Shown here piece by piece: positions 1 to 32,020 of a DNA stretch of 32,020 nucleotides. Source of the stretch: a virus. The notes beneath the pieces are model-generated. The model saw only the letters and a program-made list of their open reading frames with translations, ran no database searches and had not been told where the DNA came from. Each line of letters opens with the position of its first letter. The stretch's first letter is position 1. The stretch lies in the IMG/VR virus record IMGVR_UViG_3300022744_000076, positions 1 to 32,020 of that record. One strand, 5' to 3'. A program made the translations under genes and the position numbers.

Positions 1-151
1 CTTGGCATGCGTGAAATCCCCCCTCGCACGCCTTCACCGTGCCGTCATGGGTGTAAGTCTCGCCAACCGCGAACTGGAAGTCACGGCATTTGAAATCTGC
101 GTCAAGGCCCTTGAAGGCGGTGATTGGTGTGGTGTCGGGGGTGAATGACAT
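1..151 (-). CDS. Phage protein with DUF7666-like N-terminus (partial, runs off left edge)
   Basis: Reading leftward from the ATG at 151, 50 codons are open to the window edge. The residues include [23 protein letters not shown] and ACEGGFHAC. This matches the conserved start of a phage protein family (DUF7666, often preceding Ser/Ala/Gly repeats) that I recall as 'FKG-D-D-KCR-FQFEVGK-Y-H-G...C--GFHAC'. The function of the family is unknown. The gene lies 5 nt downstream of the 42-residue ORF at 157-285, so it is the second gene of the leftward PL operon. The C-terminal part lies outside the window. The family assignment is from memory of the motif; the reading frame itself is clear. Confidence 0.8.
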
Positions 152-156
152 GGCCA

Positions 157-285
157 TCAATGCACCGTCACCGGCTCAATGATGATCGGGCGGCGAATGT
201 GCTTGTCGGCCCAGACGGTTTCCAGATCGCAGATCGGCGTGACGACGACTGCCTGCCCGCGACTGTTGACGATGATGACTTGCAT
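157..285 (-). CDS. Small hypothetical protein, first gene of PL operon (42 aa)
   Basis: The ATG at 285 is preceded on the minus strand by AAGGAGG about 6 nt away, the best ribosome binding site in this region. The 42-codon product begins [15 protein letters not shown] and ends EPVTVH. It has alternating hydrophobic and charged residues, with no membrane segment or signal. It is the first gene after the PL promoter and the next gene starts 5 nt downstream, so the two are probably co-translated. I do not recognise a family. The support is the strong ribosome binding site, operon position and tight spacing. Confidence 0.7.
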
Positions 286-297
286 CCTATCCTCCTT

Positions 298-317
298 GGG
301 CGGCGGTGGTGCCGCCC
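298..317 (-). promoter_or_regulatory. Hairpin in the 5' leader of the PL transcript
   Basis: Arms GGGCGGC (298-304) and GCCGCCC (311-317) are a perfect 7-bp inverted repeat with a 6-nt loop. It lies between the predicted PL start (about 321) and the ribosome binding site of the 42-aa gene. There is no T-run on either side, so it is not a standard terminator. It could stabilise the 5' end, modulate access to the ribosome binding site, or act as a nut/put-like antitermination element. The role is inferred; only the hairpin is seen. Confidence 0.45.
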
Positions 318-327
318 TGTAGGATGG

Positions 328-348
328 AATTTAGCCAATCGCTAAATT
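328..348. promoter_or_regulatory. Repressor operator OL1
   Basis: Perfect inverted repeat AATTTAGC (328-335), 5-nt spacer, GCTAAATT (341-348). It covers the -10 and spacer of the leftward promoter, so bound repressor would block RNA polymerase. The core TTTAGC-N5-GCTAAA is the same as at 1392-1408 beside the Cro-like gene. It is likely bound by the CI-like (1007-1324) and/or Cro-like (1417-1647) protein; the binding is inferred. Confidence 0.65.
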
Positions 349-356
349 TACGGCAA
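328..356 (-). promoter_or_regulatory. PL-like leftward promoter
   Basis: On the minus strand there is TTGCCG (356-351), a 17-bp spacer, then TAAATT (333-328). A start near 321 would give a leader of about 36 nt to the ATG at 285. The PR-like promoter at 1382-1410 has the same arrangement: TTGCAT, 17 bp, TAAATT. In both, the operator dyad occupies the spacer and the -10. That shared geometry is stronger evidence than either box alone. Confidence 0.6.
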
Positions 357-364
357 GGGGAAAA

Positions 365-379
365 TTAGCAGATAGCGAA
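365..379. promoter_or_regulatory. Repressor operator OL2 (one mismatch)
   Basis: TTAGC (365-369), 5-nt spacer, GCGAA (375-379) differs from the OL1 core at one position. The same T-to-G variant occurs at 1314-1330. It lies just upstream of the PL -35, about 31 bp centre-to-centre from OL1, as expected for a second operator allowing cooperative binding. A weaker half-site, TTAGC, lies at 396-400 but lacks a good partner arm. Confidence 0.5.
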
Positions 380-416
380 ATAATTTTTCGCCGACTTAGC
401 CAATGAGAGAATCAGA

Positions 417-447
417 AAGCAAAAAGCCCCGCGCTATGGCGGGGCTT
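417..447 (-). terminator. Rho-independent terminator of the leftward membrane-protein gene
   Basis: Arms AAGCCCCGC (424-432) and GCGGGGCTT (439-447) form a 9-bp perfect stem with a 6-nt loop. Reading leftward, the stem is followed by TTTTTGCTT. It lies 30 bp past the stop of the leftward gene at 478-786 and upstream of PL, so it separates that gene's transcript from PL. Confidence 0.8.
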
Positions 448-477
448 ATGGATAGCTTCTGCGCGCGACTTGGCCAT

Positions 478-786
478 CTATTCGGCGTCAGAAAGCGCCC
501 ATTTCCACAGCAGGAACAGGCCAAGCAGGACAGCAAACAGGGCGAGGCCGGGGAATTCAGGCGCGAAGCCGTCGCCACTCAGGGAATTGATCATCCTGGC
601 TTCGAACCCGCCTTCACCGCGCCCGAAGCCAGTCAGAAGCGCCCCGAGCGCGAACGCCGATAAGCCGGACAGGGATGATCTGGCCCAAAACGGCGATACA
701 CCGCGATACAGGCGGAAGAAGATGGCGGCTATGATTGCAGTGTGGGCGAAAACCCCGACTGCGTTCCCGATGAAATATGCTGACAT
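478..786 (-). CDS. Small integral membrane protein in immunity region
   Basis: The 102-residue product starts MSAYFIGNAVGVF and has three hydrophobic stretches, at about residues 4-24, 35-52 and 77-94. The last ends in LLGLFLLWKWAL. The ATG at 786 has GAGGGG a few bases upstream on the minus strand. The gene is single and leftward, ends in its own terminator (417-447), and lies between the repressor end and PL. That is where lambdoid phages often carry genes expressed in the lysogen, such as exclusion or conversion proteins. I do not recognise a family, and the exclusion role is inferred only from position and topology. Confidence 0.65.
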   Translation of the reverse strand: MSAYFIGNAVGVFAHTAIIAAIFFRLYRGVSPFWARSSLSGLSAFALGALLTGFGRGEGGFEARMINSLSGDGFAPEFPGLALFAVLLGLFLLWKWALSDAE

Positions 787-945
787 GGCCCCTCGATCCT
801 ATCCGCCAATTGCGGCCGATTCTGTCTATATGTTGTTTGGAGTGCGATCCTTTATGGGGCCGCTTCCTGCGTCCGCAAAACCTAGCGGTAGAGTTCCTTT
901 CCGTTCTGTGTTAGTTCTCTATTGGTTCTTGAGGGGGTGCTTAAC

Positions 946-1104
946 GTGGATAGCGATTTTATCAGCGACGTGTTTCTGAAGCTAAGCGAGGGGGGGAAAG
1001 ATCGCGTCATTGCGTATGGCGAGGCGCTTGTTCGCTCTGAAGAAGCGCGGCGGCAAAATCCTCTACCCGCTTCCGATCATCATCCTGAAGATTGCCAAGA
1101 ATAG
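946..1104 (+). CDS. Small protein resembling the repressor C-terminal tail, overlaps repressor gene antisense
   Basis: The GTG at 946 has GAGGGG at 931-936, a 9-nt spacing; in-frame TTG (922) and GTG (937) are less likely starts. The 52-residue product is acidic at its N-terminus and contains LSEGGKDRV followed by ALVRSEEARRQ. The repressor's own C-terminus reads LQDDDRKRV followed by ALLQSEQAPR at the same spacing, so the two look related. The genes are convergent and overlap by 98 bp (1007-1104). Part of the overlap is a quasi-palindrome (1024-1048), which makes both strands encode a similar stretch. No HTH is present. The role is unknown; a decoy of the repressor's tail interactions is one possibility. 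Confidence 0.5.
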   Translation: MDSDFISDVFLKLSEGGKDRVIAYGEALVRSEEARRQNPLPASDHHPEDCQE

Positions 1105-1324
1105 TCAAAATCTTCCCGAGATGATCGCCTTCGGACGCGATCAGCGCCTCTGGCTGCACGCCAAGAGCGGCTGATATCCGCGTCATCAAGTGGTTGTTGA
1201 GGTTCTTTTTCCCCCGCTCCACTTCGGAAATGTGCGGGACTGAAACCCCCACCAGTTCAGCCAGTTGGGCGATGGTGAGGCCACGAGCCTTGCGCAGTGC
1301 GCGAATGTTCAGATTTAGCGACAT
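1007..1324 (-). CDS. XRE-family (CI-like) repressor
   Basis: The 105-residue product starts at the ATG at 1324 (MSLNLNIRALRKARGL). The frame stays open to 1387, but the upstream part contains the intergenic operator/promoter region. Residues about 3-60 are a typical HTH_3/XRE domain: the helix-turn-helix reads LTIAQLAELVGVSVPHISEVE, with the ERGKKNLN signature after it. A tail of about 30 residues ends in RVEDFAAALLQSEQ. There is no peptidase S24 domain, so this is a short repressor without RecA-stimulated self-cleavage; induction must work differently or through another protein. An operator (1314-1330) covers its start codon, implying autoregulation. It is divergent from the Cro-like gene. 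Confidence 0.88.
   Translation of the reverse strand: MSLNLNIRALRKARGLTIAQLAELVGVSVPHISEVERGKKNLNNHLMTRISAALGVQPEALIASEGDHLGKILTILGNLQDDDRKRVEDFAAALLQSEQAPRHTQ
1024..1048. repeat. Quasi-palindrome in convergent gene overlap
   Basis: GCGCTTGTTC (1024-1033), a 5-nt loop, and GAAGAAGCGC (1039-1048) form a 10-bp stem with one mismatch. It lies inside the 3' ends of the convergent genes 946-1104 (+) and 1007-1324 (-). It could work as a bidirectional pause or terminator, though neither side has a T-run. Confidence 0.5.
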
Positions 1325-1330
1325 GCGAAA
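1314..1330. promoter_or_regulatory. Repressor operator OR2 covering the repressor start codon
   Basis: TTTAGC (1314-1319), 5-nt spacer, GCGAAA (1325-1330) matches the variant core seen at OL2. The repressor ATG (1324-1322) lies inside it. Binding would repress the repressor's own synthesis. It is 78 bp from the perfect site at 1392-1408, on the other side of the divergent intergenic region. Confidence 0.5.
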
Positions 1331-1381
1331 AGCATACGCTATCCATGCGGGCCGAGACATTTGCAAATGGATAAATGTTGT

Positions 1382-1410
1382 TTGCATGGCGTTTAGCTAT
1401 CAGCTAAATT
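1382..1410 (+). promoter_or_regulatory. PR-like promoter with operator OR1
   Basis: TTGCAT (1382-1387), 17-bp spacer, TAAATT (1405-1410). The perfect dyad TTTAGC-N5-GCTAAA (1392-1408) fills the spacer and overlaps the -10. A start about 7 nt after the -10 falls at or near the ATG at 1417, so the Cro-like message could be leaderless or nearly so. The layout is the same as PL. Confidence 0.6.
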
Positions 1411-1416
1411 GGTGTC

Positions 1417-1647
1417 ATGCAGACACTCAGCACATATCTCGCTGGCCGCAAGAAGGCCGATTTCGCCCGCGCTATCAACGTGAGTGATGCTCAGCTGAGC
1501 CAATACCTCTCTGGATATCGCCGCCCGTCCTACAAGAGGATGCTTGAGATCGAGCGCCTCACAGATGGGCAGGTTTCTATTCAATCGTGGCAACATGTTA
1601 ATTCACATGGTTTGTCCGCCGCAGAAAACAAGGGGCGCGGGGCGTGA
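1417..1647 (+). CDS. Cro/YdaS-like helix-turn-helix protein
   Basis: The 76-residue product starts MQTLSTYLAGRKKADFA. The HTH reads ADFARAINVSDAQLSQYLSG at residues 14-33, with an R-R-P-S motif following, typical of Cro-type and YdaS-type phage regulators. It is divergent from the CI-like gene with operators between, the classic switch arrangement. The C-terminal 20 residues look unstructured. The stop overlaps the GTG of the next gene by 3 nt, so this is the first gene of the rightward early operon. The role as lytic-side regulator is inferred from position and fold. Confidence 0.82.
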   Translation: MQTLSTYLAGRKKADFARAINVSDAQLSQYLSGYRRPSYKRMLEIERLTDGQVSIQSWQHVNSHGLSAAENKGRGA

Positions 1648-1916
1648 CGTGGCTTCCTGTTTCTTTTGCGGGTCTGCTTTCGCGCCTTTTGGGTTCCAGC
1701 AACCCGGCCCGCGAAGCGAGCGCACTGACCGGCGGCGGATATGGTCATGCCGCGCCCATGTTCAGGACGCAGAGAGGCGCTGGGCCGCTACTTTCGGAGC
1801 GCGACCGCTTGGCGAAAGAGGCGGCGAAGGCCCGCAGTCAACACCGCCCTGTCAAGCCGATCTATTCGGCGGCGCGTAGGATTACGCACGGCATTCTGTC
1901 GCGGGGTGTGCGGTGA
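1644..1916 (+). CDS. Hypothetical protein of early operon (90 aa)
   Basis: The GTG at 1644 overlaps the upstream stop (GTGA) and its own stop overlaps the next start by 4 nt (GTGA at 1913). It is therefore locked into a translationally coupled chain, the main reason to believe it. The product starts MTWLPVSFAGLLSRLLG, a short amphipathic or hydrophobic segment of about 15 residues, then becomes basic and Ala/Arg-rich (SERDRLAKEAAKARSQ). I recognise no family. The N-terminal segment could be a membrane anchor or weak signal, but it is too short to be sure. Confidence 0.55.
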   Translation: MTWLPVSFAGLLSRLLGSSNPAREASALTGGGYGHAAPMFRTQRGAGPLLSERDRLAKEAAKARSQHRPVKPIYSAARRITHGILSRGVR

Positions 1917-2512
1917 GGGTATTGGTTGCCTGCGAATTTTCCGGGACAGTCCGGCGCGCCTTTGCTGCGAGAGGCCATGACGCTTGGTCCTGTGACCTGC
2001 TTCCGGCAGAGGATAGATCGAACCGGCATATCATCGGCGATGCCCGCGATCTGTTGGGCGATGGATGGGATTTACTCATGGTCGCCCACCCGCCATGCAC
2101 CCGCCTGTGCAACAGCGGCGTTCGCTGGCTGGCAGAGCGCGACCTGTGGGCGGACCTGGATGACGCCGCCGCACTGTTTTCGGCTTTCTGGAACGCGCCG
2201 ATCGAGAGGATCGCCGTTGAGAACCCGGTCATGCACCGCCACGCCAAGGCGCGGATCGTCAATTATGAGGAACCGGCCCAGAGCGTCCAGCCATGGCAGT
2301 TTGGCCATGGGGAAACAAAGCGCACCTGCCTCTGGCTCAGGAACCTGCCGAAATTGATGCCCACCAACATCGTTTCCGGGCGCGAACAGCGCGTCCACAG
2401 AATGCCACCCGGCCCGGATCGCTGGAAAGAGCGGAGCCGGTTTTTCAGCGGAATTGCAGAGGCCATGGCTGACCAGTGGGGCGGCGATCTGTTCGCGAGG
2501 GCCAGCGCATGA
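1913..2512 (+). CDS. DNA cytosine-5 methyltransferase family homologue
   Basis: The 199-residue product starts MRVLVACEFSGTVRRAF, the SAM-binding motif I (E-F-S-G, residues 8-11) of the C5-methyltransferase fold. An acidic residue, D28, follows the second strand. Motif IV appears as HPPC at 59-62, giving the catalytic Cys of the Pro-Cys pair, and motif VI as ENP at 103-105. It is short, with no recognisable target-recognition domain, as in the compact phage members of this family. The likely role is modification of phage or host DNA at cytosine; specificity cannot be read from the sequence. The GTG start overlaps the preceding gene and its stop overlaps the next ATG (ATGA). Confidence 0.75.
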   Translation: MRVLVACEFSGTVRRAFAARGHDAWSCDLLPAEDRSNRHIIGDARDLLGDGWDLLMVAHPPCTRLCNSGVRWLAERDLWADLDDAAALFSAFWNAPIERIAVENPVMHRHAKARIVNYEEPAQSVQPWQFGHGETKRTCLWLRNLPKLMPTNIVSGREQRVHRMPPGPDRWKERSRFFSGIAEAMADQWGGDLFARASA

Positions 2513-2514
2513 CA
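2479..2514 (+). repeat. 36-bp direct repeat, copy A
   Basis: This copy matches 2601-2636 at 34 of 36 positions, with an offset of 122 bp. It spans the last codons of the methyltransferase gene and the start of the next ORF. See copy B and the truncated VRR-NUC ORF. Confidence 0.9.
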
Positions 2515-2634
2515 AACCGCGAGGCCCCCATTCAACGCGCAATAGTCGCCTATCTGCGCCACGTCCTGCCCGACGCCATTGTGCATCACTCAGCCAATGA
2601 GGGTGGCGATCTGTTCGCGAGGGTCAGCGCATGA
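2509..2634 (+). pseudogene. Truncated VRR-NUC N-terminus fused to a duplicated methyltransferase tail
   Basis: A 41-codon ORF starts MTNREAPIQRAIVAYLRHVL and continues through IVHHSANE. It is clearly homologous to the first 30 residues of the intact VRR-NUC gene just downstream, which has IIHHSANE at the same position. After that it switches to GGDLFARVSA, the end of the methyltransferase. The catalytic residues of VRR-NUC are missing. It is probably a leftover from allele replacement: an old nuclease gene was cut after codon 30 and a new one joined through the duplicated 36-bp segment. It still starts by ATGA overlap and ends by ATGA overlap, so it may be translated as a coupling peptide. 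Confidence 0.8.
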
Positions 2635-2636
2635 CA
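2601..2636 (+). repeat. 36-bp direct repeat, copy B
   Basis: Second copy of the methyltransferase 3' end (encoding GDLFARVSA) followed by ATGACA. It is fused in frame to a VRR-NUC N-terminal fragment at 2509-2600. This marks a recombination junction. Confidence 0.9.
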
Positions 2637-3011
2637 TCCGAAGCCCAAGCGCACCGATCAATCCTGGCATTCCTTCGCCTCGCCCTTCCGGGGGCAATCA
2701 TCCACCATTCCGCCAACGAAGTCGCCCTGTCAGGCAAGGACGTGGCGCGGGCGATTGGCAAGGCGAAGAGCCTAGGAATGCTTCCGGGCTTCCCGGACAT
2801 CATCATTCTACCGTTCGCGCATATCGGCCCGCTGTTTTTCGAGGTGAAGGGGCCGAAGGGCCGTCTGTCACCGTCTCAGGCCGATGTTCTTGGGCGTCTA
2901 GATGGCCTTGGGTATCGCTGCGCCGTGGTTCGATCAATCGACGATGTGCAGGCCCGCCTGTCGGAATGGGGCGTGTGGACTGCCATAAAATTCGCGGGAA
3001 AAATATCATGA
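2631..3011 (+). CDS. VRR-NUC domain nuclease
   Basis: The 126-residue single-domain protein shows the PD-(D/E)XK-type core of the VRR-NUC family. G-F-P-D56 is followed by a strand (IIIL) and then E71-V-K73 in FFEVKGPKGRLS. The pattern S-Q at 82-83 and the basic helix after it also fit the family. Phage members of this size are stand-alone nucleases thought to act on branched or replicating DNA (family knowledge; activity not shown here). It sits in the replication operon between the methyltransferase and a DnaA-like gene, with ATGA overlaps at both ends. Confidence 0.88.
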   Translation: MTSEAQAHRSILAFLRLALPGAIIHHSANEVALSGKDVARAIGKAKSLGMLPGFPDIIILPFAHIGPLFFEVKGPKGRLSPSQADVLGRLDGLGYRCAVVRSIDDVQARLSEWGVWTAIKFAGKIS

Positions 3012-3295
3012 CGATCAGCCCTGAGAGTATTCGGGCCTGCCAGCGCATCCGCGCCGGGATTGGCAGTGTCATGGGTAGAATTATCGCCGAAGTGGCCGAG
3101 GAATGCGGCATTTCGCCCGCCACAATTCTTGGCCGTGACAAGACTGCGCCGATAGCCCGCGCCCGCCAGATTGTCATGTTCGAGGCCCGCAAAGCTGGAT
3201 TTTCGCTGACGCAGATCGGGCGGGTTCTGGGGCGGGATCACACGACAATTCTGGCTGGCATCCGCCGCGAGATAGAGCGGAGGGCGGCAGAGTGA
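3008..3295 (+). CDS. DnaA domain IV-like DNA-binding protein
   Basis: The 95-residue product is almost only a DnaA C-terminal (domain IV) helix-turn-helix. Residues 49-59 read IARARQIVMFE and 66-80 read SLTQIGRVLGRDHTT, containing the DHTT signature that contacts the DnaA box. There is no AAA+ ATPase domain. In the host, domain IV recognises DnaA boxes at oriC. A stand-alone copy could recruit or block initiation at the phage origin, or act as a regulator. The ATG at 3008 overlaps the VRR-NUC stop, and the stop overlaps the next GTG. Neighbours are the nuclease and the DUF1376 replication gene, so a replication role is likely. Confidence 0.85.
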   Translation: MTISPESIRACQRIRAGIGSVMGRIIAEVAEECGISPATILGRDKTAPIARARQIVMFEARKAGFSLTQIGRVLGRDHTTILAGIRREIERRAAE

Positions 3296-4002
3296 CTGAT
3301 TTTTACAAGTTTGATCCGGCAGCATGGGATTTCGGAACGGCGAATTTGAGCCTCGAAGAGGAGGCCGCATACCTTCGTTTGGTGAACGCAATGCACAAGC
3401 ATCGCGGCCCAATCCCGGACAATGATCGCGTCATTGCGGGCCTGTTTAGATCATCTACGCGCAAGGCAAGATCGCTTGTGAGCGCGTTGGTTGAGGCCGG
3501 AAAGGTTAAGGTTGAAAACGGGTTTATCAGCAATGATCGAGTCATTTCGGATCTGGTTCATCGTGGGTTCGTGACCATTTCGAGGGCTGAAAGTGGCGCG
3601 AAAGGTGGGCGAACCAGAGCGGAAAACGCCGCTAACGCATTGAAAGATAACAATTCAAGTGAAGCAATTGCTTCAAGCAGAGAAGAGAAGAGAAGAGAAG
3701 AGTATTCCGTAGCTAACGCTACGGACAGCGAAGCCGTCGATCCAGCCAAGGCTGTTTTTGACGCCGGGGTGAAAATCATCTGCCGATCCGGGGTGTCTGA
3801 ACGGCAGGCCAGATCATTTCTTGGCAAGCTGCGCCGCGACAATCCGGGGCGTGATGGGGAAATTCTCTCGGCCATCATGGATTGCGGCAGGGCGGGGGCT
3901 GTCGATCCTATCCCATGGATCACCCGCCGCATGTCGAAACCTGCGCAACCCGATCTTGCCGCCATCTTTGCCAAACTCGAAGCCGAAAGCCGCCAGCAAT
4001 GA
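3292..4002 (+). CDS. DUF1376 (YdaU-like) phage replication protein
   Basis: The 236-residue product starts MTDFYKFDPAAWDFGTANLS. The pattern F-Y-x-F-D...W...T..LS-x-E-E-x-A-Y-x-R-L is the DUF1376/YdaU winged-helix domain (residues about 1-90), including the KHRGPIPDND turn. A charged, low-complexity linker (about 100-150, with EEKRREE) follows, then a C-terminal helical domain ending in WITRRM. In phages such proteins take the place of lambda O: origin binding and helicase loading (family knowledge). The GTG start overlaps the previous stop. The linker DNA carries repeats and palindromes that could be the origin. Confidence 0.85.
   Translation: MTDFYKFDPAAWDFGTANLSLEEEAAYLRLVNAMHKHRGPIPDNDRVIAGLFRSSTRKARSLVSALVEAGKVKVENGFISNDRVISDLVHRGFVTISRAESGAKGGRTRAENAANALKDNNSSEAIASSREEKRREEYSVANATDSEAVDPAKAVFDAGVKIICRSGVSERQARSFLGKLRRDNPGRDGEILSAIMDCGRAGAVDPIPWITRRMSKPAQPDLAAIFAKLEAESRQQ
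3661..3724 (+). other. Candidate replication origin inside the DUF1376 gene
   Basis: A 14-bp perfect palindrome GAAGCAATTGCTTC (3661-3674) is followed by four tandem AGAAG units (3681-3700), then a 7-bp inverted repeat CCGTAGC/GCTACGG with a TAAC loop (3707-3724). The flanks (3640-3665) are AT-rich relative to neighbours. Origins of lambdoid phages lie inside the O gene, at the linker. The function here is inferred from that precedent; the repeats also encode a low-complexity linker. Confidence 0.4.
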
Positions 4003-4613
4003 GCCTGCACGAAAGCGATATCAAATCCCGCCTGTCCAGGTTTCTGGATCGGAAGCACATGCCGAAACGCCTCGAAGGTAAGGGCGGGGCGATGGAGGAC
4101 GAAATCAGGGCGCTTGTCGCGGCAATCGTTCGTAACGCCCCACGGACGGCGGATCGGCTGGCGGACTGGTGGCCGATATTCGAGGCCACCCTGAGTGAGG
4201 ATTGCGGTCCGATGTGGCCGACGGAACGCGAAATCCGTGATGCGGCCAAGAAGGCCCATCGGGATGCACCGAAAGCGCAGGCCGTCGATTGGGTGATTGA
4301 TCCGGCGGAACTGGCATCCCGTCGCATGGCCGCTGGCGAACCTGTCGGCGATAGCTGGATTTACGGTATCGGGGCTTGCGAACTCGCGGCCCGACGTCTG
4401 GTGACGGAAGATCAGATGCGGGCCTACAGATCGGCAGCGTTCTTCCACCGCAAGGACGTGCTTGGCGAAGAAAACGCCCTGGCATGGGAAGCAGAACAGA
4501 AAGCCCGCCACGAGCAGGCCAAGGACATATGGGCGCACCGCAACGATCCGCGCGGACATCGATCGGCGCAAATGCCGAGCAAACGAACCTCAGAACTGAA
4601 AACGGAGATTTAA
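3999..4613 (+). CDS. Hypothetical early protein, C-terminally charged (204 aa)
   Basis: The ATG at 3999 overlaps the DUF1376 stop (ATGA), which fixes the start even though the frame is open further upstream. The product starts MSLHESDIKSRLSRFLD. The middle part, MWPTEREIRDAAKKAHRDA, is helical; near the end comes FFHRKDVLGEENALAWEAEQ followed by a basic tail. It contains WIYGIGACELAARRLV. The position directly after an O-like gene is where a helicase loader or primosome partner would sit, but I see no Walker A motif and no known domain. The function is unknown. Confidence 0.75.
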   Translation: MSLHESDIKSRLSRFLDRKHMPKRLEGKGGAMEDEIRALVAAIVRNAPRTADRLADWWPIFEATLSEDCGPMWPTEREIRDAAKKAHRDAPKAQAVDWVIDPAELASRRMAAGEPVGDSWIYGIGACELAARRLVTEDQMRAYRSAAFFHRKDVLGEENALAWEAEQKARHEQAKDIWAHRNDPRGHRSAQMPSKRTSELKTEI

Positions 4614-4615
4614 GA

Positions 4616-5431
4616 GTGAGCAGTCACAATTTCAGCGCGTTCACGGCGAAGTCGCCAGCACTGCAATCGGAAATGGCCCGCGCGCTTCAAATGGAATCCG
4701 CTGGCGGCGAAGTCGAGGGATTGATAGGGCAGGATGGCCAAAAATCAAAGTCGGGCCTCTACGGTGCATCTGGAGAAGATTTTGCCCTGAAGCCGAAAAA
4801 GCGGAAAGTGCGTCTGGACCGCAGTGATTTGCGGGCGAATATCGAGGCCGGAATGACAGTGGATGAAATCGCAAAATTCCACAGCGTCAGACGCAGTTGG
4901 GTGCGGCAGCTTGCCAGGGATATCGGATGCAAATTCCAGGAGCCGGTTTTTGACGACGCAACATTCGCCAAAATGTGGAATGATGGGGTGAAGGCAAGAG
5001 ACATTGCCGAGGCCATGCGGGTGTCGGAAAGCACTGTCAGCGCGTATTCCCGCCGCCTTGGGCTGGCCCGCAGGACGTGTGATATCCGATCTAAAACAGA
5101 TCTGCGCCTGATGATGAAAATGTCGGAAGACGGAGTGGCGCGGGATCGCATCGCATCTCACTTCGGGGTGACGCCCGAATATATCCGCCGCAAAATCCGC
5201 TCCATAAAGACGGGAGAACTTGTTCTGGACGCGCCCCAAAAGGCCGAAGCGCCGAAGCCCGAAATAAAGGCCCCGAAAATGCCGTTCCACCCCTATTGGA
5301 CGCCGGAACTTGATCTGCGGGTAATGATAACCAATGGGAAATATGACGCCGTTTCCAAGCTGGCAAAAAATCTTGGCCGATCCATCGGATATGTCCTGCA
5401 ACGCTGGCACCAAATGAGGGCCGCGCGATGA
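4616..5431 (+). CDS. Multi-helix-turn-helix GcrA-like DNA-binding protein
   Basis: The GTG at 4616 has GGAG 8 nt upstream; the product is 271 residues. After a polar N-terminus and a basic stretch (KPKKRKVRL, about 60-68) there are at least three successive HTH units: MTVDEIAKFHSVRRSWVRQL (about 80-100), VKARDIAEAMRVSESTVSAY (about 124-145) and VARDRIASHFGVTPEYIRRK (about 176-196). A SANT/Myb-like segment, YWTPELDLRVM...LGRSIGYVLQRW, follows at 231-268. The second unit resembles GcrA, the alphaproteobacterial cell-cycle regulator. A tandem array of HTHs suggests recognition of a long or repeated DNA site, such as a regulator or origin/segregation protein. The exact role is unknown. Confidence 0.8.
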   Translation: MSSHNFSAFTAKSPALQSEMARALQMESAGGEVEGLIGQDGQKSKSGLYGASGEDFALKPKKRKVRLDRSDLRANIEAGMTVDEIAKFHSVRRSWVRQLARDIGCKFQEPVFDDATFAKMWNDGVKARDIAEAMRVSESTVSAYSRRLGLARRTCDIRSKTDLRLMMKMSEDGVARDRIASHFGVTPEYIRRKIRSIKTGELVLDAPQKAEAPKPEIKAPKMPFHPYWTPELDLRVMITNGKYDAVSKLAKNLGRSIGYVLQRWHQMRAAR

Positions 5432-5433
5432 TC

Positions 5434-5471
5434 GGAGTTGGGTAACTCCTTTCCAACTCCTATCCAACTTC
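5434..5471 (+). promoter_or_regulatory. Overlapping inverted repeats before the winged-HTH gene
   Basis: GGAGTTGG (5434-5441) pairs perfectly with CCAACTCC (5453-5460). The same GGAGTT can instead pair with AACTCC (5444-5449), and a third similar element, CCAACTTC, lies at 5464-5471. The alternatives are mutually exclusive and sit in the 50-nt gap before the start at 5482, whose only SD candidate (GGTGAG) follows immediately. It could be an RNA switch, an attenuator, or a protein operator of repeated CCAACT sites. The role is inferred. Confidence 0.45.
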
Positions 5472-5481
5472 GGTGAGACAA

Positions 5482-5850
5482 ATGATCAACGCTTTCAATT
5501 TCAAAACCGCCTTCGCCAATCCACGCCTTGCCAAGCTGCACGAGGATCAGATCGCGCAATCCATGGTGGCCATGTTCGGGCTTAACGGGCGCGATCCAAT
5601 TTCCAAGGACGAAATGACATTTCACAGGACACCGCCCGGTGCCGTGGTTGATGTAATTGAGGCCCTGAAATCCGGCCCGATGACGGCTAATGAGATATCA
5701 ATCAGGACGGGCCGAAGCCGCGATCATGTGCGCAAGATATTGGTTTCTCTGCATAAAAACGGTTCCACCCGTTACACATATCGTGATACAAAAAGCAGGG
5801 CCGTGAAGGTGTGGGAATTGGTTGATGAGGCGCATGATGAAAATCATTGA
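5482..5850 (+). CDS. Winged helix-turn-helix protein
   Basis: The 122-residue product from the ATG at 5482 starts MINAFNFKTAFANPRL; a GTG at 5473 would add three residues. Residues about 65-110 form a winged HTH: VIEALKSGPMTANEISIRTG then RDHVRKILVSLHKNGSTRYT, with a short wing (YRDTKSRAVKVWEL). The N-terminal half is unassigned. The gene is the first after a 50-nt gap carrying alternative hairpins, so it may be regulated separately from the upstream chain. It is probably a transcription regulator, possibly of the late switch, but no target is visible. Confidence 0.72.
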   Translation: MINAFNFKTAFANPRLAKLHEDQIAQSMVAMFGLNGRDPISKDEMTFHRTPPGAVVDVIEALKSGPMTANEISIRTGRSRDHVRKILVSLHKNGSTRYTYRDTKSRAVKVWELVDEAHDENH

Positions 5851-5862
5851 GGCCGGGGGCGA

Positions 5863-6150
5863 ATGATGAACAGCGTCATAAAATCAGCTGTAATAGGGAT
5901 ATTCCTGCCGTTCGATCAGGCCACCCTGGGCGCCACTGCCCACTATAGCTGGAGAGAAATAGCTTATGCGCCTGAGGTGGTGGCCTTCAGGAAGGCGCAG
6001 GATTATTCGGCCATAAACGCCGAGTTCACCCGACGGGCTAAAGAGCTTGGCTTGCAGTATTATGGCTTTTTCGAATTTGAGACGTGTCTCGATGGGATAG
6101 TGGTGTCGTCAAAATTGGGCTATGCCGATGGTTTGCAAGATGGCGGCTGA
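5863..6150 (+). CDS. Hypothetical protein (95 aa)
   Basis: Double ATG (5863 and 5866) after GGGGGCGA; the spacing is short, so 5866 may be the real start. The product begins MMNSVIKSAVIGIFLPFDQA and includes YSWREIAYAPEVVAFRKAQD and LGLQYYGFFEFETC. It has mixed alpha/beta character. The N-terminal hydrophobic run is about 12 residues, too short for a clear membrane segment. I recognise no family. It lies in the same direction as its neighbours, 12 nt after the winged-HTH gene. Confidence 0.55.
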   Translation: MMNSVIKSAVIGIFLPFDQATLGATAHYSWREIAYAPEVVAFRKAQDYSAINAEFTRRAKELGLQYYGFFEFETCLDGIVVSSKLGYADGLQDGG

Positions 6151-6349
6151 CAAAGATCAGATCATATCAACCCTCGCAGGCATCAATGAGGGCCTGCGCA
6201 TCAGCCTGCGCCACATGCAGATCGAGCGTGACAACGCAACCCTGCGCCTCAGGATAGACAAACTGGAGCGCCACATTGCCAAGCTACAACGCCAGATCAT
6301 AAATAGCACCGCACAAGCTGCCGCGCAAATTTTCAGGGGGCTTGAGTGA
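6140..6349 (+). CDS. Small coiled-coil protein
   Basis: The ATG at 6140 (MAADKDQIISTLAGIN) overlaps the upstream stop at 6148-6150; an in-frame ATG at 6122 is a less likely start. From residue 20 the 69-residue product is heptad-rich and charged (LRIDKLERHIAKLQRQI), predicting a coiled coil of about 35 residues, likely a dimer or oligomer. The stop overlaps the next GTG (GTGA). No family recognised. Confidence 0.6.
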   Translation: MAADKDQIISTLAGINEGLRISLRHMQIERDNATLRLRIDKLERHIAKLQRQIINSTAQAAAQIFRGLE

Positions 6350-6864
6350 GTATCCATCAATCATCCATCTGGCAAAAAGCCTTCCGCGTCGGTGAGACAA
6401 TCGCCGGGGATTACACTCGCGCCGGGACATCCATCGGTGATGGCGAAATCATCTGGGCGCTACTCTGTGACGCCCATAAAGTCCTGCGCCTCGCCTACAG
6501 CGGCCCGCCCCGCTCAGGCTACCCGACAAAATCCAGCCTGCCAGATACGCCCGATGAGGTGACATACTGGCACAAACTGAGCGCCTACCTGTCAAACGAC
6601 GCGGTGGATGAAATCCCGGAAATCGAGGGACGCCCCCCAATGCCAAGCGCCGAAGATGTCACACGCGCCGAAATCGTGATCGACGTATTTCATCACGCTG
6701 TAACACTGGGCCGCGATAAAAAACGCGCCGTCTATCTAAAGGCCTGTGGCAAGCGCCCCCGATCCATCACCCGCATCACTGGCCTGGACACAACATCGCA
6801 AAAAGCCGCTAAGCGCAGGGCCGTATCTCAAATGCTGGCATTTATCAGCGCACGGATGGCGTGA
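6346..6864 (+). CDS. Hypothetical protein, last gene of early operon (172 aa)
   Basis: The GTG at 6346 overlaps the preceding stop. The product starts MSIHQSSIWQKAFRVGE. The C-terminal part (about 105-170) reads DVTRAEIVIDVFHHAVTLGR and then KKRAVYLKACGKRPRSITRI followed by GLDTTSQKAAKRRAVSQML. This resembles the DUF6362-type pattern of an HTH near the end of phage early operons, where a late-gene activator often sits. The assignment is weak and from memory. The terminator at 6927-6955 follows. Confidence 0.65.
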   Translation: MSIHQSSIWQKAFRVGETIAGDYTRAGTSIGDGEIIWALLCDAHKVLRLAYSGPPRSGYPTKSSLPDTPDEVTYWHKLSAYLSNDAVDEIPEIEGRPPMPSAEDVTRAEIVIDVFHHAVTLGRDKKRAVYLKACGKRPRSITRITGLDTTSQKAAKRRAVSQMLAFISARMA

Positions 6865-6926
6865 AAATTTCCCCACACTTGACGAATGTCCGAATTTACC
6901 CTAGGCTTCACGCCACAATCCAGAAG

Positions 6927-6955
6927 GCCGCCCGGTAAAACGTGGCGGCTTTTTT
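6927..6955 (+). terminator. Rho-independent terminator ending the early operon
   Basis: GCCGCC (6927-6932) and GGCGGC (6944-6949) pair around an 11-nt loop and are followed directly by TTTTTT (6950-6955). It separates the early operon from the packaging genes. If late genes are expressed from upstream, it would need antitermination. Confidence 0.8.
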
Positions 6956-7004
6956 ATTTGGGGACAGACATGAAGCCGAAGAAAAAAGGCAAGGGCGGAA
7001 AGAA

Positions 7005-7448
7005 GTGCTGAAACGTGGCCGCCCGCCATTCCAGTGGACGGTCGAAATAGAGGAAGAGATTCTCTCGCGCCTCGCATCTGGTGACGCTGTATCGACAATA
7101 CTCGGCGGAGATAGAGATGACTTCCTTCCAAGCGAAGCCGCTTTCTACAGCCGCATTGCAGTCGATCAAGATTTTTTCCAGAGATACATGCGTGCGCGCG
7201 AGGCTCAAGCGCATCGTGAGACTGACGAAATCCGCCGGATTGCAGACGACGCTACGCCAGAGGGTGTGCATGTGGCGCGGCTCCAGATTGACGCGCGGAA
7301 ATGGCGTGCTGCGAAACTGGCCCCCAAAGTCTACGGGGACAAGCTGGAATTGGCTGTGACAAAGCCGAAAACCGAGGAAGAGCTTGATGCTGCAATTGCC
7401 GCAAAACTGGCAGCAATGGCCGCAAGCGGACAAGGCGGAACTTCTTGA
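7005..7448 (+). CDS. terS: Terminase small subunit
   Basis: The GTG at 7005 (GTG CTG AAA) gives 147 residues starting MLKRGRPPFQWTVEIEEEIL, typical of phage small terminases with an N-terminal HTH. Then come LSRLASGDAVSTI, SEAAFYSRIAVDQDFFQRYM and AREAQAHRETDEIRRIAD, the usual R-E-A-Q-A helix. The oligomerisation region and a C-terminal Ala-rich tail follow. It would bind the packaging start site and regulate TerL. The start is uncertain: a 12-codon ORF with ATG at 6970 (MKPKKKGKGGKKC) ends at 7011 in another frame and overlaps the GTG; the natural N-terminus might include it if an indel or frameshift is present. It overlaps TerL by 62 bp. Confidence 0.85.
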   Translation: MLKRGRPPFQWTVEIEEEILSRLASGDAVSTILGGDRDDFLPSEAAFYSRIAVDQDFFQRYMRAREAQAHRETDEIRRIADDATPEGVHVARLQIDARKWRAAKLAPKVYGDKLELAVTKPKTEEELDAAIAAKLAAMAASGQGGTS

Positions 7449-8802
7449 TCTCCTGTCCGCCAAGGATCGCTTGATCAGGGCAAGCCGCCTCAAGTATTAC
7501 AAGCCCTACGCCAAGCAAATCGAATATCACGCCACGAAAGCGCGTGAGTGCCTGTTTATCGCGGGCAACCAGCTTGGGAAAACTCTGGCTGGCGCTGCTG
7601 AAATGGCCATACACCTGACTGGGGAATACCCAGACTGGTGGGGCGGTCATCGGTTCACGCGGCCAATAACGGCGCTGGCCGGGTCAGAGAGCTACGAGCT
7701 GACGCGCGATGGCGTACAGAGGTTGTTAGTAGGCCCCCCCGCGAGCGAGGATGAGTGGGGGACTGGATTTATCCCGCAGCGGACCATAATCGAGCGGACG
7801 CGCCGATCTGGCGTTTCCAACGCCCTGGATAGCGTGACGGTGCGCCATGCGTCGGGGGGATCATCGACACTGCTATTCAAGGCCTATGAGCAGGGCCGGG
7901 GTAAATGGCAGGCCAATACGGTTGATTACGTCTGGTTCGATGAGGAGCCACCTGAGGACGTGTATTTTGAGGGCATCACGCGGACCAATGCGACGCGCGG
8001 CCTGATCAGGGTGACGTTCACCCCCCTCAAGGGCATGTCCGGCGTGGTGGCGCGGTATCTTATGGAGGATAGCCCTGATCGCGCAGTCGTCACCATGACG
8101 ATTGACGACGCAGATCATTACACGCCGGAGGATCGGGCGCGGATCATCGCCAGCTATCCGCCACACGAGCGCGAGGCGCGGACGCGAGGGGTTCCGTCTC
8201 TTGGATCGGGCCGGATATTCCCGGTTGAGGAGGCCGCAATCACATGCGAGCCTTTCGACATCCCGCGCCACTGGCCGCAGATAGTCGGAATCGACTTTGG
8301 CTGGGATCACCCATTTGCCGCATGCCGGATTGCATGGGATCGGGATAGCGACACGATCTATGTCGTTGGCGAGTATCGCCAGCGCGAGGCCAGCCCGATC
8401 ATTCACGCGGCGGCGGTAAAGCCTTGGGGCGACTGGCTTCCCGTTGCATGGCCGCACGACGGCTTGCAGCACGACAAGGGATCAGGCGAACAGCTTGCGG
8501 CGCAATACCGGGCGCAGGGGCTTGGGCTACTGCCTGAGCGGGCGACGTTCGAAGACGGCTCAAACGGCGTCGAGGCTGGCGTGATGGACATGCTGCAGCG
8601 CATGCAGACGGGGCGGTGGAAGGTGTTTTCGAACTGTCAGGCATGGTTCGAGGAATTCCGGCTCTATCATCGGGAAGATGGAAAAATCGTCAAAGAGCGC
8701 GACGATCTTCTGAGTGCCAGCCGCTATGCGTTGATGATGAAGCGTTTTGCGGCGGTGAAAACAGCGACTGAATACAAATTCGAGCGGCGGAAAATCATCT
8801 GA
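7387..8802 (+). CDS. terL: Terminase large subunit
   Basis: The 471-residue protein starts at the ATG at 7387 (TTG at 7384 adds one residue). Walker A is GNQLGKT (60-66). Walker B with catalytic Glu is in DYVWFDEEPP (D185, E186). The RNase H-like nuclease begins at VGIDFGWD (D303) and ends with DDLLSASRYAL (D439, D440), so both motor and nuclease are intact. It powers DNA packaging through the portal and cuts the concatemer. The closest type is the Terminase_6 group used by P22-like and other short-tailed phages (inference). The stop overlaps the portal ATG by 1 nt (TGATG). Confidence 0.95.
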   Translation: MLQLPQNWQQWPQADKAELLDLLSAKDRLIRASRLKYYKPYAKQIEYHATKARECLFIAGNQLGKTLAGAAEMAIHLTGEYPDWWGGHRFTRPITALAGSESYELTRDGVQRLLVGPPASEDEWGTGFIPQRTIIERTRRSGVSNALDSVTVRHASGGSSTLLFKAYEQGRGKWQANTVDYVWFDEEPPEDVYFEGITRTNATRGLIRVTFTPLKGMSGVVARYLMEDSPDRAVVTMTIDDADHYTPEDRARIIASYPPHEREARTRGVPSLGSGRIFPVEEAAITCEPFDIPRHWPQIVGIDFGWDHPFAACRIAWDRDSDTIYVVGEYRQREASPIIHAAAVKPWGDWLPVAWPHDGLQHDKGSGEQLAAQYRAQGLGLLPERATFEDGSNGVEAGVMDMLQRMQTGRWKVFSNCQAWFEEFRLYHREDGKIVKERDDLLSASRYALMMKRFAAVKTATEYKFERRKII

Positions 8803-11006
8803 TGACTGATCTCAAGACAATCGCTGGCATGGTGCGGGATGCCGAACGCCATGCAGAGGCGCTGTCAAAGGACAGAATATCCGCGACAGAATATTATCAA
8901 GGCAAGATGCGTGATACCCCGTCCGACACGGGGCGCAGCGCAGTCACGACACGCGATGTGCGCATTGCTATTAAGCGCATCATGCCGTCTATCGTCAGGA
9001 CTATTCTCGGCTCCGACAATATCGTTGAATATCAGCCGGTTTCGCCGGGGGATGAGGAAGGCGCGCTGGCGGCGTCTGACTATATCAACCTTGTCGTTCT
9101 GCAAGACAGCGGCGGCAAGAGGGCCATCCATGACGCCATTCACGACGCGCTGCTGTTGAGAAATGGCGTCCTGAAATGGTGGTACGAGGAAAAGACGCGC
9201 GTCAGCATTTCCAGCCACACTGGGCTTCCTGACGAAGCTTTCGCTGAGCTTGTGTCCGATGATAGCGTTGAAGTGTTGGAGCATACGGAGCGTCAGGACG
9301 CGGTTGAACTTGGCGAGGCGCAGCGGGCGATCACGGTTCATGACTGCAAGATCAGGCGTGTCGTCAAGGACAGACAGGCTCGCGTCGCGGCGGTTCCCCG
9401 TGAGCGGTTTTTGATCCACCCGGACGCAATCACGCTGGCCGATAGCCTGCTGGTGGGCGAAAAGACGGAATTGCTGCGATCCGATCTGGTGGCGATGGGC
9501 TACGACAAGGACATGGTGGCCAGCCTGCCGCAGTCCGACGAGGATGAGGTAGAGGAAAGCATTCGCCGCGACGTGATTGTGAACGTGGGCGGCGAGACGG
9601 ATGAAGCCCAGGAAATCGACTACTACGATCTGTTTGTGCGCATTGATCTGGACGGCGACGGGATTGCCGAACTGCACCACATGTGTTTTGCGGGCGGGCT
9701 GGCAGAGGCTAACCTGCTGGTCGATGAGCCGGTTGACGATGTGCAATTCTGCGATCTGGCCGCGATCCGACAGCCGCATCAGTGGGAAGGTGTCTCGGTA
9801 TATGACGAGATGCACGATATTCAGCGGCTGAAAACGATCCTTCAGCGGCAAACGCTGGACAACCTCTATTGGCAAAACTCGCCGCAGCCGATGATGCAGC
9901 ACGGGACGATTAAAAACCCCGATGCCGTCTATACGCCTGAATTTGGCAAGCCGATCATTGTCAATCAGGGCGTTGATGTGCGTTCCGCGCTTGGGTTCAA
10001 CAGCGTTCCCTTCGTGGCGCGCGACAGCTTCACGATGCTTGAATATGTAGATCGGGAAGCGCAGGACAGGACGGGCATTTCTGACGCCTCATCGGGTCTG
10101 GCCCCAGAGGCGCTGCAAAACATGACAGCTACGGCGTCCGCGATGATCGAACAGGCGGGCATCGGGCAGACTGAATTGATGGTCGCGACGCTCGCGGACG
10201 GGCTGAAAGTCATGTTCCGGGGGTTGTTGAAGCTGATCATCAAGCACCAGGACGTTCCTCGCATGGTGCGCCTGCGGGATCAGTGGGTTTCGTTCGATCC
10301 GCGCGATTGGAACGCGGAAATGGATTGCACCGTCAACACCGGGCTTGGGGCAGGCACCCGTGAACGGGATATGGCTGTCTTGCAGCAAATCATGATGGTA
10401 CAGGAAAAGATCATGGGGGCATTCGGGCCGAATAACCCGTTTGTAAAGCCTGACAACATCTATTCGGTTCTGAAGCGCATGGTTGAGGCGGCTGGCCTGA
10501 AGGACGCAAGCCCCTATTTCACGGAACCCGATCCGCAAGAGGTTCAGGCGCAGCTTGACGCGCTCAAGAACGCGCCAAACCCCGAGGAAATCAAGGCCAA
10601 GGCGCAGATGCAACTCAAGCAGGCCGAGTTGCAGATGAAGATGGAAATCGACAAGGCCAAGATGCAGGTGGATTCCAACAAGGAACTCGCCCAGATGCAG
10701 GCCGATTTGCAGGTGAAGGCGGCTGAGCGCGAAACGCAAGTCATGCTGGCCGAAAAGGAACTGGCGTTCAAGCGCGAGGAACTGCTGGCCGAACAGCGGC
10801 TTGAATATACCAAGCTTGGGATTGACGTGGCTGCGGATGGTGCGCCCGTCAATCAGCACGCTATCGAGATGGCGCAGGCCATGCAGACGATTACGGGAAT
10901 GCTGCAACAGATCGGGGCGCACTTCGCCGAGGCATCGAAGCCAAAGCGCGTCATCCGGGACGAAAATGGCGATATCATCGGCGTTGCGCCGTATGGGGTT
11001 AATTGA
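8802..11006 (+). CDS. P22-like portal protein
   Basis: The 734-residue protein is close to the 725 residues of P22 portal. The N-terminus reads AEALSKDRISATEYYQGKM, and RDVRIAIKRIMPSIVRTILG and the WEGVSVYDEMHDIQRLKT region are typical of P22-type portals. Residues about 600-680 are a long, very heptad-rich helix (QLKQAELQMKMEIDKAK onward), as expected for the C-terminal barrel/coiled coil. The dodecameric ring would sit at the packaging vertex, binding TerL during packaging and the tail adaptors afterwards. It directly follows TerL. Confidence 0.9.
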   Translation: MTDLKTIAGMVRDAERHAEALSKDRISATEYYQGKMRDTPSDTGRSAVTTRDVRIAIKRIMPSIVRTILGSDNIVEYQPVSPGDEEGALAASDYINLVVLQDSGGKRAIHDAIHDALLLRNGVLKWWYEEKTRVSISSHTGLPDEAFAELVSDDSVEVLEHTERQDAVELGEAQRAITVHDCKIRRVVKDRQARVAAVPRERFLIHPDAITLADSLLVGEKTELLRSDLVAMGYDKDMVASLPQSDEDEVEESIRRDVIVNVGGETDEAQEIDYYDLFVRIDLDGDGIAELHHMCFAGGLAEANLLVDEPVDDVQFCDLAAIRQPHQWEGVSVYDEMHDIQRLKTILQRQTLDNLYWQNSPQPMMQHGTIKNPDAVYTPEFGKPIIVNQGVDVRSALGFNSVPFVARDSFTMLEYVDREAQDRTGISDASSGLAPEALQNMTATASAMIEQAGIGQTELMVATLADGLKVMFRGLLKLIIKHQDVPRMVRLRDQWVSFDPRDWNAEMDCTVNTGLGAGTRERDMAVLQQIMMVQEKIMGAFGPNNPFVKPDNIYSVLKRMVEAAGLKDASPYFTEPDPQEVQAQLDALKNAPNPEEIKAKAQMQLKQAELQMKMEIDKAKMQVDSNKELAQMQADLQVKAAERETQVMLAEKELAFKREELLAEQRLEYTKLGIDVAADGAPVNQHAIEMAQAMQTITGMLQQIGAHFAEASKPKRVIRDENGDIIGVAPYGVN

Positions 11007-11404
11007 TGGCGAACGCGATCTATCCAAAATACAAGGAAGGCGTCATCCAGGCGGCGGCGAATACGTCTCTGACTGGGACGGTGAAGGTTGTTCTGGTGGA
11101 TACCGGGACATACACCTATTCGGCTTCGCACCAATTCCTGTCGAGCCTTACGGGGACGGTTGGGACGGCGCAGACGTTGGGGACGAAAACCTATACGAAT
11201 GGTGCCTTTGACGCAGCGGACGTGACATTCACGGCTGTCTCTGGGGCCTCAGTCGAGGCTATGGTGATTTATATTGACACTGGCGTTGCTGGGACTTCGC
11301 CACTTGTGGCTTACATCGATACGGTATCGAGCGGGCTTCCGGTGACGCCTAACGGCGGGGACATCACTGTGACGTGGAACGCGTCTGGAATTTTCACGAT
11401 CTGA
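11006..11404 (+). CDS. Conserved phage structural-type protein (132 aa)
   Basis: The ATG at 11006 overlaps the portal stop (TGATG). The product starts MANAIYPKYKEGVIQAA and contains VKVVLVDTGTYTYSASHQFL, DAADVTFTAVSG and GLPVTPNGGDITVTWNASG. This sequence is widespread in tailed phages (from memory), where it sits among structural genes and is rich in beta strands. It is usually annotated only as hypothetical. The position after the portal suggests a head or tail surface component, but its role is not established. Confidence 0.78.
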   Translation: MANAIYPKYKEGVIQAAANTSLTGTVKVVLVDTGTYTYSASHQFLSSLTGTVGTAQTLGTKTYTNGAFDAADVTFTAVSGASVEAMVIYIDTGVAGTSPLVAYIDTVSSGLPVTPNGGDITVTWNASGIFTI

Positions 11405-11412
11405 GGCATCAC

Positions 11413-11562
11413 ATGATCGGCATCGGCTCCCGCGTGCGCGTTCTCGCGCCATTCGATCAGCTTTACCCTGATATCTATGTGATCGACGGGCAGTCGGAAA
11501 CGGGCGCATGGCAGATCGACGGGGTTGATTTTGCCCCCGAGCACCTGGAGCTTGTGGAATGA
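11413..11562 (+). CDS. Small beta-barrel-like protein (49 aa)
   Basis: The ATG at 11413 has GAGG 6 nt upstream (11403-11406). The product starts MIGIGSRVRVLAPFDQLYPD and ends VDFAPEHLELVE, a pattern like a small SH3/KOW-type barrel with the conserved ending D-F-x-P-x-H-L-E. The stop overlaps the next ATG (11559). Similar tiny proteins occur beside structural proteins of related phages. The function is unknown. Confidence 0.7.
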   Translation: MIGIGSRVRVLAPFDQLYPDIYVIDGQSETGAWQIDGVDFAPEHLELVE

Positions 11563-12380
11563 CAATCACCACGCTCGACGGCGTTCTGGCCGGGATGCAG
11601 GCCCCTGTATCGTTCAACAAGTCGTCAGTCACGCCGTTGGCCGCTGCAACGCGCCGCGCCTATACATGGTGGTATTCGTCGGGGTGTCCGGGGGCTTCGG
11701 TTGCCCCATCGCCGGGCATCAACGGTGCGACGTGTGTGTATGGTAACGCCGATGTACTTGGTGCGCTCACGCGATCAAACCCGACAGGCGGACAATCCGC
11801 CTATCTGGCGCAACTTCTTGCTCTTCCGACTGGTCAGGCGTCGACGGTCCTGTTGCTGGACAGGATTTGGCACAACTCAGGGCTGTCTGTCACGTCTACG
11901 ACTGCGCAGGCAATCACGCCTGTGGCAATCCCGGCGCGGGATCAAAACGGCACGACGAATGGCCTTGGCGTCATTGCTGGCGTCGAATGGTCGTCGGCTG
12001 GTGGCGCTGGAACGCCTACGGTAACGCTGACTTATACAAACCAGGCGGGGACAACGGGGCAGACGGCTACCTTTACGGGGGTTGCTTCGCCACCGGCGGG
12101 AACAATCGAGTTCTTTGCCCTCGCGGCTGGCGATACGGGCGTGCGCGCCTGCACGTCGTTTATTCAGTCTGCGACAAGAACAAGCGGGACGATGCACCTG
12201 TGCCTTTACCGCGTCGTGGCAATGGTTGGCTCTGCCGTGGCTGGAAACGCAGGCGTTACCGACTTCTTCACGTCCGGGCGCCCGCAGATTTACGACAATA
12301 GCTGCTTGCAGCTGGCCTATATCAATTCGTCGACGACGGCGAACGGCCTGTTCGGGACGTATGTGGAGACGCAGGGATAA
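11559..12380 (+). CDS. Virion structural protein, paralogue A
   Basis: The 273-residue product starts MTITTLDGVLAGMQAPVSFN. It shares SGLSVTSTTAQAIT, GVEWSSAGGAGTPTVTLTYT and TSFIQSATRTSGTMHL with the next gene across most of its length, so the two are tandem paralogues. It is rich in Ser, Thr, Gly and Ala with many predicted beta strands, low in charge, as in phage head-decoration or tail-surface proteins. In related phages this type is found between portal and scaffold and is annotated as a structural or hypothetical protein. The stop overlaps the next ATG (TAATG). Confidence 0.8.
   Translation: MTITTLDGVLAGMQAPVSFNKSSVTPLAAATRRAYTWWYSSGCPGASVAPSPGINGATCVYGNADVLGALTRSNPTGGQSAYLAQLLALPTGQASTVLLLDRIWHNSGLSVTSTTAQAITPVAIPARDQNGTTNGLGVIAGVEWSSAGGAGTPTVTLTYTNQAGTTGQTATFTGVASPPAGTIEFFALAAGDTGVRACTSFIQSATRTSGTMHLCLYRVVAMVGSAVAGNAGVTDFFTSGRPQIYDNSCLQLAYINSSTTANGLFGTYVETQG
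11976..12058 (+). repeat. 83-bp exact direct repeat, copy in paralogue A
   Basis: All 83 bases match 12800-12882 exactly (offset 824). The sequence outside it is much more divergent, so the block looks homogenised between the two paralogous genes. Confidence 0.95.
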
Positions 12381-13207
12381 TGGCGATCACCACAAGGGCT
12401 GGGGCAATATCCGGGCTGCAAATTCCAACGTATGTGGCAAAGGCTCTGGCGGGGGATAGTCAAGCAACAAACAGACTTATTACAAGCTGGTATGCTACAG
12501 GGTGGCCCACGGCGGCAACGGCGAATGCTGCTGGGATCAATGGGCAGGCCGTGTCGGCAAGCACCTATCCTGCCAACTGCATACAGCGCAACAACCCGCC
12601 ATCTGGAAATGCCTACGTCAGCGATCTGAGCCTGTCGCAGGGGGTTAACGGCTCCAACCTTCCGGGCGTCATGTATCTCTGTGACAGGCTCTGGGAAAAC
12701 AGCGGGCTGTCGGTAACATCCACGACTGCGCAGGCGATTACTCCAGCCACGCTGCCTGCCAGAGACAGGCTCGCATCGACAAACGGGGATAATGTCTGGG
12801 CTGGCGTCGAATGGTCGTCGGCTGGTGGCGCTGGAACGCCTACGGTAACGCTGACTTATACAAACCAGGCGGGGACAACGGGACAAAGTGCAACGTTTAC
12901 CGGTCTTACGGCTCCACCTGCCGGGACAATGGAAATATTCCAGCTTGCGGCTGGGGATAATGGTGTTCGCGCGCCAACGTCGTTTATCCAATCCGCCACA
13001 CGGACAAGCGGAACCATGCACCTTGTCTTGTTCCGCGTCATTGCGGCTGTGGCCATGACAATTCCTGGGCGTCAGGCGCAGGGCGATCTGTTCCGGCTCG
13101 GGTTCCCGAAAGTCTTGAATGATAGCTGCCTGTTTTTCCTGTTCAGATCGAATTCGACTTCACAACTGCCGATTTTGACGGGGCAATACCAAGAAACCTG
13201 GGGGTAA
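12380..13207 (+). CDS. Virion structural protein, paralogue B
   Basis: The 275-residue product starts MAITTRAGAISGLQIPTYVA and is a tandem duplicate of the preceding gene, with the conserved SGLSVTSTTAQAIT block, the WSSAGGAGTPTVTLTYT block and the IQSATRTSGTMHL block. The N-terminal and C-terminal thirds differ (ending LPILTGQYQETWG versus LFGTYVETQG). An 83-bp central stretch is identical at DNA level (12800-12882) although flanks have diverged, suggesting recent gene conversion. It starts by overlap with the previous stop. Confidence 0.8.
   Translation: MAITTRAGAISGLQIPTYVAKALAGDSQATNRLITSWYATGWPTAATANAAGINGQAVSASTYPANCIQRNNPPSGNAYVSDLSLSQGVNGSNLPGVMYLCDRLWENSGLSVTSTTAQAITPATLPARDRLASTNGDNVWAGVEWSSAGGAGTPTVTLTYTNQAGTTGQSATFTGLTAPPAGTMEIFQLAAGDNGVRAPTSFIQSATRTSGTMHLVLFRVIAAVAMTIPGRQAQGDLFRLGFPKVLNDSCLFFLFRSNSTSQLPILTGQYQETWG
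12800..12882 (+). repeat. 83-bp exact direct repeat, copy in paralogue B
   Basis: Partner of 11976-12058; it encodes the AGVEWSSAGGAGTPTVTL region and the residues after it. Confidence 0.95.
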
Positions 13208-13210
13208 GTC

Positions 13211-14131
13211 ATGTCGGGTGAAGGTGCGGCACTCGGCGCATTCTGGTTCATCGATCAGGATGGCAATGGCGCGCACCATCTTCTGCGCGATGACTGGCGC
13301 ACAAACGCAACGGCGGTCCCGTTTATTCGAGACTTTTTCCCGGCGCAGCAAATCGTTGCGGCGGCGTTCTCTGATAGTGACACGTTCCCCGGCGCAACAA
13401 TCACACAGCCTGGTGCCGGTTCACAGACAATCACGGCGGCATTCTTCGACGATTCCGCTGACACGTTCCCGCCGGCGACACTCACATCAACGGCGGCAAT
13501 CATCGCCGCCACATTTACCGACGCCGATACGTTCCACAGCGCCACGGTTTCGGCCGTCAATTCAATAATTGCAGCCGCGTTCACGGATGGCGACACTTTC
13601 CCGTCCGCGACGGTTTCGGCCACATACACGATCAACGCAGCGGCGTTTGCAGATAGCGACACTTTCCCGGGGGCAATCGTAAGCCAGCCCGGGGCGCAGG
13701 CGATTGTTGCGGGCGGATTTGTCGATGGCGACACTTTCCCCCCTGCCGTTGTTTCGACTGGTCAGGTTGTCACCATTCGCGGGGATGACGCTTTCGGATC
13801 ATCCGGGGCGCGGGAACGGTTCTGGCGCAAGCGCGCAGAAGATTGGCTGCAAGAAAACCTGCCAGAGTTGCAGGACGCGATTTCCGCGCCAAAGCGGGAA
13901 CGAAAGAGGATTGCGCGGGACTTCCTCGCAGCGGTCCCGGAAACGAATGACAGTGAACTGAGGCCGGTTCTGACGGCGGCGGCGAACATAGCCCGCGCGC
14001 TTCTGGCGCCGGCCCCAGACTACACGGCACTTGCAATGCAGGTTGCGCACGAAATGGCCCTTGTCGAACAGGCAAAAGCCAAGCGGCGCAGGCAGCGGGA
14101 TGCAGAGGCCATTCTCTTGCTGGTGGCGTGA
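13211..14131 (+). CDS. Repeat-containing virion protein (D-T-F repeats)
   Basis: The 306-residue product starts MSGEGAALGAFWFIDQDGNG. From about residue 48 to 175 there are six or more degenerate units of about 22-25 residues of the form A-A-x-F-x-D-x-D-T-F-x-x-A-x-V, such as AAAFSDSDTFPGATI and AAAFTDGDTFPSATV. This is a well-known phage repeat style, probably a beta-stacked rod. The C-terminal third is different: charged and helical (RERFWRKRAEDWLQENLPEL), probably oligomerising. It follows the paralogous structural genes and precedes the scaffold, so it may be a head fibre or similar surface structure. That role is inferred. Confidence 0.75.
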   Translation: MSGEGAALGAFWFIDQDGNGAHHLLRDDWRTNATAVPFIRDFFPAQQIVAAAFSDSDTFPGATITQPGAGSQTITAAFFDDSADTFPPATLTSTAAIIAATFTDADTFHSATVSAVNSIIAAAFTDGDTFPSATVSATYTINAAAFADSDTFPGAIVSQPGAQAIVAGGFVDGDTFPPAVVSTGQVVTIRGDDAFGSSGARERFWRKRAEDWLQENLPELQDAISAPKRERKRIARDFLAAVPETNDSELRPVLTAAANIARALLAPAPDYTALAMQVAHEMALVEQAKAKRRRQRDAEAILLLVA

Positions 14132-14355
14132 TGACTGAAAACGAACGCAAATCCCTTGCAGAACAGATGATGGCAAACCCCCTGTTTGCCGTTGTTCTGG
14201 GCGAACTTGAGGCCAGCGCGATTGAGCGTCTTGTTTACGCCACCGATGATATTTCCCGCCATGAATGCCAGTTGCGCGTTCAGGCGGTCCGATCTTTCCG
14301 CTCCGATTTGGTGGAAACACTAAGCACCCGTGAGCCGAAAGGCGCGCCCGCATAA
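14131..14355 (+). CDS. Small hypothetical protein (74 aa)
   Basis: The ATG at 14131 overlaps the upstream stop (TGATG). The product starts MTENERKSLAEQMMANPLFA and contains ELEASAIERLVYATDD, a helical, acidic protein. This short gene typically precedes the scaffold gene in this kind of phage; the function is unknown. Evidence is mainly the overlap, direction and coding character. Confidence 0.7.
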   Translation: MTENERKSLAEQMMANPLFAVVLGELEASAIERLVYATDDISRHECQLRVQAVRSFRSDLVETLSTREPKGAPA

Positions 14356-14386
14356 GCGGGGCGTCACCAGCCAAAAAGGCATCCAA

Positions 14387-15301
14387 ATGAGCGACGAATA
14401 CAACACCCCGGATTCCGGGACTGATAACGTCAACCCCCAAGCACCCGATACCGCAGAAGACTGGGATTACTACGACCCTGATGAAGATCAGGACACCGAA
14501 GAAAGCCCGGAAGTCGCTGCGACCGAAGATGGGACAGAAGAAGAGGCCCCAGAGGCCCAAGTCAGCGAGGAAGAACCAGAGGCATCAGCCGCGCCAGAAG
14601 CGCGCGTTGAACTTGCCAATGGGGAAAAGGTAACTGTCGCCGAACTGGTGAAGGGTTATCAGCGCCAAGCTGACTACACGCGGAAATCGCAGGAAATCGC
14701 CAATTCACGGCGCGCGATTGAAGCGGACGCGAAGCGTATCGAAGGCATCACCGAAGCCTTTATCAATCACCTGTCATCCCTCATCCCGGCCCCGCCGAGT
14801 GAGGCCCTCGCCCTGCAAAACCCCGGCGCGTATGTGGCCCAGAAAGCCCAATATGATGCTGCGATTGCGCAGGTTCAGAAGCTTGTCGAGATCGGGCAAC
14901 AGCCCAAGCAGATCAGCGCGGACATTTCCGCCGAAGAACGGAACAGCGTTATCGCACGGGAAAACAATGCCCTTGCAGAACGGTTCCCCGAAACGGCGAC
15001 GAAGGAAGGTCGGACGCGATTTTTCGAGGCGGTATCCGTTGCCGCTGCGGAACTCGGGTTCAGCGCGGACGAGTTGAGCGGGGTTCTGGATCACCGTCTT
15101 TTTTCCTTGGCGCACTATGCCAAGATCGGAATGGACGCCCTGAAGGCCAGAGACAAGGCGAAGGCGAAGGTGGCGCAGGTCCCACAGGTAAGCCCGGTAA
15201 AGCCCGGCAAGCCCGGGAACCCTGCAAGGAATGCCGATGCGATGCGGAAGCTCGCCCGGTCAGGCTCCATCCATGACGCGATGAAGGTTGATTGGGAATA
15301 A
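14387..15301 (+). CDS. Capsid assembly scaffolding protein
   Basis: The ATG at 14387 gives 304 residues. The first 80 residues are very acidic (DWDYYDPDEDQDTEE and similar), followed by ARVELANGEKVTVAELVKGY, the conserved motif found in many scaffold-like phage proteins. A helical, charged region follows (ADYTRKSQEIANSRRAIEAD), and the C-terminus is basic (MRKLARSGSIHDAMKV), as in proteins that contact the coat through a basic helix-loop-helix. It is immediately upstream of the major capsid gene, the standard place for a scaffold. It would act in procapsid assembly and then leave. Confidence 0.85.
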   Translation: MSDEYNTPDSGTDNVNPQAPDTAEDWDYYDPDEDQDTEESPEVAATEDGTEEEAPEAQVSEEEPEASAAPEARVELANGEKVTVAELVKGYQRQADYTRKSQEIANSRRAIEADAKRIEGITEAFINHLSSLIPAPPSEALALQNPGAYVAQKAQYDAAIAQVQKLVEIGQQPKQISADISAEERNSVIARENNALAERFPETATKEGRTRFFEAVSVAAAELGFSADELSGVLDHRLFSLAHYAKIGMDALKARDKAKAKVAQVPQVSPVKPGKPGNPARNADAMRKLARSGSIHDAMKVDWE

Positions 15302-15325
15302 CCCTCCCATCAAAGGACACCTAAA

Positions 15326-16318
15326 ATGGCAGTCATTACAAACACCTTCCAGACAACCTCTGCGAAGGGCAACCGAGAAACTCTGGATAACGTTGTTTCG
15401 CGGATCTCCCCGGAAGATACCCCCGTCTATTCGATGGCCCAAAAGGTATCGTTCGCGGGCATCCACCCGGAATGGGAAACCGTCGATCTGGCAGCCCCCG
15501 CCGACAACGTGCAGCTTGAAGGTGACGAATATACCTTCGGTGCCACTGTCGCGGCCACGCGCTATGGGAACTACACCCAGATCATGCGCAAGGAAGGCAT
15601 TGTTTCTGGCACTCAGGATAATGTCGACAACGCTGGCAGCGCCGAACAGGTGAAATACCAGAAACTGCACAAGGCCAAGGAACTTCGCCGCGACGTGGAG
15701 TTTTCCATCGTCACCGCGAACGCCTCTGTCGCTGGCGCAACCCGCAAATCCGGTTCGCTTTCGACATGGATCACCTCGAACGTGTCGCGCGGCGCAACCG
15801 GCGCAAACGGCGGCTACAACACCGGCACCGGCCTGACGGCTACGCCCACGAACGGCACCCAGCGCGCATTCACCAAAACCATCATGGATTCGGTGATGCA
15901 ACAGGGCTACGTCAACGGCGCGAACTTCAGCCAGCTTGTCGTATCTCCTTATGTAAAGTCGGTGTTCGTCACCATCATGTCGGATGCGAACGTTGCTTCC
16001 TTCCGCTTTGCGGCAACGGCGGGCAAGGAAAATGCAATCATCGGCAATGCTGATATTTACGACGGCCCATTCGGCAAGGTCATAGTTCAACCTAACCGCG
16101 TCATGGGCGGTTCGGCGGCTCTGGCCCGCAATGCCTTCTTCATTGACACCGAATTCCTGCAATACGGCTGGCTCCGCAATATCCAGGAAGACAAGGAAGT
16201 AGCGAAAACGGGCGATGCGAAGAAGTTCGTCATCCTCTGCGAAGGCGCTCTGAAGCCCCGGAACGAAAAGGGCTTCGGCGTTGCTGCGGACTTGTTCGGC
16301 CTGACAGCTTCGAGCTGA
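15326..16318 (+). CDS. Major capsid protein (SU10-like, DUF5309)
   Basis: The 330-residue product starts MAVITNTFQTTSAKGNRETL. NVVSRISPEDTPVYSM, then WETVDLAAP and the block GTQDNVDNAGSAEQVKYQ, with KELRRDVEFSI, are the signature of the SU10 major capsid family (DUF5309), an HK97-fold coat protein of about 320-340 residues. It has AAAGG-type SD (AAAGGA) ahead of the ATG, no detectable signal, and a strong UUCG-loop terminator after it, consistent with high expression. It forms the icosahedral shell. Confidence 0.93.
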   Translation: MAVITNTFQTTSAKGNRETLDNVVSRISPEDTPVYSMAQKVSFAGIHPEWETVDLAAPADNVQLEGDEYTFGATVAATRYGNYTQIMRKEGIVSGTQDNVDNAGSAEQVKYQKLHKAKELRRDVEFSIVTANASVAGATRKSGSLSTWITSNVSRGATGANGGYNTGTGLTATPTNGTQRAFTKTIMDSVMQQGYVNGANFSQLVVSPYVKSVFVTIMSDANVASFRFAATAGKENAIIGNADIYDGPFGKVIVQPNRVMGGSAALARNAFFIDTEFLQYGWLRNIQEDKEVAKTGDAKKFVILCEGALKPRNEKGFGVAADLFGLTASS

Positions 16319-16342
16319 TCTGTTCACATTCTGACAACTGGG

Positions 16343-16370
16343 CGGGGGCTTCGGCCCCCGTTCTTCATTT
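16343..16370 (+). terminator. Terminator after the major capsid gene
   Basis: CGGGGGC (16343-16349), a TTCG tetraloop (16350-16353) and GCCCCCG (16354-16360) form a 7-bp perfect stem, followed by TTCTTCATTT. It may be a partial terminator or a 3' stabilising hairpin that sets capsid mRNA higher than downstream genes. Confidence 0.75.
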
Positions 16371-16382
16371 CAGGGGGCCGCA

Positions 16383-16754
16383 ATGGCAAACCAGAACTAC
16401 ACGGCATTGCTTCTTTCGGCGGCGTCCGCAAGCGTCAACGGAAACGATATCGACAATCTCGGGGGGCGCTTTGCAATCGTCACCATCGATATCACCGCAA
16501 TCACCGGCACCACGCCAACTGCCACTTTCACGGTGCAGGGCAAGGATCCGGTTTCCGGCAAATACTACACGATCCTTGCGTCAACCGCTTTGAACGCGGT
16601 TGCAACAACGGTTCTGAAGATTGGCCCCGGCCTGACGGCTGCGGCCAACTCCGTCGCAAACGACATCATGCCAACGGTTTTTCGCGTCATCGTGACAATC
16701 GGCGGCACAACCCCGGCAGTCACTGCCACAGTAGGAGTGCAGCTCATTGGCTGA
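16383..16754 (+). CDS. Conserved virion-associated protein (123 aa)
   Basis: The ATG at 16383 follows CAGGGGGCCGCA. The product starts MANQNYTALLLSAASASVNG and contains TFTVQGKDPVSGKYYTIL and VFRVIVTIGGTTPAVTATV. It is beta-rich, with alternating hydrophobic and Thr residues, and I recall it as a common protein just after the capsid gene in many tailed phages. It probably decorates or stabilises the capsid; the role is inferred. It overlaps the next gene by 8 nt. Confidence 0.78.
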   Translation: MANQNYTALLLSAASASVNGNDIDNLGGRFAIVTIDITAITGTTPTATFTVQGKDPVSGKYYTILASTALNAVATTVLKIGPGLTAAANSVANDIMPTVFRVIVTIGGTTPAVTATVGVQLIG

Positions 16755-16911
16755 AGAACAAAAAACCCCCGTTGAAACTGTCCGCTGCGTTATCGTGCGC
16801 GATTTCTGGGACGCGGACGAGGTTCGCCACCCTGCGGGCAAGGAAATCGACGTGCCTGTAGCAGCGGCATTCGATGGCATCGAAACCGGCATCCTGAAGC
16901 GGGTGAAGTGA
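16747..16911 (+). CDS. Small protein with TTG start (54 aa)
   Basis: TTG at 16747 with AGGAG about 10 nt upstream opens 54 codons: MAEEQKTPVETVRCVIVRDF, and later RHPAGKEIDVPVAAAFDGIE, ending LKRVK. It fills the gap between the virion protein at 16383-16754 (8-nt overlap) and the gene at 16911, which overlaps its stop (TGATG). A comparable small protein is common here in related phages; function unknown. It is short and TTG-initiated, so it is easily missed. Confidence 0.8.
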   Translation: MAEEQKTPVETVRCVIVRDFWDADEVRHPAGKEIDVPVAAAFDGIETGILKRVK

Positions 16912-17234
16912 TGCAGATCAGGGATGGCGATTGGGTTCTGTTTAGCCACGATCCGAAGCTTGGAAGAACCGTCTGGGCGCTTGAAAATCCCGACGGTTCG
17001 ACAACCTACCGCACGGATTACATGGTTCAGCATACAGTAGATATCAATCAGGCGCAGCGGAACATCGCCGCGCAAGGCTGGAAGGGCGACTATCACCACG
17101 TCGCCTCCATCCCTCTCAACGTCTACTACGACCAGCTTGCAGAAGCCGCGAAGCAGAAAGACGACAAGTATCTGTCAAAGTGGCTCAACGACGGCGACAA
17201 CCGCGCATGGCGCACGAAAGATGGGATGATCTAA
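16911..17234 (+). CDS. Conserved phage protein (107 aa)
   Basis: The ATG at 16911 overlaps the previous stop. The product starts MQIRDGDWVLFSHDPKLGRT and contains YRTDYMVQHTVDINQAQRN and SIPLNVYYDQLAEAAKQKD, ending LNDGDNRAWRTKDGMI. I recall this protein (WVLF...TVW followed by the W-LND-DNRAWRT-G motif near the C-terminus) in many podo- and siphovirus genomes between capsid and adaptors. Its function is unestablished. Coding is clear from family and coupling. Confidence 0.82.
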   Translation: MQIRDGDWVLFSHDPKLGRTVWALENPDGSTTYRTDYMVQHTVDINQAQRNIAAQGWKGDYHHVASIPLNVYYDQLAEAAKQKDDKYLSKWLNDGDNRAWRTKDGMI

Positions 17235-17235
17235 G

Positions 17236-17820
17236 GTGGCTTTCGCTGATTTCCTTGATCTGCGCACGGCGGTTGTCGAACAAGTCCAGAAGCCCGATAT
17301 TGTGGATGTGTTTCCGCGCCTTGTTTTTCTGGCCGAAGCGAATTTCAACCGTCGCCTTCGGCTGAAAGATCAGGTTACATCAACGACAGTGACGATTGCC
17401 AGCGGAACGGCGTCCCTTCCGGCTGACTTTCTGGCGGCGATCGGCCTTTATGACGCCAGCGGCTATGAATACGTCGAACAGCCGTTGCAGGCGGTGAAAA
17501 CCAGCGGAACTACGGCTTTCTTCGCCATTTCGGGCGGCAATATCGTCACCAAGATGGCGGATGGCGCAAAGACACTCGAATATTACGCCAAGATACCGAC
17601 AATCAGCGGATCAATGACGGCGACGAACTGGCTTCTGACAGCCGCGCCTGCGCTCTACCTCTACGGCGTCGGACTTGAAGCCGCGAAATATGCCAGAGAC
17701 GCGGAACTATCGTCCGCGATGTCTCAAATCCTCGAACAGGAATATCAGGCCGTCCTTTCTCAGGACGAAAGCGCCAGATATTCGACTGTACGCGTTCGCC
17801 TGCAAGGGAATATCGCATGA
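17236..17820 (+). CDS. Head-tail adaptor-like protein (phage_prim/gp6-type)
   Basis: GTG at 17236, just after the previous stop; 194 residues. The product starts MAFADFLDLRTAVVEQVQKP with FPRLVFLAEANFNRRLRLKD, a helical adaptor pattern. A beta section follows (SLPADFLAAIGLYDAS), then LYGVGLEAAKYARDAELSSA, a C-terminal helix bundle. In gene order after the capsid and before a second adaptor it fits the ring that binds the portal. The name is inferred from position and fold pattern. Confidence 0.72.
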   Translation: MAFADFLDLRTAVVEQVQKPDIVDVFPRLVFLAEANFNRRLRLKDQVTSTTVTIASGTASLPADFLAAIGLYDASGYEYVEQPLQAVKTSGTTAFFAISGGNIVTKMADGAKTLEYYAKIPTISGSMTATNWLLTAAPALYLYGVGLEAAKYARDAELSSAMSQILEQEYQAVLSQDESARYSTVRVRLQGNIA

Positions 17821-18416
17821 GCCTGCTGACGATTTGCCAAGGGCTTGCGAAAAACGTAGGGATGGCGGTTCCAACAGCCGTTATAACCTCATCTTCGCGT
17901 GAATGGATCGAAGCCGCGCAGATGGCGAACGAGACGGGCGAAGAACTGGCGCGCCGGGTGGATTGGGGCAAGCTCCAGGAATACACGACACTCACGGGCG
18001 ACGGAACAAACAAGACATTTGCCCTTCCGTCGGCCTTTTCGCGGCTTTCACCCGGCGTTTGCGTCACGGCCAGCGGGGCGATTGTCCGGCCATTGACGCG
18101 GGCCGAATGGAATACCCTCACGCCTGCGCAGGGTTCGCCGCGCTATTTCCTGCTTGAGGGTTCAGACATCACGCTTTGGCCCTATCTGGCGAATGCCGCG
18201 ACGGCAACGGCTCAATATCAGTCGAAAAGCTGGGCAAGCTCGGGGCAAACATTCGTTGCCGACACTGACACGTCATTGATTGACGAAAGCCTGTTCCTGA
18301 AGGCCCTTGTCGTGCGCTGGCGTCGGCAAAAGGGCATGGATTACGCGGATTTCGAGGCCGAATATGAGGCGGCGTTGCAAAACTTCGCCAATTTCGACAA
18401 CAGGACGCGCCTATGA
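17817..18416 (+). CDS. Second head-tail adaptor/tail tubular-like protein
   Basis: The ATG overlaps the preceding stop by 4 nt. The 199-residue product starts MSLLTICQGLAKNVGMAVPT. It has MANETGEELARRVDWGKLQE, then LTGDGTNKTFALPSAFSRLS, then ITLWPYLANAATATAQYQSK with an insertion-like beta domain, and a C-terminal WRRQKGMDYADFEAEYEAAL helix. This is the common podovirus layout of a small tail-tube/adaptor protein following the first adaptor. It ends by ATGA overlap with the hub-like gene. Confidence 0.75.
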   Translation: MSLLTICQGLAKNVGMAVPTAVITSSSREWIEAAQMANETGEELARRVDWGKLQEYTTLTGDGTNKTFALPSAFSRLSPGVCVTASGAIVRPLTRAEWNTLTPAQGSPRYFLLEGSDITLWPYLANAATATAQYQSKSWASSGQTFVADTDTSLIDESLFLKALVVRWRRQKGMDYADFEAEYEAALQNFANFDNRTRL

Positions 18417-20023
18417 GCGTTCTGGCAAAGAAAATCCCGCCAGTCCAAAAGATGCAAGGCGGGCAGGCGACTGAAAAGCCGCTGGCGCAAAGCTTCACGT
18501 TTCCCGCCCCGATCAAGGGATGGGTTTTGAACGAAAACCTTGCAGGGGTTTCTCAGGGTTCGGCGCGCGTGCTGGACAACTGGATATGCACGACAACCGG
18601 GATCAGGCCGAGAGGCGGGGCATCAAAGTATGCCACCCTTCCTGCAGCCTGCACGTCCCTGATGACATATCGCGCTGCAACCTCAAAATTCTTCGCAGCA
18701 ACGGCTTCCGGCATTTATGACATAACGACACCCGCAAGCCCGACAACCGTCCCCAGCGCGGCTGTTTCGGGGCGCGCGAACGGTTTCTATTCTTCCGCGA
18801 TGTTCGGAACCGCTGGCGGGACGTTCATGTATGCCGTGAATGGCGTTGACAGCCCTCTTTTGTTCGATGGGGCGACATGGACGGCGATCACAGGGGCATC
18901 AACGCCCGCCATTACGGGCGTCACGACAAGTAACCTGATCAACGTCTGGTCATTCGCAAACCGCCTGTTCTTTGTGGAAAAGAACAGCATGACGGCTTGG
19001 TATCTGCCTGTTGACAGCATCGGCGGCGCGGCCAATTCGTTTTCACTGGCTGGCGTGTTCACGCGCGGCGGGACGCTTCTATTCGGCGGCAAGTGGTCGA
19101 TGGATGCGGGCGATGGGCTTGATGACAAGTGCGTATTCGTATCCTCAGAGGGCGAAGTTGCGATCTATCAGGGAACAAACCCCGGCTCGGCGGCTGATTG
19201 GTCCTTGGCTGGCGTTTACTTCATGCCAAAGCCCATGGGCCGAAATGCTTATATTCAGGCTGGTGGCGATCTGCTTGTTGCGACGGAAAACGGCCTTATC
19301 CCGGTTTCGGCCTCAGTCAACACAGACATCGGGGCCATTGAAACCAAGGCTGTTTCGCAGCCGATTGCCCCCTATTGGCAGAACCGTGGGAAATCCCTGA
19401 TCCAGCTTGGATGGGAAATCATCAAGGCCCCAGGATCTGGGATCATGGTTGTTTCGCAGCCTGACACGTCAGGGGTGACAAAGACGTGCCTCGCGACGAA
19501 CCTCATAACCGGGGCGTGGTCGCGGTTCACCGGATGGGATGCGCGTTGCCTTGGCTCATATCTCGGGAATGGATATTTCGGGGCCGCTGATAGTTGTGTC
19601 TATCTGATGGATGCGGGCGGAAGCGACGGCGGGGCGATCTATACGGCAGCATATCTCGGGCAGTTCGAGCATATGGGCGTCTATGGGCAGACGAAAACCA
19701 TTCGCCAGATGCGGGCGATGTTCCAGACAGGAACGCCGATCAACCCGCAGCTTCTGGCCAAGGCCGACTACAACGAAACCCTGGCTTCTCCCCCATCTTC
19801 GCCTGCGAACTACACGACGGACGCATGGGATTCCGGGCTTTGGGATACCGCAATCTGGGACGCGACGACATCGGCCCATAATGAGGCAACGTGGGTTTCA
19901 ATCGGGGTCACAGGCAAGATGATTGCGCCTGAGTTGCAATTGACCTTTGGGGTGACGCCGACCCCATCGGTTGAGCTTGTGGCCATTGATGCGCAATTCC
20001 ATGTCGGGGCGGCGGTGACGTGA
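18413..20023 (+). CDS. Large tail hub-like structural protein
   Basis: The 536-residue product starts MSVLAKKIPPVQKMQGGQAT. FPAPIKGWVLNENLAG is followed by DNWICTTTGIRPRGGASKYA. The body is a series of Trp/Gly-rich beta segments (INVWSFANRLFFVEKNSMTA, LTGAW-type turns, AWSRFTGWDARCLGSY), suggesting a beta-propeller-like fold. Proteins of this type follow the adaptors in podoviruses and correspond to the P22 gp10-like tail hub/nozzle (inference from order and look). It ends by overlapping the acetyltransferase start. Confidence 0.75.
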   Translation: MSVLAKKIPPVQKMQGGQATEKPLAQSFTFPAPIKGWVLNENLAGVSQGSARVLDNWICTTTGIRPRGGASKYATLPAACTSLMTYRAATSKFFAATASGIYDITTPASPTTVPSAAVSGRANGFYSSAMFGTAGGTFMYAVNGVDSPLLFDGATWTAITGASTPAITGVTTSNLINVWSFANRLFFVEKNSMTAWYLPVDSIGGAANSFSLAGVFTRGGTLLFGGKWSMDAGDGLDDKCVFVSSEGEVAIYQGTNPGSAADWSLAGVYFMPKPMGRNAYIQAGGDLLVATENGLIPVSASVNTDIGAIETKAVSQPIAPYWQNRGKSLIQLGWEIIKAPGSGIMVVSQPDTSGVTKTCLATNLITGAWSRFTGWDARCLGSYLGNGYFGAADSCVYLMDAGGSDGGAIYTAAYLGQFEHMGVYGQTKTIRQMRAMFQTGTPINPQLLAKADYNETLASPPSSPANYTTDAWDSGLWDTAIWDATTSAHNEATWVSIGVTGKMIAPELQLTFGVTPTPSVELVAIDAQFHVGAAVT

Positions 20024-20481
20024 CGTATACATATTCGATAGAGAGATACGCCGACACGCTTGATGAAATGATGCCGATCTATCGTCGGCACTATCAAGAA
20101 ATGACGGATCGTCTCGCTACCGCCGGGGTCGAAGTTTCCCCGTTCAACCCGCGCTTCGACGCATATATCGAGGCTAATGATCGCGGCGATCTGATGCATT
20201 TTCTTGTCAGATGCGATGGGGATGTGGTCGCCTATGCGAATGTTTACGTTTGCCGTGATATGCACAATCAAGACCTGATAGCTCAAGAAGATGCTATCTA
20301 TGTTTTGCCGGGACATAGAAACGGTATTGGGCGGAAGCTGACACTGAAAATCCTTTCGGCCCTGAAAGCCGGGGGGGTGAAGCGCGCCCATATGACGGCA
20401 GCAACGGACCCGAGGGCGGCAATGCTCTGGAAGCGCCTAGGCTTTAAGCCAACCGGCGAACGATTGACGATGTATTTCTAG
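20020..20481 (+). CDS. GNAT-family acetyltransferase encoded in the virion module
   Basis: The GTG at 20020 overlaps the hub stop (GTGA). In 153 residues, AYANVYVCRDMHNQDLIAQE is strand 4-5 of the GNAT fold. VLPGHRNGIGRKLTLKIL holds the acetyl-CoA pyrophosphate loop (R/Q-x-x-G-x-G/A: H-R-N-G-I-G), and AMLWKRLGFKPTGERLTM is the typical C-terminal LGF motif. The fold and cofactor loop appear intact. The substrate is unknown; T7-like phages also carry a GNAT-like gene near the internal virion proteins. It might modify virion or host protein, or be carried for ejection. Confidence 0.85.
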   Translation: MTYTYSIERYADTLDEMMPIYRRHYQEMTDRLATAGVEVSPFNPRFDAYIEANDRGDLMHFLVRCDGDVVAYANVYVCRDMHNQDLIAQEDAIYVLPGHRNGIGRKLTLKILSALKAGGVKRAHMTAATDPRAAMLWKRLGFKPTGERLTMYF

Positions 20482-20491
20482 GAGATCGCGA

Positions 20492-21514
20492 ATGTGCGCG
20501 CCAAAAGCTCCGGCCCCCACCCCGCCCAAAGACGTTAGTGCGGCCACAACCGGCACAAACGTCTCTACTGCCATTGCAAATGCCTATTTGCAGAACATGG
20601 ACGAAACGACTGCTGACGGGACGAAGACGTTCAACCAGACGGGAACGGTTCCAATAAAAGATCCATATACCGGGCAGACGTATCAGGTTCCGCGCTTCAG
20701 TGTTACGCAAACCCTTTCCCCGGCGCAGCAGGCAATCAAGGACCAGCATGACAATGCGTCCTATAACCTCGCGGAACTCGGCAACAACCTCTCAGGAACA
20801 CTTGGCCATCAGCTAACTGGAAACTTCCGCCTTGGGAATGAGCCAACGGAAGCGCGCCTGTTCGATCTGGGCCGCAAGCGCCTTGATCCAATGTTCGCGC
20901 AGCGGGACGAGGATTTACGCACGCGGCTTGCCAATCAGGGCATTAAGGCCGGGACTGCCGCCTATGATCGGGAAATGGCGAACCTAGGCCAGCAAGAGAA
21001 CGACGCCTATAACCAGTTGCTTCTGAGCGGTCGCGGGCAGGCATCTCAGGAACTGCTAACGGAAGACAACCAGCGGATCAACCAGATTTCCGCCCTGCTG
21101 AATGGCGGCCAGGTTTCGCAGCCTAACTTCATGACGGGGGCGAGCATCGGGGCAATCCCGACGACAGATAATGCCTCGATCATCGGCAACTACGACAATG
21201 CAAAACTTGCGGCGTGGCAACAAAATCAGGCCGCAATTGGCTCCATGCTTGGTGGCTTGGGGGGGCTGTTTGCCGGTGGTGCCGATAGTGCCTTCAACGG
21301 CATGCTGGCTCTCTCGGACGAACGGGCGAAAACGGACAAGAAGAAGATCGCCGAAACCAAGGACGGCATGGGCATCTATTCGTTCAAATACAAGGGCGAC
21401 AAGAAAACCCAGATTGGCCTCATGGCGCAGGAAGTCGAGAAGAAGAAACCTTCTGCGGTGAAAACCGGGGCCGATGGCCTGATGCGTGTTGATTACGGAA
21501 AGGCGCTGCACTGA
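20492..21514 (+). CDS. Virion protein with C-terminal S74 intramolecular chaperone domain
   Basis: The 340-residue product starts MCAPKAPAPTPPKDVSAATT. A Pro/Ala N-terminus is followed by a helical core (DPMFAQRDEDLRTRLANQGI, NLGQQENDAYNQLLLSGRGQ). The last 70 residues are a peptidase S74-type auto-chaperone: LALSDERAKTDKKKI has the Ser-Lys dyad as S275-x4-K280, followed by YSFKYKGDKKTQIGLMAQEV and a typical end. Such domains usually trimerise tail fibres or endosialidases and then cut themselves off. Here the domain is in an internal-virion-type gene between the acetyltransferase and the lysozyme protein, before the fibre gene. Cleavage is inferred from the dyad. Confidence 0.82.
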   Translation: MCAPKAPAPTPPKDVSAATTGTNVSTAIANAYLQNMDETTADGTKTFNQTGTVPIKDPYTGQTYQVPRFSVTQTLSPAQQAIKDQHDNASYNLAELGNNLSGTLGHQLTGNFRLGNEPTEARLFDLGRKRLDPMFAQRDEDLRTRLANQGIKAGTAAYDREMANLGQQENDAYNQLLLSGRGQASQELLTEDNQRINQISALLNGGQVSQPNFMTGASIGAIPTTDNASIIGNYDNAKLAAWQQNQAAIGSMLGGLGGLFAGGADSAFNGMLALSDERAKTDKKKIAETKDGMGIYSFKYKGDKKTQIGLMAQEVEKKKPSAVKTGADGLMRVDYGKALH

Positions 21515-23109
21515 TGTTTGCACAGGGTTCATTCGTGAATGACGCCAACCTGACGCCAGAGCAGATTGCGCGCAAGCGAGCCATGATTGCCGCTCTCATG
21601 CCGCAATTCGGCAACGCACGGTATGTTGGCGAAGGGCTTGGACAGCTTGCAACCGGAATTGCGATGGGTCGCCAAAATCGCCGCTTGGACAAGCAGGAAC
21701 AGGCTGGGCTTGATCGCGCGAATGACGTTTTTTCGCGCCTGACGGCCAACCCAACCGGGAACGGTGGCTTTTCCGTTCTCGGGCTGGCACCTCAACAGGC
21801 CCCTGCGGATATGGGGCCTGTGAAGATCGACAACGCCCCGACAACCTATGATCCCAAAGCGCCTTGGGCAATCGGCATGGACGCCATGACGGCCATTGGC
21901 AAGACGCCTTCGCCCGCGAACCTTGAGGCAGGGCTTGTGGCGCGCGGCATGTCCCCCGTGGCCGCAAAAGGCTCCGTCATGGCGATGAATGACGAAAGCG
22001 GGCTTAATCCTTCGATCAACGAAAAATCCCCCATTGTTCAGGGATCGCGCGGCGGGTTCGGCCTGAACCAATGGACAGGTGATCGGCGGGTTGCGCTGGA
22101 AAAATACGCGCAGGACACCGGGCGCGATGTGCGTGATCCGCAGGTTCAGCTTGATTTCCAGATGCAGGAACTACAGGGGCCGGAAGCCCGCGCGGGCCAA
22201 TCTGTCATGTCGGCTCAAACGCCGGAAGCAGCTGCGGCAGCGATGACGCGGAATTATCTTCGGCCAGCCGATGTGGAAGGACGGGTTGCGAAATATCAGC
22301 CGCAAATCCCCAGCGAACAGCTTTATGCAGCCCTTGCAAACCCGTGGCTTTCTCAGGAACAGAAGGACGTGATTTCCGGCCTGATTGCCAAGCAGGAAGC
22401 GCAGAACGTGCCGAAAGAGCCGATCAAGGTTGGCGGCGTGTTGCTTGATCCCGTGACGTTCAAGCCGATTTTTGACGGGCGTGATCAGGGGGGTGGCCCT
22501 GACTTCGGGAAAACCCCTATCACCTTCTACGATAACGATGGGAACCCGCGAACCGGGTTCATGGATGCAAACACCGGGAAGATTGTTCCTGCGGAAGTCG
22601 TCGGAGGTGGCGTTGCCGATCCGATGCGATCTGCTGCTGACACATCAAACGCAAGGGCTGTCGGCAAGGCCAGTGGCGAGGCAAAGGCAGCAATCCCCGG
22701 CGCGGGCATGATGATGGATGCTATTTCATCGGAAATCGACGCCCTAAAAAATGATCCCTACCTTGACAGCATGCTTGGCCCGCTTGACAGCCGTAAGTGG
22801 AACTTCACGGCGGATGCGGCGCGGGTTCAAGGCAAGATGGATCAGATCCAATCAGGGGCCTTCCTTCAGGCCCGTCAGCTTCTCAAGGGCGGCGGCGCAA
22901 TCACCGATTACGAAAGCGGAAAGGCTGAGGCGGCGTTCGCAAGGCTTTCGGCGGCGCAAAACTCGGACGACTACAAGGCCGCGCTTGATGACTTCATGAA
23001 ATACGTCCGCATAGGCGTTGATAAATTGCAGGCTCAGGCGGGCATGGCGGGGGCGCAACCCGCAGACAGCGGCCTGTCAGAAGATGAAATGAAGTGGATG
23101 GCCCCCTGA
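21514..23109 (+). CDS. Internal virion protein with phage tail lysozyme domain
   Basis: The 531-residue product starts MFAQGSFVNDANLTPEQIAR; the ATG overlaps the previous stop. After a helical N-terminus, residues about 135-245 contain a lysozyme-like domain: LVARGMSPVAAKGSVMAMND with E-S-G-L-N-P following, RGGFGLNQWTGDRRVALEKY, and LDFQMQELQG. This is the Phage_tail_lysozyme (PF18013) pattern, with the catalytic Glu likely in NDESGLNP. It would locally open peptidoglycan during DNA ejection. The C-terminal half is helical and probably structural. It is followed directly by the next ejection-type gene. Confidence 0.84.
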   Translation: MFAQGSFVNDANLTPEQIARKRAMIAALMPQFGNARYVGEGLGQLATGIAMGRQNRRLDKQEQAGLDRANDVFSRLTANPTGNGGFSVLGLAPQQAPADMGPVKIDNAPTTYDPKAPWAIGMDAMTAIGKTPSPANLEAGLVARGMSPVAAKGSVMAMNDESGLNPSINEKSPIVQGSRGGFGLNQWTGDRRVALEKYAQDTGRDVRDPQVQLDFQMQELQGPEARAGQSVMSAQTPEAAAAAMTRNYLRPADVEGRVAKYQPQIPSEQLYAALANPWLSQEQKDVISGLIAKQEAQNVPKEPIKVGGVLLDPVTFKPIFDGRDQGGGPDFGKTPITFYDNDGNPRTGFMDANTGKIVPAEVVGGGVADPMRSAADTSNARAVGKASGEAKAAIPGAGMMMDAISSEIDALKNDPYLDSMLGPLDSRKWNFTADAARVQGKMDQIQSGAFLQARQLLKGGGAITDYESGKAEAAFARLSAAQNSDDYKAALDDFMKYVRIGVDKLQAQAGMAGAQPADSGLSEDEMKWMAP

Positions 23110-25178
23110 TGGATTACACCGCTCAGCAATTCAAGGACGCCGCCCGCCGGGCCTATCAGGCCGGGGATTATGCCTCAGCCAAGAGCCTGATTGCGCGCGG
23201 GCGGGCGCTTGAGGCCTCGCAGCCTTCTGCTGAAACCGGATCGGCGCTTTCGCCTGAACAGATTGCGTCATTGAAAGCGGCAAAAGCCGGAACGCTAAAG
23301 GTTGATCCGGCTCATCGCGCCCAAGCTGAAGAACTGAACGCCAAGGGCCTAAAGGCCATTGTTGGCGATGAAGGCCGGGTAATGGCAGGGCTTGAAGGAC
23401 ACGCCCAGGGCATCACGCTCGGGCTTAGTGATGAAATTCTTGCCGGGATGGATCACTTCATTGATGGAAAAGACTACAACCAGTCTCTAGCCTTCCGGCG
23501 CGCGCAACTTGCCGCAGCGCGCGACAATCATCCCGGCTATGCCTATGGCGGTGAATTGATTGGAGCGGTTGTTTCCCCAATCAATAAGATCTCGGCCCCA
23601 TTCAAGGTGGCTGAAGGGGCTGGCGTTGCCGCGCGCATTGCCCCAGAGGCGGCGAATGCTGCGCTTCAGGGCGGTCTTTACAGCTTCAATGCTGCGGATG
23701 GTGGTGCAGGTAAGCGGGCGGAAAGCGCGGCCTACGGGGCTGGTATTTCTGGGCTTATTGGTGGAGCGCTCCCCGTGGCTGGTAAAGTAGCGGGCTTTGC
23801 GAAAGATCACCTCGTAAAGAACCCGGCGCTTGCGGTTTCCGGGGTAAGGAATGACACGGTTGCGCGGAATTACGTCGCGGATGTTCTGGCCAAATCAGGG
23901 AAAAGCGCCGACGAAGTTGACGCGGCTGTGGCAAGGGCCGCTGCGAACGGGCAACCTGAATATACCGTTGCGGATGCTATCGGGAAGGAAGGTGGGCGGG
24001 CGCTAGGGGCGCTTTCCCGCGCCCCGGGTAATGCACGAGACAAGATCGCGCAAGCCCTCTGGGACAGACAGACAGAACAGGCCAGCCGGATCGGCGGCTT
24101 CATTGGGGAAGCCTTCGGGGCGGATGGCACGAAGAAGGCCATGCGGAAGGCCGAAGAGGCGGTGAGAAAGGCAGAGGCAAATGTGAACTACGGGGCCGCT
24201 GGAAGCATGGCGGCTCCTGTTGACGTTCGCGGCGCTCTCGCCACCATTGATGAACGCCTGAAGCCGATGCGGGGCATGGGCGTTGCTGATGATGGGATTG
24301 CCGCGAAGCTGGCGAAATATCGCAGCAGGCTTGCGGCGGCAAATCCGAAAAAGCCAAACACGTCAGTCGAACTGTCCGACTTCAACCGTGTTTTGGGGGT
24401 GAAAAGGGAAATCGGCGACGAGATCGGGGCAGCGGTTCGCGCTGGCCGCAATTATGAGGCTTCAGAACTCGGGAAACTGAAGGCCGCTCTTGATTCCGCT
24501 CTTGAAGATGCAAGCCCCGGCTATCGCAAGGCAAATGACGACTTTGCTGCGGCGTCTCGCGTCATTGATCAGTTCGACGAGGGTTCCAATGCCGCCAGAA
24601 CCGGGGTTCGATTTCAGGACACGATTGATCACTTCGGCGGGTTGAACGCGCCACAACAGGACGCGTTCAGAACCGGATATGCGGACGCAATTCTTGGCAA
24701 GGTTGAAGGAAAAGACATCGGTGTAAATGCGACGCGCAATTTGACAGGCGAAAAGCGCGCGGCTGAAATCGCAGCAATGGATAAAACCGGCAATCTGAAT
24801 GATCGGATCGCCCGCGAAGCCGATATGTTCAGAACGCACAGCGTGGCTACCGGGGGTGCGGCAACAGCGGAGAGGTTGAGCGATGACGCCGTTCTTTCGG
24901 CAAGCCTGTCGTTCGCTGGCGATCTGGCGTCTGGGAATTACAAGGCGCTGGCGCTCAGGGCGGCGGGCAAATTCGTTGCCGCAGGGACAGGCCAGAATGA
25001 CGCGACGAAAGCAGAAATCGCCCGCATCTTGATGGGAAGCGACATCAAGACTGCGATCCAAGAGGCAAGAGCCATGAATATCGCCAAAAACGAAAAGGCG
25101 GCGATTATCAGGGATATTCTCAACCGGGCGCTTATGCCTGTGAAAGCCGGTGCTGCTTCTTCATATACGTCACGCTGA
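23109..25178 (+). CDS. Large internal virion/ejection protein
   Basis: The ATG at 23109 overlaps the previous stop (TGATG), so the start is set there rather than further upstream. The 689-residue product starts MDYTAQQFKDAARRAYQAGD, then a TPR-like helix. The middle section has small-residue-rich, possibly membrane-active stretches (AYGGELIGAVVSPINK, YGAGISGLIGGALPVAGKVA) as in ejection proteins that form a channel. The rest is Ala/Lys/Glu-rich helix. It fits the last of the internal/ejection proteins in podoviruses. The exact family is not recognised, and the end overlaps the leftward gene 25170-25370 by 9 bp. Confidence 0.72.
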   Translation: MDYTAQQFKDAARRAYQAGDYASAKSLIARGRALEASQPSAETGSALSPEQIASLKAAKAGTLKVDPAHRAQAEELNAKGLKAIVGDEGRVMAGLEGHAQGITLGLSDEILAGMDHFIDGKDYNQSLAFRRAQLAAARDNHPGYAYGGELIGAVVSPINKISAPFKVAEGAGVAARIAPEAANAALQGGLYSFNAADGGAGKRAESAAYGAGISGLIGGALPVAGKVAGFAKDHLVKNPALAVSGVRNDTVARNYVADVLAKSGKSADEVDAAVARAAANGQPEYTVADAIGKEGGRALGALSRAPGNARDKIAQALWDRQTEQASRIGGFIGEAFGADGTKKAMRKAEEAVRKAEANVNYGAAGSMAAPVDVRGALATIDERLKPMRGMGVADDGIAAKLAKYRSRLAAANPKKPNTSVELSDFNRVLGVKREIGDEIGAAVRAGRNYEASELGKLKAALDSALEDASPGYRKANDDFAAASRVIDQFDEGSNAARTGVRFQDTIDHFGGLNAPQQDAFRTGYADAILGKVEGKDIGVNATRNLTGEKRAAEIAAMDKTGNLNDRIAREADMFRTHSVATGGAATAERLSDDAVLSASLSFAGDLASGNYKALALRAAGKFVAAGTGQNDATKAEIARILMGSDIKTAIQEARAMNIAKNEKAAIIRDILNRALMPVKAGAASSYTSR

Positions 25179-25370
25179 CCACTCGCGGTAAAGCAAGCCA
25201 GCAGAAATCAACATCGGGAACAAAATCCCGAACAGAGAAAGGCCAGACGGTTTTTCGCCAGCCCTGTCTGCGCTTCGCAATGACATCGTGAAGCACATGA
25301 ATACGACTTGGCCCAGAAACACGCCTGCGGCCACGTCGAGAATTCGAACGTGAAGAAAATCGGTTGTCAT
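25170..25370 (-). CDS. Small leftward membrane protein inserted in the late region
   Basis: The 66-residue product starts MTTDFLHVRILDVAAGVFLG. It has two hydrophobic segments (about 11-30, containing VFLGQVVFMCF, and 45-60, containing GILFPMLISAGLLY) around a polar, basic loop (RSADRAGEKPSG). On the minus strand GGAGG lies about 11-12 nt upstream of the ATG at 25370. It is the only leftward gene in the late operon and its stop overlaps the ejection gene end. This gene-within-operon arrangement is typical of a moron, perhaps expressed from the prophage, but the promoter is not clear. Function unknown. Confidence 0.65.
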   Translation of the reverse strand: MTTDFLHVRILDVAAGVFLGQVVFMCFTMSLRSADRAGEKPSGLSLFGILFPMLISAGLLYREWSA

Positions 25371-25437
25371 TCGCTAAAATAACCTCCATCCGGGGCCGCA
25401 ATGATACCCCGATCATGGAATTGCGCAAAGCCAAAAC

Positions 25438-25466
25438 AGAACGCCTTCGGGCGTTCTTTTCTTTTC
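25438..25466 (+). terminator. Terminator before the tail fibre gene
   Basis: AGAACGCC (25438-25445), TTCG, GGCGTTCT (25450-25457) form an 8-bp stem with a tetraloop, followed by TTTCTTTTC. It ends the upstream transcript just before the tail fibre gene, so the fibre/lysis section may have a separate promoter or read-through. With AAAA upstream of the stem it could also work for the minus strand. Confidence 0.78.
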
Positions 25467-25482
25467 AATGAGGGGAAGTCCA

Positions 25483-26337
25483 GTGCCAAGAGACGGAAGC
25501 GGGGTATATTCCCGGCCAGCGGGAACGGTTGCCACGTCAGGCACGGCTATCGAGTCCGCGAAATACAACACATTCACGGCGGACGTTGAAGCCGATCTTA
25601 ACGCGGCAAGGCCGATCAGTTCCGGCGGGACGGGCGCAACGAGCGCTTCCGGCGCGCGCACGGCCTTGGGGCTTGCCATTGGAACCAACGTGCAGGCCTA
25701 TGACGCCACGCTGCAAAGCCTGTCGGCGCTTGGAACCGTCGCGGACAAGTATGCCTATACAACCGGCGTTGACACATGGGCCGAAGGCACGATCACGGCA
25801 TTCGCCAGGACAATTCTTGACGACGCCGACGCCGCAACGGTTCGCGCCACGATTGGCGCTCAGGCATCAGATCAAGACTTGACGGATTTGGCAGGAATTT
25901 CCGGCGTCGACGGTGATATTATCGTTCGCAGCGGCGGGGCATGGACGCGCCTTGCGAAAGGAACGGCGCTGCAAGTCCTGCGCATGAATGCTGGGGCGAC
26001 GGCTCAGGAGTATGCAGACCCGCCCCCAATCTGTCGCGCGTGGGTGAACTTCAACGGCACCGGGACTGTAGCGATCAGGGCTTCCAGCAACGTTTCTTCT
26101 ATCACTGACAATGGCGTCGGCGACTATACCATAAATTTCACCAACGCCATGGCAGACACGAATTATTCCGTGGTGACTACAATCGGCAGGCAGGACGTGA
26201 ACTTCAAGGCCGGGACGCTTGGAACCGCATCGGGGCGGACTGGTTACGCAACTGGTTCATTCCGTGGCCAAGTTTGCCTAGGGAACAACGCAGCAGCAGC
26301 AGACGCCGATGATATCAGCGTCGTCATTTTCAGGTGA
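25483..26337 (+). CDS. Tail fibre protein
   Basis: GTG at 25483 with AGGGG 7 nt upstream gives [20 protein letters not shown], the canonical N-terminus of tail fibres in many proteobacterial phages (P-x-D-G-S-G-x-Y); the ATG at 25468 is less likely. [20 protein letters not shown] and two [17 protein letters not shown]-type repeats follow, common in tail fibres. The C-terminal domain [20 protein letters not shown] and [14 protein letters not shown] is a shared fibre tip. It is 284 residues, short, and probably a trimer. It would bind the host receptor; specificity is not readable. Confidence 0.88.
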
Positions 26338-26342
26338 TTGAA

Positions 26343-26795
26343 ATGAGCGTCATCGTCTACCGAAACCCCGATGGGGGGCTTTGCGTTGTCTACCCAAGCC
26401 CGTTTTGCGAACTCTCCATAGAGGAAATCGCGGCGAAAGACGTCCCAGAAGGGTGCATGTGGCAGATCGCTCCTGACAGGCCGTCACGGGATCATGACTG
26501 GAACGGAACGGATTGGATTTATGCCCCGCCCGATCCATCGATTGCCATTGAAGCCGCCCGCGCCCAAATGAAATGCAGCCGCTTCCAGGCCCGTGCAGCC
26601 CTTTTGCAGGCTGGGCTTCTTTCAACAGTTGAAGCGGCAATCGCGCAGGCCGATCCCATCACGCAGATGGCGTGGACGGACGCTGTGGAGTTTCGACGGA
26701 ACAGCCCGACAATCTCCGCTCTGGCTCAATCCTTGAGCCTGTCGGATCAGCAACTTGATGATCTGTTTACCTCGGCGATGGCAATCGAGGCGTGA
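26343..26795 (+). CDS. Tail fibre-associated or assembly-like protein (150 aa)
   Basis: The ATG at 26343 lies 5 nt after the fibre stop (a GTG at 26334 overlapping it is an alternative). The product starts MSVIVYRNPDGGLCVVYPSP with DWNGTDWIYAPPDPSI, then ARAQMKCSRFQARAALLQAG and AQADPITQMAWTDAVEFRRN. The C-terminal half (RFQARAAL...W) resembles a domain I recall next to tail fibres in similar phages. It probably helps fibre folding or attachment. The assignment is inferred from position and that pattern. Confidence 0.72.
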   Translation: MSVIVYRNPDGGLCVVYPSPFCELSIEEIAAKDVPEGCMWQIAPDRPSRDHDWNGTDWIYAPPDPSIAIEAARAQMKCSRFQARAALLQAGLLSTVEAAIAQADPITQMAWTDAVEFRRNSPTISALAQSLSLSDQQLDDLFTSAMAIEA

Positions 26796-26796
26796 A

Positions 26797-27120
26797 ATGA
26801 ACCAGGAAGATCAAAAGCTCATTTCAACCGCCCTCGATACGGTATTCGGGGGCCTGTTCACTACCATATTTTCCGCTTCAATGGGTCGTCTGATGTGGCA
26901 CGCAAGGGAAGTCAGGCAGGGGCGCAGAAAATTCCTGTCAGTCGAAATCCTCTGGGACGTTCCAATTGCGATTGGAATGGCAATCGTGGCTGAAGGGATT
27001 GGGGCCTATTTCGAGTTTTCCCGGCCCATCACGTCGGCCCTTGTTGCCGTCTGCGCATATCTCGGCCCGCGCGGCTTTGAAGTCTGGGCGGAACGCATTC
27101 TATCTGGGCGGGAAAAATAG
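26797..27120 (+). CDS. Holin (LydA/phage_holin_3_3-like)
   Basis: The ATG at 26797 gives a 107-residue protein starting MNQEDQKLISTALDTVFGGL. It has three hydrophobic segments at about residues 15-32, 50-67 and 75-92 (IPIAIGMAIV-type and ALVAVCAYLGP), a charged tail ending REK, and the pattern of phage holin family 3. It would permeabilise the inner membrane to time lysis. It directly precedes the endolysin, as in a standard lysis cassette. Confidence 0.82.
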   Translation: MNQEDQKLISTALDTVFGGLFTTIFSASMGRLMWHAREVRQGRRKFLSVEILWDVPIAIGMAIVAEGIGAYFEFSRPITSALVAVCAYLGPRGFEVWAERILSGREK

Positions 27121-27122
27121 AC

Positions 27123-27596
27123 ATGGGCTTTCAATTCGGCGCGCGCAGCCTCACCAACATGGCGGGGCTGCACCCTGATATTGCATCCGTCGTGCGGCGG
27201 GCGCTGACGCTCACAACGCAAGATTTCGGCATTGCCGCAAAGGCAACGCGCACGGCGGAAGAACAGCACAAGCTATTCCTCGCCGGGGTGTCTCAGAAGG
27301 ACGGCTACAAGCACAAATCGAACCACCAACTGCATGCGGACGGCTATGGATATGCGGTTGATCTGACGCCGTTTATTAACGGCAAGTTCGACGTGAACAA
27401 CGAAGAGGCGCAATACCCTATCGCCGCTGCCATGTCTCTAGCGGCGGGCGATCTGGGCGTCAAGGTGACGTGGGGCGGCAATTGGCTTGAGCCGCTTTCC
27501 GGGCGAACGGTGGCCGACATGAAGGCTTCTGTCGCGCGATACAAGGCCAAACACCCGGGGCCTGATTTCATCGACTTGCCCCATTTCCAACTCTGA
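27123..27596 (+). CDS. M15-family endolysin (D-Ala-D-Ala carboxypeptidase/peptidase type)
   Basis: The 157-residue single-domain enzyme starts MGFQFGARSLTNMAGLHPDI. Zinc ligands appear in SNHQLHADGYGYAVD (H68 and D80) and in DLPHFQL at the C-terminus (H154). VTWGGNW is the usual M15C motif preceding the last ligand. There is no signal peptide, so it depends on the holin. It cleaves the peptide part of peptidoglycan (family knowledge). It follows the holin and is followed by a second holin-like gene and the spanins. Confidence 0.92.
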   Translation: MGFQFGARSLTNMAGLHPDIASVVRRALTLTTQDFGIAAKATRTAEEQHKLFLAGVSQKDGYKHKSNHQLHADGYGYAVDLTPFINGKFDVNNEEAQYPIAAAMSLAAGDLGVKVTWGGNWLEPLSGRTVADMKASVARYKAKHPGPDFIDLPHFQL

Positions 27597-27607
27597 AAGG
27601 GAAAACC

Positions 27608-27787
27608 ATGAAGGGCTATAGGACTATCATCGTTAACGCTCTCATCGCTGCGGCCACCGGCGCGCTGCAATATGGCGCAGGCGTCAACTGGATCGAGGCC
27701 GTCGGCCCGACGTGGTCCGCGCTGATCATCACCGGGATCAACGTCGCGCTGCGCCTGATCACCACGACGCCCGTTGGCAAGGCATGA
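27608..27787 (+). CDS. Small membrane protein of lysis cassette (59 aa)
   Basis: The ATG at 27608 gives MKGYRTIIVNALIAAATGAL and WSALIITGINVALRLITTTP, with two probable membrane segments and the pattern (short N-terminus, M-K-G-Y-R-T, then R-L-x-T-T-T-P-V-G-K near the end) that I recall as a small holin-associated protein in such phages. It may be a pinholin/antiholin or a spanin accessory. The stop overlaps the next ATG (ATGA). Confidence 0.75.
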   Translation: MKGYRTIIVNALIAAATGALQYGAGVNWIEAVGPTWSALIITGINVALRLITTTPVGKA

Positions 27788-28026
27788 TCGCCGCGCTTCT
27801 GGGCTTCATCGCCCGCGTTCTCAGCCCCCTGTTGCCGCTTCTGACGGCATGGGGGGCGGGCAAGCGTGATCAGGCGCTGGTCGATGAAAGCAACGATCTG
27901 GCGGGCTACAAAGCCACGCGGGAAAGGATGGACAATGCGCGCGAGGATAAAAAGGACGCTGACACTGCCGCTCTTGCTCGGGCTGCTCGTGAGCGGATGC
28001 GTGAACGGCTCAGGGATCAGCGATAG
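27784..28026 (+). CDS. i-spanin (Rz-like)
   Basis: The 80-residue product starts MIAALLGFIARVLSPLLPLL, an N-terminal membrane anchor. A charged, highly helical periplasmic part follows (GAGKRDQALVDESNDLAGYK, then ATRERMDNAREDKKDADTAA). That is the layout of an inner-membrane spanin. The o-spanin gene 27935-28153 is nested in another frame at its 3' end, as for Rz/Rz1. The pair links the two membranes and disrupts the outer one in the last lysis step. Confidence 0.85.
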   Translation: MIAALLGFIARVLSPLLPLLTAWGAGKRDQALVDESNDLAGYKATRERMDNAREDKKDADTAALARAARERMRERLRDQR

Positions 28027-28153
28027 TGCGATCTGCGACGGCACCCGTCAGGCGCGGGCGGAACACGCGGCGGCTCTGGCGCAGTCTGCGGATGATCGGG
28101 CCGTGGTTACGGGCGCGGCGCTGATCGACCTGATCGACGCGGGGTGCCGATGA
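27935..28153 (+). CDS. o-spanin lipoprotein (Rz1-like), overlapping i-spanin
   Basis: Start ATG at 27935, inside the i-spanin gene but in another frame (92-bp overlap). The product is 72 residues: MRARIKRTLTLPLLLGLLVS then GC, with lipobox LVSGC and Cys22 as the lipid site. The mature part, VNGSGISDSAICDGTR onward, is short and rich in Ala and Asp. It is a textbook outer-membrane spanin subunit. The stop overlaps the next ATG (ATGA). Confidence 0.85.
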   Translation: MRARIKRTLTLPLLLGLLVSGCVNGSGISDSAICDGTRQARAEHAAALAQSADDRAVVTGAALIDLIDAGCR

Positions 28154-28554
28154 TCCGCATCGCCCTTGCCTTCGTCCTGATCGCCAGCGCCGCTCAAGCC
28201 GGGCCGATCCTGCGCGTCATTGACGGGGATACATACATCATCGCCGCGCCGTGGCTGCCGCCTGAACTGGGCAAGACCTTGAGCCTGCGGGTGCTGGGGA
28301 TCGACACGCCGGAACACGGGCGCAAGGCCAAGTGCCCCGAGGAAGCGGCGCTGGCCGACAAGGCAACGACTGCCGCGAAAGCGTGGATCGCGACGGCAAA
28401 GACCGTCACCGTCACCCTTCGGCATTGGGACAAATACGGCGGGCGCGTTGACGGGACAGTGATCCTGGACGGCCAGTCGATCGGCGACAGGCTGATCAAG
28501 GCCGGTCTGGCGCGGCGCTATGACGGCGGCGCGAAACAGTCATGGTGCAGATAG
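28150..28554 (+). CDS. Secreted staphylococcal-nuclease-type (SNase/TNase) protein
   Basis: The ATG overlaps the o-spanin stop. A Sec-type signal peptide MIRIALAFVLIASAAQA precedes a predicted cleavage after residue 17. The SNase core is RVIDGDT (22-28), RVLGIDTPE with R47, D52 and E55 at the same spacing as R35, D40 and E43 of staphylococcal nuclease, and KYGGRVDG around R99. All key residues appear present. The enzyme would cut DNA or RNA in the periplasm or outside. Placed straight after the spanins, it could degrade released host DNA, or protect a lysogen; which is unknown. Confidence 0.85.
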   Translation: MIRIALAFVLIASAAQAGPILRVIDGDTYIIAAPWLPPELGKTLSLRVLGIDTPEHGRKAKCPEEAALADKATTAAKAWIATAKTVTVTLRHWDKYGGRVDGTVILDGQSIGDRLIKAGLARRYDGGAKQSWCR

Positions 28555-28646
28555 ATATAGCCGTTCACCACGCCTCTGAGCGCCGCCATGCGTGGGTCGA
28601 TGCTGCGGCGAAGCGGCCCCGGATTGATCGCCGGGGCCGCGATTGA
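28545..28646 (+). pseudogene. Possible short or truncated gene after the nuclease
   Basis: A GTG at 28545 opens 33 codons: MQIDIAVHHASERRHAWVDA then AAKRPRIDRRGRD. It overlaps the nuclease stop by 10 nt, and the start resembles the beginning of a longer protein (V-x-I-D-I-A-V-H-H). It ends inside the hairpin 28613-28640. It may be the remnant of a cut gene, or noise. Confidence 0.25.
28613..28640. terminator. Strong stem-loop between convergent operons
   Basis: GCGGCCCCGG (28613-28622), an 8-nt loop, CCGGGGCCGC (28631-28640): a 10-bp perfect GC stem. The 11-nt GATTGATCGCC segment recurs (28622-28632 and 28641-28651). It sits in the 216-bp gap between the rightward late region and the leftward accessory operon, a fitting place for a bidirectional terminator, but no T-run follows on either side. 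Confidence 0.5.
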
Positions 28647-28770
28647 TCGCCAGTTCATTGAACCGCGTAATGGTCCAAAATATAGGCGACCTTATCCAGT
28701 GGCGTCTTTACTAGATCGTCAGTCATTTGGGTTCATCGGTTATGGGGCTAGGTAAATCTCCTATACTGGG

Positions 28771-29184
28771 CTAGTTTTCGCTACACTTCGCAGCCGCGAC
28801 CGCCTTTTCCAGATCAGCTATTCGCGAGATCAGTTCAGGTATTAGGGATCGAGCCAATACGATGAAGTCTATGTTTGCCGATGATGGCTTCTCGTCAATA
28901 TATCGCGACCAAGCCCCTATATCCTGCACAATACAGGTCTTATACCCATCAACGAAAGCACAAATTATCCCGGAAGATTCTTCCCACGGGCCAGGAGTTA
29001 CGCCCTCAAGCGAGGCTTTTGCGCGGGCGATCAGATCATCGGCATTATGCACTTTCTGCATATTGCCTTTGTGCCGCGCATCCAGCAAGGCCTCGATGCG
29101 CCCGGGGGATAGGGGGTCGGGTTTACCCGCGCGGATATGAGCGCAATCCGCAATGTCACACTGCGGACAAACTTTGGTGGTCAT
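28771..29184 (-). CDS. Ea22/Ead-like accessory early protein with N-terminal zinc-binding motif
   Basis: The 137-residue product starts MTTKVCPQCDIADCAHIRAG, a CPxC...C-x-H pattern suggesting a small zinc knuckle at residues 6-16. The remainder, IEALLDARHKGNMQ, then DLIARAKASLEGVTPGPWEE and NIDFIVLARSLIPELISRIA, matches the architecture (including 'T-P-G-P-W') of Ead/Ea22-like phage proteins. It is the last gene of the leftward accessory operon. The function is not established. Confidence 0.8.
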   Translation of the reverse strand: MTTKVCPQCDIADCAHIRAGKPDPLSPGRIEALLDARHKGNMQKVHNADDLIARAKASLEGVTPGPWEESSGIICAFVDGYKTCIVQDIGAWSRYIDEKPSSANIDFIVLARSLIPELISRIADLEKAVAAAKCSEN

Positions 29185-29432
29185 GGCTCAATCCTCGACA
29201 AAATCCCGTGGGTTAGGCTGGAAATAACCTGCGCTTGAGTTGATAAAAGCCGCGTAAATTCAATCCTTTCGCTGCCGTATCGCTTGTAGTTATCAGCCAT
29301 GAGGCAAACGGCCTTCAGCACGTCTCCGGTTGCGTTGGGATAAGATTTCAATGCCTCCGTGGAAATTCGGGTGACGATTTCCTCATCGGTTTCCGTTTGT
29401 TCACGTATTTTTGTAATATCCCTGACGTTCAT
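29181..29432 (-). CDS. Hypothetical early protein (83 aa)
   Basis: The start is the ATG at 29432 (MNVRDITKIREQTETDEEIV), with GGAG 7 nt upstream on the minus strand; an upstream in-frame ATG at 29510 lies inside the preceding gene. ATGDVLKAVCLMADNYKRYG follows and it ends SRIEP. It is helical and soluble. Its start overlaps the previous stop and its stop overlaps the next ATG. No known family. Confidence 0.7.
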   Translation of the reverse strand: MNVRDITKIREQTETDEEIVTRISTEALKSYPNATGDVLKAVCLMADNYKRYGSERIEFTRLLSTQAQVISSLTHGILSRIEP

Positions 29433-29447
29433 TCTTTCTCTCCTTTG
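29429..29447 (-). repeat. 19-bp gene-junction repeat, copy 1
   Basis: The 19-bp sequence from the stop through the ribosome binding site and the downstream start (minus strand: CAAAGGAGAGAAAGAATGA) is identical to 29737-29755. It carries the end of one gene, the SD (GGAG) and the ATG of the next. Confidence 0.9.
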
Positions 29448-29740
29448 CTTTGCACCATGGCGCTTGTATATGAAACACCCAAACCCTTCTGGCGCAGGTA
29501 ATCCAGCCAAATATCATCCCGGGCTTGGCGCAAATCTTTGATTTGGTCGAACGCTAGGTCGATCATAAACCGCCAGCGGAGGCGATCGATCGGGATGCTG
29601 TGCTTAATATACGTCCGTCCACTGTCTTGTTCGCGAAACTCGTAGCTGATCACGCCAAGATTGTATCGATCCCTCGAAACCAGTTCCCAGCCCACCTCTG
29701 ACGTAAGCCACTCGATCACTTCATCGCGTTCAAGGGTCAT
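29429..29740 (-). CDS. Hypothetical early protein (103 aa)
   Basis: The product starts MTLERDEVIEWLTSEVGWEL and continues RYNLGVISYEFREQDSGRTY and RWRFMIDLAFDQIKDLRQAR. It is a mixed alpha/beta soluble protein ending KGEKE. The identical ending KGEKE, encoded by the shared junction sequence, also closes the upstream gene (29737-30120). Start overlaps the previous stop. No family recognised. Confidence 0.7.
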   Translation of the reverse strand: MTLERDEVIEWLTSEVGWELVSRDRYNLGVISYEFREQDSGRTYIKHSIPIDRLRWRFMIDLAFDQIKDLRQARDDIWLDYLRQKGLGVSYTSAMVQSKGEKE

Positions 29741-29755
29741 TCTTTCTCTCCTTTG
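29737..29755 (-). repeat. 19-bp gene-junction repeat, copy 2
   Basis: Second copy of the junction sequence. It gives the same ...KGEKE ending and the same SD/start to a different gene pair, suggesting cassette exchange by homologous recombination at this boundary. Confidence 0.9.
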
Positions 29756-30120
29756 ATCTTTGCCAGAGCGGCGCGAGCGATTTCACCATAGGGGCTGTTT
29801 GGCCCAATGCGGCTGATCTCTGCCAGCGCCTCTACCAGCCCCTCTATCGCGTCTGTGTCGAGGGCGGCGAGAATGCGGGCGGTGTAGTCGGCTTGCGCGG
29901 CGGCTTGGGCGGCTTCGAGGGGCATCGGCGCGTGATGATGGTGGCCGTAAACAAAATGTCCGTTGCGAAACCATTGCCACTTGTCTTGTTTCCGACTTCC
30001 CGCAACTGAGTAATCGCCGACGCCGCCAGGCATGCCCGCGCGTAGACGGTCTGGATAACTGCCTTTCATGGAGTCAGGCAACCACACCAACGGTTTCACG
30101 AGTTTTGAAAAGTCGGTCAT
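29737..30120 (-). CDS. Ea22/Ead-like accessory protein (127 aa)
   Basis: The product starts MTDFSKLVKPLVWLPDSMKG and contains KWQWFRNGHFVYGHHHHAPM and LEAAQAAAQADYTARILAAL. The K-P-L-V-W start and the L-E-A-A-x-A-A-x-Q-A-D-Y-x-A-R-I-L block are features of widespread phage early proteins of the Ead/Ea22 type. Start and stop overlap neighbours by 4 nt. Function unknown. Confidence 0.78.
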   Translation of the reverse strand: MTDFSKLVKPLVWLPDSMKGSYPDRLRAGMPGGVGDYSVAGSRKQDKWQWFRNGHFVYGHHHHAPMPLEAAQAAAQADYTARILAALDTDAIEGLVEALAEISRIGPNSPYGEIARAALAKIKGEKE

Positions 30121-30812
30121 TTGTCGGCCTCATCAATATTGCGGTGTTCGACGGTGAATGTCAGTGCGGCCACCCATGGGTTTCGGTCCCACGCACCGGG
30201 GCCATGCAGGCTGTTCCAGAGTTCATGGAAGCTGTCGCGGCAGACAGACCCGCATTCGCCGGATCCATCCAGGCAGGCACGCTGTCTGCGTGCATGAATG
30301 TCGGTAGCCTCGATGCCTTCGGCTATCGTGTCGTTTAGGGTGATCTCCTGCAACCGCTGCACCCGCACGTCCGTCACGGTCAGGGTGATCCGGCTGGCCC
30401 AGCGTGGCATGTGGATCGAGGGCTTGGGGCGCGTGAAGTTGCCAGAGGTCTGGTTGCCATCGGCCCAATACCACGGCGGCATGAAGCCGTTGCGATCCAC
30501 GTCCAGCGTCTCGTAGCTGAACGCCTCCCGCACCCAGAGCCGGTCGCTGGGGGCGTAGCGCAGAAAATTTCGCTTCCCGCATGGGGATAGAAAGACCTTC
30601 AACCCATCGTCATCGGTCTGGCAGAAGCCGCCGAACTGCTTGACCCACCGATTGGGGTCAGATCCGTTGCACACGACGTCAGGCGGATAGCGCCATAGCC
30701 CGGCCTCATTCAGATCGGGCTGCGGTTTCAGCACCCTCCGCGTCTGCGACTTGCGCCCGTCCAGCAACGCCCGAACCATCGGGGCGGAAAATATGATTGG
30801 TCTGTCGATCAT
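30117..30812 (-). CDS. ASCH-domain-like phage protein
   Basis: The ATG at 30812 overlaps the HNH stop, fixing the start (the frame is open further upstream but that part lies in the HNH gene). The 231-residue product starts MIDRPIIFSAPMVRALLDGR, then KSQTRRVLKPQPDL, SDRLWVREAFSYETL, ITLTVTDVRVQRLQEI, GIEATD and the C-terminal WNSLHGPGAWDRNPWVAALT. This is the ASCH-like fold pattern of phage proteins with a proposed RNA-binding role (family knowledge, role unproven). It belongs to the leftward accessory operon. Confidence 0.85.
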   Translation of the reverse strand: MIDRPIIFSAPMVRALLDGRKSQTRRVLKPQPDLNEAGLWRYPPDVVCNGSDPNRWVKQFGGFCQTDDDGLKVFLSPCGKRNFLRYAPSDRLWVREAFSYETLDVDRNGFMPPWYWADGNQTSGNFTRPKPSIHMPRWASRITLTVTDVRVQRLQEITLNDTIAEGIEATDIHARRQRACLDGSGECGSVCRDSFHELWNSLHGPGAWDRNPWVAALTFTVEHRNIDEADK

Positions 30813-31633
30813 GCTCGTTCCCCCTTCCGCAGCCCACTCAGGCGATGTTCGAGCTTTGCCGTGGCAAAGATCGTGGGTTTCAGTTCGGCGGGTGCATGGT
30901 CGTAGGCGCGGCCTGACTTGCCGTTCAGGCGGGGGAGCATGCCCTGCGGGATGCATTCCCAGTTCGACGGGTCGCAATTCGTCTTGTCGCCGTCCAGGCA
31001 TTTCAGCACATGGCCGTCCGGTATCGGGCCGTGTTCTGCGACCCATAGTTCCTTGTGTTTGAACGCCATATGGGTGCGATAGCCGGTGAACGGGTTGGGG
31101 CGGTCGACGCAGATCAGAACATATCCATCTGGGTTCAGGCTTTCGTAGCCGATGGACTTGGCGTTGTGGGGATTGCGGCCGCGCCGGAATTGGGTGGCCT
31201 GGCTATTTGCGTTGGGCGGCAGCTTGCGGCCCTTGGTCCAGGGCGCGTGGCCCTTTTCGAAGTGCCCGGTGCGCCCGGTCTTTACCTTGTTCCGCTTGCG
31301 CCAGCCAATGATCTGGGCGGCGGTTGCGGCTGCATCAGGGAAGGCGGCGCGGAAGGCCGGTTCGACATCGGCGCGCGAGAGGGTGGCGTTCGCGCGTAGC
31401 CAGTCGATCTGCTCGGGCGTCAGGACGGTGGATTTGCCGCGATTGCGGCGGCGCGCATCCGGGCCCGCCGACCAGCCCATGCGAACACATAGGGCCTTCA
31501 GGTTGTCGTGGGTGACCTCTGGCCGGTTGAAGGCCGCAACGAACAGCGTACGCAATTCCTTGCGGGGCATCGCTGCCCGCGCCTTGATCCAGGCCAGCTC
31601 GTCTGCGCTGTAGCTGATCCGCTGGCCCCTCAT
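30809..31633 (-). CDS. HNH endonuclease with N-terminal HTH region
   Basis: The 274-residue product starts MRGQRISYSADELAWIKARA, with two SANT/GcrA-like segments in the first 110 residues (ELAWIKARAAMPRKEL and TPEQIDWLRANATLSRAD). A basic linker follows (GHFEKGHAPWTKGRKLPPNA). The HNH-type core is around GPIPDGHVLKCLDGDKTNCD followed by PSNWECIP, then MLPRLNGKSGR and KPTIFATAKLEHRL, a common phage HNH family. Compared with the consensus H-H-x-D/N-G-x-x-x-N, the second His is replaced (L-K-C-L-D-G-D-K-T-N), so activity needs testing. Roles include homing-type spread or packaging help. Confidence 0.85.
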   Translation of the reverse strand: MRGQRISYSADELAWIKARAAMPRKELRTLFVAAFNRPEVTHDNLKALCVRMGWSAGPDARRRNRGKSTVLTPEQIDWLRANATLSRADVEPAFRAAFPDAAATAAQIIGWRKRNKVKTGRTGHFEKGHAPWTKGRKLPPNANSQATQFRRGRNPHNAKSIGYESLNPDGYVLICVDRPNPFTGYRTHMAFKHKELWVAEHGPIPDGHVLKCLDGDKTNCDPSNWECIPQGMLPRLNGKSGRAYDHAPAELKPTIFATAKLEHRLSGLRKGERA

Positions 31634-31869
31634 TTCTTGGGGGCCTTTCCGATCATCGGCAGGTGCGGCACGATCTGCGACCCGTGTTCGGCGAAAAGCT
31701 TCGCGGCCTGCAGCTGGACCTTGGCGTTTTCGGTGATGCGATCGGCCACCTCGACGATCGCACCGGCGCGCGAAACCTCGGCCGCGATTTCCTCGGGTGT
31801 CTTGTTCTCGAGGTCCAGGCGCTGGAGGGCGGCGAAAAGGTAGTCGTTCAGTTCGGCGAGGGTGCTCAT
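31630..31869 (-). CDS. Small phage protein (79 aa)
   Basis: ATG at 31869, stop overlapping the HNH start. The product starts MSTLAELNDYLFAALQRLDL then ENKTPEEIAAEVSRAGAIVE, ITENAKVQLQAAKLFAEHGS and IGKAPKK. It is a helical protein that I recall near early/accessory genes in many phages, without an assigned function. It starts 4 nt after the LRR gene stop. Confidence 0.78.
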   Translation of the reverse strand: MSTLAELNDYLFAALQRLDLENKTPEEIAAEVSRAGAIVEVADRITENAKVQLQAAKLFAEHGSQIVPHLPMIGKAPKK

Positions 31870-31873
31870 GTTC

Positions 31874-32020
31874 CTATTTCCGTTTCGATGTCTTGCAGCG
31901 TTTTGACAGCCCCGGCAGCGCGGTGAGACCCGGCAGGTTCTCGGCCCGGAAGGTCGTGACGTTCGGCATATCCGGCAGCGCGGTGAGACCCGGCAGGTTC
32001 TCGGCCCGGAAGGTCGTGAC
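31874..32020 (-). CDS. Leucine-rich-repeat protein, C-terminal part (partial, runs off right edge)
   Basis: On the minus strand from the edge, the frame reads VTTFRAENLPGLTALPDMPN, then the same block again from VTTFRAEN, then GLSKRCKTSKRK and a stop at 31874. The repeat unit is 20 residues (L-P-G-L-T-A-L-P-x-M/L-...-N-V-T-T-F-R-A-E-N), like the short LRRs of IpaH/SspH-type proteins. The 49-bp block repeats exactly at a 60-bp period, so the array may be longer outside the window. The tail is basic. The number of repeats and the N-terminus are unknown. In a phage it could be a binding protein; the role is unknown. Confidence 0.8.
   Translation of the reverse strand, partial: VTTFRAENLPGLTALPDMPNVTTFRAENLPGLTALPGLSKRCKTSKRK
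31912..32020 (-). repeat. Tandem repeat, 60-bp period, encoding LRR units
   Basis: The 49 bases at 31912-31960 are identical to 31972-32020 with an 11-bp spacer between, so at least two units of a 60-bp tandem array are visible and the window ends inside it. Confidence 0.92.

Follow-up and report, generated by a model that had tools for sequence, protein, structure and literature searches.

The Sulfitobacter phages pCB2047-A, pCB2047-C and phiGT1, together with EBPR podovirus 2, have the same order of terminase, portal, scaffold and head genes as the DNA studied here, a 32,020-base IMG/VR virus record classed as linear (IMGVR_UViG_3300022744_000076), the whole of which is called the window. 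The records of pCB2047-A and phiGT1 are circular, with lengths of 40.9 and 40.0 kb, respectively, and the portal protein of the window was 61% identical to that of pCB2047-A and 58% identical to that of phiGT1. pCB2047-A is temperate (PMC4047441) and its record carries an integrase, and phiGT1 was described as lytic (PMC10386132). Both differ from the window in their early-left genes, and neither a leucine-rich-repeat (LRR) gene nor a DUF7666 gene is annotated in either of them. DUF7666 and HNH genes were also absent from the portal relatives of the window in IMG/VR, and the early region could thus not be compared with that of a near relative. No relative was confirmed in a genome scan with a portal alignment. 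Downstream of the portal gene, the window encodes two adjacent similar proteins (11559-12380 and 12380-13207) that share 148 identical residues over 279 aligned columns, and this pair is a tandem gene duplication.

The early genes were instead found in other described phages. In ES18, the DUF7666 protein gp53 is encoded in the PL operon directly after the c2 repressor and a gene-24-like gene, and in fLi-Aba03 the DUF7666 gene lies about 1.5 kb past CI. In Edno5, a complete circular phage, the LRR gene lies past CI and ahead of exonuclease VIII/RecT, and the integrase stands at the far end; Mae-JY02 carries the 79-aa gene and the HNH gene within its repressor-to-integrase operon. Among IMG/VR contigs, L095/L151 has the LRR gene, a pentapeptide protein, a DUF3799 nuclease, RecT and an integrase in this order and in one direction. 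In L071 the LRR gene is followed by DUF2800, and in L007 the 79-aa and HNH genes come after DUF3799 and RecT. The window contains the following features at its two ends:

1-157, minus strand: first 52 codons of a DUF7666 gene, which the contig start interrupts (PF24703, E 7e-15; phrog_4433, E 9e-21)
157-285, minus strand: 42-aa open frame directly upstream of DUF7666
478-786, minus strand: hydrophobic 102-aa open frame, no Pfam match
1007-1387, minus strand: XRE-type repressor from which the leftward operon starts (HTH_3, E 1e-14)
28771-31046, minus strand: further early-operon genes (phrog_874, phrog_722, unknown), ending beside the late genes
30809-31633, minus strand: HNH endonuclease (phrog_1891, E 2e-50; Pfam HNH_3, E 1e-8)
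31630-31869, minus strand: 79-aa protein, phrog_2044, annotated as RNA polymerase beta subunit (PHROG E 9e-17)
31874-32020, minus strand: most likely the last 48 codons and the stop codon of an LRR gene whose 5' part lies beyond the contig end (from translation, third-position GC and relatives)
31912-31960, minus strand: LRR repeat copy, exact match to 31972-32020
31972-32020, minus strand: LRR repeat copy, cut by the contig end, exact match to 31912-31960

All of these genes lie on the minus strand, with the repressor followed by the exit of DUF7666 at position 1, and with the LRR, 79-aa and HNH genes entering at 32020. Because of the gene orders in ES18, fLi-Aba03, Edno5, L095/L151, Mae-JY02 and L007, the genes that leave at one end and those that enter at the other are probably two parts of one leftward operon. 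A PL-type operon would thus start at the repressor (1387), exit at position 1 inside DUF7666 and re-enter at 32020 within a small LRR gene distinct from DUF7666. The original prediction had described an operon that leaves at position 1 in the direction in which another enters at 32020, and this layout matched the PL operons of ES18, Edno5 and Mae-JY02. We give a probability of about 0.8 to the joint reading that the window is an incomplete phage of the pCB2047-A/phiGT1 group with a circular, lambda-like map, a PL operon split by a gap and an early accessory LRR protein. It would then represent about four fifths of a podovirus-like genome.

The two ends of the window neither overlap nor form a direct repeat, and when the 300 bases at each contig end were compared, no exact shared word above 10 nt was found. 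The window is therefore an incomplete contig. That sequence is missing between the ends, as had been proposed, agreed with the lack of an overlap and with both the DUF7666 and the LRR gene being cut, and the sequence gives good support, short of proof, to a circular map that lacks a piece. It is highly improbable that the contig is instead part of an integrated prophage that continues into host DNA past one or both ends, which would then not be linked. Each end falls within a phage early gene and carries neither a tRNA gene nor a bacterial gene, and an interruption would be expected at the attachment site and not within these early genes; this stands against the linear classification of the record, the temperate lineage indicated by the repressor, and the temperate lifestyle and integrase of pCB2047-A (PMC4047441).

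The minus strand from 32020 to 31874 translated into VTTFRAENLPGLTALPDMPNVTTFRAENLPGLTALPGLSKRCKTSKRK, followed by a stop. The unit of the protein is 20 residues long, LTALPDMPNVTTFRAENLPG, and the fragment contains two such tandem units with the conserved hydrophobic pattern of LRR proteins. The two 49-nt copies at the DNA level were 100% identical at a spacing of 60, for which chance is negligible, and the 49-mer did not occur anywhere else in the window. The prediction of exact 49-bp repeats was right about their exactness and their 60-bp spacing but not about 49 bp as the full length, which is a lower limit of the repeat identity, as the end of the contig cuts off the second copy. Third-position GC was 84% in the LRR frame compared to 54-56% in the other two minus-strand frames, which identified the LRR frame as the coding one. 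An open frame at 31630-32019, in which the 79-aa gene is extended upstream, was considered as coding and rejected since third-position GC favoured the LRR frame. The protein stops 12 residues past the last LTALP motif with a short basic tail, and no ligase domain follows the repeats. A scan of the 48-residue fragment against Pfam and PHROGs, for which the piece is too short, gave no profile match. The fragment most likely represents the C-terminus of an LRR protein encoded by a phage, as had been suggested for the contig edge, and the translation, the third-position GC and the units of its relatives all agreed with this. The 79-aa gene begins 4 nt after the LRR stop, a distance typical of a phage operon, and its homologs adjoin an HNH gene in L007, L008 and Mae-JY02. 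The RNA polymerase beta subunit label of phrog_2044 is doubtful for a protein of 79 aa.

Direct searches with the 48-aa LRR tail gave no confirmed relative in viral contigs and no match at E 10 in phages. A degenerate DNA pattern that encodes two LTxLPx(L/M)P units spaced 60 nt apart was searched in IMG/VR and matched 83 stretches. Among them were about a dozen phage proteins of a common style; several matches in prophage records were enteric-bacterial LRR effector genes, which were set aside. A stricter repeat pattern that used the window's own residues gave no match. The best unit of contig L070, LTALPDMPAATDVRVENCPG, was identical to the window unit at 14 of 20 positions and that of L095, LTALPPLPAATYVRAENLPL, at 13 of 20, compared to 6-7 of 20 for the best-matching stretch in a six-frame translation of the rest of the window, which served as the control. 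Another relative, L041, cleared the Pfam LRR_4 cut-off. An AlphaFold2 model of the relative L070 showed a regular LRR solenoid in which a strand recurs every 20 residues (pLDDT 87.5, pTM 0.82). Its best PDB matches were mostly LRR domains, SspH-type ones among them, with TM-scores up to about 0.58 and weak E-values. A genome scan with the LRR alignment found only one Sphingopyxis protein, of another LRR type and with no obvious prophage around it. Of 385 genomes in the class of this Sphingopyxis hit, one contained the 79-aa gene.

Edno5 gp47 and the proteins of L095/L151, L070 and L083 are, like the window protein, small and built from near-identical tandem 20-residue LRR units with an LP motif, and in Edno5 and L095/L151 the gene also lies in a PL-type operon. 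Edno5 gp47 differs in its unit, ITALPDGLSVGGSLYLRGTG, and has a C-terminal domain, whereas the window protein, like the L095 protein (..AENLPLLKNKA), finishes with a short basic tail. gp47 was called an LRR ligase by its authors from its structural likeness to enterobacterial effectors (PMC6372524). This effector-like ubiquitin-ligase work does not transfer to the window protein, because the latter ends without a further domain. Secreted effectors of the SspH, IpaH and YopM type share the LRR unit class with its LP motif, but the window gene belongs to a phage early operon and its repeats are followed by no ligase domain. On this evidence the protein is not counted among the secreted LRR E3-ligase effectors, which have a C-terminal ligase domain. 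The window carries a real LRR gene, a further example of a known, little-studied kind.

LRR genes of this style were cut by a contig end in five of the 12 IMG/VR contigs (L062, L069, L071, L083 and L095), compared to an expectation of about 4% each (mean chance about 3.7%, p 4e-5, with a gene length of 700 bp assumed). This agreed with the earlier proposal of an assembly break inside the LRR array. The break at 32020 is an ordinary, common assembly artefact, and it would have arisen from exact tandem LRR repeats that short reads are unable to resolve. An additional cause, that the sampled phages differ in the number or order of their LRR units, appears rather unlikely. Exact repeats with a 60-bp period invite unequal recombination, and the LRR genes of the relatives contain exact repeats of 43-117 nt, but a single genotype with a long exact array would give the same break.

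At the left end, the DUF7666 fragment scored 55.7 bits against PF24703 (cut-off 27) and covered profile positions 1-41 of 95, so the rest of the gene was indeed missing, as predicted. It resembles the ES18 gp53 type (PF24703, phrog_4433) in its N-terminal domain and in its site soon after the repressor in the PL operon, but only 52 residues are retained in the window, and the repeats and the C-terminus fall outside it. The break at position 1 corresponds to residue 52, ahead of the usual repeat location. Repeats therefore account for only one of the two contig breaks, the one at 32020. In five viral contigs, the DUF7666 proteins contained SATG-type repeats or few repeats. In two of the five, these repeats ran into the contig ends (L002, 10001-10533; L004, 10001-10431), so a second repeat gene from phage early operons meets with the same assembly problem. 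Short-read assemblies thus break at a recognisable place in small LRR genes of phages and in DUF7666 repeat genes; in metagenomes such genes are probably under-counted, and their unit numbers would not be recovered. None of the papers searched used the term DUF7666.

Both cut genes are encoded on the minus strand, opposite each other across the two contig ends, and tandem repeats follow the domain in DUF7666 proteins. This would also fit a single gene of which DUF7666 and the LRR array are the two ends, with a missing piece of only a few hundred bases, and Mae-JY02 has only about 1.7 kb from the repressor to the 79-aa gene. We consider a single gene unlikely. LRRs were present in none of the five viral-contig DUF7666 proteins, DUF7666 was found in none of the 12 LRR contigs, some of which are fragments, and intact phage LRR proteins carry their own N-terminal cap. 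The frames of DUF7666 and the LRR gene did not match when the ends were joined, as had been noted originally, although missing sequence could repair this. No related contig was found with both DUF7666 and this type of LRR. The LRR and DUF7666 sequences are probably two separate genes, because no relative that was found has both in one gene or contig.

With DUF7666 and LRR read as separate genes, the missing part of this incomplete phage would lie between the DUF7666 end (position 1) and the LRR end (32020). The leftward region, from the repressor to the end of the operon, measures about 10.8 kb in pCB2047-A, 8.7 kb in Edno5, 8.2 kb in Mae-JY02 and 6.7 kb in phiGT1, compared to 4.6 kb present in the window, which suggests a gap of 2-6 kb. 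The whole genomes of 40.0-40.9 kb compared to 32.0 kb suggest a gap of 8-9 kb. The missing piece is thus probably 2-9 kb long; phage PL operons are mosaic, so its size and content are estimates. Terminase, portal, head, tail, lysis and replication genes were among the window proteins scanned. No integrase or recombinase was found among those proteins in Pfam and PHROGs, a set that did not include every small frame. The XRE repressor at 1007-1387 is a marker of temperate phages, and an integrase is possible within the gap; alternatively, it could be absent, as in the annotation of phiGT1. The lack of integrase or recombination genes in the window must not be taken as biology.

LRR solenoids generally bind proteins. 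The LRR protein of the window would have an accessory role early on, with 20-residue units forming a solenoid and a short basic tail after it. Made early, beside recombination and repressor genes, it most likely binds one host or competitor protein, either early in infection or in the lysogen, and such binding would help the infection or protect the lysogen. Units may be gained or lost via recombination between the near-identical repeats. That the array is a fast-changing binding surface, with unit number and order varying within one population through exact-repeat recombination, is a long shot; if true, a variable array would let an early protein track a variable host or competitor protein, in counter-defence or superinfection control.

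A further observation concerned the relatives of the LRR gene. The pentapeptide-repeat protein of L095/L151 (896-1447) and the C-terminus of Edno5 gp47 (L148, 5899-6642) have a common C-terminal domain with an AGCFFGS motif (local score 73, about 11 standard deviations above shuffles). It looks as if this domain was joined to different repeat solenoids in two phage early operons.
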